From Hymenobacter aerophilus DSM 13606 (GTDB taxonomy: Bacteria; Bacteroidota; Bacteroidia; Cytophagales; Hymenobacteraceae), in contig NZ_KB907810.1 of NCBI RefSeq assembly GCF_000382225.1, forward strand, positions 62,001 through 126,000: a stretch of DNA of 64,000 nt, given 5' to 3'. The position numbers and the translations under genes were made by a program. The stretch's first letter is position 1, and the number at the start of each line of letters is the position of its first letter. Positions 1-64,000 of this stretch are shown here, piece after piece. The notes beneath the pieces were generated by a model. That model had not been told where the DNA came from and made no database searches. It worked only from the letters and a program-made list of their open reading frames with translations.

Positions 1-438
1 GCAGCAGCCCTCGGCCCGGAAATTGGTTTGCAGCTTTACCGTGTCGATAGCGAAATCGAACGAGTGGGGGGCGTTGAAACGGGCCGGGGCCAGGTACAAA
101 TAGTAGGAGTAACGGTCGAGTTTGCGGTTGCCGGCCTGGGCAAAGGGCGTAGTGTTGTTGATGATGATGGGCTGCGTGGCGCGGGCCGTCGTGCGCTTCA
201 GCTGCACCGTGTCGGCGCGGGGGCGTTGGGCCGTGTCGCGGGGCACGCGCACCAGGTACACGGTTTCCAGCTCGGCCGGCACGAAAGCCGGGCTCGTGGC
301 CGTGCCCACGGTATCAAACTGCAGGCTGATGGCGTCGGCATAGGCATCGTCGCATTCGCAGGCCGTCGAGCCGCAGCAGGCCGCCAGGGCCGTAGCCATG
401 ATAACAAGGGAAAACCAGGTGAGGAAGGAGCGCAGCAT
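1..438 (-). CDS. Partial lipoprotein, unknown function (C-terminus beyond window)
   Basis: An open frame reads leftwards from ATG at 438 with no stop before base 1, giving at least 146 residues. The N-terminus is a lipoprotein signal: hydrophobic stretch FLTWFSLVIMATALAAC with lipobox LAAC, lipidated Cys at residue 21, followed by a Cys-rich start (CCGSTACEC). The mature part has short beta-type stretches (LETVYLVRVPRDT, YSYYLYLAP) and further cysteines near the visible end (EGCC). It lies 53 bp downstream of the putative protease on the same strand and may share its transcript. I do not recognise a family; an outer-membrane-anchored or periplasmic lipoprotein is inferred from the signal alone. 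Confidence 0.75.
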   Translation of the reverse strand, partial: MLRSFLTWFSLVIMATALAACCGSTACECDDAYADAISLQFDTVGTATSPAFVPAELETVYLVRVPRDTAQRPRADTVQLKRTTARATQPIIINNTTPFAQAGNRKLDRYSYYLYLAPARFNAPHSFDFAIDTVKLQTNFRAEGCC

Positions 439-491
439 AGGCCGTAAAGATAGGCGGCGGGCCGCAAGGGTTGCGCATCCGCCTCGGCTCC

Positions 492-1586
492 TCAACGCAC
501 AACTTGCCTGGCCATTGCCTGCCGCGCCGGGCCGATGTACTTTTTCTGCAGGCGCTTGAGGTAGGCCACCGAGGCAGCGGAAAACACCGGCGGGCGCATT
601 TTATCCCGCCGCGCCGCCCGCTGATACAGCAGGAAAAAGGCCATCGGGTCATCAATGGAGGCCAGCAGCTGGGGCCGGTAGCCCTGGCGCTCGATAATGC
701 GGGCCATAAAAAAGCCCGGCAAGTGGCCGTTCGAGCCGTTGGACAGGCGCCGGTAGTAGCGCAGCGCGGGCCGCGGCGCCGTGGGCCGGGCCGCCGTGGC
801 CTGCAGCACCGAGTCGAGTTTGTGCAGCACGGCCGGGGCGCCGGCCAGCAGCCAGTCGTAAATGTCGGCCGAGTCGGCGGGCGAGCGGAGCTGCACGCGC
901 TTGTCAATCAGGTCGGCCACGCCTTCGTTCAGGGTCATGTGCAGGGCGTTCAGCAGGGGGCGGTCGACGGAATCGGCGAAACTGAAATCGAGGCCGGGGC
1001 GCAGCTGGTGGTGGACTTCGTGGGCCTCGAGGATGCCCGCTTTGGGCTTGTTCCAGTCGATGGCTGATTTGAGGCTGAACACGAGGCCCTGCTGCTCCGA
1101 AATAGCGTCGTTGCCGATGGCCACGTAGGCCAGCTGCAGGTTGGCCACGGGGTGGCGGGCGCGGGCCGGCAGAAACTCGTAGGCCAGCTGGTACATCAGG
1201 TCGAGGTAGCCGGGCTGCTGGGCCGTTTGCTGCAGGTAGGCCCGAAATTCGGGCTCGCGCCGCCGGTACTCATCGTTGAGCACGTAGTACCAGGAGTTGG
1301 CCTTGAGGCGGGCGCGGCGCAGCGAGTCGAGGCTGGGGCGGTAGGTGACTTCAATGGCGCGGCGGTAGGCTTTCAAATCCGACTCGCCGAACACGCTGGC
1401 GATGTAGCGGCGGTTGGCAGGCACGGCCACGAAAGCGGCCCACATGGCATCGGTCAGGGGCTGGTCCTGGCGCAGGGCCGCCGCCATTTCCCAGTACCGC
1501 TCGGCGGCGTCCACGTTCACAGTTTGGGCGGCTGCCGGCCGGGCCAGCAGGCCCAGTAAGGTCAACAAGAGGCAGAGTGGTTTCAT
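492..1586 (-). CDS. Secreted putative zinc metalloprotease (DUF5700-like)
   Basis: 364 residues with a Sec signal (MKPLCLLLTLLGLLARPAAAQ, cleavage likely after AAAQ). The centre carries an HExxH zinc motif, EAHEVHHQ, and about 35 residues later NEGVADLID, where the Glu would be the third zinc ligand of a gluzincin. This pattern fits the Bacteroidota family called DUF5700 putative Zn-dependent protease; that name is from memory and not verified. Substrate unknown. The protein is expected in the periplasm. On the minus strand just upstream of the truncated lipoprotein. The sequence gcaaagtagg upstream of the start resembles a shortened -7 box (TACTTTG on the coding strand). Confidence 0.8.
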   Translation of the reverse strand: MKPLCLLLTLLGLLARPAAAQTVNVDAAERYWEMAAALRQDQPLTDAMWAAFVAVPANRRYIASVFGESDLKAYRRAIEVTYRPSLDSLRRARLKANSWYYVLNDEYRRREPEFRAYLQQTAQQPGYLDLMYQLAYEFLPARARHPVANLQLAYVAIGNDAISEQQGLVFSLKSAIDWNKPKAGILEAHEVHHQLRPGLDFSFADSVDRPLLNALHMTLNEGVADLIDKRVQLRSPADSADIYDWLLAGAPAVLHKLDSVLQATAARPTAPRPALRYYRRLSNGSNGHLPGFFMARIIERQGYRPQLLASIDDPMAFFLLYQRAARRDKMRPPVFSAASVAYLKRLQKKYIGPARQAMARQVVR

Positions 1587-1650
1587 AGCGCAGCAAAGTA
1601 GGCATTAGCAGGCAACGAGGAGCCGGGGATTGGATTGTCGGAATAAAACT

Positions 1651-1753
1651 GTCATCCTGAGCATTCCGCGAATTGAGCGGCGACGAAGGACCTAGACAGA
1701 AGCTAACCTCAATAGATACCTTCTGTATAGGTCCTTCGCAAGCTCAGGATGAC
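1651..1753. repeat. Imperfect palindrome, GTCATCCTGAGC family, copy A
   Basis: Starts gtcatcctgagc, contains cgaaggacctagacagaag, and returns as cttctgtataggtccttcg ... gctcaggatgac. Arms form a long imperfect hairpin. The same family recurs near 39473 and 40490, with variants near 46091 and 47324. Its right end supplies an ATG (1749) that artificially extends the next gene. Confidence 0.85.
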
Positions 1754-1787
1754 AAACCACCAACGCATCCCCCTATCTTGTGGGCCT

Positions 1788-3182
1788 ATGCTTTCTGTTC
1801 TGTTTCGCTGCCTGGCCCTGCTGCTCGGCGGCACCCTGTTGCCCCTGGCGCTGGCCGCCCAAACTCCCCCCATCCCGGCCCAAACCCTGCCCGTGCCCGC
1901 CACTGCCCCGCCGGTGCCCAATCTGAGCTGGCTGGAGGAGCAGCTGCGCACCTCGCCCGTGCTGCGCCAGCACCAGGTGGGTTTGAGCCTGGCCGACGCT
2001 GGCACCGGCCAGCCGCTGTTCGGCTACCAGGACAGCCGCTACTTCACGCCGGCCAGCACCACCAAGCTGCTCACGCTGTATGCCGGCCTCACGCTGCTGG
2101 CCGCCGACTCGCTGCCCGGCCTGCGCTATGTGCCGCGCGGCCCCGATACGCTGCTGTTCTGGGGCACCGGCGACCCCATGCTGCTGCACGGCGACGTGCC
2201 GGCGCGCCGCGTTTTCGAGTTTCTGCAAACCCGGCCCGAAAAGGTGCTGCTCTACGCCCAGGTGCCCACGCCGCCCGCCTTCGGCCCCGGCTGGAGCTGG
2301 GACGATTACGGCTACTATTTCCAGCCCGAGCGCAACGCTATGCCCATCTACGGCAACACCGTGCGCTTCTACGGCCGCCCGGCCCCCGCCGGCCCGCGGG
2401 TGCTGCCCCGCTTCTTTCGGCCCCTGACGGCCCCCGCGCCCGCCACCCGCCCCAACCCCGCCAACGACCACGTGCAGCGGCCGCCCGAGGAAAACCGCTT
2501 TTTCGTGTTCCCGGCGGCCAAAGCCTGGGTGGATGAGGTGCCCTTCCGGACCAGCCCCGCCCTGCTGCTCCAGCTGCTGCAGGACACGCTGCGCCGCCCC
2601 ATCCTGGCGGCCGGCCCGCTGCGCCTGCGGGCTACTGATTCGGTGCGCATTGTGCGCACGCTACCGCCCGACTCGCTCTACCGCCGCATGCTGCGGGTGT
2701 CGGATAATTTTCTGGCCGAGCAGCTGCTCATGCTCTGCGCCGCCACCCTCGCGCCCGACTCGCTGAGCCCCGCCCGCGCCATCCGGACGATGCAGCAGAA
2801 CTACCTGCGCACCCTGCCCGATGCGCCGCAGTGGGTGGATGGCTCGGGCCTTTCGCGGCTCAACCTGTTCACGCCCCGCTTCCTCACGGCGTTGCTCGTG
2901 CGGCTGCACCAGCAGGTGCCCGAGCCGCGGCTGCTGAGCTGGCTGGCGGCCGGCGGCGGCCAGGGCACGCTGCGCCGGGCCTACCTGGGGGGCAAAACCG
3001 GGCCCTGGCTGTGGGGTAAAACCGGCACGCTCACCAACAACCACAACCTGGCCGGCTACCTGCGCACCCGCTCGGGCCGGCTGGTAGCGTTCAGCTTCTT
3101 CAACAACAACTACGTAGTGCCCACCCGCGAAATCCGCCGCGAAATGGAGCGCCTGCTCACGCGGGTGCGGGAGGAGCTGTAG
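1788..3182 (+). CDS. dacB: D-alanyl-D-alanine carboxypeptidase/endopeptidase, PBP4 (S13) family
   Basis: Hydrolyses the terminal D-Ala or the D-Ala-mDAP crosslink of peptidoglycan in the periplasm. All three penicillin-binding motifs are visible: SxxK as STTKLL early, SxN as SDNFLAEQLL, and KTG as GKTGTL near the C-terminus. A signal peptide (LFRCLALLLGGTLLPLALA) supports export. I place the start at ATG 1788, giving 464 residues, because the in-frame ATG at 1749 lies inside the flanking palindromic repeat and adds residues before the signal. Length fits the S13 family. No obvious operon partner: the upstream gene is on the opposite strand and the downstream gene has its own regulatory region. 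Confidence 0.9.
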   Translation: MLSVLFRCLALLLGGTLLPLALAAQTPPIPAQTLPVPATAPPVPNLSWLEEQLRTSPVLRQHQVGLSLADAGTGQPLFGYQDSRYFTPASTTKLLTLYAGLTLLAADSLPGLRYVPRGPDTLLFWGTGDPMLLHGDVPARRVFEFLQTRPEKVLLYAQVPTPPAFGPGWSWDDYGYYFQPERNAMPIYGNTVRFYGRPAPAGPRVLPRFFRPLTAPAPATRPNPANDHVQRPPEENRFFVFPAAKAWVDEVPFRTSPALLLQLLQDTLRRPILAAGPLRLRATDSVRIVRTLPPDSLYRRMLRVSDNFLAEQLLMLCAATLAPDSLSPARAIRTMQQNYLRTLPDAPQWVDGSGLSRLNLFTPRFLTALLVRLHQQVPEPRLLSWLAAGGGQGTLRRAYLGGKTGPWLWGKTGTLTNNHNLAGYLRTRSGRLVAFSFFNNNYVVPTREIRREMERLLTRVREEL

Positions 3183-3267
3183 AAGATGATGCGGATAGAA
3201 GCTGGGGACTGGGTAAAAAAGGTTCTGGTATTGAATAATTATGCGCATGTTTAAGGCCACGTAGCCG

Positions 3268-3350
3268 TTGTATAATTTTCAAAATTAATTTTTGGAAAAC
3301 TATACAACCTGTGTATAGGTAAGTGGAATACAAGTTGCAAACCTATACAC
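3268..3350. promoter_or_regulatory. Double inverted-repeat operator region of four TGTATA half-sites
   Basis: Two inverted repeats lie back to back just before an HTH gene. The first has arms ttgtataattttc (3268-3280) and gaaaactatacaa (3295-3307), matching at 12 of 13 positions. The second has perfect 10-bp arms gtgtataggt (3311-3320) and acctatacac (3341-3350). All four arms contain TGTATA or its complement TATACA. The second repeat ends 3 bp before the ATG at 3354. AT-rich against a GC-rich background. A likely operator, plausibly for autoregulation by the downstream HTH protein; function is inferred. Confidence 0.65.
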
Positions 3351-3353
3351 ACG

Positions 3354-3959
3354 ATGCCCATTACTTCTACCGACACCGTTACGGCTGCGGTACGGGACTA
3401 TTTCCGCCTTACGCAGCAGGAACTGGCTGATTGGCTGGGCGTGAGTGCGGCCCAGGCCGGTCACCTCGACACGGGCCGGCGCGAGTTGGCCCCTTCGACC
3501 AGCGAAGCGCTGGCCCCACTGCTGGCGCAAGTGCAAGCGGCAGCCGCGGCGGCTACTCCGGGTACGCTCCGGCTAGCATCGGCCCAACCGGCCCTGGCGC
3601 TTGCCCCGCCCGCGTCGGCGCCGCTGGAAGCCCGCCTCGACGACTGCCAGCACCGGGCCCGCCGCCTGCGTCGGCAGCTGGTGCCGCTGCTGGCCCAGGC
3701 CGAAACCGCCGCCCGCTGGGCCGCCGCGCTGCCCGCCCTGCACGCCGCCCTGCCGCCCGACCCCGGCCCCGCCGCCGAGCCCAACCCGGCCACCAACTGG
3801 CCCGCGTGGCAAACCTGGCACCGCCACCGCTGGCTCGATGCCCGCCCCACCCAGCTGCCCCCCGACCAGAGCGTCCGCTACCACCTGCTGCGCCTGCGCG
3901 CCGAAGCCCTCGAAGCCGAAGCTGCCGGGCTGGCGGCGCTGCTGCCCCCGGCCGGTTAG
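3354..3959 (+). CDS. Small XRE-like helix-turn-helix protein
   Basis: 201 residues. Residues ~10-60 resemble an XRE/Cro helix-turn-helix: LTQQELADWLGVSAAQAGHL is a typical helix 2-turn-helix 3, followed by a LAPSTSEALAPLL helix. The remaining ~140 residues are Ala/Leu/Arg-rich helices with coiled-coil character plus a Pro-rich linker, perhaps for oligomerisation or partner binding. No enzymatic motif seen. The start directly follows a four-half-site operator (3268-3350), so autoregulation is likely. The short unrelated gene at 4079 follows after its own promoter. Target genes beyond itself cannot be told from the sequence. Confidence 0.75.
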   Translation: MPITSTDTVTAAVRDYFRLTQQELADWLGVSAAQAGHLDTGRRELAPSTSEALAPLLAQVQAAAAAATPGTLRLASAQPALALAPPASAPLEARLDDCQHRARRLRRQLVPLLAQAETAARWAAALPALHAALPPDPGPAAEPNPATNWPAWQTWHRHRWLDARPTQLPPDQSVRYHLLRLRAEALEAEAAGLAALLPPAG

Positions 3960-4006
3960 CCGCGGCGGCCGGCGTAAAATATAATTGCCGCAAAGCAGAA
4001 CTGCGC

Positions 4007-4036
4007 TTGCGTAAGTGCCTGAGGTTGCTAGTTTTG
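4007..4036 (+). promoter_or_regulatory. Bacteroidota-type promoter for the gene at 4079
   Basis: TTG at 4007-4009 and TAGTTTTG at 4029-4036 fit the Bacteroidota -33 (TTG) and -7 (TAnnTTTG) elements with a 19-bp spacer, and lie 43 bp before the ATG at 4079. Confidence 0.6.
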
Positions 4037-4078
4037 AAGCGCAATCATTGTTTCACTCTTTCCTCCCATTTACTTGTT

Positions 4079-4498
4079 ATGGCGTACGATGTGAACACCT
4101 TAAAAGACCGCGCGCAGTGCCTGACGGCCAAAGCCAGTCTGGAAGCTGAGCTGGATGGCTACCAGAACCGCGACCAGAACCTGGCCTACCAGGACCGCCG
4201 CGAAGGCCGCACCGGGGCCTCCAATGCCTCGCGCCTGGCCACCGCCACCGACCGCGTGAACTATCTGAACGACCAGCTGGCCCGCCCCGACCTCTCGGAC
4301 GCCGACCGCAACCGCTATACCGACCAGCTGCTGACGGCCAATTACCAAAAGGCCCGCCTGCAAAACCGCACCGCCGACAGCGGCGGGGCCGCCGCCTTCC
4401 TGGCCGATGTCGACTCCGACCAGATTGATGCCCAGGTGGCCCTGCTCAGCGGGGCCATCACGGCCGTGCAGGCCCGCCACGACGCGCTGCCCGCCTGA
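4079..4498 (+). CDS. Small helical protein of unknown function
   Basis: 139 residues from ATG 4079, chosen because a good promoter and a leader lie just before it; the frame stays open upstream through the preceding gene but that stretch is not this gene. The sequence is hydrophilic and helical (LTAKASLEAELDGYQNRDQN, LNDQLARPDLSDADRNRY), suggesting a cytosolic coiled-coil protein. No signal peptide or membrane segment. Residues 21-55 are rich in Arg, Asp, Gln and Asn. A strong hairpin terminator follows 20 bp after the stop. I recognise no family. Confidence 0.75.
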   Translation: MAYDVNTLKDRAQCLTAKASLEAELDGYQNRDQNLAYQDRREGRTGASNASRLATATDRVNYLNDQLARPDLSDADRNRYTDQLLTANYQKARLQNRTADSGGAAAFLADVDSDQIDAQVALLSGAITAVQARHDALPA

Positions 4499-4519
4499 CA
4501 AAATTAGCGTCGCCGGTAG

Positions 4520-4562
4520 GCATAGAAAAGCCTCTGACAAATTGCCAGAGGCTTTTCTATGC
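4520..4562. terminator. Bidirectional hairpin terminator
   Basis: Perfect 17-bp arms gcatagaaaagcctctg (4520-4536) and cagaggcttttctatgc (4546-4562) with a 9-base loop. It sits between convergent genes (stops at 4498 and 4595) and carries A and T runs suiting both directions. Confidence 0.9.
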
Positions 4563-4594
4563 CTATTCTACTTGTCTTATTTCGTCTTACTCGT

Positions 4595-5719
4595 CTACTT
4601 CAGCAGCTGGGCCAGGGTGGTTTGCAGGGCCGCTCCGCGCAGGTTCACGGCCACAATTTTGCCGCTGGGGTCGATGAGGAAGTTCTGGGGGATGGCCTGG
4701 ATGTGGTAGCGGGTGGCCGCCTCACCCTTCCAGCCGTTCAGGCCCGACACTTGGGTCCAGGGCAGCTGGTCGGTGGCAATGGCTTTCAGCCACTTTTCGC
4801 GGGCATTGGACTCATCGAGCGATACGCCCAGCACCGTGAAGTTGCGGCCCTTGAAAGCGTTGTAGGCCTTTACCACGTTGGGGTTTTCCTCGCGGCAGGG
4901 GCCGCACCAGCTGGCCCAGAAATCGACCAGCACAAACTGGCCCCGCAGGCTGCTGAGGGCCACCGGCTTGCCCTCGGGCGTGGGCAGCGTGAAATCGGGC
5001 GCCACAGCCCCCACCGACACGGTTTTGAGGATGGCCAGCTCGGCGGCGTAGCGCTGGCCGGCGGGGCTGTTTTGCACGGCGGGCGCCAACAGCGCAAACA
5101 GCGGGGCCACCTCGGCGTAGTTGGGCACGGCCCCACCCATCGACTTCACCGCATCAAGGCTCACCATGGAACCCGGATGGGTGCGGATGAAGGTGGCGTA
5201 CTGCTGATTTACGATTTTGTCCAGGGCTTCCTCCTGCGCATCGCTTTTCGCCTGGAACTCGGGTGTGCGCTGCTCCTTGGGTGTGGCCCGGTAGGTGGCG
5301 TACAGGGCCTTGAGCTGGTCCTGGCCGGGCTTTAGCAGGGTCTGGAGCTGCTGGAAGTCGGTGTTGAGCGGCGTGCCCGCCAAAGCGGCATTGCCCAGCG
5401 AGTCGGGGCTGGTAAGACTGATAACACCCGGTTCGAGGTAGAAGGTAATCCGGTCGGCCTGACCCGTGCGCAGGCGGCGGCGGTTGCCGTTTTGTAGCAG
5501 CTGCACCAGCACCTGTTTAGGCTCGGTCACGGTGCCTTTCAGCACGAAGGCGCCATTCTTTACTTCCGCCGAGTCGAGGCGGCCCGTGCCAAACAGATAT
5601 ACTTTCGACCTGGGGGCCACTTTGCCCAGCTGCCCTTTAATGGTGAACGGAGCGGGCGTCTGGGCCTGGGCCACTACGGGGGCGGCGGCCAGCAGCAGGC
5701 CGAGGAGCGTTGTTTTCAT
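4595..5719 (-). CDS. TlpA-like thiol-disulfide oxidoreductase with DUF4369 N-domain
   Basis: 374 residues. Signal peptide MKTTLLGLLLAAAPVVAQAQ. Residues ~25-130 look like the DUF4369 beta domain (FTIKGQLGKVAPRSKVYLF). A helical middle follows, then a thioredoxin fold from ~235 with active site WASWCGPCREE. Such periplasmic proteins reduce or exchange disulfides during protein folding or cytochrome maturation in Bacteroidota. Convergent with the small helical gene, sharing terminator 4520-4562. Upstream lies the SerB-SerA gene on the same strand, with a ~105-bp gap, so the two may be separate units. Assignment to the TlpA/ResA superfamily is firm; physiological partner unknown. Confidence 0.9.
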   Translation of the reverse strand: MKTTLLGLLLAAAPVVAQAQTPAPFTIKGQLGKVAPRSKVYLFGTGRLDSAEVKNGAFVLKGTVTEPKQVLVQLLQNGNRRRLRTGQADRITFYLEPGVISLTSPDSLGNAALAGTPLNTDFQQLQTLLKPGQDQLKALYATYRATPKEQRTPEFQAKSDAQEEALDKIVNQQYATFIRTHPGSMVSLDAVKSMGGAVPNYAEVAPLFALLAPAVQNSPAGQRYAAELAILKTVSVGAVAPDFTLPTPEGKPVALSSLRGQFVLVDFWASWCGPCREENPNVVKAYNAFKGRNFTVLGVSLDESNAREKWLKAIATDQLPWTQVSGLNGWKGEAATRYHIQAIPQNFLIDPSGKIVAVNLRGAALQTTLAQLLK

Positions 5720-5825
5720 AAAACGAAATGGATGGAAAAGGAAGATAAACCGCGCATAATATCCGCAGAATTTCGCAGAAAATGAGGCGGTTGCAGCGCG
5801 AAATTTTTATTCCGAACCCCGGCCG

Positions 5826-7727
5826 TTAGTACAGCACCCGAAACTTGATGGTGTGCTCCACCTGGCGCAGCTCCTCAATCAGGGCCGGCTCGTACTGCTT
5901 GTCGACGTCGGTAATCACATAGCCGATATGCTCGTTGGTTTTCAGGTACTGGCCCAGGATGTTGACCGCGTGGGACGCCAGCACCTGGTTGATGTGGGCC
6001 AGCACGCCGGGCACGTTGTGGTGGATGTGCATGAGCCGGTGGGCGGCCTGCTCGGGCAGCTGAATATTGGGGAAATTGACGCTCTGCTGGGTGTTGCCGG
6101 TGTTCACGTACTGCATCAGCCGCTCGGGCACAAACTCGGCGATGTTGCGCTGGGCCTCGGCCGTAGAGCCGCCGATGTGGGGCGTGAGCAGCACGTTGGG
6201 CAGGTCGCGCAGCTCGCTCGCAAACGGCTCGTCGTTGGTTTTGGGCTCGTACGGAAACACATCGACGGCGGCCCCGCCCAGGTGGCCCGAGCGCAGGGCG
6301 GCGGCCAGCGCCGCCACGTTTACCACGGGGCCGCGGGCGTTGTTGAGGAATAGGGCGCCCGGCTTCATTTGGGCGAATTCCTCGGGCCCGAACAGGTCCG
6401 TGTTTTCGGGGCGGCCGTCCACGTGCAGCGTCACGATGTCGGCCTGCGCCAGCAGCTCGGGCAGGGTGCGGCAGCGGGTGGCGTTGCCCAGCTGCAGCTT
6501 CTCGGCAATATCGAAGTAGAGTACCTGCAACCCGATGGCCTCGGCCAGCACCGACAGCTGCGAGCCGATGTTGCCGTAGCCCACGATGCCCAGCTTCTTG
6601 CCGCGCACCTCAAACGCCCCGCCCGCCGACTTATCCCACTTGCCGGCGTGCATCTGGGCGTTCTTTTCGGGCACCCGGCGCGCCAGCAGCAGGATTTCGC
6701 CCAGGGCCAGCTCCACCACCGAACGGGTGTTGCTGAAGGGGGCGTTGAACACGGCTACGCCCTTTTTCAGGCACTCAGTCAGGTCAATCTGGTTGGTGCC
6801 GATGCAGAACGCGCCGATGCCGATGAGGCGGTTGGCGGCCGCCAGCACCCGCGCCGTTACCTGGGTTTTGCTGCGGATGCCGAGCAAACTCACGCCCTCG
6901 ATGCGCGCTACCAGCTCGTCCTCGTCGAGGCCGCCGGGCACCAGCTCCACCTGGTAGCCTTCCTGGCGCAGCAGCTCGGCGGCGCGCGGGTCGGGGTTTT
7001 CGAGCAGCAGCACTTTAATGCGGTTTTTGGGGTAGCTCAAACTCATGGGTAGCTTGTTCTGGTAGAGAAATTCATCGAAGGAGGGCAGCACTTCATCGGC
7101 CTGGGCTACCACGGCGGGGCGGGCCACGTTTTCGGTGAAGGCGTAGAAGCGGTCGGCCAAGCCGGCTTCGCGCATCTGAAAGTCGGTGTAGCCGTCGCCG
7201 AGCACGTACACCGGCCCCGTGAGGTGCAGGCGCCGCAGCTGCTCGATTTTGCCCCCGTCGCGGCTCAGCACGTTTTCGGGGTCGAAGCCGGTAATGCGGC
7301 CGCTTTCATCAAACGCGAACGTGTTGGCCAGCACGAACTCGGGCGCAATGCCGAACTCGCCCACCACCGGCTCGATAAACTCCCGAAACCCGCTGCTCAC
7401 GATGTACACCCGGCCCGGAAACTGCTCGAAGAAGCCCCGGTTGCGCCGGATGCTCTCCGACACCTTGCCCCGCAGCCGCGCCACCAGCTGCCCGATATGC
7501 TCGCGCCGGGCCGGCAGCAGCGCCAGCCGCTGCCTCAACGATTCCGAAAAGCTCAGCTCGCCGCTCATGCCCCGGTCGGTCAGCGCCCGGATCTGCCCCA
7601 CGATTTTTTCGCGCTCCGGGCTGTTTTCGAGGGCAATATCGGCCAGCTCATCCAGCCCTTCTACCTGCGTAAAAGTGCTGTCGAAGTCGATGATAAGGTA
7701 GGGCAGGGGTTGGGGTTCGTCGGGCAT
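5826..7727 (-). CDS. Phosphoserine phosphatase / phosphoglycerate dehydrogenase fusion
   Basis: Bifunctional enzyme covering the first (3-phosphoglycerate to 3-phosphohydroxypyruvate, NAD) and last (phosphoserine to serine) steps of serine synthesis. From ATG 7727 it has 633 residues; a longer in-frame start at 7778 adds 17 Pro-rich residues. The N-terminal ~220 residues are a HAD phosphatase: DFDSTFTQVEGLDELA (motif I), VSSGF (motif II), LGDGYTD (motif III). From ~235 a D-isomer dehydrogenase follows: GKKLGIVGYGNIGSQL Rossmann loop, NNARGPVVN (Arg), TPHIGGST (His). A C-terminal ACT domain (~570 on) suggests serine feedback. The middle enzyme SerC is not in the window. Confidence 0.93.
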   Translation of the reverse strand: MPDEPQPLPYLIIDFDSTFTQVEGLDELADIALENSPEREKIVGQIRALTDRGMSGELSFSESLRQRLALLPARREHIGQLVARLRGKVSESIRRNRGFFEQFPGRVYIVSSGFREFIEPVVGEFGIAPEFVLANTFAFDESGRITGFDPENVLSRDGGKIEQLRRLHLTGPVYVLGDGYTDFQMREAGLADRFYAFTENVARPAVVAQADEVLPSFDEFLYQNKLPMSLSYPKNRIKVLLLENPDPRAAELLRQEGYQVELVPGGLDEDELVARIEGVSLLGIRSKTQVTARVLAAANRLIGIGAFCIGTNQIDLTECLKKGVAVFNAPFSNTRSVVELALGEILLLARRVPEKNAQMHAGKWDKSAGGAFEVRGKKLGIVGYGNIGSQLSVLAEAIGLQVLYFDIAEKLQLGNATRCRTLPELLAQADIVTLHVDGRPENTDLFGPEEFAQMKPGALFLNNARGPVVNVAALAAALRSGHLGGAAVDVFPYEPKTNDEPFASELRDLPNVLLTPHIGGSTAEAQRNIAEFVPERLMQYVNTGNTQQSVNFPNIQLPEQAAHRLMHIHHNVPGVLAHINQVLASHAVNILGQYLKTNEHIGYVITDVDKQYEPALIEELRQVEHTIKFRVLY

Positions 7728-7914
7728 ATGGGAGGGCAAGGTAGGGCGCGGCGGAACAATGGGACGGGCGGGGGACATCTGGCAGCCTGATTGGAGATAG
7801 AAAGTAGCCGCTGTCAGTTGCCATGCAACCTAATACTGTACTTACGGCTCCTGCTTCCGGAGGCAGCAGAAGGCTGCACGCGCTTCCCCATACTGCCAAT
7901 CCTGCCGGCTACTT

Positions 7915-8625
7915 ATGAAACAACTGCTACTGCTCGCGCTTGGACTCGGCCTGAGTGCCGCCACTGCCCAAGCCCAAAGCACGGAGGTTACGCTGCACGC
8001 CACCTCGGGCTACTTCAGCTACCGGGGCGCTTCGGCCGCGGGCACCTCGTTCATTATTGATTCCGACACGGGCGGCCCTGGCTACACCAACAATCCCTAC
8101 GGCAACCGCTTCACCCTCTCGTACGGCGGGGCCGGGCAAGTGCAGCGCGTTACGGCCTACCGGCTGGTGCTGGGGGCGCAGGCCGGCTACGAGTGGCTGC
8201 GCAGCCGCGTCGATATCAACGGTTTTTATCCGGGCAGGGGCAACCTGGTGGCGGCTACGGGGCACACGGTGCTCACCAGCCGTTTCATCAATACCCACCT
8301 GTTCGCGGGCTGGCGCTTCCGTTTGGGTGCCGTTAATCTCGATGCTACCCTGGGTCCCGAGCTGGGTTTTCTGCTGGGAGTACAGGAAAAGGGCGAGGCG
8401 TCGGGGGGCGGTATCAGCGTTGCGGCCGAGCGCGACCGTACACCGGGAGAGGTCTCCAAAGACCCGCGGGGTCGGGCCAACCTGACGGCCTATTACCAGC
8501 GGCTCGGCCTGTCGGTAGGCTACTCGCGGGGCGCGCACAACTACAAGAACAACTACGTGGGTGGTCCGGCAAGTGAGGCCTATGGCCGGATGCTGCGCGT
8601 GGGGCTGGCTTACCGCATCAATTAG
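7915..8625 (+). CDS. Outer-membrane beta-barrel-like protein
   Basis: 236 residues with signal peptide MKQLLLLALGLGLSAATAQA. The mature part is rich in Gly, Tyr, Ser and Thr with alternating patterns (LVLGAQAGYEWLRSRVDING, YYQRLGLSVGYSRG) and ends in LRVGLAYRIN, typical of small porin-like or PorT-like barrels in Bacteroidota. No catalytic motif. It stands alone between a minus-strand gene on each side. The upstream 130 bp between it and the divergent serine gene hold no clear promoter that I can name. Function unknown; an integral outer-membrane protein is inferred from composition. Confidence 0.7.
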   Translation: MKQLLLLALGLGLSAATAQAQSTEVTLHATSGYFSYRGASAAGTSFIIDSDTGGPGYTNNPYGNRFTLSYGGAGQVQRVTAYRLVLGAQAGYEWLRSRVDINGFYPGRGNLVAATGHTVLTSRFINTHLFAGWRFRLGAVNLDATLGPELGFLLGVQEKGEASGGGISVAAERDRTPGEVSKDPRGRANLTAYYQRLGLSVGYSRGAHNYKNNYVGGPASEAYGRMLRVGLAYRIN

Positions 8626-8684
8626 CGCAGGCTGATGCAGCCGCCTGCCAGTCGCTTTTCTTTCTGCGGCCAGCACTTCCACCA

Positions 8685-9395
8685 TCAGCCCACCCGCCGG
8701 GCCGTACTGGCGGGCAGCCAGGTGTCGTTCTGGCACACCGGGCAGCGGGCCGGAGCCGCGACGGCTAGCTCGCGCACGTGGCCGCAGCGGGCACAGGCGT
8801 GGGGGCCGGGGGCGGTGGCGGCGGGTTGGGCCTCGGCGAGGCGCTCGGGCCAGATGGGCAGACCCGGGCGCACTTCGTCATCGGGGAAGAAATACACGCT
8901 GGTTTCGCCGTCCGATTCGATGTAGGCCCGGCGCACCTGGCCCAGGTGCTCCACCTGCTGCTGGCGCAGCTCGCCGAACAGCTCTTTCAGGGTGATATTC
9001 TGCTTCTCGAAGTTTGGCCGATTGATGACGCCTTCTTCCACCAGCAGTATCGGCTCGCCTTCCAGCCAGTCGGAAAATCCGGGGAACCGCTCGGTGAGGA
9101 CATTGAAAATGGTGTAGAGGCCCGTTACCATGCCGAACACAACCAGCGTGGGCAGCAGGGGCGTATCGTCGTAGAGCATGGCGTCGCCGGCGGCCGAGCC
9201 CAGGCCCAGGATGATGCTAAGCTCGAAAATGGAGAGCTGCCGCACCCCGCGCCGCCCCATCACCCGCAGCGCCGCCAGAATCAGCAGGTACATTACTCCG
9301 CAGCGGGCGGCTATTTCCAGCAGAAACGGCCATGTGGTGTCATCGGCCCACAAAATGCGGTGCCAGTCGAAGGGGATTACGGGCGGTTGATCCAT
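8685..9395 (-). CDS. DUF421 membrane protein with C-terminal zinc ribbon
   Basis: 236 residues. Three N-terminal membrane helices (~25-45, 60-80, 85-105) are followed by the conserved DUF421/YetF-type cytosolic domain: VMGRRGVRQLSIFELSIIL, GDAMLYDDTPLL, GEPILLVEEGVINRPNFEKQ, and ELFGELRQQQVEHLGQVRRA. After the usual end, ~50 more residues carry two CxxC pairs (CARCGH and CPVCQN), a zinc ribbon or rubredoxin-like knuckle. The role of the DUF421 family is unclear. The zinc ribbon is unusual in my recollection of the family. Single gene, with the SWIM gene divergent ~240 bp away. Confidence 0.87.
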   Translation of the reverse strand: MDQPPVIPFDWHRILWADDTTWPFLLEIAARCGVMYLLILAALRVMGRRGVRQLSIFELSIILGLGSAAGDAMLYDDTPLLPTLVVFGMVTGLYTIFNVLTERFPGFSDWLEGEPILLVEEGVINRPNFEKQNITLKELFGELRQQQVEHLGQVRRAYIESDGETSVYFFPDDEVRPGLPIWPERLAEAQPAATAPGPHACARCGHVRELAVAAPARCPVCQNDTWLPASTARRVG

Positions 9396-9634
9396 GCGGT
9401 ACGGGGTGGGGAGAGGGCCGGAATAAGGCCGAAAAGTAGCGTATTACGGCAGAAATCCGGAGCTTGGTTCGCCTCCTGGTGTGGCATGGATGCTAAATCG
9501 ACTTCAATTCCTCACCAAAGAACTACCTAATGCCAATTAAATTAGTAGAGCTAAATAATTTGGCTTAAGTTCGCATCGCAATTCTCCTATACTGCTACGC
9601 TGCAACCAACGTATTTCACTTTCTTCCTCCCATT

Positions 9635-10981
9635 ATGGCTGATTTTGCTTACGCCTACGCTCAACCCTCAGCACTGACCCACACCGTGAAAGGCAACGTG
9701 CTTGCCCTGGCGGCCTACGCCGAAGACCCGCCGACGGGGGGCGCTGCCTGTTTCTTCAGCGGTGGGCTGGCCAACTCCTGGCTGGCCGCCCGCGGACTAA
9801 CTACGTTAGCCAAAGTGGTAGCCTCGCGCTTCGTGCCGCAGAGCGCCGCCCTGCGCGACCCCATCGTAACGGCCGGGGCGGGGCTGCTGCGCTTCGAGGC
9901 GTTTTCATCGTGCAACGGCGTGTACGCCCGCCTCGATTTGGGGCCTGAGGCGCTGGAGGGCGAGTTTCTGGCCAGCGGCACCACCAACGTCGATTTCAAC
10001 GAGCCCATGGTGAATGCCCTGGCGCGGGTGTCGCGCACCGAGCCGGTGCGGCTGCAAGTGGGCGAGCAGCAAGTGGTGCTGGAGCGCGCCGCCGGCACTG
10101 TAACCGAGCGCAAAGTGAGCCTGCCCGAGCGTTGGATAAAGGGCCTGACCGCCGTGCAGGGCTACCTGGCCGGCATGGAGGAGCGCCTGACGCTAACCAA
10201 AGTGCAGGCCACGCAGATGCTGCAGAGCCTGCCCGCGGGCACCCTGCGCGGCGAATATTACCTGCTGCTGCGCGGCCCGCGCCCCAGCTTCGTGCCGGTA
10301 GCCAGCGCGGGGGCCGTGCGGGTGGGGGGCGCGCACCGCCTGCGCCTGCTCGACGGCCTGCTGCCGCTCTGCGAAAACCTGCGAGTATACGCCACGCCCG
10401 ACGGGCAGGCCTCAGCTTTCGTGCTGGTGCTGGGCGGCGGGCACGAGTTTGTGCTGGCCCTGAGCGCCGAGGCCAACCGGGGCTTTTCGGGCGAGGGCAA
10501 CCAGCTCGATACGCTGCTCGACGAACTGCCTACCGAGTGGATAACCGGGGCCAACAACCTGTTCCGGGGCAACGAAACCTTCAACCCCACGCTGTTTGCG
10601 CTGGAAAACGACCTGGCCCCCGAGGTGGTCGACCGCCTGTGCGCCAGCCTTTCGGCCATGGGTTTGCTGGGCTTCGATTTGGCCAGCAACCACTACTTCT
10701 ACCGCCGGCTGCCCTTCAAGCTGGAGCGCATTCTCAAGCTCAACCCCCGCCTCAAAAATGCCCGCGCCCTGCTCGAAGCCGCCGACGATGTGCAGTTGGT
10801 AGGAGTGGGGAATGGCGGCCGTACTGAAGTGCGCGTGCGCGGTACCGACGTGTGGCATACCGTGCTGGTAGGCGGCGCCGAGGCCCCGCGCTGCACCTGC
10901 CAGTGGTTTACCGGCCACCAGGGCCAGCGCGGGCCGTGCAAGCACATTCTGGCCGCCCAGCTGCGGTTTGGAGCAGCATAA
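9635..10981 (+). CDS. SWIM zinc-finger protein
   Basis: 448 residues, cytosolic. The only sharp motif is at the very C-terminus: C420-x-C422 ... C435-x-H437 in CTCQWFTGHQGQRGPCKH, a SWIM zinc finger (CxCxnCxH), a fold that binds DNA or protein. The N-terminal ~120 residues include a beta-rich segment (FFSGGLANSWLAARGLTTLA). The middle is mixed helix/strand without a known enzyme motif. It heads a same-strand set with two giant paralogues (11124 and 14309). Upstream 9535-9600 is AT-rich. The leader tttcactttcttcctcccatt almost repeats the leader of the gene at 4079. Likely the nucleic-acid or partner recognition element of this locus (inference). Confidence 0.85.
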   Translation: MADFAYAYAQPSALTHTVKGNVLALAAYAEDPPTGGAACFFSGGLANSWLAARGLTTLAKVVASRFVPQSAALRDPIVTAGAGLLRFEAFSSCNGVYARLDLGPEALEGEFLASGTTNVDFNEPMVNALARVSRTEPVRLQVGEQQVVLERAAGTVTERKVSLPERWIKGLTAVQGYLAGMEERLTLTKVQATQMLQSLPAGTLRGEYYLLLRGPRPSFVPVASAGAVRVGGAHRLRLLDGLLPLCENLRVYATPDGQASAFVLVLGGGHEFVLALSAEANRGFSGEGNQLDTLLDELPTEWITGANNLFRGNETFNPTLFALENDLAPEVVDRLCASLSAMGLLGFDLASNHYFYRRLPFKLERILKLNPRLKNARALLEAADDVQLVGVGNGGRTEVRVRGTDVWHTVLVGGAEAPRCTCQWFTGHQGQRGPCKHILAAQLRFGAA

Positions 10982-11123
10982 TAGTTAGCGGGGAGTAGCT
11001 GGCGCTGAGCGGTCAGGCCAAACAGTGCCGGCCCTGTGGGTGATGCGAAACTACACCGGCCTAAAAAATCAATAGCTGAACCCTATGTACTCAATACGAA
11101 CTACTCAATCCTAGACTAGACCT

Positions 11124-14100
11124 ATGCCCACTACCGTCGAAGAATTTGAGCACATCATCCGCCACCAGAGTATTACAGAGCTGCTTCCGTTTCTGCTGGC
11201 GCTGCCAAAACGGGACGTGGTGCCGGTGCGGGCAAAGCTCAAAGCGCTGAGAAAAGAGCTGGAAAGCATCGTGCAGCTGTCGGAAAATAGCTGGGGAAGC
11301 CGAAGTACCCGTGAGCAATACGAGGCGTTATTTCTGACGGGCTTCGCGGTTTATTCGCGCACCGACGCGCTCCGCAGCCTGACTAATGGCTGGGCTCTGG
11401 CCGGAAATAATTATCAAACTATAAAAGGACTGCATGAAGCCTGGCTGGCGCTTATTAGCGCAATTCGTCCCGATTGGCTGGGCGATTGGCTGCGGCATAT
11501 TCACCGCAATGGCCGGGACTGGGCAGTCGGTTATGCGTTGCTGCGAACCCTGGAGGAGGAGCAGTTGATTCCGTATGTGCCCGAAATAGTGGTTAAGGCA
11601 GTGGTACAGGCCCTGAGCGATTGGGGAGGGGAGTTGAGCCAGGGTGTTTCCGTCCCCCTGGATGCCGCTGCTGCCATTGCAGACCGGTTTCGGGCCGACC
11701 CTCTATTGCTGCGGCGAGATTTACCGTTGCTGTTTGAATTCGACACGGCAGTTAATGCCTACAGCGCGCGAATTCAGCTTGTAATGCCTTTTGATGCAGA
11801 GGGCGCTCAGGATGCCAATGGCAGACAATTGCGCCCCTGGCAAGTATGGGAACAGAAGCACCCAATCCAGGTTGTGTCGTGGCAAAACGTCATCGTACAG
11901 CTAGCCGCCACCAACCACCTCGACCGGGCCGACCTGCTCACCCGCTGCCTGCTGGCCCTGCGCCGCGACTTCCGCCGCCCGCTGCTGACGTGGTTTAAAG
12001 ACCTGTTTCTAAAGCTGGAACCAACCACTGAGGAGCTGTTGGCCCGGCAAAACGAGCTGTTGGAACTGCCGCATGCCATGCCGCTGGTAGCCAACTTTGC
12101 CCTGACCCAGCTAACGCAGCTACTACAAGCGCCAGCCTTTTCCCCGACCGTGCTGCTACCGCTGGCCGACAGCTTCATGGCCCGGCCCGAACTCAAAACC
12201 AGTTTGCGGGCGCTAATAATGGGTCTGCTGAAATGCCTGAAGCAGGAGCCCGCGCAGGCCCCGACTATTGCCCGCCTGCTGGCCGCCGCCCTGCCGCACC
12301 CCGATGGGGCCGTGCAGGAGCGCGCCGCCAAAGGGCTGGCGGGCCTACTGAACGCTGCTCAACCATTGCTCGACCCCACCGAAACGGCAGTAGTAGTAAC
12401 GGCCATTCAGCAGGCCACCGACTTACTGGGCGGCCCGGCGCGCACCGTGCTGGTGCCCTGGCTGGAGCCGGCTGTAGTGGTCGGCGGGCCGGGTGCCGCC
12501 GCGGCATATGCGCCGACCGCTTCGTTTGTGCCCGATATTTCGGCGGCTACGGCCATTGCCCCGGTGGCCGATTGGCACGAGCTACTCTTCCTGACGGGCC
12601 AAGTAGTGCAGCACCGCGACCCGGCCGTTGCCGAACGGTGGCTGGATGGCCTGCTGCGGCTGCCCGCCCAACTGCCCGCCGACTTTGCCGCGCAGCTAAA
12701 GCCCTACCTGGTACAGCGGCTGCCCGCCCTCAAAAAGGCTTCAGTTGCCGAAAGCACCACGCTGCTGGCGGGCCCCGTGAACACGAACGGGCACGAGGGG
12801 CTGGCTCAGGCCCTACTCCTAAGCTGGGCTACCGGCTTCGCTACCGCCCGCGTGGCCCGCGTGAACCTCAAGGGAGATTACGCTGCGCCCGGCCCGCTAT
12901 TGTCCGTGGAAAAACAGCGCTATCTGTGCGCTGAAACACTGTTGCGCCAAGGCCACCCGCTGCCGCTCCTGAGCACGCCCACGCACGAGCCGTACTGGGT
13001 GGCACCGAATACGCTGGTAGCCCGGCTGCTGGCTTATCAGGCCGCGGGAATCCCGCCCGCACCCGCCGACTTGGCCGTGGCGCTGGCCCGCACGGCGCAC
13101 AGCCACGCCGCCAGTTCTGCCGAGGCGCTGACCCAGCTCCCAGCCCTGGTCGATATCGGGCTCCGCGAGCTGCTGACGTGGTTTTTTGGCCCGGCCGACG
13201 CCCAACTGCCCACCCTGCCGTCTGCCGCCCCGCAACGGCCTGGGGCGAAGCTGTCGGTTGAGCTGGCCGGGGCGCTGCCGGAGCTGTGGGCCGTGGCGGC
13301 CCGCACCAAAGCGCCACTCGGCCGCTTCCCCACGCTGCCCGCTGCCCTGGGGTACGACTACCCCGGCGTGGCGCAACCGTTGCTTTCCACCTGCGTGGCC
13401 GTGCCGCACGAAAACCGGCATTCGGGCATTGGCGAGCCGACTCGGGTTTACCGCTACGTAGAGCTGGCCTGGGATAGTGGCACCACCCGGCCGGCCCCTT
13501 CGCCGCTGCTGCTTTACGCGCCACCAGTGGGCCGCAGCCAGCGCGGGTCGTGGGAGGAAAATATAGTCATGGCCGAGGACCTGCCGTTTTTCGGGAGCCT
13601 GCTGCCGCATAATCCGGCCCCCGTGCACGAGCACGCCCTGCGCAACGGCGCCTGGACCGACAAGCTGGAAACGGCCGAGCGCGACATCGTGCAGCAGGCC
13701 CTGCGCAGCCTGCTGCCAGCCGGCCCGGTCTATCTGGGGGCCAGCCTCGACTTGCTCGCCTGCGGCCTGGTGCACAATTTGGCCGAATGCCGCCGGCTAG
13801 CGCAGGAAGTGCTGCTCCGGGCCATTGCCGCCGGCCGCCTGCTGCCAGCTTCGCTGGGTGAAATCCTGGGCCGGCAGCTGGCGGCCGAATATGCCCCGGT
13901 GCCCCGCCTGTCCGATGGCCTGACGGCGCTGACCGGCATCGACCCGTTAACGGACGATGCCCTGACCCAGGTGCTGGAAGCGCTGCTGCCCGAACTGCCC
14001 GCCGCCCCGCCGCGCAGTACGCGCAAGTTACTGGAAACCTACGCTTTGGTCCAACCCCGCACGGCCCGGATGGTGCCGGCCGCGGTACGGGCCCGGCTAG

Positions 14101-14156
14101 GGGAGTGGCGGGCCGTGGCCAGCTTGAAGCCGCTGGTTAAGCAAGTTTTGACGTAG
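11124..14156 (+). CDS. Giant helical-repeat protein, paralogue 1 (DUF6493-like)
   Basis: 1010 residues, no signal or membrane segment. Almost all helical, with HEAT-like repeats such as LPHPDGAVQERAAKGLAGLL. Highly conserved with the next gene: LLALRRDFRRPLL then WFKDLFL (~290), PDISAATAIAPVADWHELLF (~470) and LPLLSTPTHEPYWVAP (~615). I believe this is the family filed as DUF6493, often found near SWIM genes, but cannot verify that. Its first ~250 residues are encoded by DNA visibly lower in GC than the rest and diverge most from the paralogue. It follows the SWIM gene by 142 bp. No catalytic motif seen; a scaffold role is inferred. Confidence 0.8.
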   Translation: MPTTVEEFEHIIRHQSITELLPFLLALPKRDVVPVRAKLKALRKELESIVQLSENSWGSRSTREQYEALFLTGFAVYSRTDALRSLTNGWALAGNNYQTIKGLHEAWLALISAIRPDWLGDWLRHIHRNGRDWAVGYALLRTLEEEQLIPYVPEIVVKAVVQALSDWGGELSQGVSVPLDAAAAIADRFRADPLLLRRDLPLLFEFDTAVNAYSARIQLVMPFDAEGAQDANGRQLRPWQVWEQKHPIQVVSWQNVIVQLAATNHLDRADLLTRCLLALRRDFRRPLLTWFKDLFLKLEPTTEELLARQNELLELPHAMPLVANFALTQLTQLLQAPAFSPTVLLPLADSFMARPELKTSLRALIMGLLKCLKQEPAQAPTIARLLAAALPHPDGAVQERAAKGLAGLLNAAQPLLDPTETAVVVTAIQQATDLLGGPARTVLVPWLEPAVVVGGPGAAAAYAPTASFVPDISAATAIAPVADWHELLFLTGQVVQHRDPAVAERWLDGLLRLPAQLPADFAAQLKPYLVQRLPALKKASVAESTTLLAGPVNTNGHEGLAQALLLSWATGFATARVARVNLKGDYAAPGPLLSVEKQRYLCAETLLRQGHPLPLLSTPTHEPYWVAPNTLVARLLAYQAAGIPPAPADLAVALARTAHSHAASSAEALTQLPALVDIGLRELLTWFFGPADAQLPTLPSAAPQRPGAKLSVELAGALPELWAVAARTKAPLGRFPTLPAALGYDYPGVAQPLLSTCVAVPHENRHSGIGEPTRVYRYVELAWDSGTTRPAPSPLLLYAPPVGRSQRGSWEENIVMAEDLPFFGSLLPHNPAPVHEHALRNGAWTDKLETAERDIVQQALRSLLPAGPVYLGASLDLLACGLVHNLAECRRLAQEVLLRAIAAGRLLPASLGEILGRQLAAEYAPVPRLSDGLTALTGIDPLTDDALTQVLEALLPELPAAPPRSTRKLLETYALVQPRTARMVPAAVRARLGEWRAVASLKPLVKQVLT

Positions 14157-14308
14157 CGACGCGAAACTTCGCGGCTCCCGCTGCCCAATATTACACAACG
14201 ACTGATAACCAAGGCGTTTCCCGTGCAAAACTACTATTCACTGATTGAGTCGCGAAGTATGGCACCGCTATAACCGCCCGGCGAAAGTTTTTTTATTATA
14301 ATCCCTTG

Positions 14309-17300
14309 ATGAATACCGCTATGGCCAACAGTACTGAAAACTTTGAGCAGCTTGTGCGTCACCGGCCCCTGCCGGAGCTACTTGACTTTTTGGTGCAACT
14401 CGATAAGCAAGACTTGGTGGCGGTACGGCTCAAAACCAAGGCGCTTTGCAAGGAAATGAACGACTGGCGCAACGATACACCAGAAAGCAGGGCCCTTATG
14501 CAGCGTGAAGCCCATCTGCTGCTGGCTGGCTTGGCTACCTACACCAAGCAGGAAGCGCTAGGCCGTAGCTTCGAGTTGCCTGCGCATCTTGGCCTAGACA
14601 ACGACAAGGACAACCGGGGCTACAAAGAGTATTTTATGCGGGTGTTGCGCCACAGTCGCCCCTCTTGGCTTAAGGACTGGCTGGTGCGTCAGGCGCGAGC
14701 TGAATTTGGTTACATTCTGCCCTACAGCCAGTTGCGCGAGATGGAAACGGCCGGGCTGCTTGGCCACGACCCCTGGCTGTTTGCCCAAAGCCTGGCCCAG
14801 CGCCCCAGCTACTACAGCCGCACCAACAAGGAGCGGGGCCAGGGCCTGGCCACCTTTATGCTGGCCCAACTGCAAGCCGATACCACGCTGCTGGCGCGCG
14901 ACTTACCCCTGCTGTTCGACTACGACACGAATGTCGACTCGGCATCGGCTTACCTGGGCGCTAAGCTGAAATCTGTCAGTTGGCTTACGCTGTTGCCCGC
15001 GCTAACCGAAAGCGGCCACCTCGACCGGGCTACACTGCTCACCAGTAGTCTGCTGGCGCTGCGCCGCGACTTCCGTCGCCCGCTATTATCGTGGTTCAAA
15101 GACCTGTTTCTAGCCCTGGAGCCTACGCCCGATGAGCGCTTAGCCCGGCAGGCCGAGCTACGCGAACTGCTGGCCCAGCCGCTGACGCAGGTGGTGAACT
15201 TCGCCCTCGACCAACTCAAGCTCATCTGGGGAGAACCTGGTTTTGATGTAGACGCACTGCTGCCCTACGCCGACGAGTTGCTTACTCGGTCCAACCTGAA
15301 AACCGGCCTAAAAACCCTATTCAGCGGCTTCGACAAGCTGCTGAAAGCCCGCCCCGCGCTGGCTCCGGCCCTGACCCCGCGCCTCGCCACCGCCCTGGCC
15401 CACCCCGATGCCGGCGTGCAGGAGCGGGCCGCTAAGAGTCTGGCCGGCTTGCTGGGGGCCAAAAAGCCGTTGCTTGACGAGGAGGCGCTGGCCAACACTA
15501 TAGCTGACGTGCAGGGACTAAGTGAGCTGCTGAGCACCCCGGCCCGCACGTTGCTGGCACCCTGGCTGGTCGCCGCACCAGCCGCACTTGTGCCCTTAGA
15601 AGCCTACAGGCCGCACACTGGCTACGTGCCCGATATTTCGGCCGCCACGGCCATTGCCCCAGTGGCCGACTGGCACGAGCTGCTGTTTCTGACCGGCCAG
15701 GCCTTACAACCCGATCAGCCTGCCGAGCAGGAGCGCTGGCTTGATGGCCTGTTGCGGTTGCGCGCTCAGTACCCCACCGACTATGCTGCGCAGTTGCGGC
15801 CTTACTTACTGCAAGTGTTTTCCGGGTATTTGCGGGACAAAACCGAAGCCGAAACCACCGATATTCTGCGGAAAATGGACTACGGTCGGGCGGGGCAGAG
15901 AGATTTTCTGCGGGCTTTGCTGGCTGGCTGGTATGGTGGCTTTGCCCAACCGCAAGTAGCGCGGACGAGCCTAGCTGCCCACTACCAGCTCTACCCCGAC
16001 CCGCTGCTGAGCCTGGCCCGGCAACGGCTGGTGGCCACCGAAGCCCGGCTGGCTCCCGGCGCAGTGCCACTACCGCTGCTCAGCACGCCCACGCACCAGC
16101 CCTTTTGGGTGGCGCCCATGGCACTGCTGGATAAGCTGCTGGCCTACGAAGCCGCCGGCCAGGAGCCAGATGCCACCGACTCCGTACTGGCCCTGAGTCG
16201 GCTGGCCTGGAACGCCCCGGCCGATGCGGCCACCGCCCGGCAACGGTTGGCCGGACTGGCAAATGCTGACCTGCGCCAACTCCTGAGCTGGCTCCTGGCT
16301 CCTGCCGAAGAAACCCCGGCACTACCAGTACTTAGGCCTGGCGATAAGTCGTTGTTTGAGAAGGCGGCGAGCCGGTTTGGTCAGTGGGTGTCGGGCGAGC
16401 ATCCGGTTGCCCCCACGCTGGCTGAAGTCGTGCCCTGGCTGTGGGCCGTGGCGGCGCGCACCCGCTACCCGCAGGCGGCCTTGCCCGAGCTAACGGCGCT
16501 GGCCAACTACCCCGGCTTAGCCGAGCCCTGGCAGCCTAGTTGGCGCATCAACACCGAAACCCATACCGTTAAGCAGTCCTACAACAAGGCGGAACCCGAG
16601 TATGTGTACCAGACGCACGAACTCGTAGTGCCCACTGCTGAAGCGGCCGCGCCGCCCTCGCCGCTGCTACTGTACTCGCTGCACGCTCAGCTTCCCCAGA
16701 AGAAGCACACGTACATCTGGTCGTTGTTTGAGGACCTGAGCTTTCTGCATTCGCTGCTGCCCAACAATCCGGCCTCGTTGCAATGGCACCTGCTCCGCTC
16801 GGCCTTCACTACCAGTGAGGGGTATAGTGAGGAGCAGTCCGGGCTCAGCAAGCAGCTGCACGCCTTGCTGAACGATGGCCCGGCCTACGAGGAGCCGGCC
16901 ACGGTTCTGCTGGCGGTGGGCCTGCTATACGGCAAGTCAACCGTACGGGCCCTGGCCTGGGAAGTGCTCTTGGCCGCCGTAGGTACCGGGCGGCTGGTGC
17001 CCGTAGCGCTGGGCAATGCCCTGGGCCGGCTGCTGGCCGGCAGCTACGCCCCGGTACTGCGCCTGGCCGAAGCGCTGCCTGCGGCCCGTGGCATCTCGCT
17101 CGCCACCGACGACGCCTTGCGCCAACTACTGGAGGCCCTATTGCCCGAGCTGCCCGCCGCGCCACTACGCAACACCGCCAAGCTGCTGGCTGCCTATACC
17201 GACCTGCGGGCCGGTGCCGGCCTGCCGTTGCCGGCTGCGGTGCAGGAACGGCTGCAAGAGTGGCAGGCCGTGGGTAGCCTCAAAAAAGCAGCTACGGTCT

Positions 17301-17314
17301 TGCTGGATATCTAG
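14309..17314 (+). CDS. Giant helical-repeat protein, paralogue 2 (DUF6493-like)
   Basis: 1001 residues from ATG 14309; ATG 14321 is equally possible since similarity to paralogue 1 begins at STENFEQLVRH. Collinear with paralogue 1 along its whole length: LLALRRDFRRPLLSWFKDLF, HPDAGVQERAAKSLAGLL, PDISAATAIAPVADWHELLF, LPLLSTPTHQPFWVAP, and a C-terminal ALLPELPAAPLRNTAKLLAAY block. It carries an extra ~20-residue segment around 680-710 (DKSLFEKAASRFGQWVSGEH). Tandem duplication of one ancestor is evident. Separated by 152 bp, part of it AT-rich (ttttttattataatc). It ends before a hairpin shared with the convergent reductase gene. Confidence 0.8.
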   Translation: MNTAMANSTENFEQLVRHRPLPELLDFLVQLDKQDLVAVRLKTKALCKEMNDWRNDTPESRALMQREAHLLLAGLATYTKQEALGRSFELPAHLGLDNDKDNRGYKEYFMRVLRHSRPSWLKDWLVRQARAEFGYILPYSQLREMETAGLLGHDPWLFAQSLAQRPSYYSRTNKERGQGLATFMLAQLQADTTLLARDLPLLFDYDTNVDSASAYLGAKLKSVSWLTLLPALTESGHLDRATLLTSSLLALRRDFRRPLLSWFKDLFLALEPTPDERLARQAELRELLAQPLTQVVNFALDQLKLIWGEPGFDVDALLPYADELLTRSNLKTGLKTLFSGFDKLLKARPALAPALTPRLATALAHPDAGVQERAAKSLAGLLGAKKPLLDEEALANTIADVQGLSELLSTPARTLLAPWLVAAPAALVPLEAYRPHTGYVPDISAATAIAPVADWHELLFLTGQALQPDQPAEQERWLDGLLRLRAQYPTDYAAQLRPYLLQVFSGYLRDKTEAETTDILRKMDYGRAGQRDFLRALLAGWYGGFAQPQVARTSLAAHYQLYPDPLLSLARQRLVATEARLAPGAVPLPLLSTPTHQPFWVAPMALLDKLLAYEAAGQEPDATDSVLALSRLAWNAPADAATARQRLAGLANADLRQLLSWLLAPAEETPALPVLRPGDKSLFEKAASRFGQWVSGEHPVAPTLAEVVPWLWAVAARTRYPQAALPELTALANYPGLAEPWQPSWRINTETHTVKQSYNKAEPEYVYQTHELVVPTAEAAAPPSPLLLYSLHAQLPQKKHTYIWSLFEDLSFLHSLLPNNPASLQWHLLRSAFTTSEGYSEEQSGLSKQLHALLNDGPAYEEPATVLLAVGLLYGKSTVRALAWEVLLAAVGTGRLVPVALGNALGRLLAGSYAPVLRLAEALPAARGISLATDDALRQLLEALLPELPAAPLRNTAKLLAAYTDLRAGAGLPLPAAVQERLQEWQAVGSLKKAATVLLDI

Positions 17315-17337
17315 CGTAAGTCTTTAGTAGACTTGCG

Positions 17338-17421
17338 GTTGTAAAGATGCGGCTCATCGCGTCTTCTCGTTGCCCAATAACCGTTCAACGCTGAAACGCG
17401 ATGGGTCGCGTCTCTACAACC
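17338..17421. repeat. Imperfect palindrome, GTAGAGACGC family
   Basis: Left arm ggttgtaaagatgcggctca (17338 on) pairs with the right arm ending tgggtcgcgtctctacaacc (to 17421). Lies between convergent genes and could end transcription both ways. Related copies at 35749 and 37245. Confidence 0.7.
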
Positions 17422-17438
17422 ATCCAGCCTAACAGCCG

Positions 17439-18392
17439 CTATTCGCTGGCTTCGTTCAACTGGTGCATGTCGGCTTCGGTCAGCTCCAGTTGCATGGCTT
17501 TCAGCAGTTCCTCGACCTGCGGAACGCTGGTAGCCGAGGCAATGGGGGCGGTGAGGCCGGGGCGGGCCATAATCCAGGCCAGGGCCACCTGAGCGGGCGA
17601 AGTGCCGGCGTGGCGGGCCACCACGGCATCAAGGGCCGCCAGAATTTGGTAGCCCCGCTCGTTGAGGTATTTCTGGCCCACGGTGCTGCCGCGGATGCTT
17701 TTGGCCAGGTCTTTCTCCGAGCGGTATTTGCCCGTCAGGAAACCCGAGGCCAGCCCGAAGTAGGGGATAATGCCCAAGCCGTACTCCTGGCAAAGCGGCA
17801 GCAACTCGTGCTCCAGGCCCGCCCGGCGGTAGAGGTTGTACTCGGGCTGGAAAGTTTCGTAGCGCGGCAGCCCCTGAGTTTCGCTGGCTGCCAGCGCCGC
17901 CCGCAGCCGCCCGGCCGAGAAGTTGCTGGCCCCAATAGCGCGCACCTTGCCCTCCTGGATAAGCTCGGCGTACGCCTCCAGCGGCTCGGTTACGGTGCGT
18001 TCCTCATCATCCTGGTGCGACTGGTAGAGGTCGAGGTAATCGGTTTTGAGCCGGCTGAGCGACTCTTCCACGGCCGTTTTGATGTAGGCCTTGCCCAGGC
18101 CCTGGCGGCCGTCGCCCATCTTCATGCCCACTTTCGAGAAGATGAGCACGTCGTCGCGGCGGCCCCGGCGTTGCAGCCACTTGCCGATAACCGCTTCCGA
18201 TTCGCCACCCTGATGGCCCTCGCCCCAGGCCGAGTACACGTTGGCCGTATCGATGGCATTACCGCCGCCGGCCACGAAGGCATCGAGTACTTTAAAGGAA
18301 GTGGCCTCGTCGGTGGTCCAGCCAAATACGTTGCCGCCCAGCACGAGGGGCGCGGTGCGCAGGCCCGAGCGGCCCAGTTCGCGTTGTTGCAT
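17439..18392 (-). CDS. Aldo/keto reductase
   Basis: 317 residues, cytosolic NADPH-dependent oxidoreductase of the YajO/YvaA-like branch. TIM-barrel signatures: LGRSGLRTAPLVLGGNVFGW start, DTANVYSAWGEG (catalytic Asp and Tyr), IFSKVGMKMGDG (catalytic Lys), LDLYQSHQDDEE (catalytic His), IGASNFS, and an NADP-binding tail MARPGLTAPIASATS. Length is standard. Substrate unknown; such enzymes reduce assorted aldehydes and ketones. Followed on the same strand, upstream, by the amylase gene with a ~60-bp gap, so co-transcription amylase to reductase is possible. Confidence 0.92.
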   Translation of the reverse strand: MQQRELGRSGLRTAPLVLGGNVFGWTTDEATSFKVLDAFVAGGGNAIDTANVYSAWGEGHQGGESEAVIGKWLQRRGRRDDVLIFSKVGMKMGDGRQGLGKAYIKTAVEESLSRLKTDYLDLYQSHQDDEERTVTEPLEAYAELIQEGKVRAIGASNFSAGRLRAALAASETQGLPRYETFQPEYNLYRRAGLEHELLPLCQEYGLGIIPYFGLASGFLTGKYRSEKDLAKSIRGSTVGQKYLNERGYQILAALDAVVARHAGTSPAQVALAWIMARPGLTAPIASATSVPQVEELLKAMQLELTEADMHQLNEASE

Positions 18393-18451
18393 GGTGTAGG
18401 TGTAGTGAAGTAGGCAAGTTGATAAAAGCAGTCGGCATTGCCGGAGAACAG

Positions 18452-19804
18452 CTAAACTTTCTCCAGCACCCGCCAGCCGTGGCCGGGCACGGGCAGCTCA
18501 TCATCGGCCCGAAACATCAGTTGCTTTTCGCTAAATACGTCGCGCCAGGTACCGGCAGCGGCTTCGGGCAGGGGCAGAGCGGCCGGTTCGGGGCCGGCGT
18601 TGATGACGCACAGCACGGCGGCGCCCTGCTTTTCGCGCACGAAGCCGTAGAGGCCGGCCGGGCCGGATAGGCGCTCGAAGCTGCTGGTTGGGTCGCCGTT
18701 CAGCAGGGCCGGGTGGCGGCGCTTGAGTTGCAGCAGGCGCGTGTAGAAGTCCTCCAGCGGGAAATCCTGCCAGTCGATGGGGTCTTTGTCGAAAAAGGCC
18801 AGCCGCCTGTTGAGCCCCGCCTCCTGGCCCGAATACACCAGCGGCATGCCCGGCAGCAGCCCCGTGAGCACGGCGAAGGGTAGGGCCAGCGGGCCCAGCC
18901 GCTCGTATTCGGTGCCGTCCCAGCTGTTTACGTCGTGGTTGCTGGTGAAATTCATCAGGTACACCCGCGGCGGGTACTTGGCCCGCTCGGCGGCGCGGTA
19001 CTCATCAATGGCCACCAAATCGGCCTTACCCGCCGCAATGCTGTCGAACAGGTAGTGCAGGCGCAGGCCGAACGTCATGTCGAAGGCGCGCTCCAGCAGG
19101 TGCGTGTCGGGGTTGAACTCGTCCCAGCTCAGCCCGCCCGAGGGGTACAGCTCGTCCCACTCGGCCAGCATAAACACCGGTTTGATGGCTTCCAGCGCCG
19201 GGCGAGCCTCGTCCCAGAAATCGGTGGGTACCAGCGCGGCCACGTCGCAGCGGTAGCCGTCGATGCCGGCTTCGCGAACCCAGTAGCACAGCGCGTCCAT
19301 CATGTAGCGGCGCAGGCCGGGCTGGCCGTAATCGAGGGCCACCACGTCGTGCCAGTCGGCCACGGGCGGCACCAGGCGGCCCTGGGCGTCGTGCTGGTAC
19401 CACTCGGGATGCGCAAGCACCAACGGGTTGTCCCAGCTGGTGTGGTTGGCCACCCAGTCGAGCAGCACGCGCAACCCCAGGCGGTGCGCCTCGGCCACCA
19501 GAGCCCGCAAATCATCGAGCGTGCCAAATTCCGGATTCACGCCCAAGTAGTCGCGCACGGCGTACTGGCTGCCCAGCGTACCCTTGCGGCCCTGCTCGCC
19601 AATGGGATGTACGGGCATCAGCCAGATAATGCTGATGCCCATGGCCGCCAGCCGGGGCAGGTGGGCCATAAAGGCCCGAAACGTGCCCTCGGGCGTGTAC
19701 TGACGGATGTTGACTTCGTAGATGGTGGCGTTGGCGGCCCACTCAGGATGCCGCACCTCAAACAGGTGCGCATCAGGGTGAGAAACGGCGGTAAGGTCGG
19801 GCAT
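18452..19804 (-). CDS. Cytoplasmic alpha-amylase family enzyme (GH13)
   Basis: 450 residues from ATG 19804; the frame is open 68 codons further but that part overlaps the divergent gene at 19968 and has no similarity to the family. GH13 motifs in order: LDWVANHTSW (region I), GYRCDVAAL with nucleophile D187, MLAEWDE with acid/base E215, and FTSNHDVNSW with D291. No signal peptide, so it probably acts on glycogen or maltodextrins inside the cell. Sits near a branching enzyme (22533) and a glycosyltransferase-like gene (25189), forming a loose alpha-glucan cluster. Exact bond specificity cannot be told. Confidence 0.9.
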   Translation of the reverse strand: MPDLTAVSHPDAHLFEVRHPEWAANATIYEVNIRQYTPEGTFRAFMAHLPRLAAMGISIIWLMPVHPIGEQGRKGTLGSQYAVRDYLGVNPEFGTLDDLRALVAEAHRLGLRVLLDWVANHTSWDNPLVLAHPEWYQHDAQGRLVPPVADWHDVVALDYGQPGLRRYMMDALCYWVREAGIDGYRCDVAALVPTDFWDEARPALEAIKPVFMLAEWDELYPSGGLSWDEFNPDTHLLERAFDMTFGLRLHYLFDSIAAGKADLVAIDEYRAAERAKYPPRVYLMNFTSNHDVNSWDGTEYERLGPLALPFAVLTGLLPGMPLVYSGQEAGLNRRLAFFDKDPIDWQDFPLEDFYTRLLQLKRRHPALLNGDPTSSFERLSGPAGLYGFVREKQGAAVLCVINAGPEPAALPLPEAAAGTWRDVFSEKQLMFRADDELPVPGHGWRVLEKV

Positions 19805-19967
19805 GAGGAAAAATGCTAAAGCCAGCGTACGAAATTTGTGGTAGTTTTGGTCGGGTTGGGCTCCGAAAAAGGCCCGCAGCCCGGCCCACTGGCCGCCCGG
19901 CCGGGTAACACCGCCCCGCCGGCCGGCGTACACGCTACGTAATCCGTTTTCCCAAATTTCTTTGCAC

Positions 19968-20318
19968 ATGAACCACGCCAGCCGCATCGACCAGACCGTC
20001 CGAGCCATTTACGACACTTTCGATAACCCAAGCACCAACCCCGTTGAAGCCGGTCTGGGCTACATCGACGGCTGGATTGACGCCCTCGACGGCCTGGGCG
20101 GCTCGGCCCTGAACGGCCTGCAGGCGGAGCTGCGCAACCTGCGCGGCTTCGTGGAGCGCGACGACCGAACCGCTATTGCCGCCACCCTCCAGAAGCTGGG
20201 CACCGAAACCTCGCGCATTGCCCTCGACATGCACAGCCTCACCGACAATACCGGCGACCAGCTGCGCCACCTGGGCCAGACGCTGGTAATTGCTGCCGGC
20301 AACCTCAAAATGTCGTAG
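19968..20318 (+). CDS. Small helical protein of unknown function
   Basis: 116 residues from ATG 19968. Acidic and helical: SRIDQTVRAIYDTFDNPSTN, LGYIDGWIDALDGL, LRGFVERDDRTAIAATLQKL, MHSLTDNTGDQLRHLGQTL. Looks like a small four-helix cytosolic protein. Divergent from the amylase gene, 163 bp apart, sharing that intergenic space for promoters. No recognised family. A 7-bp tandem repeat starts right after its stop. Confidence 0.7.
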   Translation: MNHASRIDQTVRAIYDTFDNPSTNPVEAGLGYIDGWIDALDGLGGSALNGLQAELRNLRGFVERDDRTAIAATLQKLGTETSRIALDMHSLTDNTGDQLRHLGQTLVIAAGNLKMS

Positions 20319-20320
20319 AC

Positions 20321-20357
20321 TTAGCTGTTAGCTGTTAGCTGTTAGCTGTTAGCTGTT
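20321..20357. repeat. Heptamer tandem repeat TTAGCTG x5
   Basis: Five perfect copies of ttagctg begin 2 bp after the stop codon of the preceding gene. Same unit length as the arrays at 47432, 58152 and 62344. Confidence 0.95.
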
Positions 20358-20512
20358 TCCGGGTTCTGGTAGTCGCGTCGGCGGCTGCCGGAACCCGGTT
20401 TTTTATTGGTCCGGCCCCGTCAGCACGCAACGGCCCGGCAGGTTTTGGCGGGAGAACTATTGGTTTGAAACCCCGCCGCGCCGCCGCACCAGCAGGCCCC
20501 AGAACATCAACT

Positions 20513-20540
20513 CACCAAACCACCAAACCACCAAACCACC
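20513..20540. repeat. 8-bp tandem repeat CACCAAAC x3.5
   Basis: Three copies of caccaaac plus cacc, ending 1 bp before the end of the gamma-glutamyltransferase stop codon region (stop at 20542 on the minus strand). Confidence 0.9.
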
Positions 20541-20541
20541 G

Positions 20542-22293
20542 CTAGTAACCCGCCGCGTTGTCGTCGCCCCGCGGGTCGGCGCCGCCTTCGAGGAGGCCGT
20601 CGGGCAGCACCCGGATGATTTCCAGGCGGCCCCAGGGGCTGCGGGCGTTCAACTGGTAGCCGCGGGCGCGTAGCGTGTCCTGGGCGGCGGGCAGCAGGGC
20701 ACCGGCTTCCACGTCGAGCTGGTCGGGCAGCCACTGGTGGTGCAGGCGCGGCGCGGCTACGGCCTGCTGGGCGTTCTGGCCGTAATCAACCACATTGATA
20801 ATGCCCTGCAGCACGCTGGTAATGATGGTGCTGCCGCCGGGCGTGCCAATCACCAGGGCCAGCTTATTGTTTTTGGTCAGGATGGCCGGCGTCATGGAGG
20901 AAAGCATGCGCTTGCCGGGCGCAATGGCGTTGGCCGCGCCGCCCACCAGCCCGTAGAGGTTGGGCGTGCCGGCCTTGCTGCTGAAATCGTCCATCTCATT
21001 GTTGAGCAAAAAGCCCGCCCCGGCCACCACCACTTTGCTGCCGTAGGCCCCGTTGAGCGTGGTGGTGCAGCTCACTGCGTTGCCTTGGGCATCCACAATG
21101 TTGTAGTGCGTCGTCTGATCCGATTCGTAGCCGGGCAGGCCCGTGCCGGCCGCTACCTGGGCGCTGGGCGTGGCCCGGCGCGGCTGCAGGGTGGTCATGC
21201 GGCGGCGGTTGTAGGCCGTATCGAGCAGCTGAGCCACCGGCACACGGCCGAAATCGGGGTCGCCGAGGTAGGTCGCGCGGTCGGCGTACACGCGGCGTTC
21301 GGCCTCGGTCAGCCAGTGCACGGCCTGGGGTGCGTGCCAGCCGGCCGGCCGCAGGTTATAGGGCTCCAGCATTTGCAGTAGTTGCAGCAGAGCCACCCCG
21401 CCCGAGCTGGGCGGCGGAAACGTGAGCACCGCGTAGCCCCGGTAGCGGCCCTGCAGCGGCGTGCGCCACCTGGGCTGGTAGGCGGCCAGGTCGGCTTTGG
21501 TGATGATGCCGCCGCCGCGCTTCATTTCGGCCACCAGCAAATCGGCCGTTTCGCCCGCGTAGAAACCGGCCGCGCCCTGGTCGCGGATGCGGCCCAGCGT
21601 GCGGGCCAGCTCGGGGTATTTAATGGTTTCGCCGGCCTGCCAGGGCGTATTCCTGAGATAGGCACTGGTGGGGTTGAACTGCGCGAAATCCTTTTGCTGG
21701 CCGTTGAGGCCGGCGGCTTCCTTGGCCGTCAGCGCCAGGCCCCGGGCCGCCAGCTGCACGGCCGGCTCCACCACTTCCTTCCAGGGCAGCTTACCCAACC
21801 TGCGGTGCAGCGCCCACATGCCGGCCACGGTGCCCGGCACGCCGGCGGCCCGGTGGCCGCGGGTGCTCAGGTTGGGCACCACGTTGCCGGCCGCATCCAG
21901 GTACATGTCGCGGGTGGCGGCGGCGGGGGCCGTTTCGCGAAAGTCGAGCGCGCCGGTCTGGCCGTCGGCGCCGCGGTAAAGGGCAAAGCCGCCCCCGCCG
22001 ATGTTGCCGGCCACCGGCAGGGCCACGGCCAGCGCAAACTGCACAGCCACGGCCGCGTCGTAGGCGTTGCCACCGCGCTGCAGCACCTCCACGCCAATGC
22101 GCGTGGCCTCAGGGTGGGCCGATACCACCATGGCCTTTTGGGTAACAACGGGCGTAGCAGCCGGCACCGGCGCGGCCAGCGAAGGGGATGCCGGCGCGGT
22201 AGCGGTAGCAGAAACAGCCGGGGAGCCAGCGGGCGGGGCCGTGGTGCAGGCCGCCAGCCCGGCCGCCAGCAGCAGGTACGAAAAGTGCTTCAT
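20542..22293 (-). CDS. ggt: Gamma-glutamyltransferase, lipoprotein form
   Basis: 583 residues from ATG 22293, chosen because it starts a lipoprotein signal (SYLLLAAGLAAC, lipobox Cys16); the longer frame upstream is without similarity. Cleaves glutathione and other gamma-glutamyl compounds, in the periplasm or at the outer membrane. The proenzyme self-cleaves before the Thr of TTHYNIVD (T394 by my count), the nucleophile of the small subunit. Also seen: GGNAYDAAVAVQFALAVA, NIGGGGFALYR, FPPPSSGGVALLQ, and LSSMTPAILTKNNKLALVIG with GTPGGSTIITSVLQ. Ala/Pro/Thr-rich linker at 17-50. Divergent from the branching enzyme with 239 bp between. Confidence 0.94.
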   Translation of the reverse strand: MKHFSYLLLAAGLAACTTAPPAGSPAVSATATAPASPSLAAPVPAATPVVTQKAMVVSAHPEATRIGVEVLQRGGNAYDAAVAVQFALAVALPVAGNIGGGGFALYRGADGQTGALDFRETAPAAATRDMYLDAAGNVVPNLSTRGHRAAGVPGTVAGMWALHRRLGKLPWKEVVEPAVQLAARGLALTAKEAAGLNGQQKDFAQFNPTSAYLRNTPWQAGETIKYPELARTLGRIRDQGAAGFYAGETADLLVAEMKRGGGIITKADLAAYQPRWRTPLQGRYRGYAVLTFPPPSSGGVALLQLLQMLEPYNLRPAGWHAPQAVHWLTEAERRVYADRATYLGDPDFGRVPVAQLLDTAYNRRRMTTLQPRRATPSAQVAAGTGLPGYESDQTTHYNIVDAQGNAVSCTTTLNGAYGSKVVVAGAGFLLNNEMDDFSSKAGTPNLYGLVGGAANAIAPGKRMLSSMTPAILTKNNKLALVIGTPGGSTIITSVLQGIINVVDYGQNAQQAVAAPRLHHQWLPDQLDVEAGALLPAAQDTLRARGYQLNARSPWGRLEIIRVLPDGLLEGGADPRGDDNAAGY

Positions 22294-22532
22294 GCGGGGA
22301 AGGTAAGCTGATTTCGCCTGAAAAAGCGACGGGCCCGGCGCCCCCAACAGCCCTGCCGGCCAGCGCCACGCCGCTCTGGCAACGGCCCGGGTGGGCTGCC
22401 CCAATGGGTCCGGAACGCGGTTTTCGGCGGGCGGACGGGGGCGGGCCGTCGCGCCAACTTGCCGTTGAGTTAGCCCCTCTTGCCTGATTCCACGTAGTTT
22501 TGAGCGCAACCCCGCACTATTGCCCTTCCGCC

Positions 22533-24584
22533 ATGACCACGCCTGCCACCTCGCTCGAATCTGCCACTCCCGCCTCCGCGCTGCCCCTCGTGCAGCACGA
22601 CCCTTGGCTGGCGCCCTACGAACCGGTGCTGCGCCGCCGCCAGCAGCGGCTGCAGGCGCGGCTGGCCGAAATCGGGCAGCAGTATGGTTCCTTGAGCAAG
22701 TTTGCCACTGCCCACCAGCGCCTGGGCCTGCACTACGACGCCCGCCGCCGCGGCCATTGGTTTCGCGAGTGGGCCCCCGCCGCCCAAGGCCTCAGCCTGA
22801 TTGGCGACTTCAACGACTGGAACCGGCAAGCCAACCCGCTCACCAAGGGCGAAGGCGGCGTGTGGGAAACGTTTCTGCCCGATAAGGATTACAAGGACCG
22901 CCTCACGCACCACTCGCGCTATAAAGTGCACGTAGTGAGTGCCCGCGGGGCCCAGGACCGCCTGCCGGCCACCCTGCGCCGGGCCGTGCAGGACGCCGAA
23001 ACCCACGATTTCGCCGGCCAGATCTGGCGCCCCGAAACCCCGTTTGCCTGGACCGACCAGAAGTTTCGGGTAGCCAACGCCGTGCGCGAGCCGCTGATTT
23101 ATGAGGCCCACGTGGGCATGGCCCTGGAAGAAAACCGGGTGGGCTCCTACGTGGAGTTTGCCGACCAGGTGCTGCCGCGCATTGCGGCCGGCGGCTACAA
23201 CTGTGTGCAGCTGATGGCCATCATGGAGCACCCGTACTACGGCTCGTTCGGCTACCACGTGGCCAATTTCTTTGCCGTATCGTCGCGCTTCGGCACGCCC
23301 GAGGAGCTCAAGTACCTTATCAACGAGGCCCACCGCCGCGGCCTGGCCGTGCTGCTCGACATCGTGCACTCGCACGCCGTGAAAAACGAGGCCGAGGGCC
23401 TGGCCTACTTCGATGGCTCGGGCCACCAGTATTTCCACGCCGGCGCCCGGGGCGAGCATCCGGGCTGGGATTCGCGCCTCTTCGACTACGGCAAGCCCGA
23501 GGTGCAGCAGTTTCTGCTCAGCAACCTGCGCTACTGGCTTGAGGAGTTCCATATCGACGGCTTCCGCTTCGATGGCATCACCAGCATGCTGTATCATCAC
23601 CACGGCGAGGGCGTCAGCTTCGGCGGCTACGAGTCGTATTTCGGGCCCGAGGTGGATGAGGATGCGGTGCTCTACCTGCAGCTGGCCACCACGCTGGTGC
23701 GCGAAATCAAGCGCAGCGCCCTGCTGATTGCCGAGGATATGAGCGGGCTGCCGGGCCTGTGCCGGCCTATTGCCGAGGGCGGCATCGGGTTCGACTACCG
23801 GCTGGGCATGGGCATTCCCGACTACTGGATCAAGCTGCTCAAGCACACCCGCGACGAGGACTGGAACATCTACGACCTGTGGTACGTGCTCAATAACCGC
23901 CGCGACGGCGAGAAAACCGTGGCCTACGCCGAAAGCCACGACCAGGCCCTGGTAGGCGACAAAACGCTGGCCCACTGGCTGCTTGATGATGCCATTTACG
24001 AGCACATGGGCCGCCACGACACCAGCCCGGTTGCGGCCCGGGGCGTGGCCCTGCACAAGCTCATCCGCCTGCTCACCATCAGCCTGGGCGGCGAGGCTTA
24101 CCTCAACTTCATCGGCAACGAGTTCGGCCACCCCGAGTGGGTCGATTTTCCGCGCGAGGGCAACAACTGGAGCCACCAGTTTGCACGCCGCCAGTGGAGC
24201 CTGGCTGACAACCCCGACCTCAAGTTTCAGTTCCTGCTCAACTTCGACCGGGCCATGATTGAGCTGGCCCGGCGCAGCCACCTGCTGGCCGCCGGCCCGG
24301 CCCACCAGCTCCACCTCGACGCCGAAAACCAGGTGCTCATCTTCCAGCGCGGGCCGCTGCTGCTGGCCTTCAACCTGCACGTAAACCGCAGCATCCCCGA
24401 CTACCGCTTTGCCGTGCCCGCCGCCGGCCGCTACCGCATCGTGCTCGATTCCGACGCGCCCGAGTTCGGTGGTTTCGCCCGCATCGACGACGCCTATCGC
24501 TACGAAACGCTGGAGGAAGAAGGCAGTCATCAACTCAGTCTCTACCTCACCAGCCGCACGGCCCTGGTGCTGGAGCTTGTGTAG
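22533..24584 (+). CDS. glgB: 1,4-alpha-glucan branching enzyme, eukaryote-like type
   Basis: 683 residues from ATG 22533. Moves an alpha-1,4 oligoglucan to an alpha-1,6 position. An N-terminal CBM48 region (~75-165: HWFREWAPAAQGLSLIGDFN) precedes the GH13 barrel: EAHVGM, LLDIVHSHAVKN, IDGFRFDGITSMLYHHHG with nucleophile D347, LIAEDMSG with E401, and AESHDQALVGDK with D470. The FRFDGITSMLYHHHG and AESHDQALVGDK patterns are those of eukaryotic-type branching enzymes rather than E. coli GlgB. Cytosolic. Linked with the amylase and the truncated glycosyltransferase-like gene. Terminator follows at 24636. Confidence 0.92.
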   Translation: MTTPATSLESATPASALPLVQHDPWLAPYEPVLRRRQQRLQARLAEIGQQYGSLSKFATAHQRLGLHYDARRRGHWFREWAPAAQGLSLIGDFNDWNRQANPLTKGEGGVWETFLPDKDYKDRLTHHSRYKVHVVSARGAQDRLPATLRRAVQDAETHDFAGQIWRPETPFAWTDQKFRVANAVREPLIYEAHVGMALEENRVGSYVEFADQVLPRIAAGGYNCVQLMAIMEHPYYGSFGYHVANFFAVSSRFGTPEELKYLINEAHRRGLAVLLDIVHSHAVKNEAEGLAYFDGSGHQYFHAGARGEHPGWDSRLFDYGKPEVQQFLLSNLRYWLEEFHIDGFRFDGITSMLYHHHGEGVSFGGYESYFGPEVDEDAVLYLQLATTLVREIKRSALLIAEDMSGLPGLCRPIAEGGIGFDYRLGMGIPDYWIKLLKHTRDEDWNIYDLWYVLNNRRDGEKTVAYAESHDQALVGDKTLAHWLLDDAIYEHMGRHDTSPVAARGVALHKLIRLLTISLGGEAYLNFIGNEFGHPEWVDFPREGNNWSHQFARRQWSLADNPDLKFQFLLNFDRAMIELARRSHLLAAGPAHQLHLDAENQVLIFQRGPLLLAFNLHVNRSIPDYRFAVPAAGRYRIVLDSDAPEFGGFARIDDAYRYETLEEEGSHQLSLYLTSRTALVLELV

Positions 24585-24635
24585 TGAGCTGTCAGCTGAC
24601 AGTTTCCGTTCAGGGAAGGCAGTTATGCCGCATAC

Positions 24636-24673
24636 AAAAGGGTGCTGCCCTCACCTGAGTGCAGCACCCTTTT
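24636..24673. terminator. Bidirectional hairpin terminator
   Basis: Arms aaaagggtgctgc (24636-24648) and gcagcaccctttt (24661-24673), perfect 13 bp, between the convergent branching-enzyme and DUF1905 genes, with A and T runs on the two sides. Confidence 0.9.
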
Positions 24674-24697
24674 CGTTTTTCAGCGAACAGCTCAAAA

Positions 24698-25192
24698 TCA
24701 GGTGTTCTTCGTTCTCCGGCCCGATTCGGCCTGGTCCAGGGCTTCGGCGATGCGCTGGTCGCGGGCGTCGGGCTTTTTGGCGCGGCTGATGTGCTGGGCC
24801 AGTTGCTTGCGCTGGGTGAAGGGCAGGGCGTCGAACCTGGCCTGCAGGCCGGTGCGTTCCAGAGCCTGGGTCAGCTCGGTGGGCAGCTCCAGGCCGCTGG
24901 GGTCGGTGTCGTGCCAGAGCACCACGTGCACCAGGTCGGCCCAGGTTTTACCGATGGCGTTGCGCACTTCCTTGCGCACGCTGAACCCGTGCTGGTCGCC
25001 GCCCAGCGGCGTCAGGTTCAGGCGAATGGGGAAGCCGTCGATGGTGCCCTGCACGGGCAGCGGGCCTTTTACGCCGTATTCGGCCGCCACATCGAAGGGC
25101 ACCGCTACAAATACGCCGTTGTCGGCCCCGTCCATTTCCAGGGGGGCATCAAATTCGTGGCGGCGGGGCGTATCGGGGGTTGAGGAGCTCAT
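24698..25192 (-). CDS. DUF1905 / YdeI (OmpD-associated) family protein
   Basis: 164 residues. The N-terminal ~95 residues match the DUF1905 pattern: VFVAVPFDVAAEYGVKG, VQGTIDGFPIRLNLTPLGG, FSVRKEVRNAIGKTWADLV. The C-terminal part (LTQALERTGLQARFDALPFT then QRKQLAQHISRAKKPDAR) is the YdeI/OmpD-associated helical motif, linked in the literature to peptide or bacteriocin resistance. No signal peptide; cytosolic. Its ATG overlaps the stop of the upstream glycosyltransferase-like gene (ATGA), so both are co-translated. Biochemical role unknown. Confidence 0.88.
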   Translation of the reverse strand: MSSSTPDTPRRHEFDAPLEMDGADNGVFVAVPFDVAAEYGVKGPLPVQGTIDGFPIRLNLTPLGGDQHGFSVRKEVRNAIGKTWADLVHVVLWHDTDPSGLELPTELTQALERTGLQARFDALPFTQRKQLAQHISRAKKPDARDQRIAEALDQAESGRRTKNT

Positions 25193-26355
25193 GAGGAAGG
25201 TGGAGTGATGGGGGCCACGGCCGGGCGGCCCGGCCGGTGGTGTTCAATATGAAGTAGCAGCTCGTTGATGGCTGCCGAGTTGGTGGAGGAAACCGTGCGC
25301 AGGCGCTCGGGTGGCAGCTGGTAGCGCTCGGTCAGCAACGCGGCCACCTCGGTCGAATCGGCCAGCACGAGGTCGGCGCGGCGCAGGGCCAGGCGCTCCA
25401 GCGCTACGGCCCAGCCGGTTTCGGTGGGGGCGGCGCGCTCCTGGGCCAGGTTGTGCACGTGCAGCACCAGGGGCCAGCCCGTCAGCTGCCGGATTTCCAT
25501 GGCCGCCAGCCAGGTGGGCCAGTCCACGGCGTAAATCACGGCAAATTTCTTTCCGCAGGCCCAGCTGCTGGCAAAACGGGCGTACTGAATTACCTGAAAG
25601 TTGAGGTCGGCGGCCGAGGCTTCGGGCGGATTGCGGCCCAGCGCCGCCAGCTCCTGCGCCAGTGTGGCATGCACAAGCGAAAGCGGCGGCCCGGCAGCCG
25701 GCCCGATGGCGGGCTCGGCAGCGGTTGCCTTGGCAGTAGAAAGCGTATCGGCAACGGGCTCTGGCAACGAGGCCCGCGGGTTTTCCGGCTGCCCGGTGGT
25801 CGGGGCAAGGGTCGGGAAAGCAGCGGGCGGCGCGGCCGGCCCGGCCAGACTGGCCCGACCGGAGTCCCGACCCACGGGCGGAAAGTCGCCCTCATCCGGC
25901 GTTTTGGCCCGCGGCGGTTCGGCCGCTGCCGGTAGCGGTTGGGTTGGCTCCGATAAAGGCCCGGCCGAATCAGTTGGGGAAGCAGATGACCCATTCGGCG
26001 TGGCCAAGGGCGTAGCGCCCTGGTAGGGCGCGGCGGGCGCCTGCCAGCCGGGTACCGCAGCCGGGCTGCTGCCCACGTAGGGCGCGGCCGGGGCCTGCCA
26101 GGCCGCCGGACTGGGGCTGGGAATGGCAGCCGTCAGAATTGCGGCCAGTTCCAGCTCGGCCAGTCCCGTGATGCGCACGGCGTCGGTGGCGGGCGCGGCA
26201 AACGCGGGCCGGGGCTCGTGGGGCAGCAGCACGGCCAGCTTCGTGAGCGGGGCCAGCCGCTGCACCAGGGCCCGGAGCAGCGGCGCGGGCGCTTCGGGGG
26301 GCTGAAGCGCTTCGTTCCAGCCAAGCAGCAATACGCGGGAAGAAGCAGTGGACAT
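25189..26355 (-). CDS. Truncated glycosyltransferase-like protein with long Pro/Ala linker
   Basis: 388 residues. Residues 1-80 (VLLLGWNEALQPPEAPAPLL, LAVLLPHEPRPAFAA) and ~240-375 (VIYAVDWPTWLAAMEIRQLT, PLVLHVHNLAQERA, ALERLALRRADLVLADSTEV, LPPERLRTVSSTN) resemble the N-terminal Rossmann half of GT4/GT5 glycogen-synthase-like enzymes. A ~150-residue Pro/Ala/Thr linker splits them, with an internal repeat WQAPAAPYVG / WQAPAAPYQG. The C-terminal donor-sugar domain, with its E-x7-E motif, is missing, so catalysis is doubtful. Near the branching enzyme. Ends by overlapping the DUF1905 start. Could be a decayed or regulatory relative. Confidence 0.7.
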   Translation of the reverse strand: MSTASSRVLLLGWNEALQPPEAPAPLLRALVQRLAPLTKLAVLLPHEPRPAFAAPATDAVRITGLAELELAAILTAAIPSPSPAAWQAPAAPYVGSSPAAVPGWQAPAAPYQGATPLATPNGSSASPTDSAGPLSEPTQPLPAAAEPPRAKTPDEGDFPPVGRDSGRASLAGPAAPPAAFPTLAPTTGQPENPRASLPEPVADTLSTAKATAAEPAIGPAAGPPLSLVHATLAQELAALGRNPPEASAADLNFQVIQYARFASSWACGKKFAVIYAVDWPTWLAAMEIRQLTGWPLVLHVHNLAQERAAPTETGWAVALERLALRRADLVLADSTEVAALLTERYQLPPERLRTVSSTNSAAINELLLHIEHHRPGRPAVAPITPPSS

Positions 26356-26474
26356 AGGGCAGCTAACTGTCGAGGTTTATACCAGACAGTACGGCAAGGT
26401 AGAAAAAAAGGCAATGCGGCCCGGAGTCACTCACCTCATTTTACCCGCCTGCCGGCCCTCATTAGGTTACTTTA

Positions 26475-29011
26475 TCATTCTACCATCAGCCGCCGGCTCT
26501 GGCTTCCGCTGCGCACCAGGTACACGCCGGGGCGCCGGGGGGCGGGCAGCTCCAGCAGCAGCGGCCCGGCGGGCGGCATGGTGGCCGTCAGCAGCACGCG
26601 GCCCGTCAGGTCGAGTAGCTGCACAGGCTGGCCGGGCGGCAGGCCGGCCACCGTAATACGGCCCTCGCGGCTGGGGTTGGGCCACAGCTGCCAGCTGGCA
26701 CCGCCGGCCGGTACGGTCAGGGCCCGCACTTCCGATAGGCTGGCGGTGCTGTCGAAATCAAACTGGCGGAGCCGGTAGTACACCAGCTTCGAGCCGTAGG
26801 TGGGCAGCTGCTCATCGTTGAATTCGTAGGCCGAAGCAGAGCCGCGGGCGGGCATCCAGGCCCGGCGCCGGAACGCCGCGCCATCGGTTGATACTTCGAG
26901 AGCGAAGCCGGCATTGTTGAGCTCGGTAGCCGTGCGCCAGCGCAGCCGGGCGCCGGCGCTGCCCGCTTCGGCCGTAAAGCTGACCAGCGTAACGGGCAGC
27001 GTAACGGGCGGGCCGCTGAGCGTGATGGTGGCCGGGCTCAGGGCAAAAAACACGTTGCCCACCGCTTCTACCCTGAGCCGCCCCTGGCTGGTGGGCTGGC
27101 CGGGCAGCCGCACCGCGGCCCGGCCGTTGTTGGGCACGGCGGCCGCCAGCACTGTCGGGAAGGTCTGGCCCCCGTCGCTGGAAAACAGAATCCGCACGCT
27201 GGCGCAGCTAACGGGAGCCTGGTCGGTGCCGAGCACATCCCAGGTAACGGTGTAGCTGCTGCCGGGGGCGGCCGTAAAGGCCGCGGCCGGGGCCGTTACC
27301 CGGAACGGACCGGCCTCGGCCACCTGCAGGGCCAGGTTGGCGCCTGCCACGCCGCCGCGGTTGTCGCGCACCGTGAGGCGAAAGTTGAGCGGCCGGGCTA
27401 CCAGCGGCAGGAATTCGCCTTCCGAGGTGGTGGCATTCGCCAGCACGGCGCTCAGCTGCGGAAAAGTACGTGTAGGGCTGCCTACGGGCGCAAAACTGCG
27501 GAACAGCGGTGGCGCGCTGGCGTCGGTGGCCGCGCCGGCCAGGCCGCTGGCGTTGCCCAAATCCAGCTCTTCCCAGCTGTAGGTGAGCTGGTCGTTATCG
27601 GGGTCGGAGCCCGTGCCGGTGAGGGCGAAGGGCGTGCCTTTCGGGATGACGAAAGTGCCGGCCGGCACCTGCGCGGCGGGCGGGCGGTTGCCGTTGTTGC
27701 CGGTGGTGGTTCCGCAGGTGAGGTTGGGCACGATGGCGCTCAGGCTGGCGGCGTGAAAGTAGTCGATGCCCGGCCCCACGTTGTCGGGGGCGCAGCGCGA
27801 GTCGTACGACATGATGGTGTTGCCCGCGCCCGGCTCGTAGGCTAAGTTGGCGCTGCGGTTGCCGCCGCTGCAGTTACCCTCGTCGCCGTTGAAAGTGTGG
27901 TTGGAGCCCAGCTGGTGGCCGATTTCGTGCAGCGTTACTTCGGCCAGGTAGCCGGTGCTGCTGGCCGTGGAGGCACCGCCGCCCTTGCCCGAGGCCCCCG
28001 CGTAGCCGGAGCACACCACGCCCACGTAGGCCACGCCCGAGTAGCCGTTGCCGGTGTAGCCCAGCACATGGCCCAGGTCGTAATTAGCCGGGCCGATGCG
28101 CGCATTGAGGATGCCGGCGCTGGCGCTCAGCAGGGCCGAAGCCGAGGTGCCGGTGCCGAACGGGTCGGTGACGCCGGGGGCAAAGATGAGCTTGTCGTTG
28201 TCGGCCACCAGCTGCAGGCGCAGGGCCAGTTCCCGCTCGTACACGCCGTTGAGCGAGTTCACCAGCTTCACCAGCGCACTCATGGTGCCGGCTACCGTGC
28301 CACCGCCCAACTTATTTACGAACTCGTTGGTGGTGGCCAGGGCCAGCCGCAGCGTGCGCAGCTGCCCGCCGTAGGGCGCGGGCGGGGCCGGGGGTGTATC
28401 GCCGGGCCGCTGCTGCGGGGCGCATCGGGCGGCAGCAGCGCCTGGCAATCGAATGCAACCGGGGCCTGGGCGCGGCTCTGGTACAGGGTGGGTGGGGTGG
28501 CCGGCTCGGACTCAATACCTGTAATGGTGCTGACGCTGCCATCGGCCCCGCGCAGCTCGGCGTGCAGGCCGGTGGGCGTGTATTCCAGGCGCACAGTGGC
28601 GGCGGGCTCGTCGAGGGCGCGGCCGGCAAAGGTGCGCAGGCGCGGGTAGCGGGCGGCCAGCGCCGGGGCCAGCACGGGCACCCGCGTGAGGGCGTAGCGG
28701 TGCAGCGTGCCATCGGGGTGGGGCAGGTCGAGCGTTATGGCGGCTTCGGGCCGGGTTTCGGGCGGGGCTGTTGCCAGCCGGGCGGCCAGCTGGGTGGTAT
28801 CGAGCCGGAACCAGCGGGCGGGCGGGCCCGCTACCGGGCCGCGCGCCGCCACCGGCGCGGCAGCCGGCTCCCAGAGCGTGGTGGCCGGAGCCGCCGCTGG
28901 GGGTGGGGCCGGAAGGGTGGATTGGGCCGTTGCGGGGTCCGGGCCGGCGGCCAAAAAGGCCAGCAGCAGGCCGCCAAACAGCGGCCGAAGCGAAGAAAGG
29001 GTTGGTTGCAT
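26475..29011 (-). pseudogene. Secreted reprolysin-like zinc metalloprotease with T9SS domain, frameshifted
   Basis: One gene in two frames. The N-part (from 29011) has signal peptide LFGGLLLAFLAAGPDPATAQ and a propeptide-like region up to VAFDCQALLPPDAPRSSG. The C-part, open to 26475, continues GDTPPAPPAPYGGQLRTLRL and holds LHEIGHQLGSNH (HExxHxxGxxH), the met-turn TIMSYDSRC, a Pro-rich Ig-like region, and a T9SS C-terminal domain (LWPNPSREGRITVAG ... GVYLVRSGSQSRRL). The frames join near 28400-28410, where one missing base in a GC run would restore ~844 residues. Either a sequencing error or a real inactivating mutation. If intact it would be a surface or secreted protease. Confidence 0.85.
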
Positions 29012-29278
29012 AAGGTAGGCAGAGGCAGAACGGCACCGCTTGAAGTGTGCCGTCGAATCAGGTCGTGGCGCTCAAACGCCTGATTGCCTGGAATAATGCC
29101 TGCCTGTTGCTGCCCTTTGGCCGGCTCCCGCGGCTGGGTGTAAACGCGTATCGGAATTGTGAAAAACGGCGCCTAAGTTCTTGCCAGCTTGCTACTGAAT
29201 GCCCGCGGAGTTCAATACAAAATTCGGGCATTCGCCGGCCCTGATTATCAGTTGCCAACGCACAGGCTCACCTTCTGC

Positions 29279-30508
29279 TTACTGCCCGATTCGCTCGCGC
29301 AGGTACTGGTACACCTCGGGGTTGCTGAGCAGCGTGCCGTGGTGCAGCTGCGGATACACACGCGTGCTGATGAGGCGGCCGGGGGGCGCGGCGGGGTCCT
29401 GGAAAATGCGGCCGGCGGCACTGCCGGCGCCCACCAGCCCGTCGCCAAAATAGTCGTGCAGGGCCGAGCCGGCCGATTTCAGCAGCGAACCAACCAGCAC
29501 GTGGTAGCGCACGCCCGGCAGCAGCGGCACCACCGTGCGAGGCGGAAACAGGTCGTCGGCGTGGGGGCTCTGCCAGTCCTCATCCACGAGCAAGGCGTGG
29601 CGCAGATCCTTGATGCCGTTGCTGCGCTGGTCGAGCAGGCCGCTGATGGCGCGGGTGGGCCAGAGGTTGATTTTGCGCAGCACGAGGCTGGTCAGGTGGC
29701 TGTTCTGCTCCAGAAACGAGCCGTCGTTGGGCACACCCAGCAGAAACACGTCGCGCAGCCGTCCCAGCCAGGGTTGGTTTTCGGTTGTTGGTTTTTGGTG
29801 ATTGGTTTTTGGCTGATTTTTGGAAGAATTCGGGTTGTTTGCTTCGGCCGCCACCCCATCATTTTTAATTTTTAATTCTTCATTTTTAATTCCGGCATAA
29901 TAGCCCGCCGAGCGAATGAGCAGCCCGCCCATGCTGTGGCCCACCAGCACCAGCTCGCCCACGGCCTCGGGGTAGGTGGCCACCAGCTCCGTGAGCAGCT
30001 CGTGGAGGCGGCGGCCGTTTTCGGAGATGTGCAGGCCCGAATTGTAGCGCAGATACAGGCAGCACAGGTCGGGCAAATCCTGCTGCAGGCGCGGGCCGAA
30101 GCGCAGGTCGTCGGGGCCGTGGCCGGTCTGCCAGATAACTTCGTCGCCCATCAGCCCGTGCAGGAAAACCGCCGTGGTGCGCGGCCGGCCGCTGGCCGTG
30201 GGGCGCAGGTCGAGGTCGGCCACGGCCACATCGGCCCCGTAGCGGCGGAAGCTGAAGCAGATGGCGCGCCGGTCGTGGCGGGCCGCGAGCTGGTCGCCGA
30301 AAGCCCCGTTGAGCACGGGCAGCGTGAAGTGCAGGTTGTCCTGGCCGATGCGGTAGAGGGCGCCGGCCCCATCAAAAGGGGCGCGGGCGGCCCGGCCCAC
30401 GGCGGCCGCCACCCGCCGCCAGCGCGGGCGTTGGGGCGAAGGGGTAGCGTCTTCGGAACGCAGAGGCTCGTCGTCGGATGCAGGAGTGGGTTCGGAGGCC
30501 TCGCTCAT
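29279..30508 (-). CDS. Lipase-like alpha/beta hydrolase with inserted repeat sequence
   Basis: 409 residues, no clear signal. Alpha/beta hydrolase features: oxyanion loop VFLHGLMGDE (~115), nucleophile elbow LVLVGHSMGGLLIRS (Ser192), later LLGVPNDGSF and a C-terminal LHHGTLLSNPEVYQYLRE containing the likely catalytic His. PGAP1/lipase-like esterase is the best guess. Residues ~206-246 (bases 29771-29893) are foreign in composition: Lys/Asn-rich stretches KNEELKIKNDG and NQPKTNHQKPTTENQ encoded by AT-rich repeat DNA (aattaaaaat, accaaaaacc) like intergenic filler. The frame is kept, so the protein may still fold with a surface loop after GYYAG. Confidence 0.85.
   Translation of the reverse strand: MSEASEPTPASDDEPLRSEDATPSPQRPRWRRVAAAVGRAARAPFDGAGALYRIGQDNLHFTLPVLNGAFGDQLAARHDRRAICFSFRRYGADVAVADLDLRPTASGRPRTTAVFLHGLMGDEVIWQTGHGPDDLRFGPRLQQDLPDLCCLYLRYNSGLHISENGRRLHELLTELVATYPEAVGELVLVGHSMGGLLIRSAGYYAGIKNEELKIKNDGVAAEANNPNSSKNQPKTNHQKPTTENQPWLGRLRDVFLLGVPNDGSFLEQNSHLTSLVLRKINLWPTRAISGLLDQRSNGIKDLRHALLVDEDWQSPHADDLFPPRTVVPLLPGVRYHVLVGSLLKSAGSALHDYFGDGLVGAGSAAGRIFQDPAAPPGRLISTRVYPQLHHGTLLSNPEVYQYLRERIGQ
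29771..29893. repeat. AT-rich simple repeats inserted in frame within a hydrolase gene
   Basis: The stretch reads ccaaaaaccaatcaccaaaa and related units, then aattaaaaattaaaaatga units, on the coding strand. Strongly AT-rich inside GC-rich coding DNA. Similar ccaaaaacc words occur just before the gene at 39627. Confidence 0.8.
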
Positions 30509-30668
30509 AGAAAATCAGTGGTCAGCCATTAGCTGCCGGATATGGATGGTTGCGCTTCGGCTCACCCATCGGCGGCCAGTCATCAGCCAGGAAAAACGTG
30601 GCGCATGACGATTACAAGGTAGCTGCTAAACCGAAGAAGCACTGGCTTGCAGCTACAACGCGCCAGGT

Positions 30669-31544
30669 TTACAGCTTGTTTGCGCTGCCAGTCCGTGCCG
30701 GCAGCAGCGCGCCCAGCGTGGCGCCGGCCAGCAGCCCGCCCACGTGGGCGGCGTTGTCGGTGGTGTGGGCTTCGAGGCCGCCCACGAGGCTGCTCACCAT
30801 AAAATAAAGCACGAACAGGCCCACCGTGTAGCGCTGCTGGCGCGAAAAAGCCGCCGGCCGCCGCGCCAGCGTTGCCAGCAGCAGCCCGTAGAGCCCGAAA
30901 ATAGCCCCTGAAGCCCCCACCGAATTCACGCCCTGGCTGTGCCACCACAAGCTGGCCAGGCTGCCCGCCACCCCGCTCAGCAGGTACACGCCTGCCATGC
31001 GCCAACTGCCCACCAGCCGCTCGGCCAGCAGCCCCAGAAACACGAGCGTGAGCATATTGAGCAGCAGGTGCCCGATGCCGCCGTGCAGAAACACGCTCGT
31101 CAGCAGCCGCCAGGGCTGGTCGGGCAGCGTGAGGGCCGAGTAGTTGGAGCCCCAGCGGATGAGGTCGGCGCCGGCGGGCTGCACGAGGTTGGTGCCGGCC
31201 AGCCCCAGCAGCAGATAGGCCCCCAGGTTCAGCCAGAGCAGCGCGGGCGTGGTGCGGTAGCCCGGCCGGAACCCCAAAATGCCCCGCAGCGTGGCCGCCA
31301 GCCCACCCTGTGCGGCCGGCTCGAATGCGGGCGGCAGCTGGGGCGGATCTGCAACCAAATCGGGCATGAGGCCGCGCCGCTGCAGCTCGCGGCCGGCCGC
31401 CTCGCCCACGGCCGGTGGGTAGTGGGCGGCGTGGCGGGCCAGGTACAGCAGCTCGGCCTCGGTGTAGCCAGCCAGCGGGTCGGCGGCGGGGTCGGGCGGC
31501 GGCAGGCCGGGGGTAGGGGAGGCGGAATGGGGCATGAGCGGCAC
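30669..31544 (-). CDS. Rhomboid family intramembrane serine protease
   Basis: 291 residues. The N-terminal ~90 cytosolic residues are Pro-rich with a short helical segment (YTEAELLYLARHAAHYPPAV). Six membrane helices follow from ~100. Rhomboid hallmarks: HGGIGHLLLNM (helix 2), GASGAIFG with catalytic S212, and AAHVGGLLAG with catalytic H267. It would cleave membrane-anchored substrates within the inner membrane; substrate unknown. An alternative start at Met4 (31535) is possible. Between two same-strand genes with gaps of 160 bp and 107 bp. Confidence 0.93.
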   Translation of the reverse strand: MPLMPHSASPTPGLPPPDPAADPLAGYTEAELLYLARHAAHYPPAVGEAAGRELQRRGLMPDLVADPPQLPPAFEPAAQGGLAATLRGILGFRPGYRTTPALLWLNLGAYLLLGLAGTNLVQPAGADLIRWGSNYSALTLPDQPWRLLTSVFLHGGIGHLLLNMLTLVFLGLLAERLVGSWRMAGVYLLSGVAGSLASLWWHSQGVNSVGASGAIFGLYGLLLATLARRPAAFSRQQRYTVGLFVLYFMVSSLVGGLEAHTTDNAAHVGGLLAGATLGALLPARTGSANKL

Positions 31545-31651
31545 GGAAGAAGCGGCGCGCCGCTAACGGGCGCAATGCCCCGGGCGGCTTCACAAACCCT
31601 GCCAGCCCCTACCGCCTGCCAGAGTTGCGGTTTTGCCCGCCGCGGCCGGCC

Positions 31652-32527
31652 TTACAGCGCGTCGAGCCGGCCGCGAATGGGCGCGGCCTTGCGATACTGG
31701 CCCAACACCTCCTGGCTGATGCTGGCCGCCTCCTGCTGGTCGCGCTTCACATCGGCATCGAGCAGAGGCATGTCGGCTTCGGCGTGGGCTTTGAGGGCGG
31801 CAAGTGAGGTGCGGCGCAGGCCCAGGCCCCGCTGCATAAGGGCCAGGCGGCCTTCCATTTCCGGCGTCAGGCTCTGGTTGTAGGCCATGGCGCCCATAAA
31901 CCAGTCGATGCGCTGCTGCGCGATGGTTACCTGGCCCGGAAAAACGTCGGTTACCGAGTCGGCCAGGGCCTGGGCCGTGAGGTGGGCGGCCGTGTTTTCG
32001 GCCAGCCAGTAGCGGCGGGCCATGCGGGCGTAGCGGCCGGCGGCGGTGGTGTCGGCGCGGTCGGCGGCGGGCAGCAGGCGGCGGGTGGTGGCTACCTGGC
32101 CGGCGGCTTCGGCCTCAAACGAAGGCAGCGGCTGGGCAACGGTGGCTTCGAGCACGATGGGCGCGGGCGCCGCGGCCACCGGCGGGGCCGGCCGGGGGCG
32201 CAGGGCCCACCAGCCCAGCGCCAGCACCACGGCCAGCATCAGCCCCCCCAGCAGCCACTTGGGTCCGTGGCCGGCGGGCGCTTCATCGTCGTATTCAGTG
32301 GGCGCCGCGGCATCATGTTCAGCAGCATCGCGTTCAATTGGCGGCACGAGGGCGGTAATTTCGGGGAACGAAGGGGGGGCGGGCACCAGTGCCCCGTGCT
32401 GCCGCAGCTCCTGCCGGGCGCGGGCCACCACGCCCGCATCGTAGAAACCGGGGTTTTCGATGAGGTACTGCAGCTCGGCGGTGGTTTTCTGCTGAAACGA
32501 ATCGGGGGCGGTAGAAGGGCCGGACAT
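31652..32527 (-). CDS. Single-span membrane protein of unknown function
   Basis: 291 residues. The N-terminal ~90 residues are hydrophilic, beginning with a helical segment (TTAELQYLIENPGFYDAGVV then ARARQELRQHG) that resembles the short N-segment of the rhomboid next door. A single membrane helix lies at ~90-110 (WLLGGLMLAVVLALGWWALR). The C-terminal ~170 residues are helical and probably periplasmic (LTPEMEGRLALMQRGLGLRR, LKAHAEADMPLLDADVKRDQ). Family not recognised. Same strand as the rhomboid, so a shared role at the inner membrane is possible. Confidence 0.75.
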   Translation of the reverse strand: MSGPSTAPDSFQQKTTAELQYLIENPGFYDAGVVARARQELRQHGALVPAPPSFPEITALVPPIERDAAEHDAAAPTEYDDEAPAGHGPKWLLGGLMLAVVLALGWWALRPRPAPPVAAAPAPIVLEATVAQPLPSFEAEAAGQVATTRRLLPAADRADTTAAGRYARMARRYWLAENTAAHLTAQALADSVTDVFPGQVTIAQQRIDWFMGAMAYNQSLTPEMEGRLALMQRGLGLRRTSLAALKAHAEADMPLLDADVKRDQQEAASISQEVLGQYRKAAPIRGRLDAL

Positions 32528-32705
32528 ACAGGATAGCGGGGCTGGAAATGGCCGTCAAGTTGAGAAAAAGCCCGGATTTTTCAAGCGGCCGCCGCCAACG
32601 CCGCCGCCGCAGGGCCCGTATAGCCTTCAGGCGCCAGCTGGTTGGCCGGGTCCCGGTCGGTTGTTGGCGCGCTTATTCTCATTCCCTCATTTTATCCTGT
32701 ATCCA

Positions 32706-33116
32706 ATGGCAACCGACCAGAACAATTCCAACGAAGACCTCCAAAACGAGCACAACCGCACCCAGCAGCAGGTGGCCAACACCGGCAACAACGCCCCGCG
32801 CCCCGAAAACGTGGGCGGCACCAGCGTGCAGCAGCAGGGCGGCAAGTCGCTTACTTCCTCGCCCGACTCGGAAGGCACCCACGGCGGCAACCGCGGCGGC
32901 AGCCACGATGGCGGCGCCCAAAGCGCCCAGGGCAGCAGCAACCGCGGCGGCCAGCCCGGCACCGACCAGAAAAACGACGGCGGCGGCTCGGACAACGAAA
33001 ACGCCGACCAGACCAAAAACACCACCGCCTACAACGCCGAGTACTCCAACGCCCGCTCGGCCCCCAGCTCGGCCAACGACGGCGGCAAAATGGGCGACGC
33101 CGACAACCCGGCCTAA
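32706..33116 (+). CDS. Highly hydrophilic, disordered protein
   Basis: 136 residues from ATG 32706. Composition is extreme: mostly Gly, Asn, Gln, Ser, Asp with almost no hydrophobic or aromatic residues (GGNRGGSHDGGAQSAQGSSN, NRTQQQVANTGNN). No signal peptide. This matches hydrophilin or LEA-like stress proteins in composition, not by clear homology. A second small hydrophilic protein follows 46 bp later and both end at one terminator, so they form a two-gene unit. A role in desiccation or osmotic stress is a guess. Confidence 0.75.
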   Translation: MATDQNNSNEDLQNEHNRTQQQVANTGNNAPRPENVGGTSVQQQGGKSLTSSPDSEGTHGGNRGGSHDGGAQSAQGSSNRGGQPGTDQKNDGGGSDNENADQTKNTTAYNAEYSNARSAPSSANDGGKMGDADNPA

Positions 33117-33162
33117 ACCGGGCCGGCATCACAATTCTGATAGCACTTAATTTTTCAATCTA

Positions 33163-33402
33163 ATGAAAGACTCCGCTAAGAAAGACCAGCCCGGCAACGC
33201 CGCCGATATGGTAGCGGACGGCGCCGGCTCGGCCGCCCAGCAAACCGATTCGCAGGCCACGGCCGATGCCAACCCCGAAGCCGCCATTCCCGAAAGCACC
33301 CAGGAAAACATGGGCGACGGCGCGGGCATCCGCGGCGGCTACGGCAACAGCGACCAAACCAACGGCCTGGAAGGCAACGCCGGAACCCCGGAGGCCAAAT
33401 AG
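33163..33402 (+). CDS. Small acidic hydrophilic protein
   Basis: 79 residues, Ala/Gly/Asn/Asp/Gln-rich, no hydrophobic core: NAADMVADGAGSAAQQTDSQ, ENMGDGAGIRGGYGNSDQTN. Starts at ATG 33163 after a 46-bp AT-rich gap from its equally hydrophilic neighbour, and is followed 38 bp after the stop by a strong terminator. Family not recognised. Shared composition and layout suggest a joint role with the upstream gene. Confidence 0.7.
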   Translation: MKDSAKKDQPGNAADMVADGAGSAAQQTDSQATADANPEAAIPESTQENMGDGAGIRGGYGNSDQTNGLEGNAGTPEAK

Positions 33403-33440
33403 CCGGCTACGCACTCCGCAAGCCAATGGCACAACAACAA

Positions 33441-33478
33441 CGAGTACCCCGGGGCCTGGCTTCGGGGTACTCGTTTTT
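33441..33478 (+). terminator. Rho-independent terminator of the hydrophilic pair
   Basis: Arms cgagtaccccg (33441-33451) and cggggtactcg (33463-33473) followed by ttttt. Confidence 0.92.
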
Positions 33479-33502
33479 ATGTCTACTAAGCCCGCCGCTT
33501 TT

Positions 33503-34585
33503 TCACAGTGCCAGCCCCAGCTGCTGGCCTACCTGGTCTTCCTGGCTTTCGAGGGTGGAGAGGGTGATGCCCAGCAGCCGCACGCCCAGCGGCACGGGCA
33601 GCAGCGCCAGTAGCAGTTCGTGGGCCAGGCGCTCGGCCTGCTCGCGGTGCTGCAGGGGCGCAAACAGCGTGCGGCTGCGGGTTATCTGCTGGAAATCGGC
33701 ATACTTGACTTTGAGCGTGAGCGTGCGGCCGCGCACGCCCAGCCGCTCGGCGTGGCCCCAGGTGGTGGCCAGGCAGGGCACGAGGCGGGCCCACAGGTCG
33801 TCGTAGCTGGTCAGGTCGTGCTCGAAGGTGGTTTCGTTGCCGATGGATTTGCGCACCCGGTCGGGCCGCACGGGTCGCGGGTCCTGGGCCCGGGCAATGA
33901 GGTAGTAGTGCCCGCCGGCCTTGCCGAAATGCTGGCGCAGAAAGGCCTCCGACTGCTGCCGCAAATCGAGGCCCGAGAAGATGCCGAGCTGGTTGAGCCG
34001 CGCCGCTGTGGCCGGCCCGATGCCGTGAAACTCGCCCACCCGCAGCTGTTCCACAAACGCCAGCCCCTGCTCGGGCCGGATGACAAACTGGCCGTTGGGC
34101 TTGCGGTAATCGGAGGCCAGCTTGGCCAGAAACTTATTGTAGCTGATGCCCGCCGAGGCCGTGAGGTTGGTTTTTAGCAGGATTTCGGCCCGGATTTCGC
34201 GCGCCACCTGGCTGGCCAGCGCCACGCCCTTCAGGTTCTCGGTCACATCGAGGTAGGCCTCATCCAGCGAAAGCGGCTCAATCAGCGGCGTGTACTCGGC
34301 GAAAATGGCCCGAATCTGCCGCGACACTTCCTTGTACACCTCGAAGCGCGGCTTCACGAACACCAGCTCGGGGCAGCGCCGCCGCGCCAGCGCCGACGAC
34401 ATGGCCGAGCGCACCCCAAACTGCCGGGCCTCGTAGGAGGCCGCCGCCACCACGCCCCGCTCGCGCGAGCCGCCCACCGCCACCGGCCGCCCCCGCAGCT
34501 CGGGCTGGTCGCGCTGCTCCACGGAGGCGTAAAACGCATCCATGTCGAGGTGAATAATCTTGCGGTTTTCGGCGGCGGGCTCCAC
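33503..34585 (-). CDS. dinB: DNA polymerase IV (Y-family)
   Basis: 360 residues. Error-prone translesion polymerase. Palm motifs: IIHLDMDAFYASVEQRD (metal Asp), VAAASYEARQFGVRSAMSS, and SLDEAYLDVTENL (metal Asp-Glu). The thumb HhH region GEFHGIGPATAARLNQLGI and little-finger start SIGNETTFEHDL follow. The C-terminal ends in VRLLGITLSTLESQEDQ; no clear beta-clamp peptide like QxxLF beyond DQVGQQLGLAL. In the window it joins rarA, sbcC and sbcD as DNA-repair genes but not in one operon. No LexA-type box recognised upstream. Confidence 0.95.
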   Translation of the reverse strand: MEPAAENRKIIHLDMDAFYASVEQRDQPELRGRPVAVGGSRERGVVAAASYEARQFGVRSAMSSALARRRCPELVFVKPRFEVYKEVSRQIRAIFAEYTPLIEPLSLDEAYLDVTENLKGVALASQVAREIRAEILLKTNLTASAGISYNKFLAKLASDYRKPNGQFVIRPEQGLAFVEQLRVGEFHGIGPATAARLNQLGIFSGLDLRQQSEAFLRQHFGKAGGHYYLIARAQDPRPVRPDRVRKSIGNETTFEHDLTSYDDLWARLVPCLATTWGHAERLGVRGRTLTLKVKYADFQQITRSRTLFAPLQHREQAERLAHELLLALLPVPLGVRLLGITLSTLESQEDQVGQQLGLAL

Positions 34586-34624
34586 TGGGGCAAAGATAAC
34601 CAGCCGCGCGACGCCTCCCCACTA

Positions 34625-34720
34625 TTCCCAGGGCTGAAGCCCTGGGCTAGTCAGCCGTTGGAGTAACGCGCCTGACACACGCAGATATGCCCTCAATAGC
34701 CCAGGGTTTCAACCCTGGGA
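34625..34720. repeat. Inverted pair of CCCAGGG palindromes
   Basis: Left element tcccagggctgaagccctgg (from 34626) and right element tagcccagggtttcaaccct (from 34697) are each palindromic and are inverted copies of one another, about 47 bp apart. A REP-like element between two minus-strand genes. Confidence 0.85.
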
Positions 34721-34738
34721 CCCGGCACGCCTACGCCC

Positions 34739-35674
34739 TCAATCCTGCACCGGCTCCAGCGGGGGCAGGGCGGCGGCCGGGGCCGGCTTGGGCTTGCGGC
34801 TCACCAGGAAAACGCCCAGGAAAATCAGCAGGCCCTGGCCGGCGCGGTCCCAGGTGAGGTGGTCCTTGCCCAGGCTTACGGCAATAAGCACGGCCAGCGC
34901 CGGCTGCAGGTAGATGTAGGCCCCCAGCAGGGCGGGCGAGGCGTATTTGAGGGCCCAGTTGTTGAGCAGGTAGGCCATAATCGTGACGCACACCACCATG
35001 TAGGCCACGGCCAGCCAGATGCCGGGCGGAAAGCTGGCGTAATCGGCCGTGGTGGCCTGCTGCCAGCCGGCGGGCACCGCCAGCACCGCCCCCACCAGAA
35101 AGATGCGCTTGAGCACCGTAAACGGGTGGTATTTGCGCATCAGCGGCATCACAATCACCAGGTAAATGCCAAACGAGGTGGCGTTGAGCAGGATGTAGAT
35201 GTCGCCCAGCAGCTCGCTGGGGGCGCCCGCCGCCACCGGGCCGCGGCTCAGGATGATGCTGGCCGCGCCCAGGCCGGCCACGGCCACGCCCAGCACCCGG
35301 CGCAGCGTCAGCTTCTCGCTCAGCAGCCACGCCGAAGCCAGCACCGTCACGACCGGCGCAATGGTCTGGATAAGCGAGGCGTTGATGGGCGAGGTCAGGT
35401 TGAGGCCCGAGAAGAACAGCAGCTGGTTCAGGCCGATGCCCATTATGCCACTCAGCACCGATCGCAGGTTGTCGGCGCGGCCCGTTATGCGGTCGTGGGG
35501 GGCGGCCAGGCGGTGGGCCACCGCGAAGAACAGCGTGGCGCCCACAATCCGCATCAGCACCAGCCCGAACGGGCCCATGTAGCGCGGCATCACGTCTTTA
35601 GAGATACTGTAGTTGGCCGCGTAAATCAGGGCCACCACAAACAGGGCCGCGTGGACCTTAACGGAAGTTTTCAT
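34739..35674 (-). CDS. EamA-type drug/metabolite transporter
   Basis: 311 residues with ten membrane helices and an internal duplication of two EamA domains (~5-140 and ~160-295), for example HAALFVVALIYAANYSISKD at the start and LLGAYIYLQPALAVLIAVSL in the second half. Family members export metabolites or drugs across the inner membrane; substrate not predictable. Its start codon abuts a nested palindrome that fills the whole space to the divergent rarA gene. Confidence 0.9.
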   Translation of the reverse strand: MKTSVKVHAALFVVALIYAANYSISKDVMPRYMGPFGLVLMRIVGATLFFAVAHRLAAPHDRITGRADNLRSVLSGIMGIGLNQLLFFSGLNLTSPINASLIQTIAPVVTVLASAWLLSEKLTLRRVLGVAVAGLGAASIILSRGPVAAGAPSELLGDIYILLNATSFGIYLVIVMPLMRKYHPFTVLKRIFLVGAVLAVPAGWQQATTADYASFPPGIWLAVAYMVVCVTIMAYLLNNWALKYASPALLGAYIYLQPALAVLIAVSLGKDHLTWDRAGQGLLIFLGVFLVSRKPKPAPAAALPPLEPVQD

Positions 35675-35912
35675 TTCTTTTTAGCTTCAAGCCGCAAGCT
35701 ACAAGCTGCAAGCCCGGCAAACGGTTGCGTCGAGGACGCCAGCCGGATGTAGAGACGCAACCCATTGCGTCTCGGCGTTGCTGACGTTGTTATTCGTGGC
35801 TATTCGGGCGCCGGCCGTTCAACGCCGAGACGCAATGGGTTGCGTCTCTACACCCGGGCATCCTCCCGCCCAAAGCTTGTAGCTTGCAGCCTGAAGCTTG
35901 TAGCTTAAAGAA
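35675..35912. repeat. Nested palindrome filling the divergent intergenic region
   Basis: Outer imperfect arms ttagcttcaagccgcaagct (35681 on) and agcttgcagcctgaagcttg (35881 on) enclose a perfect 32-bp inverted repeat: 35749-35780 (tgtagagacgcaacccattg ...) and 35821-35852. Each end touches a start codon (catttctt on the left, aaagaaatg on the right). The inner arm belongs to the GTAGAGACGC family also seen near 17338 and 37245. Confidence 0.85.
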
Positions 35913-37247
35913 ATGACTGGTTCCCTGTTCGATTCCGACCCCTCCCCAAAGGCCCGCCAACCCGCCCCGCCACCCGCCAATGCCCCGCTGGCCGAGCGGA
36001 TGCGGCCCCGCACGCTCGAAGACTACGCGGGCCAGCAGCACCTTATCGGGCCCGAGGGCGTGTTGCGGCGCTATTTGAGCGCCGGGCGGCTGCCCTCGCT
36101 GATTTTATGGGGGCCGCCGGGCGTGGGCAAAACCACGCTGGCCAACCTGCTGGCCGCCGAGTTGGGCAAGCCCTTCGCGTCGCTGAGCGCCGTGAATGCC
36201 GGTGTGAAGGACGTGCGCGAGGTAATCGAGCGGGCCAAGAAGCAGCCGGGCACCATTTTGTTTATTGATGAAATCCACCGCTTCAGCAAAAGCCAGCAGG
36301 ATGCGCTGCTCGGGGCCGTAGAGCAGGGCGTAGTCACGCTCATCGGGGCCACCACCGAAAACCCGTCGTTTGAGGTGATTCCGGCCGTGCTGAGCCGCTC
36401 GCAGGTGTACGTGCTGGAGCCGCTGGGCAAGGACGTGCTCACGGGCCTCGTGGATAAAGCCCTGGCCGAAGACGAAGTGCTCCGGCAGAAAAACGTGCGC
36501 GTGCAGGACTACAACGCCCTGCTCACCATCTCGGGCGGCGACGCGCGCAAGCTGCTCAACCTGCTCGACATCGTGGTGGAAGCCACCCGGCCCGACCCCA
36601 AAACCGGCGAAATTGTGCTGACGGACGCGGGTGTGCAGCAGCTGGCCCAGCAGCACCTGGCCCGCTACGACAAGGGCGGCGAGATGCACTACGACGTCAT
36701 TTCGGCCTTCATCAAGAGCATCCGCGGCTCCGACCCCAACGCCGCGCTCTACTACCTGGCCGTGATGCTCGAAGGCGGTGAGGACGTCAAGTTCATTGCC
36801 CGCCGCCTGCTCATCCTGGCCTCCGAAGACGTGGGCCTGGCCAACCCCAACGCCCTGATACTGGCCCAGAGCTGCTTCCAGGCCGTCACGGTGATTGGGA
36901 TGCCCGAGTCGGATATCATTCTGGGCCAGACGGTGGTGTACCTGGCTACTTCGCCCAAGAGCAACGCCAGCTACAAGGCCATCCGGGCGGCGCGGGCCCT
37001 CGTGCGCCAGCAGGGCGTGCAGCCCGTGCCGCTGGCCCTGCGCAACGCCCCTACCAAGCTCATGAAGGAGCTGGATTACGGTAGCCAGTACCAGTACTCG
37101 CACGATTTCCCCGGCCACTTCGCCTACCAGGAGTTCCTGCCCGACGCCCTCAGCGGCACCACCTTCTACCAGCCCGCCGACAACCCCGCCGAAACCAAGG
37201 CCCGCGAGCGGCTACGGGCGCTGTGGGGCGAGAAGTACGGCATGTAG
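35913..37247 (+). CDS. rarA: Replication-associated recombination protein A (AAA+ ATPase)
   Basis: 444 residues. Clamp-loader-like ATPase acting at stalled forks. Walker A GPPGVGKTTLANLL, Walker B TILFIDEIHRFSKSQQD, sensor GATTENPSFEV, and the RarA tetramerisation region YYLAVMLEGGEDVKFIARRL. The C-terminal part DYGSQYQYSHDFPGHFAYQE is typical. Full length. The promoter must lie in the palindromic region shared with the EamA gene. A copy of the GTAGAGACGC repeat begins at the stop codon. Confidence 0.95.
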   Translation: MTGSLFDSDPSPKARQPAPPPANAPLAERMRPRTLEDYAGQQHLIGPEGVLRRYLSAGRLPSLILWGPPGVGKTTLANLLAAELGKPFASLSAVNAGVKDVREVIERAKKQPGTILFIDEIHRFSKSQQDALLGAVEQGVVTLIGATTENPSFEVIPAVLSRSQVYVLEPLGKDVLTGLVDKALAEDEVLRQKNVRVQDYNALLTISGGDARKLLNLLDIVVEATRPDPKTGEIVLTDAGVQQLAQQHLARYDKGGEMHYDVISAFIKSIRGSDPNAALYYLAVMLEGGEDVKFIARRLLILASEDVGLANPNALILAQSCFQAVTVIGMPESDIILGQTVVYLATSPKSNASYKAIRAARALVRQQGVQPVPLALRNAPTKLMKELDYGSQYQYSHDFPGHFAYQEFLPDALSGTTFYQPADNPAETKARERLRALWGEKYGM

Positions 37248-37290
37248 AGACGCCTATTTGCGTCTCATCGTTGAACGGCCGCGTTATAGC
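37245..37290. repeat. Short GTAGAGACGC-family hairpin after rarA
   Basis: tagagacgcctatttgcgtctc overlaps the rarA stop and can fold; a partial relative of the elements at 17338 and 35749. Possible terminator. Confidence 0.6.
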
Positions 37291-37366
37291 GGTTTCGCTC
37301 ACCGATGAGCGGGCCGGGCACACCCGTGGCTTCCAAAGCTGCCGCGACACTGCTTTCTACAAAGCC

Positions 37367-37576
37367 AAAACACCTTCCATCACAGGCAAAACACCTTCCG
37401 ATTAATCGAAAACACCCCCTGACCAACCGGAAACACCCTCCACCAGAAGCAAAACACCTTCGGTCGGCAGGAAAACACCTCCCAACTAATCGAAAACACT
37501 TCCTCTCAGAAGCGAAACACCTTCCAACAGAAGCAAAATACCTCCTGGGTGAAGCAAAACACTCCGTGTGCAATGG
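37367..37576. repeat. Ten-unit 21-bp degenerate tandem array (AAAACACCTTCC core)
   Basis: Units start at 37367, 37388, 37409, 37430, 37451, 37472, 37493, 37514, 37535 and 37556, with no length change. Each begins with (a/g)aaacacc or a near variant, then about nine variable bases, often ending gaagc or aatcg. The sequence can be read as a heptapeptide repeat on either strand (KHLPxxA on plus, CFxxxGR on minus), but no start, signal or conserved flanks support a protein. It lies in the 450-bp gap between rarA and sppA. Function unknown; a binding-site array is one option. Confidence 0.85.
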
Positions 37577-37658
37577 AGGTGCAATGCTTACTTCTGCGCT
37601 GTTGCGGCTGCCAAACGGGCCGTTGGTTGAATAGCCGGCGGCGCGGCTGATATCCACT

Positions 37659-37666
37659 TACATTTG
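37659..37666 (+). promoter_or_regulatory. -7 box upstream of sppA
   Basis: TACATTTG fits TAnnTTTG and lies 31 bp before the sppA ATG. No TTG at the ideal -33 distance. Confidence 0.45.
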
Positions 37667-37697
37667 TTAGCAGACCTAACCTGCTTCAATTACTTTC

Positions 37698-39455
37698 ATG
37701 CGACAGTTCTTTAAATACGTGCTGGCGACCATCGTCGGCGTTATCATCCTGAGCATCGTCAGCACGCTGCTGCTGCTGGTGCTGATTGCCGGGCTGGCCT
37801 CGTCGGACAAAACCGTGACGGTGGCCAAAAACTCGGTGCTGGAGCTCAAGCTCAATGCGCCGATTGGTGAGCGGGGCTTCGAGAACCCGCTGGCCGGCTT
37901 CACGGGCGGGCAGGCCAGCACGTTGGGGTTGCACGAGCTGAAAACGGCCCTGCGCCGCGCCACCAAAGACGATGATATCAAGGGTATCTTCCTGAACCTG
38001 GAGCTGGTGCAGGGCGGTATGGCCTCGCTGGAGGAAATCCGCCACGAGCTGCTGGCGTTTAAAAAGAGCGGCAAGTTCATCGTCAGCTACGCCGATGCGC
38101 AGTCGGAAAAGAGCTACTACCTGGCCTCGGTGGCCGATAAGCTCTACCTCAACCCCCAGGGCACGCTCGAATTCAACGGCCTGAGCTCGGAGCCGACTTA
38201 CTTCAAAAACCTGTTCGACAAGCTGGGCGTGCAGGTGCAGATTTTCCGGGTGGGCACCTACAAGAGCGCCGTGGAGCCCTACTTCCGCACCAGCATGTCG
38301 GACTCGGCCCGGCTGCAGACCTCGACCTTCCTCAACTCGCTCAACAACGCCATGCTGGCCGACGTGGCCGCCAGCCGCAACATCGCCCCGGCCCGCCTCA
38401 AAGTCATTTCCGACTCGATGCTGGTGCACAACGCCGACGACGCCAAGCGCCTGCAACTGGTCACCGACCTAGGCTACTACGACCAGGCCACCGACTACAT
38501 GAAGGGCAAGCTGGGCCTGAAAAAAGACGCCAAGCTCAGCCTGCTCGACCTGGGCGACTATGCCAAAAACAACGACAAGGAGCTGGGCTCCGGCTCCGAT
38601 AAAATTGCCGTGGTGTACGCTGAGGGCGATATTGTGACCGGCAAGGGCGGCAACTCCAGCATCGGCAGCACCCGCTTCGCCGAGGCCATCCGCAAGGCGC
38701 GCCTCGACAAGAACGTGAAGGCCGTGGTGCTGCGCATCAACTCGCCCGGCGGCTCGTCGCTGGCTTCCGACATCATTTACCGCGAGGTAATGCTGACCAA
38801 GAAAGTGAAGCCTGTCATTGCCAGCATGTCGGACGTGGCGGCCTCGGGCGGCTACTTCATCGCCATGGGTTGCGACACCATCGTGGCCCACCCCACCACC
38901 ATTACCGGCTCGATTGGCGTGTTCGGGGTGCTACCCAACCTGGGGCCGTTTCTGAGCGACAAAATCGGCATCACCACCGACCGCGTAACCACCGGCCACT
39001 TCTCCGACTTCCCGACCGTAACGCGCGCCCTCACGCCCTACGAAACCCAGCAGTTCCAGGCGGAAATCAACCGCATCTACGCCGACTTCACTACCAAAGC
39101 CGCCGCCGGCCGCAACATGCCCGTCGAGCGCCTGCGCCGGTTTGCCTCGGGCCGCGTTTGGTCGGGCACCGATGCCAAGGCCCGCGGCCTCGTCGACGTG
39201 CTGGGCTCGATGGACGACGCGCTGGCCATTGCCGCCCGCCGCGCCAAGCTGAAAGAGGGCGACTACCGCATCCAGCAGCTGCCCCGCCAGAAAACGTTTG
39301 CCGAGGAAATCTTCAGCTCCTTCGGCGAAGAAGCCCGCCTGCGGGCCGTGAAGGAGGAGATGGGCCCGTTCTACCCCATGTACGTGCAGTACAAGCAGCT
39401 CTCGGAAATGCGCGGCGCCCAGGCCCGCCTGCCCTTCGAGTTGAACGTGCGGTAA
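37698..39455 (+). CDS. sppA: Signal peptide peptidase SppA, 67K type
   Basis: 585 residues, a membrane-anchored serine-lysine protease that degrades cleaved signal peptides. One N-terminal membrane helix (~8-33). Two tandem S49 domains: the first supplies the general base K189 in VGTYKSAVEPYF, the second the nucleophile S383 in DVAASGGYFIAMG, preceded by NSPGGSSLASDI and followed by TTITGSIGVFG. Length fits the double-domain 67K class. Placed after the 21-bp repeat array, with a -7 box at 37659. Followed by a long palindrome that probably ends transcription. Confidence 0.95.
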   Translation: MRQFFKYVLATIVGVIILSIVSTLLLLVLIAGLASSDKTVTVAKNSVLELKLNAPIGERGFENPLAGFTGGQASTLGLHELKTALRRATKDDDIKGIFLNLELVQGGMASLEEIRHELLAFKKSGKFIVSYADAQSEKSYYLASVADKLYLNPQGTLEFNGLSSEPTYFKNLFDKLGVQVQIFRVGTYKSAVEPYFRTSMSDSARLQTSTFLNSLNNAMLADVAASRNIAPARLKVISDSMLVHNADDAKRLQLVTDLGYYDQATDYMKGKLGLKKDAKLSLLDLGDYAKNNDKELGSGSDKIAVVYAEGDIVTGKGGNSSIGSTRFAEAIRKARLDKNVKAVVLRINSPGGSSLASDIIYREVMLTKKVKPVIASMSDVAASGGYFIAMGCDTIVAHPTTITGSIGVFGVLPNLGPFLSDKIGITTDRVTTGHFSDFPTVTRALTPYETQQFQAEINRIYADFTTKAAAGRNMPVERLRRFASGRVWSGTDAKARGLVDVLGSMDDALAIAARRAKLKEGDYRIQQLPRQKTFAEEIFSSFGEEARLRAVKEEMGPFYPMYVQYKQLSEMRGAQARLPFELNVR

Positions 39456-39472
39456 GGCGAGCCGTTGATTAA

Positions 39473-39567
39473 AGCTGTCATCCTGAGCGCAGCGAAGGAC
39501 CTATACAGAAGCCAACGTCAAACATTAGCTTCCGTATAGGTCCTTCGCTGCGCTCAGGATGACAGCT
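39473..39567. repeat. GTCATCCTGAGC palindrome, copy B
   Basis: Arms agctgtcatcctgagcgcag (from 39473) and ctgcgctcaggatgacagct (to 39567) with further pairing inside around cgaaggacctatacagaag. Sits 18 bp after sppA, followed by tttttt, so it may act as terminator. Confidence 0.9.
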
Positions 39568-39626
39568 TTTTTGCCGGAACTTGCTCCCGGATACGAACAA
39601 CGAAAACCCAACAACCAAAAACCAGC

Positions 39627-40445
39627 ATGCAAGACCTTCGCGAAGCCACTGCTTACCTTCAGAATACCTTACAAGACTTCCGCCCCGAGGCGGGCATCAT
39701 TCTGGGCACCGGCCTGGGGGCGCTGGCCGATGAAATCGAGGTGCAGCACCGCTTCAGTTACGCCGATATTCCGCACTTCCCGGTTTCGACCGTCGAGAGC
39801 CACGCCGGCGAGCTGCTGGCCGGCACGCTGGCGGGCAAAAAGGTGCTCGTGATGCGTGGCCGGTTTCACTTCTACGAGGGCTACAGCATGGAGCAGGTGG
39901 TGTTCCCGGTGCGCGTAATGAAGCTGCTGGGCATCCGCAACCTGGTGGTGAGCAACGCCGCCGGTGGCCTCAACCCCGAGTACGACTACGCCGACCTGAT
40001 GCTGCTCGAAGACCATATCAACCTGCAGCCCACCAACCCGCTCGTGGGCAAAAACCACGACGAGCTGGGCCCGCGCTTCCCCGACATGCTGGAGCCCTAC
40101 GACCTGCGCCTGCTGGCCCTGGCCGAAGAAGCCGCCCTCGACCTCGGCCTGACCCAGTACCTGCGCCGCGGCGTGTACGCCAGCCTGCCCGGCCCCATGC
40201 TCGAAACGCCCGCCGAGTACCGCTACCTGCGCACCATCGGCGCCGATGCCGTGGGCATGAGCACGGTGCCCGAGGTAATTGCCGCCGTGCACATGGGTCT
40301 GCCCGTACTGGCCGTGTCGGTCATCACCGACCTGTGCGCCCCCGGCAAGCTCAAAAAAGTCAACATCGCCGACATTCTGGCCACCGCCGCCGTAGCTGAA
40401 CCCCGCCTCACGGCCCTTATTAAGGCGCTGCTGGCGAAGCTGTAA
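39627..40445 (+). CDS. punA: Purine nucleoside phosphorylase
   Basis: 272 residues. Splits purine nucleosides with phosphate into base and ribose-1-phosphate (salvage, cytosol). Trimeric PNP family motifs: GIILGTGLGALADEI (phosphate loop), GRFHFYEGYSMEQVVFPVRV, NLVVSNAAGGLNPEYDYADL, DHINLQPTNPL, GVYASLPGPMLETPAEYRYL, and ADAVGMSTVPEVIAAVHMGL. Full length. Set between two copies of the GTCATCCTGAGC palindrome. The upstream 35 bp contain accaaaaacc-type repeat words and no clear promoter. Confidence 0.94.
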   Translation: MQDLREATAYLQNTLQDFRPEAGIILGTGLGALADEIEVQHRFSYADIPHFPVSTVESHAGELLAGTLAGKKVLVMRGRFHFYEGYSMEQVVFPVRVMKLLGIRNLVVSNAAGGLNPEYDYADLMLLEDHINLQPTNPLVGKNHDELGPRFPDMLEPYDLRLLALAEEAALDLGLTQYLRRGVYASLPGPMLETPAEYRYLRTIGADAVGMSTVPEVIAAVHMGLPVLAVSVITDLCAPGKLKKVNIADILATAAVAEPRLTALIKALLAKL

Positions 40446-40489
40446 GGACTTTAGGGACTTGGGGACTGAGGGGTTGGGTTAACGGGTTA

Positions 40490-40585
40490 TCATCCTGAGC
40501 GCAGCGAAGGACCTATAAAGGACCTATCCAGAGGGTAACATCAAACAATAGCCTCTGTATAAGTCCTTCGCAAGCTCAGGATGAC
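40490..40585. repeat. GTCATCCTGAGC palindrome, copy C
   Basis: tcatcctgagcgcagcgaag at the left pairs with cttcgcaagctcaggatga at the right. Contains an internal short duplication of gacctat. Between convergent genes. Confidence 0.85.
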
Positions 40586-40620
40586 AGGCGGCCAGCTCAG
40601 TCCCTCAGTCCCTAAAAGCC

Positions 40621-41052
40621 TCACCGCACCGTTTTGAAAAAGTACGTCTCAGTCTGCCCGGTTTTATCGGGGCGGATGAGGAAAAGCGACTCCTGGCTGA
40701 CACTCTCCACGGTGTAGTTCTGCAGGTCGCCTTTGTGGTCGATGAGGTTAAGCTGGCGGTTATCGGAACCGGCGAGTTTCCAGGTGCCGGCCGTTTCCGA
40801 GTCGTCGCTGAGCAGGATGCGGCGGTAGCTGCCGTCGGCGACAAAGCGCAACGCAAACCGGTCTTTGATGGCGTCGGCCCTGGTAATCTGGCCGGCAGCA
40901 ACATACTCGCTCAAGTACCAAGTGCTGGCTCTAGTGAGAGTTGTAGCCGTTACTGGCTCACGGGGTGGCTGAACACAGCAGTCAACTTTCTCGTCGCAGC
41001 TGCCCAGCGTGAGGGTCAGCGCCGCCAGGGCTGGGAATAGAAAGCGTTTCAT
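40621..41052 (-). CDS. Small lipoprotein, lipocalin-like
   Basis: 143 residues with lipoprotein signal LFPALAALTLTLGSC (lipobox LGSC). The mature protein is predicted as beta-rich: ASTWYLSEYVAAGQITRADA, RFALRFVADGSYRRILLSDD, SETAGTWKLAGSDNRQLNLI, YTVESVSQESLFLIRP, TETYFFKTV. This order of strands resembles the lipocalin-like domains common in Bacteroidota lipoproteins. No ligand can be named. Monocistronic, between a repeat and the DUF4249 gene. Confidence 0.75.
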   Translation of the reverse strand: MKRFLFPALAALTLTLGSCDEKVDCCVQPPREPVTATTLTRASTWYLSEYVAAGQITRADAIKDRFALRFVADGSYRRILLSDDSETAGTWKLAGSDNRQLNLIDHKGDLQNYTVESVSQESLFLIRPDKTGQTETYFFKTVR

Positions 41053-41124
41053 AGAAAATTAGTGGAGTGAAAACTGCCTCCAGGAGTGCGGCTGGCCAGG
41101 CAAAGGTTGCAGCGGTGCGCTACT

Positions 41125-41997
41125 TCACTTCACAATTAGCTGGCGGCGCTGGTAGCTGAGCACGGTGAACACGCCCAGCCCGCCCTCGACGGTGCTCTTG
41201 ATGGCCGAGGGCTGGCCGAAGGGGTTGCCGTTGGCGCTGCGTGCGTTCTGCACCGACTGCAGGAAATCGTAGTACGGCCGGTTGAGGTGGTAGAGGCTAA
41301 CGACGAGCGTATCGTTGGGCCGGAAATCGTAGCCCGTGCCCAGCGTGTACTCGATGCCGTTGTTGAGGCGGTCCTCAATCACGTAGTCCACTTCCGGCTC
41401 CTTGTTCACGCGGCGCCGATGAATCTGCATCCGGTAGAAATCGGCGGGCGTTTGCGGGTCCTGGAAGCGCACGAGCACGTAGGCCTTGCGCTCGGCCTCG
41501 GGTTTGTCGTTGAACACCCATTCCACGGTGTCGATGGGCACCAGCACGGGCACCGTGGCCGTGCCGGTTACGCGGCGGCCCTTGGTGTCGGTAAGCTCCA
41601 GGTCAAATGTCTGGCCGGGCTGGGCCACCAGCGGGCGCAGCCCCACGTGGGTGTAGGCTTTGCCGGTGCGCTCATCGAAGGCGGGCGCAAACTTAAGCAC
41701 CTCGCGCCGGCCATCGGGCAGCGTGAGCGTGGCCGTAACGTCGGTGGGCACTGCGGGCGTGGGCGCGGCCAGGTAGTCTACCGATTCGGTGACGGTGAGG
41801 CGCGGCACCCGGCCGTTTTCGAGGTAGGCTTCCACCACCAGCTGGGCCGGGTAGGCGGGCAGCTCCACGTCAATTTCCTTCTGCAGCCCGCAGCCCGCCA
41901 GCCCCGCGCCGCCCAGCAGCCCGGCCGCCAGGCCCGCGGCCTGCACCGTGCGCCGGCTGGCGGCCGAAATCCGCGAAATCAACCCAATGCGTACCAT
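41125..41997 (-). CDS. DUF4249 lipoprotein partner of the TonB receptor
   Basis: 290 residues. Lipoprotein signal AAGLAAGLLGGAGLAGC. The mature part has the DUF4249 beginning: EIDVELPAYPAQLVVEAYLE, then RLTVTESVDYLAAP, and a beta-rich body ending GGLGVFTVLSYQRRQLIV. It starts 6 bp after the TonB receptor stop, so the two are one operon. In Bacteroidota this pairing is common; the lipoprotein likely sits on the receptor at the outer membrane, by analogy with SusD-type lids, but that is inferred. Substrate unknown. Confidence 0.9.
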   Translation of the reverse strand: MVRIGLISRISAASRRTVQAAGLAAGLLGGAGLAGCGLQKEIDVELPAYPAQLVVEAYLENGRVPRLTVTESVDYLAAPTPAVPTDVTATLTLPDGRREVLKFAPAFDERTGKAYTHVGLRPLVAQPGQTFDLELTDTKGRRVTGTATVPVLVPIDTVEWVFNDKPEAERKAYVLVRFQDPQTPADFYRMQIHRRRVNKEPEVDYVIEDRLNNGIEYTLGTGYDFRPNDTLVVSLYHLNRPYYDFLQSVQNARSANGNPFGQPSAIKSTVEGGLGVFTVLSYQRRQLIVK

Positions 41998-42003
41998 TCG
42001 CGC

Positions 42004-44346
42004 TTAAAATTTAAAGTTGTAGGTCACCGACGGAATCACCGGAAACAACGACACCTGCCGGGCCCGGTAGCGCACCACCTGCTCGGTCTGCTCGTCCTTC
42101 ACCTGGTCGAAATACACGAAGTAGGGGTTGCGGCGGTTGTAGGCGTTATAAACGCTGAAGGTCAAATCTGACTCCGTGAACCAGCGCGTGGGCTTCATTT
42201 GCCACACCAGGCCCAGGTCGAGGCGGTTGTAGGGGGCCAGCCGGTAGGTGTTGCGCTGCGGGTAGATGGGCACGGCCGAGGTTTCGGCGCCGTACACATC
42301 CTGAAAGCCGAAGCGGCCCAGCGGCAGCGTGGTGGCCTGGCCCGAGCTGTACACGAACGAGCCCGAGAGCTTCACCCGCTCCGACAGGCTATGAATAACC
42401 ACGGCCGTCAGGTTGTGGCGCCGGTCGTAGTTGGGGTAGAAGGTGTCGCCGTTGTTGATGCCCGAGGTGCCGCGCTGGGGCGGGAAGCGCCGCTTGGTCC
42501 AGGCCAGCGTGTAGCCCAGCCAGCCGGTGGTGCGGCCCTGCTTTTTCTCCAGGTAGATTTCGTTGCCATACGCCCAGCCCTTGCCGAACAGAAAGTCCGA
42601 GTCGAGGTCGGGATTGACGAACAGCTGGGCGCCGTCCTTGAAGTCAATCTGGCGCTGGGCCCACTTGTAGTACAGCTCGTTGGTGATGAGGTAGCGCCCG
42701 TCGCCGAGCAGCCAGCTCACACCGCCGGCCACCTGCTGGCTGCGCTGGGGCCGCACCGACTCGCGCGAGGGGTACCAGATATCAGTGGGCAGCGAGGCGC
42801 CCGAATTGGTTACCAGATGCACGTACTGGTACATGAGCGCGTAGCTGCCCTTCACCGACACGGTGGGCGACACCGCATAGCGCACCGCCGCCCGCGGCTC
42901 CAGCCCGCCGTGCTGCCGGCCGCCCGACTGGAACCCCGAGGCCCGCAAACCGGCCTCAAACTGCCACTTCTCGCTCGGCTTGTACACATCCGACAAGTAC
43001 GCGGCCGCTTCCTGCCCGAAATAGGTAATGTCGGAGCCCAGATTCAGGCGGCCGTCGCCGGAGCCTGCCCGCAGCCGGCCGGTTCCGAAGCGGTGGGCCG
43101 TGGCCGTGAGGCCCGCCCGCAGCGTGTGTTGCTCGTTGGGCCGGTAATCGAGGTCGGAGCGCAGGTTCAGGTCCTGGATATCGGAGGCCAGGTTGAAGGA
43201 AAACTGGTCGAGCTTGTTGCTGATGTCGTACTTGTAGCCGGTATAGGAGGCGGTGGTGTTCAGAAACAGCCGCGGGCTGAACACGTGACTCCAGCGCAGC
43301 GCCGCCACCCGGTTGCCCCAGCTGAAATCGAAGTTGAAGCCCTGGCCCGAGCCGAAGCTGAACACGTCGTTGCCGAAATAGCCGCTCAGAAACAGCTCGT
43401 CCCGGTCGCCCAGCTTGTAATTGGCCTTGGCGTTGAAATCGTAGAAGTAGTAATCCGGAATCGGGTTGAAGTCGGGGTCGCTCTTATTAAGGTTGTTGAT
43501 CTGGCGCGTGAACACGTCGAAGTAGGTGCGGCGGCCGGCCACCAGAAACGCACCCTTGCCTTTCTTGATCGGTCCCTCCATCGTCAGGCGCGACGAAATC
43601 AGCCCCAGCCCGCCACTAACCCCGATTTTGTCGGGGTTGCCGGGCCGCAGCTTCACATCGACCACCGACGAAAGCCGCCCGCCGTACTGCGCCGGAAACC
43701 CGCCCTTGTACAGGTCCACCGACTGCACGGCATCGGGGTTGAACACCGAAAACAGCCCGAACAGGTGGCTGGGGTTGTACACCAGCGCATCGTCGAGCAG
43801 CACCAGGTTCTGGTCGGCCGAGCCGCCGCGCACGAACAGGCCGCTGGTGCCCTCGCCGCCGTTCTGCACGCCGGGCTTGAGCTGCAGGGTTTTCAGAATA
43901 TCGACTTCGCCGAACAGGGCGGGCAGCAGCCTGGCTTCCTTGGCCGTGAGGCGCTCCACGCTCATCTGGGTGGTTTGCAGCTTTTGCTCCAGCGTGCCGC
44001 TGCCCTGCACCAGCACCTCGCCCAGCTCGTTGCCGGCCTCGGCCAGCTGGAAGTTCTGGCGCTGGTCGCGGGTCAGGTTCAGGTCGCGGCTCAGGCTTTG
44101 GAAACCGATAAACGACACGACTACCTGGTAGCGGCCGGCGGGCAGCTCCAGCCGGTAAGCCCCGGTGGCGTCGGCGGTGGCGCCCAGGCCCAGCGCGGGC
44201 ACGGCCACGGTGGCGCCGGGCAGCGTTTCGCCGGTCCCGGCCGCCTTCACCAGTCCACTAAGCGCGTACCGAACCTGCGCCTGCGCCGCCGCGGGCAGCA
44301 GTAGCGAGGCCACAAAAAAGAGCCCGAAGGCGAACCGTAAATTCAT
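42004..44346 (-). CDS. TonB-dependent outer-membrane receptor
   Basis: 780 residues. Signal peptide LFFVASLLLPAAAQAQ. Residues ~25-105 are a carboxypeptidase-regulatory-like domain (ALSGLVKAAGTGETLPGATV). The plug follows (~120-240: LPALFGEVDILKTLQLKPGV, GLFVRGGSADQNLVLLDDAL, LYKGGFPAQYGGRLSSVVDV). A 22-strand-type barrel makes up the rest, ending SLFPVIPSVTYNFKF with terminal Phe. Imports an unknown ligand using TonB energy. A -7 box (TACCTTTG on the minus strand, 44371-44378) lies 25 bp upstream. First gene of an operon with the DUF4249 lipoprotein. Confidence 0.95.
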   Translation of the reverse strand: MNLRFAFGLFFVASLLLPAAAQAQVRYALSGLVKAAGTGETLPGATVAVPALGLGATADATGAYRLELPAGRYQVVVSFIGFQSLSRDLNLTRDQRQNFQLAEAGNELGEVLVQGSGTLEQKLQTTQMSVERLTAKEARLLPALFGEVDILKTLQLKPGVQNGGEGTSGLFVRGGSADQNLVLLDDALVYNPSHLFGLFSVFNPDAVQSVDLYKGGFPAQYGGRLSSVVDVKLRPGNPDKIGVSGGLGLISSRLTMEGPIKKGKGAFLVAGRRTYFDVFTRQINNLNKSDPDFNPIPDYYFYDFNAKANYKLGDRDELFLSGYFGNDVFSFGSGQGFNFDFSWGNRVAALRWSHVFSPRLFLNTTASYTGYKYDISNKLDQFSFNLASDIQDLNLRSDLDYRPNEQHTLRAGLTATAHRFGTGRLRAGSGDGRLNLGSDITYFGQEAAAYLSDVYKPSEKWQFEAGLRASGFQSGGRQHGGLEPRAAVRYAVSPTVSVKGSYALMYQYVHLVTNSGASLPTDIWYPSRESVRPQRSQQVAGGVSWLLGDGRYLITNELYYKWAQRQIDFKDGAQLFVNPDLDSDFLFGKGWAYGNEIYLEKKQGRTTGWLGYTLAWTKRRFPPQRGTSGINNGDTFYPNYDRRHNLTAVVIHSLSERVKLSGSFVYSSGQATTLPLGRFGFQDVYGAETSAVPIYPQRNTYRLAPYNRLDLGLVWQMKPTRWFTESDLTFSVYNAYNRRNPYFVYFDQVKDEQTEQVVRYRARQVSLFPVIPSVTYNFKF

Positions 44347-44370
44347 TTAAATCAGCCGTGCAGGAGCGCG

Positions 44371-44378
44371 CAAAGGTA
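44371..44378 (-). promoter_or_regulatory. -7 box of the TonB receptor operon
   Basis: caaaggta on the plus strand reads TACCTTTG on the minus, matching TAnnTTTG, 25 bp before the receptor ATG. Confidence 0.5.
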
Positions 44379-44468
44379 CGCCCACGAGGGGCAAACCCGC
44401 CCGCTGGCCTATTGTTGCCCCCGCCGGTTACGGCTGCCTGTTATGGCTGCGGCCGGCCACCGGCCCGG

Positions 44469-44777
44469 CTACTTCAGCACGCCCTGCACGGCCTGGCTGA
44501 TTTGGGCGGCGGGCACCACGCCGGCCTGCCGCCACACCGGCTGGCCCTGATGAAACAGAATCAGGGTCGGAATGCTCTGCACCCGAAACTGCTGGGCCGC
44601 CGCCTGGTTTTTGTCGACGTCAATCTTGATAACTTTCAATTTTCCCTGGTGCTGGCTGGCCACCTGCTCCAGGATGGGCGCCATGCTCTTGCAGGGCCCG
44701 CACCAGTCGGCGTAGAAATCAACCAGAACCGGCATACCGGGGCTGTTAATAAGCTCGGAAAACGACTTCTTAGGCAT
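44469..44777 (-). CDS. trxA: Thioredoxin
   Basis: 102 residues from ATG 44777; longer in-frame starts add residues outside the fold. Classic cytosolic thioredoxin: VLVDFYADWCGPCKSMAPIL with C26 and C29, IKIDVDKNQAAAQQFRVQSI, cis-Pro in SIPTLILFHQGQP. Maintains reduced protein thiols. Length standard. No partner gene adjacent. Confidence 0.93.
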   Translation of the reverse strand: MPKKSFSELINSPGMPVLVDFYADWCGPCKSMAPILEQVASQHQGKLKVIKIDVDKNQAAAQQFRVQSIPTLILFHQGQPVWRQAGVVPAAQISQAVQGVLK

Positions 44778-44879
44778 TGCAAAAGCGGTAAAGGATGGAG
44801 CCCGCCCGATACCGGACGGCTCCTGTCTGTACGGAGCCATACAGCAAAAAGTGGCGCCCCCAGGCGGGCCGCACGCAAA

Positions 44880-44905
44880 AAGCCCGGTGTGGCAACACCG
44901 GGCTT
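44880..44905 (-). terminator. Terminator of the small secreted protein gene
   Basis: Arms aagcccggtgt (44880-44890) and acaccgggctt (44895-44905). On the minus strand the hairpin is followed by ttttt, placing it downstream of the gene ending at 44946. Confidence 0.9.
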
Positions 44906-44945
44906 CAAGGGGCTGAGAAGGCAGACGGACGAATCTGCCGGCGGG

Positions 44946-45386
44946 TTACTGCTTGGTTATCAGATTGACATCGTTGGCTACTTCGGCGAAGCTGAAGCTG
45001 CCGCCCACCACTTTTTTGCCGTTCACCTGGCACTCCCAGGTGTAGGTGCCGGGAGCCGCCGTGCCGGCCTCGCCGGAAGACGCCTTGAAGTAGTCGGCCT
45101 CGGTGGCCAACGAAGGATACACCACGTCGATGCCGTTCTGGCCCTTCTCAATCTCCTTCACCAGCGAGTAGGTTTTGCCGTTGCGCTGGTTTACGACGAT
45201 AAACTTGGCCGAATAAGCGCCCAACTGGCCGAATTTATCCACTACGCCCAGCTTAACAAAGGCTTCGGTAGATACCAGCCAGGTCTGGGCCTTGGCCTGC
45301 GAGGGCGAGAACAAGCCCAGCATCAGCAGCAGGGCAGTAGCCGGCAACAGCCGGCGCAACGCAAAATCAAAAGTAGAAAGACGCAT
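44946..45386 (-). CDS. Secreted protein of unknown function
   Basis: 146 residues. Signal peptide with LLPATALLLMLGLFSPSQAKA, cleavage probably before QTWLVS. The mature ~112 residues look like a single beta sandwich (FGQLGAYSAKFIVVNQRNGK, YTWECQVNGKKVVGGSFSFA). No Cys pair beyond one Cys, no enzyme motif. Monocistronic with its own terminator. A -7 box TATATTTG on the minus strand (45491-45498) and a small hairpin ccggataatctccgg lie upstream. Periplasmic; role unknown. Confidence 0.78.
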   Translation of the reverse strand: MRLSTFDFALRRLLPATALLLMLGLFSPSQAKAQTWLVSTEAFVKLGVVDKFGQLGAYSAKFIVVNQRNGKTYSLVKEIEKGQNGIDVVYPSLATEADYFKASSGEAGTAAPGTYTWECQVNGKKVVGGSFSFAEVANDVNLITKQ

Positions 45387-45758
45387 AGAACGCGGTTAAA
45401 AAATGAAATGTGTCAGTGAGAAGGCGCGCCGAGCGTTTCAGTTCAAGTGAAACCCCCGGATAATCTCCGGGTATATAGACTAGGCGTAATCAAATATAAA
45501 TCATATTCGGAAGACTTCTACAAGCTTTTAGCATTTATTTTATTCTGATGGTATTAAAATTCGAAAAAATGGACAGTAAAAGTTAAGGTGTCGAAAACGT
45601 GTCCGGGCGGCCGGGCTTGGTGGTTGATTCCGAATAGTGAAGGTGCCCGTTCACCCCAAGTCGGGCAGGACGCTAGCGGTACCAACAGCGCCGCCGGAAC
45701 CGGTACCGGGGCGGCCCGGTTCTGAAGTGAAAGAATCCTGACTACTCGTTCTATTATT
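45387..45758. other. AT-rich 372-bp divergent intergenic region
   Basis: No gene seen. The part 45475-45595 is strongly AT-rich against the GC-rich flanks. It holds the hairpin ccggataatctccgg (about 45453-45467) and, on the minus strand, TATATTTG (45491-45498), a candidate -7 box for the secreted-protein gene. No clear promoter for the plus-strand HNH-like gene was recognised. Confidence 0.5.
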
Positions 45759-46067
45759 ATGGCTACAGTTCCCGATTCGGCAGACCAAGCGCCCGGTGGC
45801 ACCCAGTGCGCGCTGTGCGAGCGGGAAGTGCAGCGCACCTCGCGCCACCACCTGGTGCCGCGCGAGGAAGGCGGCCGCCACGGCCCCGTCGCCGACCTGT
45901 GCCAGCCCTGCCACAGCACCATTCATCTGCTGCTCGACAACAAAACCCTGGCCCGCCGCTACGCCAGCATCGAGCAGCTGCGCACCGCCGAGGAGCTGCA
46001 GAAATACCTGCACTGGATTCGCCGCAGCCGGGTGGAGCGCATCAGCAACCGCCGGGGCCGGCGGTAA
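45759..46067 (+). CDS. HNH-endonuclease-like small protein
   Basis: 102 residues. CALCEREV (CxxC), then SRHHLVPREEGG, then DLCQPCHSTIHLLLDNK (CxxC with CHxxIH): the zinc-stabilised HNH/beta-beta-alpha metal nuclease pattern, with catalytic His in HHLVP. Short stand-alone HNH proteins occur widely and are not always active nucleases. A basic tail (RRSRVERISNRRGRR) may bind nucleic acid. No phage, toxin or restriction genes adjoin it. Confidence 0.85.
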   Translation: MATVPDSADQAPGGTQCALCEREVQRTSRHHLVPREEGGRHGPVADLCQPCHSTIHLLLDNKTLARRYASIEQLRTAEELQKYLHWIRRSRVERISNRRGRR

Positions 46068-46090
46068 TAGAGTGAGAGAAGTAAGAGAAG

Positions 46091-46188
46091 AACGTCATTC
46101 AGAGCGCAGCGAGGAATCTCGCATGAATCGTTGAACCTTTGCCACAATATCAGTAAGCGAGATTCTTCGCTGCGCTCTGAATGACGTT
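46091..46188. repeat. GTCATTCAGAGC palindrome, copy D
   Basis: aacgtcattcagagcgcagc at the left pairs with gctgcgctctgaatgacgtt at the right; extended outside by agaagtaagagaag / cttttctcacttct. A variant of the GTCATCCTGAGC family. Confidence 0.9.
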
Positions 46189-46241
46189 CTTTTCTCACTT
46201 CTAACTTCTCACCTCTAGACTCTATAACCTCCTCACTCAAC

Positions 46242-47303
46242 ATGTCGCGATACTTTGTTCCGTTTCAGCAGCTGCGCCGGCAGCCGACTATTGTGGTGGA
46301 CAGCACGGGGCTGGGCGCGGTGCTCACGCTGGCGCACTGGCGCGGGGCGGCTACGCCCGAGGCGCTGCGCGACGATACCAGCGCCGGCTCGGCCCTGCGC
46401 GCTCTGCACTTGCCCGCCACGCCCGGCTTGGAGGCCCGCGCCGTTACGGCCAACCACTTCGATATCGACGGGTTTGTGGGCGTGTGGGCGCTGCTGAACC
46501 CCGAGCTGGCGTTGCGCCACGAAACGCTGCTGCGGCTTGTAGCCACGCTCGGCGACTTTCGCGAAATCGACTGGCAGCACCCGCTCGCCGACCACGCCCT
46601 GCAGCTGGTGTGCTGGCTGAATGCCGAGGAAAAGGCTCGTTTCTACGAACCGTTCGGGGCCCCGGCCCGGCGCCGGCGCGAGGATGAGGCGTCGGCCGAG
46701 AAGTTCGCCTGGTTTCTGCCCCGGTTCGCGGAGCTGCTGAAAAACCCGGCGGCTGGCCGCGCCGCCTGGGAGGCCGAGTTTGCGCGCGTGAAAGCGGCCG
46801 TGGCCGTGGTGCAGAGCCCTGCCACCACCGTGCGCCGCTACCCCGCCATCGGGCTGACGGTGGTGCAGACGCCCGAGCCGCTGCCGTATTACGCCCTGTT
46901 CGCCCCCAGCCTCGGCACCGATATGGTGCTGAGCCTTTACGACGGCCGGCGCTACGAATTCGAGTACAAGTACACCACCTGGATTGACCTGGAAAGTCGC
47001 CCCACGCTGCCCCGGCTGCCCCTCGCGCCCTTAGCCGACCGCCTCAACGCCCTCGAAACCACCCCGCGCCGCTGGACCCACGAAGGCATCACCGACACCG
47101 GCCCGCTGCTGCGCCTCAGCGGCCGCACCCTCAGCAAGCCCCAGCGCTACGCCGACCCCGATCAGCGGCCGATTTACACCTCCTCCATCGCGCCTGATGT
47201 GCTGGAGCGGGAGGTGGTGGCATTTTTCGCGGCCGGGTATGCGGGCATTGAGCCAAAGTGCTACTGGAGCTGGCCGGAAGTGAAGGCGGCAGGGAAGGAG
47301 TGA
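46242..47303 (+). CDS. Conserved protein of unknown function (DUF6687-like)
   Basis: 353 residues, no signal or membrane helix. N-terminal half: IVVDSTGLGAVLTLAHWRG, then ANHFDIDGFVGVWALLNPEL, where His-x-Asp-x-Asp recalls the metal-binding NHxDxDG pattern of DHH-type hydrolases. The C-terminal half contains ESRPTLPRLPLAPLADRLNA and ends with CYWSWPEVKAAGKE. I think this is the family filed as DUF6687 but cannot confirm it. Activity unknown. Flanked on both sides by related palindromes. Confidence 0.7.
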   Translation: MSRYFVPFQQLRRQPTIVVDSTGLGAVLTLAHWRGAATPEALRDDTSAGSALRALHLPATPGLEARAVTANHFDIDGFVGVWALLNPELALRHETLLRLVATLGDFREIDWQHPLADHALQLVCWLNAEEKARFYEPFGAPARRRREDEASAEKFAWFLPRFAELLKNPAAGRAAWEAEFARVKAAVAVVQSPATTVRRYPAIGLTVVQTPEPLPYYALFAPSLGTDMVLSLYDGRRYEFEYKYTTWIDLESRPTLPRLPLAPLADRLNALETTPRRWTHEGITDTGPLLRLSGRTLSKPQRYADPDQRPIYTSSIAPDVLEREVVAFFAAGYAGIEPKCYWSWPEVKAAGKE

Positions 47304-47323
47304 GTTGGTAGGTTGGAAACACA

Positions 47324-47425
47324 CTGTCATTCTGAGCGAAGCGAAGAATCTCGCGTGCAGTAGTAATCCTGCTGTCAGGAGCTACTGTGGCACGCGAGAT
47401 TCTTCGCTTCGCTCAGAATGACGTT
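47324..47425. repeat. GTCATTCTGAGC palindrome, copy E
   Basis: ctgtcattctgagcgaagcg at the left pairs with cgcttcgctcagaatgacg at the right, with inner arms gaatctcgcgtg and cacgcgagattc. Between convergent genes. Confidence 0.9.
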
Positions 47426-47431
47426 CATTTT

Positions 47432-47458
47432 CTAACCTCTAACCTCTAACCTCTAACC
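47432..47458. repeat. Heptamer tandem repeat CTAACCT x3.8
   Basis: Three full copies of ctaacct and a partial one, 3 bp before the end of the sbcC gene. Confidence 0.9.
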
Positions 47459-47461
47459 CCC

Positions 47462-50400
47462 TCACTCCCCAAACCCCAGCACCTGCAGGGAGCTAACGCC
47501 GCCGGTGCCTTTGCGGACGTTGATTTGGGTGCTCACACGCTCTTTGAGGGCTTCGACGTGGGAGATGATGCCGATGGTTTTGCCGGTGCCCTGCAGCATT
47601 TCGAGGGCCGAAAGGGCTACGTCGAGCGTGTCGGGGTCGAGCGTACCGAAACCTTCGTCGATGAAAAGCGTGTCGATTTGGGTGCGGCGGCCGGCCAGCT
47701 CCGAGAGGCCCAGCGCCAGCGCCAGGCTCACCAGAAAACTTTCGCCGCCCGACAGCGAGTTCATCGGCCGGATGGCCCCGGCCTGGTAGTCGTCCTGGAT
47801 GAGCAGGTCGAGGTGCTGCTCGGCGTGGCGCAGGATGCGGTAACGGTCGGTGAAGCGGTGCAGGTGGCGGTTGGCTAAATCCACGAGGCGAGCCAGCGTG
47901 AGGCCCTGGGCAAACTCGCTGAATTTCTTGCCGTCGGCCGAGCCGATGAGCTCGGCGAGGTGGCGCCAGCGGCGGGCCTGCTGCTGCTGCTTTTCGAGGG
48001 CTTCGGCCAGCTCGGCGTGGCGCTGCTGACCCGTGCGGTGGGCACCCAGCCGCTCCTGGCGCTGGCCCAGCTGTTGGTTGAGCGTGGCCAACTGCCCGGT
48101 AACGGTGGTTAATTGCTGGGTTGTGTGCTCGGGCGCATCGGTGGTGAGGGCGCGGGCGGCCTGCTGCTCCAGTTCGGCGCTGGTGTCGGTCAGCAGCAAC
48201 GCCACCAGGGCCGTATCGTCCTCGTGGCGGCGTAGCTGGGTTTGGAGGGCAGCGGCTTCGGATTCGGGCAGCAGCAGGGGGGGCAGCGCGGCCGGGTCGG
48301 GGGCGAGGCCGGCGGCTTCGAGGGCCGCGGTGAGGGCCGCGTGGCGCTGGTCGTGGGCCAGCTGCTGAGCGGCGGCGTCCTGCTCGCGCTGGCGTAGCTG
48401 GTCGGCAGCCACCGTCAGGGCCGTATCGTGCTGGCGGAACTGCTCGTCGGCCTGCTCGCGGTGCCGGGTAGCTTCCTGCAGCGCCTGTTCCAGCGCGCGG
48501 CGTACGGCGGCAACATCGGGCTGGGGCAACAGGGCCTGGCGCTCGGCTTTCTGCTGCTCGATGGCCGCGTTCTGGTCGATGAGGCCCTGCTTGTTTTCCC
48601 GGAGCCAGCCCCTGATTTGCTGCTCGTCGCGGCTGAACTTTTCTATCAGCGCCTGACCTATTTCCGCGTCCTTATTCGCCTTATTGAACTCGGCTTGCCG
48701 GGCCTGGAACTCGGCTTCGAGCGTCCGCAGCCGGGCTTGCAGCGCCGCCCCGTTTTCGCCGGTAAAGGCCAGCCCGAAGTTCTGCAGCAGGCTTTCCAGC
48801 TGCTGGCGCACCGTCGGGAGCTGCTCGCCAAGGTCGGCCAGCTCCTGTTGCGTGGCCTGGGCGTCGAGGCGCACATCAGCCTGGGCGGCGTGGGCTGCCT
48901 GCTGCTCCGACAGCGCCTGCGCCAGCTGCTTTTCGGTGGCCGCGCGCTGCTCGCCCAGTTCGCGGAGCTGCTGCGCCAGCGCCCGGCTTTCGGCGGGCAG
49001 CGCTTCTTCGCGAGTGGGCGTTACGAGGTGCAGCGGCGCATCAGCCGCTACCCGCCCGGCGTCGCCGCCGGCGTTTTCGAGCACGCTCAGGAAGGTGCTG
49101 AGGCGGTTGACGCGGGCGTTGAGGGCGTGGGCCTGCTGGGTGAGGCTTTCGGCCTGCGCCTGATCCTGGGCCAGCGCTGCATCAGTCAGGCCGAGTATGC
49201 CGGCCGCGTAGGGGTGCTCCAGGGCGCCGCACAGCGGGCAGGGCTGGTGGGGCTGCAGCTGCTGGCGGGCTTCCTCGTGGCTCAGAATCAGCTGCCGGGC
49301 CTGCACCAGCTGGCGGTGGGTTTCGCGGTGGGTTTCGGTGGCGGCCAGCTCGTGGCGCAAGGTCTGCACATGGTGGTGCAGCAGGCGCAGCAGCTCGTCG
49401 CGGGTGGCGGCGGCCAGGCGGGTTTGCTGCTCGTTGGCATCGAGCTGCCGGCGGGCCTGGCGGGCGGTGTCGGCGGCGGTTTGCTCGGCGGCGGCCAGCG
49501 TCTGGAGCCGTTGGGTGAGCACCTGCTGCCGCTTTCCGGCCTGGCCGAGCTGTTCGCGCAGCCGGTCCCAGTCCTGCACCAGCCCCGTGAAAGCGGCAAA
49601 CACCTCCACCATCTCGGCGCGGCGGCCGTGCTGCCGCAGCCAGTCGGCGGCGCTGGCCAGCTGCTCGCGGGCCTGCGCGGTGCGGGCGGTGGTGGCGGCT
49701 AGCTCGGCGCTCAGGCGCTTACACGCCTCGTTGCGCTGGTCGTACTCCCGGCGGCGGCCATCCAGCTCCCGGGTTTGCTGGGCAATAGCCTGGTCGAGCT
49801 GTTCGGCGGCCCGCAGTTGGGGTTCCTGCGTTTCGCGGGCCTGGGCGGCAGCATCGTGGCGCTGGCGGGCGGCGCGGTGGGCCGTTTCGGCGGTGGCGCG
49901 GCGCTCCTGCAACTGGGGCAGCTGGCGGCGCAGGTGTTCGGCTTCGGCCTGCAGGCTCGCCAGCTGCCCGGCGGCCTGCCGCAGCAGGGCCAGATCGGGG
50001 GCGAAGGGTTGGGCCCGCTGATGAGCCGCCAGCCGCTGGCGCAGCGGGGCCAGCGTCCCGGCCTGAGCGGCAAGCTGCCGTTGGCGCAACTCGGCGCCGA
50101 GTAGCTTTTGCTGCAAATCGTGCAGGAGCTGGTGCCAGCGCTGCATGTCGCGCAGCTGCTCCTGGCGGGCGCCGGCTTCGGTTAGCTGGCGGGTCAGGTC
50201 GGCGGCTTCCTCTTCCAGAAAAGCCACTTCTTCGGGCGAGAGCAACGCCACGCCGCTCAGGCCCTGGCGCAGCTGCTCTACCTGCTGGGTTTCGTGCTTG
50301 GCCCGCTCGAAGGCCGCCCGCGAGATGTCGGAATACTTTTTGGTGTCGGTGATTTTCTCCAGCAGCTGGGCCCGCTCGCCGGCCGGCGCCTTCAGAAACC

Positions 50401-50893
50401 GCGTGAAGTCGCCCTGGGCCAGCAGCACCGAGCGCAGAAACTGCTTGTATTCGAGGCCGCTCAGCTCGGCCACCCGCAGCGGTACCTTCGATTTATAGGT
50501 TTCCAGAAACTCCCAAGTCTCTGCGCCGTCGGTGGCCTCTTTCTGCTCGCTGAGCTCCATTTTGGGGTCCTGGAGGTTGGCCCCGGCACGCTTGCGGGCG
50601 CGGTACTGGCCCCACTTGCTGCGGTACTGCCGGCCGTTCACCTCAAACTCCACCTCGGCCCAGCTCTCGCCCGTGCCGTGGCTCATGGCGTGCTCGGGGC
50701 CGGTGGTTTCGTGGCGGGGTACCTGCCCGTAGAGGGCCAGCGTGATGGCGTCGAGGATGGTGGTTTTGCCCGCCCCGGTGGCCCCGGTAATGGCAAACAA
50801 ACCAGCATCGGCCAGCGGAGCCCGGCTGAAATCCACCAAATGCTCGCCGCGCAAAGAGTTGAGGTTGAGGAAGCGGACGCGGAGAATTTTCAT
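47462..50893 (-). CDS. sbcC: Exonuclease SbcC (Rad50-like ATPase)
   Basis: 1143 residues. SMC-like ATPase of the SbcCD nuclease that opens hairpins and trims blocked DNA ends. N-terminal [15 protein letters not shown] and Walker [21 protein letters not shown], then two very long Gln/Ala-rich coiled coils around a zinc hook CPLC at about residue 552 ([14 protein letters not shown]). C-terminal ABC signature [17 protein letters not shown] and Walker [16 protein letters not shown] -7 box TATCTTTG on the minus strand lies at 50925-50932. Unusually separated from sbcD (53049) by nhaA and another gene. Confidence 0.95.
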
Positions 50894-50924
50894 GCGGAAG
50901 CGGGTGGGGCAGGAGGGAGGCGTA

Positions 50925-50932
50925 CAAAGATA
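50925..50932 (-). promoter_or_regulatory. -7 box of sbcC
   Basis: caaagata on the plus strand reads TATCTTTG on the minus, matching TAnnTTTG, 32 bp before the sbcC ATG. Gives sbcC its own promoter despite separation from sbcD. Confidence 0.5.
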
Positions 50933-50989
50933 AGGCGTTCGGCCGGCACCGGCGGACCGCCAAATGCCCCTAAATTCCTTTCTTTAGTC

Positions 50990-51526
50990 ATGCAAATCCC
51001 CGCACCCCGCGCCGCCCGTCGTCACCTCACCAATCGGCTGGGCGGATGGCTGGCAGCAGCGGCCCTGGCCTGGGGCGGCGCCTGCACCACGGCCAGGCCG
51101 CCCGCGCCGGCTGCCACAGCCCCGAAGCCGCCCGTTTCGCCGAAACTCTACCGCACCATTGCCCGGCTCGACAGCGCCCTCTTCGTGGCCTTCAACCAGC
51201 ACGACGCCGACAAGCTGCAAACCTTCTTCGCCGACGACCTGGAGTTCTACCACGACAAAGGCGGCCTGTCCGATTTCCGGCAGACGATGCAGGGCTTTCG
51301 GAATCTGTTCGAGCAGAACAAAACCACCGGCCTCAACCGCCAGCTCGTGCCCGGCACCCTGGAAGTATTCCCCATCAGCGGCTACGGCGCCGTGGAGACC
51401 TACCTGCATCGCTTCTGCCACACGGAAAACGGCCGCGACGACTGCGGCACGTTCAAGAACATGATGGTCTGGCGGCTGAAAGACGGCCGCTGGCAAATCA
51501 CGCGGGTGGTGAGTTATGGGCATTAA
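50990..51526 (+). CDS. NTF2/SnoaL-like (DUF4440-type) exported protein
   Basis: 178 residues from ATG 50990; the frame runs upstream through sbcC antisense but that is not coding. The N-terminus has a basic stretch and LGGWLAAAALAWGGAC, a probable lipoprotein signal with a Gly-Gly-Ala-Cys lipobox. After a Pro linker comes an NTF2-like fold: LDSALFVAFNQHDADKLQTF, ADDLEFYHDKGG, ISGYGAVETYLHRFCH, and VWRLKDGRWQITRVVSYGH. Such domains bind small ligands or act as isomerases; role unknown. Divergent from sbcC (97 bp) and convergent with nhaA. Confidence 0.83.
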   Translation: MQIPAPRAARRHLTNRLGGWLAAAALAWGGACTTARPPAPAATAPKPPVSPKLYRTIARLDSALFVAFNQHDADKLQTFFADDLEFYHDKGGLSDFRQTMQGFRNLFEQNKTTGLNRQLVPGTLEVFPISGYGAVETYLHRFCHTENGRDDCGTFKNMMVWRLKDGRWQITRVVSYGH

Positions 51527-51585
51527 GTTGCCGGCGAGCAATGGCTGGCCAGCCAGTCGGCTTTTCTAAAACGCTCCGGCCCCTA

Positions 51586-52902
51586 TCAGCTGTGCGCCGA
51601 CTCGGGCATGGTGCGGAGCAGCAGGAAGCCCAGGGTGCCGGAGATGAACGAGGCGGTGAGGATGGCCAGCTTGGCTACCGGCTCGCCGGCCGTGTGCTCG
51701 CCCAGCGCCAGCAGCGTGATAAACAGCGACATGGTGAAGCCGATGCCGCCCAGCAGGCCCGCGCCCCAGATGTGGCGCCACGTGACGCCGGCCGGCAGCG
51801 AGGCCCAGCCCAGCCGAATGCTCAGCCAGCTCAGCACCCCAATGCCCAGCGGCTTGCCCACCGTGAGGCCCAGAATAATGCCCAGGCCCAGCGGCGTGAG
51901 CAGGTCGCGGAACACGGAGGCGTCGATTTCGAGGCTGGTGTTGGCGAAGGCGAAAAGCGGGATAATCACGAAGGCCACCACCGAGTGCAGGCGCTGCTCC
52001 AGCTTCTGGGCCGGCGAGCTGATGGCGTCGGAGAGGTACTCCAGCTCCTCGCTGATGATGCGCGGGTTGGCGTCGGCGCCGTGCACTTCGTCCTGCAGCA
52101 AACTCAGGCGGTTGTTGAGCATGAGCAGGATTTCGGGCTTGGCCATGCCGATGCGCGAGGGGATGGTGAGGGCCAGCATTACGCCGGCCAGCGTGGCGTG
52201 CACGCCCGATTCGTGCATGAAAAACCACAGCAGCAAACCCAGCGGCAGGTATACCACCAGCGTGCGCACGCCCAGCAGGTTCAGGTTCATCAAGAGCACC
52301 CACACGCCAAGGGCCAGGTACAGGTAATTAAGGTGCAGGTCGGTGGTGTAGTAACCGGCAATAACCAGCACCGCGCCCAGGTCGTCGACAATGGCCAGGG
52401 CCGTGAGGAACACCTTGAGGCCCAGCGGCACGCGCGGGCCCAACAGCTGCAATACCGCCAGCGCAAAGGCAATGTCGGTGGCCATCGGGATGCCCCAGGC
52501 GTTGGCGGCGGGGTGGCCCCGGTTGATGAAAAAGTACACCAGCGCCGGCACCACCATGCCCCCGATGGCCGCCGCAATGGGCAGCGTGGCCTGCCGCCTG
52601 TCCGACAGCTCGCCCTCCAGCACCTCACGCTTGATTTCCAGGCCCACGATGAGGAAGAAGATGCTCATCAGCCCGTCGTTGATCCAGTGCAGCAAACTCA
52701 GGTCGAGGCCTAAGCCGTTGATCGAGAGGTTGAGGTGCTTGTCCCAGAGCTCGGGGAAAAAGTGCGCCGGTCCCCAGTTGACGTTAGCTAGAATCAGGGC
52801 CAGCACGGCGCTGGCCATCAGCATGATGCCGCCAGCAGCTTCGCGGCGGAAAAACTCGGCAAAGGGCCGCACCAGCGGACGAACGATTTGGGATACGGCC
52901 AT
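51586..52902 (-). CDS. nhaA: Na+/H+ antiporter NhaA
   Basis: 438 residues from ATG 52902 (a longer start at 52941 adds 13 residues not fitting the family). Exchanges sodium for protons at the inner membrane for pH and salt homeostasis. About 12 membrane helices. Ion-site Asp pair D173-D174 in TALAIVDDLGAVLVIAGYY; other signatures are INDGLMSIFFLIVGLEIKRE and IPMATDIAFALAVLQLLG. Lies between sbcD and sbcC on the same strand. The only clear -7 box upstream (53003) precedes the sbcD terminator. Confidence 0.95.
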   Translation of the reverse strand: MAVSQIVRPLVRPFAEFFRREAAGGIMLMASAVLALILANVNWGPAHFFPELWDKHLNLSINGLGLDLSLLHWINDGLMSIFFLIVGLEIKREVLEGELSDRRQATLPIAAAIGGMVVPALVYFFINRGHPAANAWGIPMATDIAFALAVLQLLGPRVPLGLKVFLTALAIVDDLGAVLVIAGYYTTDLHLNYLYLALGVWVLLMNLNLLGVRTLVVYLPLGLLLWFFMHESGVHATLAGVMLALTIPSRIGMAKPEILLMLNNRLSLLQDEVHGADANPRIISEELEYLSDAISSPAQKLEQRLHSVVAFVIIPLFAFANTSLEIDASVFRDLLTPLGLGIILGLTVGKPLGIGVLSWLSIRLGWASLPAGVTWRHIWGAGLLGGIGFTMSLFITLLALGEHTAGEPVAKLAILTASFISGTLGFLLLRTMPESAHS

Positions 52903-52956
52903 AGGAATCAACGGGCAGAACAGGGGAGGAACCGGGGCCAAAGGGGGCGCGGGCCC

Positions 52957-52995
52957 AAAAAAAAGCCCCGGACTGCGGCGGCCGCGGTCCGGGCT
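52957..52995 (-). terminator. Terminator after sbcD
   Basis: On the minus strand aagcccggaccgcggccgcc and its partner form a strong stem followed by eight T. It lies 54 bp after the sbcD stop and 55 bp before nhaA. Confidence 0.88.
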
Positions 52996-53002
52996 TCTGG
53001 GC

Positions 53003-53010
53003 CAAATATA
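53003..53010 (-). promoter_or_regulatory. Candidate -7 box before nhaA
   Basis: caaatata on the plus strand reads TATATTTG on the minus. Initiation from it would fall at the start of the hairpin 52957-52995, putting that hairpin in the nhaA leader. Confidence 0.35.
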
Positions 53011-53048
53011 CGACCCCCTGCCGAAGCCGTTGCCCGCTCAGCCGGCTC

Positions 53049-54281
53049 CTACAGGCCTTCCAGCAGCTCGTCGAAGGTGCGCAGCAGCTCGGCGCGGGCC
53101 TCGGCGGGCTCGGCTTCCAGGCGCTGCTCGAACACCTGGCGGGCCGTGAAATCGTGGAGGCTGGGGGTGAGGCTGGCCTCGGCAGCAGGGTCGGATTCGC
53201 CCAGCGGCCGGAGCGTGATCAGGCGCAGGTGGCGGCGGGCCAGCACCACCAGCTGCTGCCGGTCGAGGGCCTCGATTGTTTTCAGCAGCGCCTCGGCCAC
53301 TTCCAGCTGACTTAGCTCGGAATGCACCTGCACATCGGCCCAGGCGGGCAGCACGTACCCGGCGTTATCGTAGGCCGTGAGGGCGGCGCTTACTTCCTCC
53401 AGCGTGCCGTGAAAGCGCACCAGCCGCCGCGCGCCCGGCACCGCTAGGCTGCGCGGCTCCGTCAGGCGGCCGGCCGCAAACTCTACCAGCAGCACCTGCT
53501 TGCCGTGGTCGACCTCAGAAAACGACAGCGCGATGGGCGAGCCCGAGTAGCGGATGTGCATCTGCCCGCCCACCTGCTGGGGCCGGTGCAGGTGGCCCAG
53601 CGCCACGTAGTCGAACACAGCCGGGAAGTGCTCGGCCGTTACCTGGCCCAGGTTGCCCACATGGATGGTGCGCTCCGACTCGGAAGGCGCGGCCCCGGCG
53701 GCGTAGAGGTGGCCGGTAGCCAGCACGGGCAGTCCCAGCGCCTTCAGCTGCCACACCTGCTCCACTTCGGCCACCCGGGCGTAATGGTCGGCGAGGCCCT
53801 GGCGGATGCGGGCTTCGCGCTCCTCGGCACTCTCGCCGGGCACCGAGAGGCGCACGTCCCGGTCGCGCAGAAACGGCACGGCGCACACCACCAACCCGGG
53901 CCGGCCGGCGGCATCATCGAGCACCAGCACCTGGTCCTCGAAGCACTCGGGCACGCAGCCCACCACATGCACCCGCAGGTGGCGCAACAGCCGCGCCGGC
54001 GCGTTCAGCGTAGCCGGCGAGTCGTGGTTGCCGCCCACCACTACCACGTCGCGGCAGCCGGTCGTGCGCAGCTTCAGCAGGAAATCGTAGTACAGCTCCA
54101 GGGCCTGGTTGGAGGGCGAGCCGGTGTCGAACACGTCGCCGGCCACGATGAGTACCTCCACGTTTTCTTCCTGGATAGTGGTGATGAGCCAGTCCAGAAA
54201 GTGGCGGTGCTCCTCGGTGCGCTCGTGGCCCTGAATAAACCGCTGGCCCAGGTGCCAGTCGGCGGTATGAAGAATGCGCAT
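53049..54281 (-). CDS. sbcD: Exonuclease SbcD (Mre11-like)
   Basis: 410 residues. Nuclease subunit of SbcCD. Calcineurin-like phosphoesterase motifs: ILHTADWHLGQ (Asp, His), VLIVAGDVFDTG (Asp), VVVGGNHDSP (Asn-His), VLATGHLYAAG and VALGHLHRPQQ (His pairs). The C-terminal capping region follows (~270-410). Standard length. Start directly fixed by MRILHTADWH. A palindrome (54295) lies just upstream. Partner sbcC is 2.1 kb away on the same strand. Confidence 0.95.
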   Translation of the reverse strand: MRILHTADWHLGQRFIQGHERTEEHRHFLDWLITTIQEENVEVLIVAGDVFDTGSPSNQALELYYDFLLKLRTTGCRDVVVVGGNHDSPATLNAPARLLRHLRVHVVGCVPECFEDQVLVLDDAAGRPGLVVCAVPFLRDRDVRLSVPGESAEEREARIRQGLADHYARVAEVEQVWQLKALGLPVLATGHLYAAGAAPSESERTIHVGNLGQVTAEHFPAVFDYVALGHLHRPQQVGGQMHIRYSGSPIALSFSEVDHGKQVLLVEFAAGRLTEPRSLAVPGARRLVRFHGTLEEVSAALTAYDNAGYVLPAWADVQVHSELSQLEVAEALLKTIEALDRQQLVVLARRHLRLITLRPLGESDPAAEASLTPSLHDFTARQVFEQRLEAEPAEARAELLRTFDELLEGL

Positions 54282-54294
54282 GAGTTTTAAACGG

Positions 54295-54390
54295 GTTTCC
54301 CGCAGAGGCGCGCGGAGGGTTTCGCAGAGGTACGCAGAGAACGACCTCCGCGAACCTCTGCGAAATCCTCCGCGCGCCTCTGCGGGAAAC
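54295..54390. repeat. CGCAGAGG-family palindrome
   Basis: Left arm gtttcccgcagaggcgcgcg (from 54295) pairs with cgcgcgcctctgcgggaaac (to 54390), with further pairing around tttcgcagaggt / acctctgcgaaa. Between sbcD and the MBL-rhodanese gene, 2 bp before that gene's end. Confidence 0.9.
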
Positions 54391-54392
54391 GA

Positions 54393-55763
54393 TTATTGAA
54401 CAGGCTGAAACGAAGTAACCGCTTCGCCTAAATCGTACACCTGCACGCCGGGCCACAGGGCCTGCACGATGCTGGCGCCGGCTGCCGAGCGGTAACCACC
54501 GGCGCAGTGCACCAGCACGGGCTTGTCGGTCGGGATTTCGGCGGCCCGCTCGCGCAGCTCGGGCAGCGGAATCACCAGCGCGTTTTCAAACAGCCGCTCT
54601 TTGGCCTCCGTGCGGTTGCGGATATCGACGATGGTAAACTCCTTGGGGTGCTGGCGCACGCGCTCCACATCGGCGGCGGGGCTGGTGGTGGGCTGGTCGC
54701 GGGGGGCGAGCAGGGCGCCTTTGATGTTGGTTTCGTAGCCGATTTTGGCGGCCTTGCGGATGATGGTGTCCAGCGCAATCTGGGTGTCGGCCAGCAGGTA
54801 AAACGGCTCATCGGGCCCCACAATAGAGCCCAGCCAGGTTTCAAACTTGCCGCCGTCCATCAGGTTGAGGGCGCCGGGCAGGTGGCCGGCCCGGAACTCG
54901 TCGGCCGGGCGGGTGTCGATTATCAGGATGCCGGGCTCCATTTCGGTTTCATCGCGCAGCCGTTCCACCGTCCGGATGCTGTCTTCGAAGGGCGCGGCGC
55001 CGTGCTTGTTGAGCAGCACATCGTGCCCGAAATACTTGGGCATGAACGGCTGGTCTTCGAGCAGCACCCGCACGAACTCGTCCTCGCTCATGGGCTGCAG
55101 GGCGTAGTTGGTCTTGATTTCCTTGCCGATGGTGGAGTCGAGGTCGGGGCTGGTGGTTTTGCCGCATAGCGAGCCGGGGCCGTGGGCGGGGTACACCTTG
55201 GTGGAGGCGGGCAGCGTCATCAGCTTCTGGCGGGTGCTCTGGTAGAGCTGGGCCGCCAGCGACTCGCGGCTGTGGCCGCCCACGGCGTCGGACTCGCGCA
55301 AATCGGGCCGGCCCACGTCGCCTACAAACAGGGTGTCGCCGGTAAACACGGCGCGGGTCTGGGCCAGCTCGTCCATCAAAAGCACGCTGATGGAATCGGG
55401 CGAGTGGCCGGGCGTATTCAGCGCGTGCAGCTCGACGGCGCCCACCACAATGCGCTGGCCGTCGTCGAAGCCCTGATGCGGGTAGCCGACGTGGGCCAGC
55501 TGGCTGACGTAGATGGGGGCGCCGGTTTCCTGCGAAATTTCGAGGTGCGAGCTGACGAAATCGGCGTGGGGGTGGGTTTCGATGATGGCCACAATGCGGG
55601 CCTCGTGCTCGTCGGCGAAGTCGTAGTAGGGCTGCGGGTCGCGGGCCGGGTCGATGAGGGCAATCTGGCCTTCGCTGCGGATAGCGTAGCTCGCGTGGGC
55701 CAGGCCTTTATCGTAAAACTGCTGAATTTGTACCGAGCCGGTACTACTGGGCAGAGGACTCAT
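54393..55763 (-). CDS. Metallo-beta-lactamase/rhodanese fusion (persulfide dioxygenase-like)
   Basis: 456 residues from ATG 55763. The N-terminal ~250 residues are an ETHE1-like MBL domain: ETHPHADFVSSH (metal site), ALNTPGHSPDSISVLL, FTGDTLFVGDVGRPDL, VYPAHGPGSLCGK. Two rhodanese domains follow. The first (~265-355: ILIIDTRPADEFRAGHLPGA) has LLADTQIA where the catalytic Cys would be, so it is inactive. The second (~365-456) keeps the Cys in VLVHCAGGYRSAAGASI. This is the CstB-type layout for oxidising persulfides to sulfite/thiosulfate. Candidate -7 box TATATTTG on the minus strand at 55827-55834. Confidence 0.9.
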   Translation of the reverse strand: MSPLPSSTGSVQIQQFYDKGLAHASYAIRSEGQIALIDPARDPQPYYDFADEHEARIVAIIETHPHADFVSSHLEISQETGAPIYVSQLAHVGYPHQGFDDGQRIVVGAVELHALNTPGHSPDSISVLLMDELAQTRAVFTGDTLFVGDVGRPDLRESDAVGGHSRESLAAQLYQSTRQKLMTLPASTKVYPAHGPGSLCGKTTSPDLDSTIGKEIKTNYALQPMSEDEFVRVLLEDQPFMPKYFGHDVLLNKHGAAPFEDSIRTVERLRDETEMEPGILIIDTRPADEFRAGHLPGALNLMDGGKFETWLGSIVGPDEPFYLLADTQIALDTIIRKAAKIGYETNIKGALLAPRDQPTTSPAADVERVRQHPKEFTIVDIRNRTEAKERLFENALVIPLPELRERAAEIPTDKPVLVHCAGGYRSAAGASIVQALWPGVQVYDLGEAVTSFQPVQ

Positions 55764-55826
55764 GGGGTGTTGGGTGTGGTGAAAAGCGCCCCGGCTGCCG
55801 GGCAACCCGGGCCGGGGGCATATCTT

Positions 55827-55834
55827 CAAATATA
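55827..55834 (-). promoter_or_regulatory. Candidate -7 box of the MBL-rhodanese gene
   Basis: caaatata (plus) is TATATTTG on the minus strand, 63 bp before the ATG at 55763; a TTG-complement (caa) lies 23 bp further upstream. Confidence 0.45.
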
Positions 55835-55918
55835 CGCAAGCCAACTACTCCGCGCCGCAAAAGTTGCCCGCCCCGGCGCCAACCTCCACCACAAACGGGC
55901 CGGCGCTAGGGCCCAAAA

Positions 55919-55946
55919 AAGCCCCGTACCGGGTGGTACGGGGCTT
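55919..55946 (-). terminator. Terminator of the Spy-like gene
   Basis: Arms aagccccgtacc (55919-55930) and ggtacggggctt (55935-55946). On the minus strand followed by tttttt, 30 bp after the stop at 55976. Confidence 0.92.
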
Positions 55947-55975
55947 ACTTACCGGAACGCCAAAAGGCGGGCAGG

Positions 55976-56386
55976 CTAGTTTTTCGTCTTCATCTTCATT
56001 TTGCGGCTGCCCCGGTTGCCGGCGCGCTCCTCGCGCTGCTGGCTGTAGCGGGTGTACTGGTCGGCCGTCAGAATGTCCTTGAGCTGGGTGTCGTACTTGG
56101 TGCGGGCGGTTTGCATGGTCTGGCGCATGGCCGTCCGGTCGCCGCCGGTTTGCAACTGGTCGCGCATCGTTTTCATTTCGTCGCGGCGGGCCTGCTCCAG
56201 GGCCACCAGGCGGGTGCGCTGGTCGGCCGAGAGGCCGAGCTGCTTGGTGAGGCGGTCGGCCTGCTGTTCGGGCGTGGCCGGCTCCAGGCGGCTGTTGGCC
56301 GGGCGTTGGGCGGGGGTGGTCGTCTGGGCGCTGACGGTGCCGGCCGTCAGGGCGACGGCAGCTAGTAGGATGAGCAACTTTTTCAT
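55976..56386 (-). CDS. Small periplasmic Spy/CpxP-like protein
   Basis: 136 residues. Signal peptide MKKLLILLAAVALTAGTVSA. The mature protein is helical and charged: PEQQADRLTKQLGLSADQRT, LVALEQARRDEMKTMRDQLQ, LKDILTADQYTRYSQQREE. The LGLSxxQ and LTADQYxxY pairs match the DUF4890/Spy-like fold common in Bacteroidota, thought to act as periplasmic chaperone or sensor modulator. Basic tail SRKMKMKTKN. Monocistronic with its own terminator. Confidence 0.85.
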   Translation of the reverse strand: MKKLLILLAAVALTAGTVSAQTTTPAQRPANSRLEPATPEQQADRLTKQLGLSADQRTRLVALEQARRDEMKTMRDQLQTGGDRTAMRQTMQTARTKYDTQLKDILTADQYTRYSQQREERAGNRGSRKMKMKTKN

Positions 56387-56589
56387 AGGATCAGAGTCTG
56401 TGCGCTTGGTTTACGGCTTATAGATGCCGGGTTGGCGGCTGGGTTTAATGGGGCCGGCAATTTTGACCGGCTGGCCCGCTTTTGCCGCGTTAAACCAGAT
56501 TATCGCCTATATTCGGGCCTTCTGAACAGCCTTTCGCTGTTTTCTCTGCATCTTTTTCACCTTTTCACTTCTTTAACCACCTTTCTTGT

Positions 56590-58071
56590 ATGGCAGATAT
56601 TTTCGCCAGAAAATCGCTCGATAAGCTCATGAATGAGTCCGATGAGGGCGAAGGCGGCGGGCTGAACCGGACCCTGACTGCTACCAACCTCACCATGCTC
56701 GGGGTGGGCGCCATCATCGGAGCGGGCATTTTCGTGCTGACGGGCACGGCCGCCGCCAACGCCGCCGGTCCGGCCATCATGATTTCGTTCATTATTGCCG
56801 GTCTGGGCTGCCTGTTTGCGGGCCTGTGCTACGCCGAGTTTGCCTCCATGATTCCGATTGCCGGCTCGGCCTACACCTACGGCTACGCCACGCTGGGCGA
56901 GTTTGTGGCCTGGATTATCGGCTGGGACCTGATTCTGGAATACCTGTTCGGCGCGGCCACCGTGGCCGTGGGCTGGAGCGGCAACGTGGTCAGCATCCTG
57001 CATAAATCGGGCATCGACCTGCCCGCATCCATTGCCAGCGCCCCCGTCAGCTACGACGGCGGCCAGTTCGCCCTCACCGGCGCCGTCATCAACCTGCCCG
57101 CCGTGCTGCTGATTGCCGTCATGACGACGCTGCTCGTTATTGGCATTCAGGAGTCGGCCCGCTTCAACAACGTCATCGTATTCATCAAAGTAGCCATCGT
57201 GCTGCTCGTTATTGGCTTCGGCTTCAAATACGTGAATGCGGCCAACTGGGAGCCCTTCGTGCCCAAAATGGAGATTCTGCCCGACGGTAGCTCGCGCTAC
57301 GGCTGGCAGGGCATTGTGCGCGGCGCGGCCGTGGTATTCTTCTCCTACATCGGTTTCGATGCCGTGAGCACCGCCGCCCAGGAAGCTAAAAACCCGCAGC
57401 GCGATATGCCCATCGGTATGCTGCTCTCGCTTGGTATCTGTACGCTGCTTTATGTGCTTATGTCGCTGGTGCTCACCGGCCTCACGTCGTACAAAAACCT
57501 GAACGTGCCCGACCCGGTATTGGTCGCGCTGGAGGCCGCCGGCCCCGCCCTGAAGTGGCTGTACTTCTTCACCGGCATCGGCGCCATTGCCGGTCTGGCT
57601 TCGGTAGTGCTCGTGATGCTGATGGGCCAGCCCCGCATCTTCTTCGCCATGTCGCGCGACGGCCTGCTGCCGGCCGTGTTCGGCAAGGTGCACCCGCGCT
57701 TCAAAACGCCCCACATCACCACCATTTTCACCGGTATCGTCTGCGCCATTGTGGCCGGTATTCTGCCCGTGGGCCTGCTGGGCGAGCTGGTAAGCATCGG
57801 AACGCTACTGGCCTTCATCATCGTGTGCGGAGGCGTTATCGTCATGCGCCGTCGCGACCCCGATGTGGTGCGGCCTTTCCGCACGCCCTGGGTGCCGCTG
57901 ATTCCTATTCTGGGCATTCTCATTTGCGGCTACATGATGTTCAACCTGCCCTGGGACACCTGGCTGCGCCTCATCATCTGGATGGCTCTCGGAGTGGCCA
58001 TCTACTTCTTCTACGGCCGTCACCACAGCAAGCTCAACCGCGAGCGGCAGGCCGAAGCCGCCGCTCAGTAA
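56590..58071 (+). CDS. Amino acid permease (APC superfamily, CAT-like)
   Basis: 493 residues with about 12 membrane helices. Family signature TMLGVGAIIGAGIFVLTG in helix 1, then AGLCYAEFASMIPIAGSAYT and YGYATLGEFVAWIIGWDLIL, typical of cationic amino acid transporter-like proteins. The middle AVVFFSYIGFDAVSTAAQEA with KNPQRDMP is also diagnostic. Substrate not certain. The leader tctttttcaccttttcactt is pyrimidine-rich without a Shine-Dalgarno. Ends at the terminator 58110-58145. Confidence 0.94.
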   Translation: MADIFARKSLDKLMNESDEGEGGGLNRTLTATNLTMLGVGAIIGAGIFVLTGTAAANAAGPAIMISFIIAGLGCLFAGLCYAEFASMIPIAGSAYTYGYATLGEFVAWIIGWDLILEYLFGAATVAVGWSGNVVSILHKSGIDLPASIASAPVSYDGGQFALTGAVINLPAVLLIAVMTTLLVIGIQESARFNNVIVFIKVAIVLLVIGFGFKYVNAANWEPFVPKMEILPDGSSRYGWQGIVRGAAVVFFSYIGFDAVSTAAQEAKNPQRDMPIGMLLSLGICTLLYVLMSLVLTGLTSYKNLNVPDPVLVALEAAGPALKWLYFFTGIGAIAGLASVVLVMLMGQPRIFFAMSRDGLLPAVFGKVHPRFKTPHITTIFTGIVCAIVAGILPVGLLGELVSIGTLLAFIIVCGGVIVMRRRDPDVVRPFRTPWVPLIPILGILICGYMMFNLPWDTWLRLIIWMALGVAIYFFYGRHHSKLNRERQAEAAAQ

Positions 58072-58109
58072 GGTTAGCCCCGGGCCAATGCCTGATAAAT
58101 CTGATAATC

Positions 58110-58145
58110 AAGAAGGCCCCGCAACAACCGTTGCGGGGCCTTCTT
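58110..58145 (+). terminator. Terminator of the permease gene
   Basis: Perfect 15-bp arms aagaaggccccgcaa (58110-58124) and ttgcggggccttctt (58131-58145). Symmetric, so may serve the convergent gene as well. Confidence 0.9.
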
Positions 58146-58151
58146 AGTACC

Positions 58152-58198
58152 CCCTAAGCCCTAAGCCCTAAGCCCTAAGCCCTAAGCCCTAAGCCCTA
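58152..58198. repeat. Heptamer tandem repeat CCCTAAG x6
   Basis: Six full copies and a partial one (cccta) whose last cta forms the stop codon of the gene at 58196 on the minus strand. Confidence 0.95.
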
Positions 58199-58408
58199 CT
58201 TTCTGGCTTCCGAAACTTCGCTTTTGAGCTTGAGCACTTTGTCGCCGTTGTCCTGCACGATGAGGTAGGCGGGGTTGTCGGGCGTGCCGTGGCGGGTGAT
58301 GTCGGAGCCCTTGAGCTTGCGGCTGACCGTTTCCTTGTGAGTTTCCTCGATTTTGCCGGTGGCCGTGCCGGTGCCGTATTTCCAGGTTACTTGGGTGCCT
58401 TTGCGCAT
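58196..58408 (-). CDS. DUF2945 (hypervirulence-associated Tudor-like) small protein
   Basis: 70 residues. MRKGTQVTWKYGTGTATGKI with a following ETVSRKLKGSDITRHGTPDN and AYLIVQDNGDKVLKLKSEV is the HVA1/DUF2945 Tudor-like pattern: a small beta barrel. Cytosolic. Role unclear in bacteria. Its stop codon is provided by the neighbouring heptamer array. Confidence 0.88.
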   Translation of the reverse strand: MRKGTQVTWKYGTGTATGKIEETHKETVSRKLKGSDITRHGTPDNPAYLIVQDNGDKVLKLKSEVSEARK

Positions 58409-58587
58409 GGGTGAAAGAAAGGTAATCGGGTGAGAGAAAAGAACAACGCGTGGGAATTGGTTTTACTGCCAATCCTAGCGGCGCGTTGCCACTGCGCGGC
58501 CCCGGGGCTCCGGCCGCCGGCCGGAATTACGTATCTTTCCTCCCTGATATAGCGGGCCCGCCACCGGCCCGGGGCCGGGTTAGATTT

Positions 58588-59262
58588 ATGCATATGTCTG
58601 CTTTTTCTGTGTCAGGAGCCGTTATCGACCTGCTGCTGGTGGATGACCACCCGATGATCGTGGAGGGCATCCGGCAGATGCTGCTGCCTGAACCCGACCT
58701 GCGCGTAGTGGCCCAGGCCCACAGCGGCGCGCAGGCCCTGGAGCTGCTCGGCGCCCACCCCAGCGTGCGCGTCGTGCTACTCGACCTGAGCATGCCCGGT
58801 ATGAGCGGCGTGGAGCTGGCTCGCGCCATCCGCGCCGACTGGCCCGCCATTCGGGTGCTGGCCCTGAGCATGTTTCACGACCACGCTACCGTAGCCGAGG
58901 TGCTGGAGGCCGGCGGGGCAGGCTACGTATTGAAAACGGCCAGCCGCACCGAGCTGAGCACCGCCATCCGGCAGGTAGCGGGCGGCCGCAGCTACTTCAG
59001 CCAGGATGTGGCCGACACGCTGCTGCAAAACCTGCAGATCGGGGCCAGCCTGGAAGCCGAACGGCCGCCGGTCATCACGCGGCGCGAGCGGGAAATCCTG
59101 CAGCTCATCGCCCGCGAACATTCCAACCTGGAAATAGCCGAAGCCCTGTTTATCAGCGAGCGAACCGTGGAAACGCACCGCCGCAACCTGCTCACTAAAA
59201 CCAAGTGCAAGTCGGTGGTTGGCCTGATTCAGTACGCCATCCGCCACAAGCTACTCGATTAG
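58588..59262 (+). CDS. LuxR/NarL-type response regulator
   Basis: 224 residues from ATG 58588 (ATG 58594 also possible); the upstream open frame is not family-like. Receiver domain: DLLLVDDHPMIVEGIR (acidic pair D19-D20), phospho-acceptor D66 in VVLLDLSMPGMSG, K116 in GYVLKTASRTEL. Then a LuxR HTH from ~155: ITRREREILQLIAREHSNLE, IAEALFISERTVETHRRNLL. A DNA-binding transcription factor phosphorylated by an unseen kinase; no histidine kinase is in the window. A strong terminator follows. Confidence 0.94.
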   Translation: MHMSAFSVSGAVIDLLLVDDHPMIVEGIRQMLLPEPDLRVVAQAHSGAQALELLGAHPSVRVVLLDLSMPGMSGVELARAIRADWPAIRVLALSMFHDHATVAEVLEAGGAGYVLKTASRTELSTAIRQVAGGRSYFSQDVADTLLQNLQIGASLEAERPPVITRREREILQLIAREHSNLEIAEALFISERTVETHRRNLLTKTKCKSVVGLIQYAIRHKLLD

Positions 59263-59612
59263 CAACGGCCGCCAGTACGCTGCCACTGCCCCGCCCCGGG
59301 CCCTGTATTTCTCCTAGTAGGAGGCTGCGGGGCCCGGGGCGGGGCTTTTTGGGTGGGTGCACTGGTTGGGGCAGGAAGGCGGATGGTATTGGGTAGAGCA
59401 GGCGGCTAAGCGGAATTACGTACGCGGTACTGCGGGGAGGGTACTACGTGCTGCTACGTATTTTTTAAGATAATGGCGATATAATTTAGATTTTACCAAT
59501 AAAAAATATACCTTAGTATCATTCAATTGAATAATGTTATCGTCATGTTAGGAATTGGCTCGACCGGAACCACCTGCAGCAGGTGGGAGCACGCCTGATC
59601 TGGCTATAACGA
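59263..59612. other. 350-bp gap: terminator plus AT-rich island
   Basis: Apart from the terminator, 59450-59550 is AT-rich (gatataatttagattttacc, aataaaaaatataccttag), unlike its flanks, and could promote the small gene at 59613. No gene recognised. Confidence 0.45.
59288..59350 (+). terminator. Terminator of the response regulator gene
   Basis: Perfect 16-bp arms gccccgccccgggccc (59288-59303) and gggcccggggcggggc (59330-59345) followed by ttttt; inner hairpin ctcctagtaggag. Confidence 0.93.
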
Positions 59613-59843
59613 ATGGATGCCAACCCCCTTCTCATTTCAACTGCCGCTGCCATGTCGTCGAAAATACTCTCCTTCATTTGCCACGTACCCGCTATGAGCC
59701 CCGGCTCGATTCCTACCACTGCTACCAGCGCCAGCCGCAAAGCCGCAGCGCGCAAAACCGAGGCCCCGAAGCCGGGCGGCCATTTTACAGCCATTTACGA
59801 GAACGAGCGGTTCGTGCGCTTCAAGTACATTCATAATAATTAA
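59613..59843 (+). CDS. Possible small protein of unknown function
   Basis: 76 residues from ATG 59613, or 63 from the internal ATG 59652. Codons often end in C or G as in the neighbours, and it follows an AT-rich promoter-like island. The C-terminus is the most protein-like part: PKPGGHFTAIYENERFVRFK. A possible hairpin terminator follows at 59903. No recognised family, so coding status is uncertain. Confidence 0.4.
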   Translation: MDANPLLISTAAAMSSKILSFICHVPAMSPGSIPTTATSASRKAAARKTEAPKPGGHFTAIYENERFVRFKYIHNN

Positions 59844-59902
59844 CCCTGACTCAGCGCCCGTCGTGGCGGCCCCATTGCGGGCAGTTCAGTTAAGCTTACC
59901 GG

Positions 59903-59930
59903 CACCGCGCTTCCGCCAGGAGGCGCGGTG
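59903..59930 (+). terminator. Possible terminator hairpin
   Basis: caccgcgcttcc (59903-59914) pairs with ggaggcgcggtg (59919-59930), one mismatch, weak T tail. Confidence 0.5.
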
Positions 59931-60004
59931 TTGCGGTGTTGGGGCAGAACGGGGGCAGCCCGGCAATTGGGCTAACTTGCGCCTTCGTTCATCGTTTCGT
60001 GTGC

Positions 60005-62062
60005 ATGCTTCAGTTTCTGCTTCGTCCGGCCTTCTGGCTGCTTTCTCTGTTCTTCCTGCTAACTGCCGCCGCGCAGGCCCAGCCCAGCGGCCCACTACTG
60101 CCCGACGCCTCGGCCTGGTACGGGGTGATTGCCCGTAGCAGCGGCCGCTCGCTCGATATTGCCAACGCCTCGGCCGAAGCCGGCGCGGCGGCCGTGCAGT
60201 GGGAGTTCACGCACGCCGACAGTCAGCAGTGGCGCTTCGTGCCGGCCGCGGCGGGCAGCGAGTTCTTCCGCATCATTGTGCGCCACACCGGCCAGAGCCT
60301 CACCCTCACTAGCCCCGACGAAAACGCGCCCCTGACCCAGCGCCCCTGGGACGGTAGCTTTTACCAGCAGTGGAAACTGGTGCCCTCGGGGCCGCTGGGC
60401 AGCTTCATGCTCATCAGCCGGGGCAACGATAAGTGCGCCTCGCTGGCCGCCGCCGACAAGTTCAACGGCACGCCCATTGTGGCCCAGAAGCCCCAGAACC
60501 GCGCCTCGCAGCAGTGGAAGCTGTTCAAATTGCGCCTGAACGTTGACCCCTCGCTGCCAGGTTTTGGCGTGCCCGAGCCGCTGCTGAGCCTGAATACGCC
60601 CGCCGGCAACGAGCTGCAGCCGGTGGTTGCGCCCGATGGCGGCACGCTTTACTTCAGCCGTACCCGTTTTGCCGGCAACACCGAAGGCGTTACCGAATCG
60701 GGCGACATTTGGATGAGCACCTCCAGCAACAACGGCCGCACCTGGCAGCCCGCCACCCGCTTCGATGAGCTCAACACCACCCAGCACAACGGCGTGATGA
60801 GCCTGGTAGACGAGGGCAAAACCCTGATTGTGCGCGGGCGCTACGAGCGCGACGGCTCGTTTCAGGACGTGGGCCTGAGCCGGGTGCCGCGCAACGTGTC
60901 GGCCAAGAAAAACCGCCCTCAGGTGATAGAAGTGGCCAATTACTACACCGCCGGCGCCGCCACGGGCTTCTTTATGAGCGCCGACCAGCAGGTGCTGCTG
61001 CTGAGCTTAGAGCGCAGCGACTCGGAAGGCGCCAACGACCTGTACGTGAGCCGGCCCACACCCAGCGGCCTCTGGAGCCAGCCGCTCAACCTGGGAGCCG
61101 TCATCAACTCGCCGGGGTTCGATTTCGCGCCCTGGCTCTCCAATGATGGTAAAACGCTCTACTTCAGCTCCTACGGCCACGCCGGCTACGGTGGCTCCGA
61201 TATTTTCGTGAGCACCCGCCTCGACGACTCGTGGACCAACTGGACCGAGCCGCGCAACCTGGGCTACCCCATCAACGGCCCCGGCTTCAATGCCTACCTG
61301 AGCTTGTCGGCCGATGAGAAGCAGGCCTTTTACTCGTCGACGGCCTCGGTAAACGGCCCCGCCGACCTGTTTCGCACCGCCACCGGCGCCAAACCCGCCG
61401 CGCCTGATACGGTGGCCGCCCCGCCGGTAGCGGTGGCCACGCCCACCCAGGCCACGCCCCGCACCCTGCTCACGGGCCGCACGCTCGATGCCAAAACCAA
61501 CAAGCCCCTGGCCACCCAGGTCCAGGTGAACCGGCTGGGCAACGACCTGGTTTTCAATGCCACGGCCCGCACCGATGTGGCCCTGGGCGCTTTCCAGCTG
61601 ACGCTGCCGCCCGGCCGCTACCGCATTCAGGCCACCCGCGTGGGCTACCTCACGGCAACCGATACCATCACCATGACGGGGTCGCGCATTGTGGACCTGA
61701 CATTGGTGCCGGCCGCCGTGGGCTCCAGCCTGGAGCTGCCTACCCTCATTTTCGCCCAGGGCAAGTACACGTTGCTGCCGGCTTCCTACACCGAACTGAA
61801 CCGCCTGGCCCGCACTTTGGAGGACAACCCGATGGTGAATATCCGCCTCGAAGGCCACACCGACAACCAGGGGGCAGCCAACCTGAATGTAAAGCTGTCG
61901 GAAGACCGCGTGAACGAGGTGAAGCGCTACCTCGTGAGCCGGGGCGTGGCCGAGCGGCGCATCAGCACCATCGGCTTCGGCGGCAGCCGGCCCCGGGCTT
62001 CTAACGCCCAGGAAAACACGCGCAAACTCAACCGCCGCGTCGAGTTCACGATTGTGAAGTAG
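60005..62062 (+). CDS. Lectin-like / PD40 propeller / OmpA-family envelope protein
   Basis: 685 residues from ATG 60005, which starts signal peptide FLLRPAFWLLSLFFLLTAAA. Domains in order: ricin-B-like lectin (~30-175) with repeated QQW motifs (SQQWRFVPA, YQQWKLVPS, SQQWKLFKL); a PD40 propeller (~190-460: VVAPDGGTLYFSRTRF, WLSNDGKTLYFSSYG); a carboxypeptidase-regulatory-like domain (~480-560); and C-terminal OmpA (~580-685: VNIRLEGHTDNQGAANLNVK, RRISTIGFGGSRP). The order resembles PorE-type proteins of type IX secretion, with a lectin in place of TPRs. Likely anchors to peptidoglycan from the outer membrane. Confidence 0.9.
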   Translation: MLQFLLRPAFWLLSLFFLLTAAAQAQPSGPLLPDASAWYGVIARSSGRSLDIANASAEAGAAAVQWEFTHADSQQWRFVPAAAGSEFFRIIVRHTGQSLTLTSPDENAPLTQRPWDGSFYQQWKLVPSGPLGSFMLISRGNDKCASLAAADKFNGTPIVAQKPQNRASQQWKLFKLRLNVDPSLPGFGVPEPLLSLNTPAGNELQPVVAPDGGTLYFSRTRFAGNTEGVTESGDIWMSTSSNNGRTWQPATRFDELNTTQHNGVMSLVDEGKTLIVRGRYERDGSFQDVGLSRVPRNVSAKKNRPQVIEVANYYTAGAATGFFMSADQQVLLLSLERSDSEGANDLYVSRPTPSGLWSQPLNLGAVINSPGFDFAPWLSNDGKTLYFSSYGHAGYGGSDIFVSTRLDDSWTNWTEPRNLGYPINGPGFNAYLSLSADEKQAFYSSTASVNGPADLFRTATGAKPAAPDTVAAPPVAVATPTQATPRTLLTGRTLDAKTNKPLATQVQVNRLGNDLVFNATARTDVALGAFQLTLPPGRYRIQATRVGYLTATDTITMTGSRIVDLTLVPAAVGSSLELPTLIFAQGKYTLLPASYTELNRLARTLEDNPMVNIRLEGHTDNQGAANLNVKLSEDRVNEVKRYLVSRGVAERRISTIGFGGSRPRASNAQENTRKLNRRVEFTIVK

Positions 62063-62083
62063 CAGCCGCGGGGCCGTTTGTTC

Positions 62084-62294
62084 AGGCTATCCTCTCTCGG
62101 CTGCTCCTAAGCCCCCCGCGGGGCGCCATATCGGTAGCAGGCCGACCCGGATTGTAGGTACAAGCCCCAGCGGGGCGACACCCACCGTTCAACGGCTGGT
62201 ATCGCCCCGCTGGGGCTTTGATTTTCTATTACTGCACTTTGCTACCGATATGGCGCCCCGCGGGGGCTTAGGAGCAGCCGAGAGAGGATAGCCT
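62084..62294. repeat. 211-bp nested inverted repeat (MITE-like)
   Basis: Outer arms of 55-56 bp, 62084-62139 (aggctatcctctctcggctg ...) and 62240-62294, differ by one base in a C run. An inner inverted repeat agccccagcggggcga (62163-62178) pairs with tcgccccgctggggct. No ORF inside. Lies between the OmpA-family gene and the next array. Confidence 0.92.
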
Positions 62295-62343
62295 AGAAGA
62301 AAGGCCTGAATAAGCAACTCTAAAGAATAATTATCTAGTATTC

Positions 62344-62406
62344 CCCTAATCCCTAATCCCTAATCCCTAATCCCTAATCCCTAATCCCTAATCCCTAATC
62401 CCTAGC
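62344..62406. repeat. Heptamer tandem repeat CCCTAAT x8
   Basis: Eight perfect ccctaat copies plus a degenerate one, ending just before the ATG at 62409. Identical to a telomere-type heptamer in sequence style. Confidence 0.95.
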
Positions 62407-62408
62407 CC

Positions 62409-63314
62409 ATGCACGCCCTGGTTCACCGCGAAGTTGCCCTGCCTGCGCTGCCCTCGGCTTCGGGGGTGGAGCTGATTGGCGAAGCGCTCTATGTTATCGG
62501 CGACGACTCGCCCTGGCTTTACCGGCTCGATGCGGCCACATTGGCGGCGGGGCAGCCCACGGCACTGTTTGAAACGGCCCATTTCAGCCAGGGGCGCATT
62601 CCTAAGCACCTCAAGCCCGACCTGGAGTGCCTGACGTTGCTACGCACTGCCGGCGGTGAAACCGGCCTGCTGGCCCTGGGCTCGGGCGCCACGCCGGCCC
62701 GCGAGCAGGGCTACTGGGTGCCGCTGGCCGGGGCCACCAACCTGCCGGGCACGGTGTATCCCCTGAGTATGGCGGGGCTGTACGCGGCGTTGCGGCCGCT
62801 GCTGCCGGCCGGCACTACCCTCAACCTGGAAGCCGCCGCCGCCACCGAAACCGAGCTGCTGCTGTTGCAGCGCACGGTGGGCACGGCCGCGGGCGGCAAC
62901 CTGCTGCTACGCCTGCCGCTGGCCGATACACTGGCTTTTCTGCACCGCCGCCAGCCCCGGCCGCCTGCAGTGCGCGCGCAAAGCTTCCGCCTGCCGACTA
63001 TTGAGGGCAAGCCGGCCGGTTTCTCGGGGGCCGCGTGGTTTGCCGACCGGCTGTTCATAACGGCCTCGGTGGAAGATACGGCCGATGCGGTGCTGGATGG
63101 GGCCGTGCTGGGCTCGTTCGTGGGTGTGCTGCCGCTGGCGGGCGGCCCCGCCGCGCTGGGCCGGCTGGCCTGGCCCGATGGGCGGCCCTACCTGGGCAAG
63201 GTGGAAAGCGTAGCCGTGCGGCGGCAGATGGCGCCCGGCCGCTTCGAGCTGCTGCTGGTAACCGACGACGACGCGGGCGGCTCGACGGCTGTAGTAGCCG
63301 AGCTGGCGCTCTGA
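62409..63314 (+). CDS. Conserved propeller-like protein (DUF6929-like)
   Basis: 301 residues, no signal peptide. Beta-rich: VELIGEALYVIGDDSPWLYR, AHFSQGRIPKHLKPDLECLT, TGLLALGSGATPAREQGYWV, AAWFADRLFITASVEDTADA, and GKVESVAVRRQMAPGRFELL. The repeated short strand-turn pattern suggests a beta-propeller. I think it is the family filed as DUF6929, unverified. Its ATG follows directly on an 8-copy heptamer array, so its leader is repeat DNA. Role unknown. Confidence 0.78.
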   Translation: MHALVHREVALPALPSASGVELIGEALYVIGDDSPWLYRLDAATLAAGQPTALFETAHFSQGRIPKHLKPDLECLTLLRTAGGETGLLALGSGATPAREQGYWVPLAGATNLPGTVYPLSMAGLYAALRPLLPAGTTLNLEAAAATETELLLLQRTVGTAAGGNLLLRLPLADTLAFLHRRQPRPPAVRAQSFRLPTIEGKPAGFSGAAWFADRLFITASVEDTADAVLDGAVLGSFVGVLPLAGGPAALGRLAWPDGRPYLGKVESVAVRRQMAPGRFELLLVTDDDAGGSTAVVAELAL

Positions 63315-63441
63315 ACAGGTAGGGGTCAGCGGCTCGCTTCAGCAAGGGAAAACATGCTGGCAGCTAGCGTCAAAAGGGAATTATCTGGTAGCTAGAGGTG
63401 TTTTTTGAGGGTCGTTATTTCGTCCTCTTCTTTCCTATCAG

Positions 63442-63720
63442 ATGCTGCTTTTACCCACCCGTTTTTTGTACCCCGTGAGTGCCGTGCAGCTGCAGGAGCG
63501 GCAGGGCCTGCTACCCGCCGAGTTCCTGCCCGCCATCGAGCGGCTGCGCCCTTTCCTGGAGAAAGAGCAGGCCTACGGTGAAATCTGCACCACCACGGCC
63601 GAGTCGGTGAAAGGCCGGACGCTGCTGGTTTCCTACCGCAAAAGCTACGCGCCCGAGCAGGGGTTCGTCGTTGAGATTCTCGATATTGAAGTGGTGGCGC
63701 CAATGGCGCGGGCGGCGTAG
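63442..63720 (+). CDS. Small conserved-looking protein of unknown function
   Basis: 92 residues: LLPTRFLYPVSAVQLQERQG, FLPAIERLRPFLEKEQAYGE, VSYRKSYAPEQGFVVEILDI. Mixed helix and strand, acidic middle, no signal or membrane span. Codon use matches the neighbours. Followed 30 bp later by a terminator. No family recognised. Confidence 0.65.
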   Translation: MLLLPTRFLYPVSAVQLQERQGLLPAEFLPAIERLRPFLEKEQAYGEICTTTAESVKGRTLLVSYRKSYAPEQGFVVEILDIEVVAPMARAA

Positions 63721-63749
63721 TTGCCGCCGCAAGTAGTCCACAGCCAATC

Positions 63750-63796
63750 AGCCCGGCTCGTTTCCCAAGGGAAATGAACCGGGCTGTTCATTTTTT
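63750..63796. terminator. Bidirectional terminator
   Basis: agcccggctcgtttccc (63750-63766) pairs with gggaaatgaaccgggct (63769-63785), two mismatches, followed by ttcatttttt. Between convergent genes. Confidence 0.85.
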
Positions 63797-63809
63797 AAGG
63801 CGTCCAGTT

Positions 63810-64000
63810 CTACTTTGCCGGCGGGGCCAGGGCCTGAATCCAGCTGCGGATGGCGTCCAGGGCTGCCACCGACACAGCTGGCGACTGGCGGCCGTCGATG
63901 AGGGGCCATTCGGTGGCGGGGCCTTGGAACAGGTGGTTGACGCCGCTTAGCTGCCGGGCTTCCACCTGCCTGGTGCCTTTCAGGCCTTTGGCGAGCAGGT
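63810..64000 (-). CDS. C-terminus of an alpha/beta hydrolase (partial)
   Basis: The stop lies at 63810-63812 on the minus strand and the frame is open to the window edge: 62 residues, including RQLSGVNHLFQGPATEWPLI then DGRQSPAVSVAALDAIRSWI. The SGVNHLFQ segment is the catalytic-His loop of alpha/beta hydrolases of the type with C-terminal LxGxNHLFQ, and the ending AALDAIRSWIQAL is usual there. The nucleophile and the start lie outside the window. Convergent with the small gene, sharing the terminator. Confidence 0.8.
   Translation of the reverse strand, partial: LLAKGLKGTRQVEARQLSGVNHLFQGPATEWPLIDGRQSPAVSVAALDAIRSWIQALAPPAK

What the first reader, a model, noticed from the sequence alone, without database searches (positions are those of the whole stretch)
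9635..17314. SWIM zinc-finger gene with a tandem pair of ~1000-residue paralogues: candidate undescribed system
Three same-strand genes: a SWIM protein, then two collinear helical-repeat giants sharing near-identical blocks (PDISAATAIAPVADWHELLF, LLALRRDFRRPLL). No known activity. SWIM proteins beside large helical scaffolds recall multi-gene regulatory or conflict systems, but no AAA/MoxR or vWA partner is here, so that link is speculative. The divergent N-termini, with lower GC in paralogue 1, suggest target or partner diversification on a conserved core.
Basis: partly seen in the sequence, partly recalled or inferred. Interest (0 to 1): 0.62.

Follow-up and report, generated by a model that had tools for sequence, protein, structure and literature searches.

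The report
Clamp-like zinc-finger protein with helical partners
A widespread but patchy bacterial gene pair, one gene for a predicted DNA-clamp-shaped protein ending in a zinc finger and one (here doubled) for a giant helical scaffold, looks like a relative of the type XIII retron module without its reverse transcriptase.

Summary
The three genes are real and co-directional. Paralogues 1 and 2 are each DUF6493-DUF7824-DUF7825 end to end (Pfam; functions unknown). The pair is a conserved unit: 75 of 78 related loci hold both genes close together, and in Hymenobacter 46 of 47 DUF6493 genomes have the SWIM gene just upstream. It is patchy (47 of 120 Hymenobacter genomes) and also occurs on plasmids of Asticcacaulis, Diaphorobacter and Streptomyces.

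The SWIM protein is a full-length homologue of SWIM_XIII, an accessory protein of type XIII retrons (hhalign E 2e-36). Canonical loci carry RT + WGR/HEAT protein + SWIM. Window-type loci have no RT (0 of 85 searched; none in the genome), and in 38 of 79 paired loci the DUF6493 protein carries an N-terminal WGR domain too. So this is an RT-less, scaffold-swapped relative of the retron XIII module.

AlphaFold2 plus structure comparison gives residues 40-281 of the SWIM protein a sliding-clamp (PCNA) fold (Z 16.9), followed by a probable winged helix and the SWIM finger. Best reading: a DNA-gripping clamp with an ARM/HEAT-type partner, for defence or DNA surveillance. Homology and linkage are shown, folds predicted, function inferred. 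No MoxR or vWA partner was found here; three Flavobacterium relatives have one adjacent.

The parts
9635..10981 (+). SWIM-family protein, 448 aa; homologue of the type XIII retron accessory SWIM_XIII
   Evidence: ORF; Pfam SWIM; PADLOC SWIM_XIII E 8.3e-59; hhalign to 7 retron-XIII SWIM proteins E 2e-36 over 437 columns
9752..10477 (+). sliding-clamp (PCNA)-like region, residues about 40-281
   Evidence: AlphaFold2 model pLDDT 85.7; VIA Z 16.9, 216 residues, 3.2 A against Sulfolobus PCNA 2ix2_B; Foldseek best E 1.7e-9, all 50 listed rows are clamps or chains of clamp complexes
10532..10702 (+). probable winged-helix domain, residues about 300-356
   Evidence: three helices then two strands in the model; weak TrmB winged-helix match (E 8e-4, below the cut-off) at residues 399-447 of 546 in a retron-XIII homologue, L088; not aligned residue by residue
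10859..10957 (+). SWIM zinc finger, residues 409-441 (C420, C422, C435, H437 invariant in 48 homologues)
11124..14156 (+). paralogue 1 (P1): DUF6493 (11130-12200), DUF7824 (12546-13337), DUF7825 (13500-14150)
   Evidence: in the tree it groups with the first copies of four other two-copy loci
14306..17314 (+). paralogue 2 (P2): DUF6493 (14333-15304), DUF7824 (15644-16498), DUF7825 (16529-17302); true start probably ATG at 14309 or 14321
   Evidence: helical-solenoid model pLDDT 90.5
14456..14980 (+). hypervariable N-terminal stretch of P2, residues about 51-225
   Evidence: mean pairwise identity 0.31-0.36 per 25-residue block against 0.53 for residues 231-1002, 30 Hymenobacter sequences; lower GC

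Best explanation
The locus is a two-component, accessory, DNA-associated module: an RT-less relative of the protein pair of type XIII retrons. The SWIM protein has a two-domain sliding-clamp fold plus winged helix and SWIM finger. It probably forms a PCNA-like ring, or part of one, that grips DNA or an RNA-DNA product, with the finger as a further nucleic-acid or protein contact. The DUF6493-DUF7824-DUF7825 protein is an ARM/HEAT-type solenoid that probably binds the clamp and carries the variable recognition surface. In many relatives it also carries an N-terminal WGR domain, the domain that contacts DNA ends in eukaryotic PARPs (recalled). In retron XIII an RT and, by the retron definition, msDNA are added and the scaffold body is WGR-HEAT/ARM instead. 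Most likely role: recognition of foreign or damaged DNA, with phage or plasmid defence the leading option and a checkpoint-like DNA-damage role second. Shown: gene linkage, full-length SWIM homology, shared WGR domain in relatives, RT absence, purifying selection. Predicted: both folds. Inferred: ring formation, physical interaction, DNA binding, defence.
For: PADLOC names SWIM_XIII, WGR_XIII, HEAT-ARM_XIII and RT_XIII. SWIM homology is full length. 7 of 7 canonical loci hold an RT; 0 of 85 searched SWIM loci of the window's subtype do (78 + L085, L090-L094 + window; both genes seen in 82 of them); no RVT_1 in the genome. DUF6493 proteins carry an N-terminal WGR (Pfam E 1.7e-17 in L085; hhalign to WGR_XIII 94% over that domain only) in 38 of 79 paired loci. 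One genome (G285) has both systems about 14 kb apart. All 79 pairs are co-directional, many with gaps of 0-6 bases. Clamp fold. The four helices lined up by eye with PCNA's inner helices have zero or positive net charge in each of 48 sequences. Patchy: 47 of 120; plasmid copies. A few neighbours match defence families strongly (no control).
Against: No sequence-level similarity between the SWIM family and clamps was found: the only PDB profile hit up to E 10 is a TFIID subunit at E 0.034, and hhalign against the genome's own single DnaN sequence gives nothing. The clamp call therefore rests on one predicted monomer. The helical bodies of DUF6493 and WGR_XIII show no detectable profile homology, so common descent of the scaffolds is not shown. 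The window's proteins lack WGR, and so does the whole genome. The Pfam families listed for neighbours (25 of 105) are largely transport and metabolism. No conserved effector enzyme is identified. dN/dS shows purifying, not diversifying, selection. No match in phage records or viral contigs. DUF6493 without SWIM occurs (G198; lone extra copies in G307 and G385), and one plasmid SWIM gene (S. cadmiisoli) has no DUF6493 neighbour.
Confidence: 0.5

Rival explanations
1. A stand-alone DNA-damage or replication-fork surveillance module: an extra PCNA-like (9-1-1-like) clamp with an ARM/HEAT adaptor, acting in repair rather than against phages.
For: Clamp fold; the genome has its own ordinary DnaN, so this is an additional clamp; SWIM protein under strong purifying selection (dN/dS 0.02-0.09, 11 of 12 pairs, the twelfth saturated); some loci of Flavobacterium and one other family carry a DEDDh exonuclease, RNA ligase and phosphoesterase within the fetched stretch.
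Against: Patchy presence (47 of 120), plasmid copies and homology to a retron module favour an accessory conflict role; no clamp-loader or polymerase gene was noticed as a recurrent neighbour, though I did not search for one.
Confidence: 0.25
2. A member or satellite of the MoxR-vWA-type conflict systems (beta-propeller ternary systems, or the E. coli yeh genes).
For: bpMoxR/bpX genes lie beside the pair in L048, L063 and L068 (co-directional in L068) and beside the retron XIII of L084; E. coli yehQ is a SWIM gene beside moxR-type yehL and vWA yehP.
Against: No MoxR, bpX or vWA hit in the 64 kb window or in the other 75 of 78 loci (phmmer with single sequences, E 1e-8; distant members could be missed); YehQ shares only the finger (hhalign 12%); YehM and YehI do not match A2.
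Confidence: 0.1
3. A degenerate, non-functional leftover of a retron that lost its RT.
For: No RT; remnants of the SWIM gene exist (53-residue pieces in G352 and G367, a split gene in G307).
Against: Intact ORFs and purifying selection on both partners across genera; linkage in at least five phyla; DUF6493 is a different body from WGR_XIII.
Confidence: 0.05
4. Ordinary regulatory or housekeeping proteins (for example a SWIM-type transcription regulator with a scaffold) with no conflict or DNA-repair role.
For: Nearby window genes are ordinary (DUF421, aldo/keto reductase, alpha-amylase); the DUF names occur in 0 papers of the library.
Against: Homology to a retron accessory protein and patchy distribution.
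Confidence: 0.1

Closest known systems
Retron type XIII (RT_XIII + WGR_XIII / HEAT-ARM_XIII + SWIM_XIII of PADLOC-DB)
   Same: SWIM protein homologous over its full length; large co-directional helical partner; same gene order (WGR protein then SWIM) and an N-terminal WGR domain in about half of the relatives; both systems sit in one genome 14 kb apart (G285)
   Different: No RT in the locus or genome; scaffold body is DUF6493-DUF7824-DUF7825 with no detectable homology to WGR_XIII's body; Hymenobacter type lacks WGR, puts SWIM first and has 1 to at least 4 scaffold copies
PCNA / bacterial beta sliding clamps
   Same: Predicted two-domain clamp fold over residues 40-281 (Z 16.9)
   Different: No sequence similarity found; joined to a probable winged helix and SWIM finger; ring formation and processivity role untested; the genome has its own DnaN
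MoxR-vWA-beta-propeller ternary systems (Kaur et al. 2020, PMC7159879; I read section 22 and search passages)
   Same: Adjacent to the pair in 3 of 78 related loci, all Flavobacterium; the paper places these systems mainly in Bacteroidetes and three other groups
   Different: No MoxR, vWA or bpX hit in the window or in the other 75 loci; the words SWIM, WGR and sliding clamp do not occur in the paper's main text
E. coli yehI-yehL-yehM-yehP-yehQ
   Same: A SWIM protein near a large DUF4132 protein (its WGR domain is recalled)
   Different: Only finger-level similarity for YehQ; no match for YehM or YehI

Membership tests
Retron type XIII | Retron reverse transcriptase in the locus | tested here: not met
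   No RVT_1 in the genome; profile of 4 retron-XIII RTs hits 0 of 85 loci of this subtype and 7 of 7 canonical loci (4 of the 7 supplied the profile)
Retron type XIII | SWIM_XIII protein | tested here: met
   PADLOC E 8.3e-59; hhalign E 2e-36, 437 columns; but 197 bits against 565-783 for canonical members, so a distinct subfamily
Retron type XIII | WGR_XIII or HEAT-ARM_XIII protein | tested here: not met
   No PADLOC hit for P1 or P2 up to E 10; no WGR in the genome; body not homologous by profile. Relatives do carry WGR
Retron type XIII | msr/msd non-coding RNA | tested here: inconclusive
Sliding clamp (PCNA / beta clamp) | Clamp fold | tested here: met
   Predicted model only: Z 16.9, 216 residues, 3.2 A; the 50 Foldseek rows listed are all clamps or clamp complexes
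Sliding clamp (PCNA / beta clamp) | Closed ring around DNA | not testable with these tools
   No multimer prediction or coordinates available; inner-helix charge merely compatible
Sliding clamp (PCNA / beta clamp) | Sequence homology to known clamps | tested here: inconclusive
   Profile A1 finds no clamp in PDB sequences; no hhalign match to one DnaN sequence
DUF6493 / DUF7824 / DUF7825 (Pfam) | All three domains above the gathering score, in order | tested here: met
   P1 199/173/138 bits, P2 218/174/172 bits
ARM/HEAT repeat proteins | Alpha-solenoid of helical repeats | tested here: inconclusive
   Helical model pLDDT 90.5; best Z 12.3, within the range the tool warns is common for helical repeats; weak profile match to an engineered protein, E 6e-6 with no single stretch passing (that it is a designed repeat protein is recalled)
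MoxR-vWA ternary systems | MoxR ATPase plus vWA protein | tested here: not met
   No phmmer hit at E 1e-8 in the 64 kb window

The most novel reading that the evidence does not exclude
Bacteria carry a previously unrecognised sliding-clamp family, clamp-winged helix-SWIM, that is the shared core of type XIII retrons and of an RT-free two-gene system spread over at least five phyla. The clamp loads on DNA and recruits interchangeable ARM/HEAT scaffolds (WGR-HEAT/ARM or DUF6493) whose variable N-terminal repeats recognise the trigger, making a clamp-based immune or DNA-surveillance system; the retron is one regulated version of it.
Probability: 0.35. Interest if true: 0.85.

Novelty: new variant of a known kind. 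Interest (0 to 1): 0.66.

Why it matters
My nine searches of one open-access library (which lacks the main retron classification paper) showed no description of how type XIII retrons act. If their SWIM protein is a sliding clamp, the system has a concrete and testable mechanism (a ring on DNA, or on msDNA, carrying a helical scaffold), and the RT-free version gives a minimal two-gene form to work with. It would also add another bacterial clamp family beside DnaN, and would give three Pfam domains of unknown function a working context.

Tried and rejected
Rejected: recent tandem duplication or gene conversion of P1/P2 (no shared exact 20-mer; separate lineages). Rejected: positive selection on average as the cause of N-terminal divergence (dN/dS 0.05-0.25 in that stretch over 11 of 12 pairs; the twelfth was saturated). 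In one pair (L056/L058) dS is raised together with dN in the N-terminus (0.88 against 0.37), which fits recombination. Rejected: MoxR/vWA or yeh membership. Rejected: phage-borne element. Led nowhere: nine paper searches; judged by listed titles and abstract beginnings, none was on this pair or on retron XIII function; DUF6493, DUF7824, DUF7825 and PF20103 occur in 0 papers of the library. The main retron classification paper and one RNA-repair paper are not held. Absence of other families from the structure lists is not evidence, since one domain fills the list. Neighbour scans had no random-gene control, so 'defence island' is not claimed; some PADLOC families there may be matched by general helicases or ATPases.

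Counting notes: one search covers 78 loci; the 3 without a seen partner are L033 and L075 (SWIM gene at a contig end) and L039 (1.8 kb from a contig end). In L044 the two genes are 1.3 kb apart; in L053 and L064 one gene is in two pieces; the L076 (Planctomycetota) scaffold match is weak (30-32 bits). The gene caller missed L012, L077 and L080, where overlapping ORFs hid a gene; they count as paired. One search used rows typed, leaving out second pieces of one gene, the sub-cut-off second G400 match, and the short SWIM remnants or pieces of G371, G367 (second copy), G352, G400 (C236) and G307 (second piece). Neighbour scans: 33 non-Hymenobacter and 27 Hymenobacter loci picked by hand; of 121 proteins printed for the first set I gave 119 to (left out: one at a contig end of L079, one overlapping the SWIM gene of L080); all 106 of the second set went. 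Searches list only the first 25 of 35, 105 and 34 families. A1 used 48 and A2 60 sequences, chosen by hand from the 78 loci and the window.
Full report
WHAT IS THERE. The window lies in a Hymenobacter-like genome (G000, contig 11; the genus is inferred from the near-identical Hymenobacter relatives). The finding's three ORFs are confirmed at the stated coordinates. The first is a 448-residue protein with a C-terminal SWIM finger. The other two (P1, P2) are each DUF6493-DUF7824-DUF7825 over most of their length. NCBIfam gives no hit for any of them. They are the only DUF6493 and SWIM matches found in the genome.

CONSERVED UNIT. A search with the SWIM protein in the collection of 84,980 species genomes gave 78 loci. 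In 75 of 78 a DUF6493-type gene lies beside it; the other three SWIM genes lie at or near contig ends. Most loci are Bacteroidota, but Moraxella, Planctomycetota (weak scaffold match), Myxococcota, a gammaproteobacterial MAG and a MAG labelled Klebsiella are among them. Of 7 plasmid-collection records with the SWIM protein I opened 6. DUF6493 is annotated next door in Diaphorobacter (two tandem copies), Asticcacaulis and Streptomyces sp. HUAS 31. Streptomyces NBC_01727 has a DUF7824-bearing neighbour. S. cadmiisoli has no such neighbour, and the Nonomuraea record carries no annotation there. In an even sample of 296 genomes of the phylum, DUF6493 occurs in 8 and the SWIM_XIII profile in 11. 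Seven of the 8 DUF6493 genomes have the SWIM gene adjacent; the eighth (G198) is a shorter DUF6493-DUF1963 protein. In the genus, DUF6493 occurs in 47 of 120 genomes and SWIM in 49 of 120. In 46 of the 47 a SWIM match lies just upstream on the same strand (59-776 bases between match edges), and the 47th has a 53-residue remnant; two genomes also hold a further DUF6493 copy on a contig without SWIM. So the unit is conserved but patchy.

LINK TO RETRON XIII. The SWIM protein matches PADLOC's SWIM_XIII (E 8e-59). I therefore fetched canonical loci. In G285 RT_XIII, WGR_XIII and SWIM_XIII follow each other (L084), and the same genome has, about 14 kb on, a WGR-DUF6493 protein followed by a SWIM protein and no RT (L085). 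All 7 canonical loci examined hold an RT, before or after the pair (four of the seven supplied the RT profile). None of 85 loci of the window's subtype does (78 + L085 + L090-L094 + window; both genes were seen in 82 of them). Flanks were up to 10 kb and shorter at contig ends. The window's genome has no RVT_1 and no WGR. By profile comparison the two SWIM families align over 437 columns (E 2e-36). The WGR domains align (94%), and the remaining helical bodies do not. Among 79 paired loci, 37 have WGR-DUF6493 before SWIM (the order of WGR and SWIM in the retron), 36 have SWIM before WGR-less DUF6493 (the window type), 5 are WGR-less before SWIM and 1 is SWIM before WGR-DUF6493; all 79 are co-directional. 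WGR presence there was scored by a simple motif near the N-terminus, so divergent WGRs may be missed, and Sphingobacterium and Hymenobacter are heavily sampled.

THE SWIM PROTEIN IS PREDICTED TO BE A CLAMP. AlphaFold2 on 48 homologues gives mean pLDDT 85.7. The 50 PDB rows that Foldseek lists are all PCNA or beta clamps or chains of clamp complexes (best E 1.7e-9). VIA-align gives Z 16.9 over 216 residues at 3.2 A with 8% identity against Sulfolobus PCNA, model residues 41-279. In the viral library most named rows are also PCNA or beta clamps; about a quarter of the 50 rows are unnamed. Residues 300-356 look like a winged helix. Many residues outside the finger are invariant in the 48 sequences, for example G115, T117-M125 and R282, F284-G288. 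I line up helices 48-63, 123-130, 189-197 and 233-239 with PCNA's inner helices by eye (recalled topology, no coordinates held); the net charge of these stretches, with a few flanking residues, is zero or positive in all 48 sequences, which is compatible with, but does not show, DNA in a ring. The genome's own DnaN is on another contig. No sequence similarity to clamps was found, so the clamp assignment is a prediction.

THE SCAFFOLDS. P2 is modelled at pLDDT 90.5 as a long helical solenoid with one beta hairpin at 747-774. PDB neighbours are condensin, karyopherin, CAND1 and beta-catenin repeats at Z up to 12.3, a level common for helical repeats. Between the window and its close relative Hymenobacter sp. 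CCM 8763, the SWIM proteins are 94% identical and five shared flank genes are 72-92% identical (one more is 56%), but the best scaffold match is 65%, with 25-37% in windows over about the first 220 residues. Over 30 Hymenobacter scaffolds mean pairwise identity is 0.37 for residues 1-230 and 0.53 after, against 0.79 for the SWIM protein (16 sequences). dN/dS is low in 11 of 12 pairs, the twelfth being saturated (SWIM 0.02-0.09, scaffold N-terminus 0.05-0.25, rest 0.08-0.22), so the scaffold evolves faster but under constraint. The tree puts P1 with the first copies of four other two-copy loci (support 100/100) and P2 in the other large group, with their second copies, single copies, both CCM 8763 copies and those of the four-copy locus L008. 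Copies have therefore been gained and lost.

SURROUNDINGS. The window's nearest flanks are ordinary. In three Flavobacterium relatives a MoxR-vWA-beta-propeller system is adjacent. Among 119 neighbours in other genera and 106 in Hymenobacter, single strong PADLOC matches appear (SIR2-pAgo E 2e-268, DpdF 4e-236, PsyrT 7e-104, Mokosh MkoA 3e-58), and three neighbours match mad3 and three mad8; the Pfam families shown are largely transport and metabolism (first 25 families of each list; no random-gene control).

MECHANISM. I take the pair to be a clamp-plus-scaffold module acting on DNA. Linkage, homology, RT absence and selection are shown; folds are predicted; ring, binding and immune role are inferred. 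Direction of evolution (RT lost, or retron built on the pair) is open: in the 296-genome sample the RT-free pair is in 7 genomes and the canonical SWIM_XIII in 4, too few to decide.

VERDICT. Not a retron (RT tested, not met), but it plausibly works like the protein half of one. A new variant of a known kind, with the clamp fold as the part most worth testing.

Noticed in passing
L048:11332-18555, L063:7173-14402, L068:11415-18079, L084:10510-17313: A bpMoxR/bpX MoxR-vWA-beta-propeller system sits beside the SWIM-DUF6493 pair in three Flavobacterium loci (co-directional in L068), and beside the canonical retron XIII in L084.
   Followed up: partly
L090:15409-18487; L091:12556-14321; also L048, L060, L063, L085, L092: DEDDh exonucleases (RNase_T), a calcineurin-like phosphoesterase, a T4 Rnl2-type RNA ligase and Band_7 proteins recur in these loci (Pfam for L090 and L085; the others by cluster membership); one RtcB and two RlaP matches also occur among the 119 neighbours.
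   Followed up: partly
L008:11390-21338 (four matches in G394 contig 2): Four tandem DUF6493 genes behind one SWIM gene, the largest array seen; that L008 and G394 are the same genome is inferred from the spacing.
   Followed up: no
G367:C1:534924-536179; G352:C46:35219-36471; G307:C1:2131695-2133034: Possible decay states: a 53-residue SWIM remnant beside a DUF6493 match (two genomes), and a SWIM gene split into two pieces (sequencing error not excluded).
   Followed up: no
L086:1-2687: McrBC-like genes lie just upstream of a canonical retron XIII (RT 3411-5081, WGR 5138-8425, SWIM 8404-10068); the McrBC call is by eye from the sequence.
   Followed up: no
L089:7265-8926: A short protein joining part of DUF6493 to DUF1963, without a SWIM_XIII match in its genome.
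   Followed up: no
L056 and L058, N-terminal stretch of the DUF6493 gene: Both dS and dN are raised in the N-terminal stretch (dS 0.88 against 0.37 in the rest), which suggests exchange of this segment by recombination.
   Followed up: no
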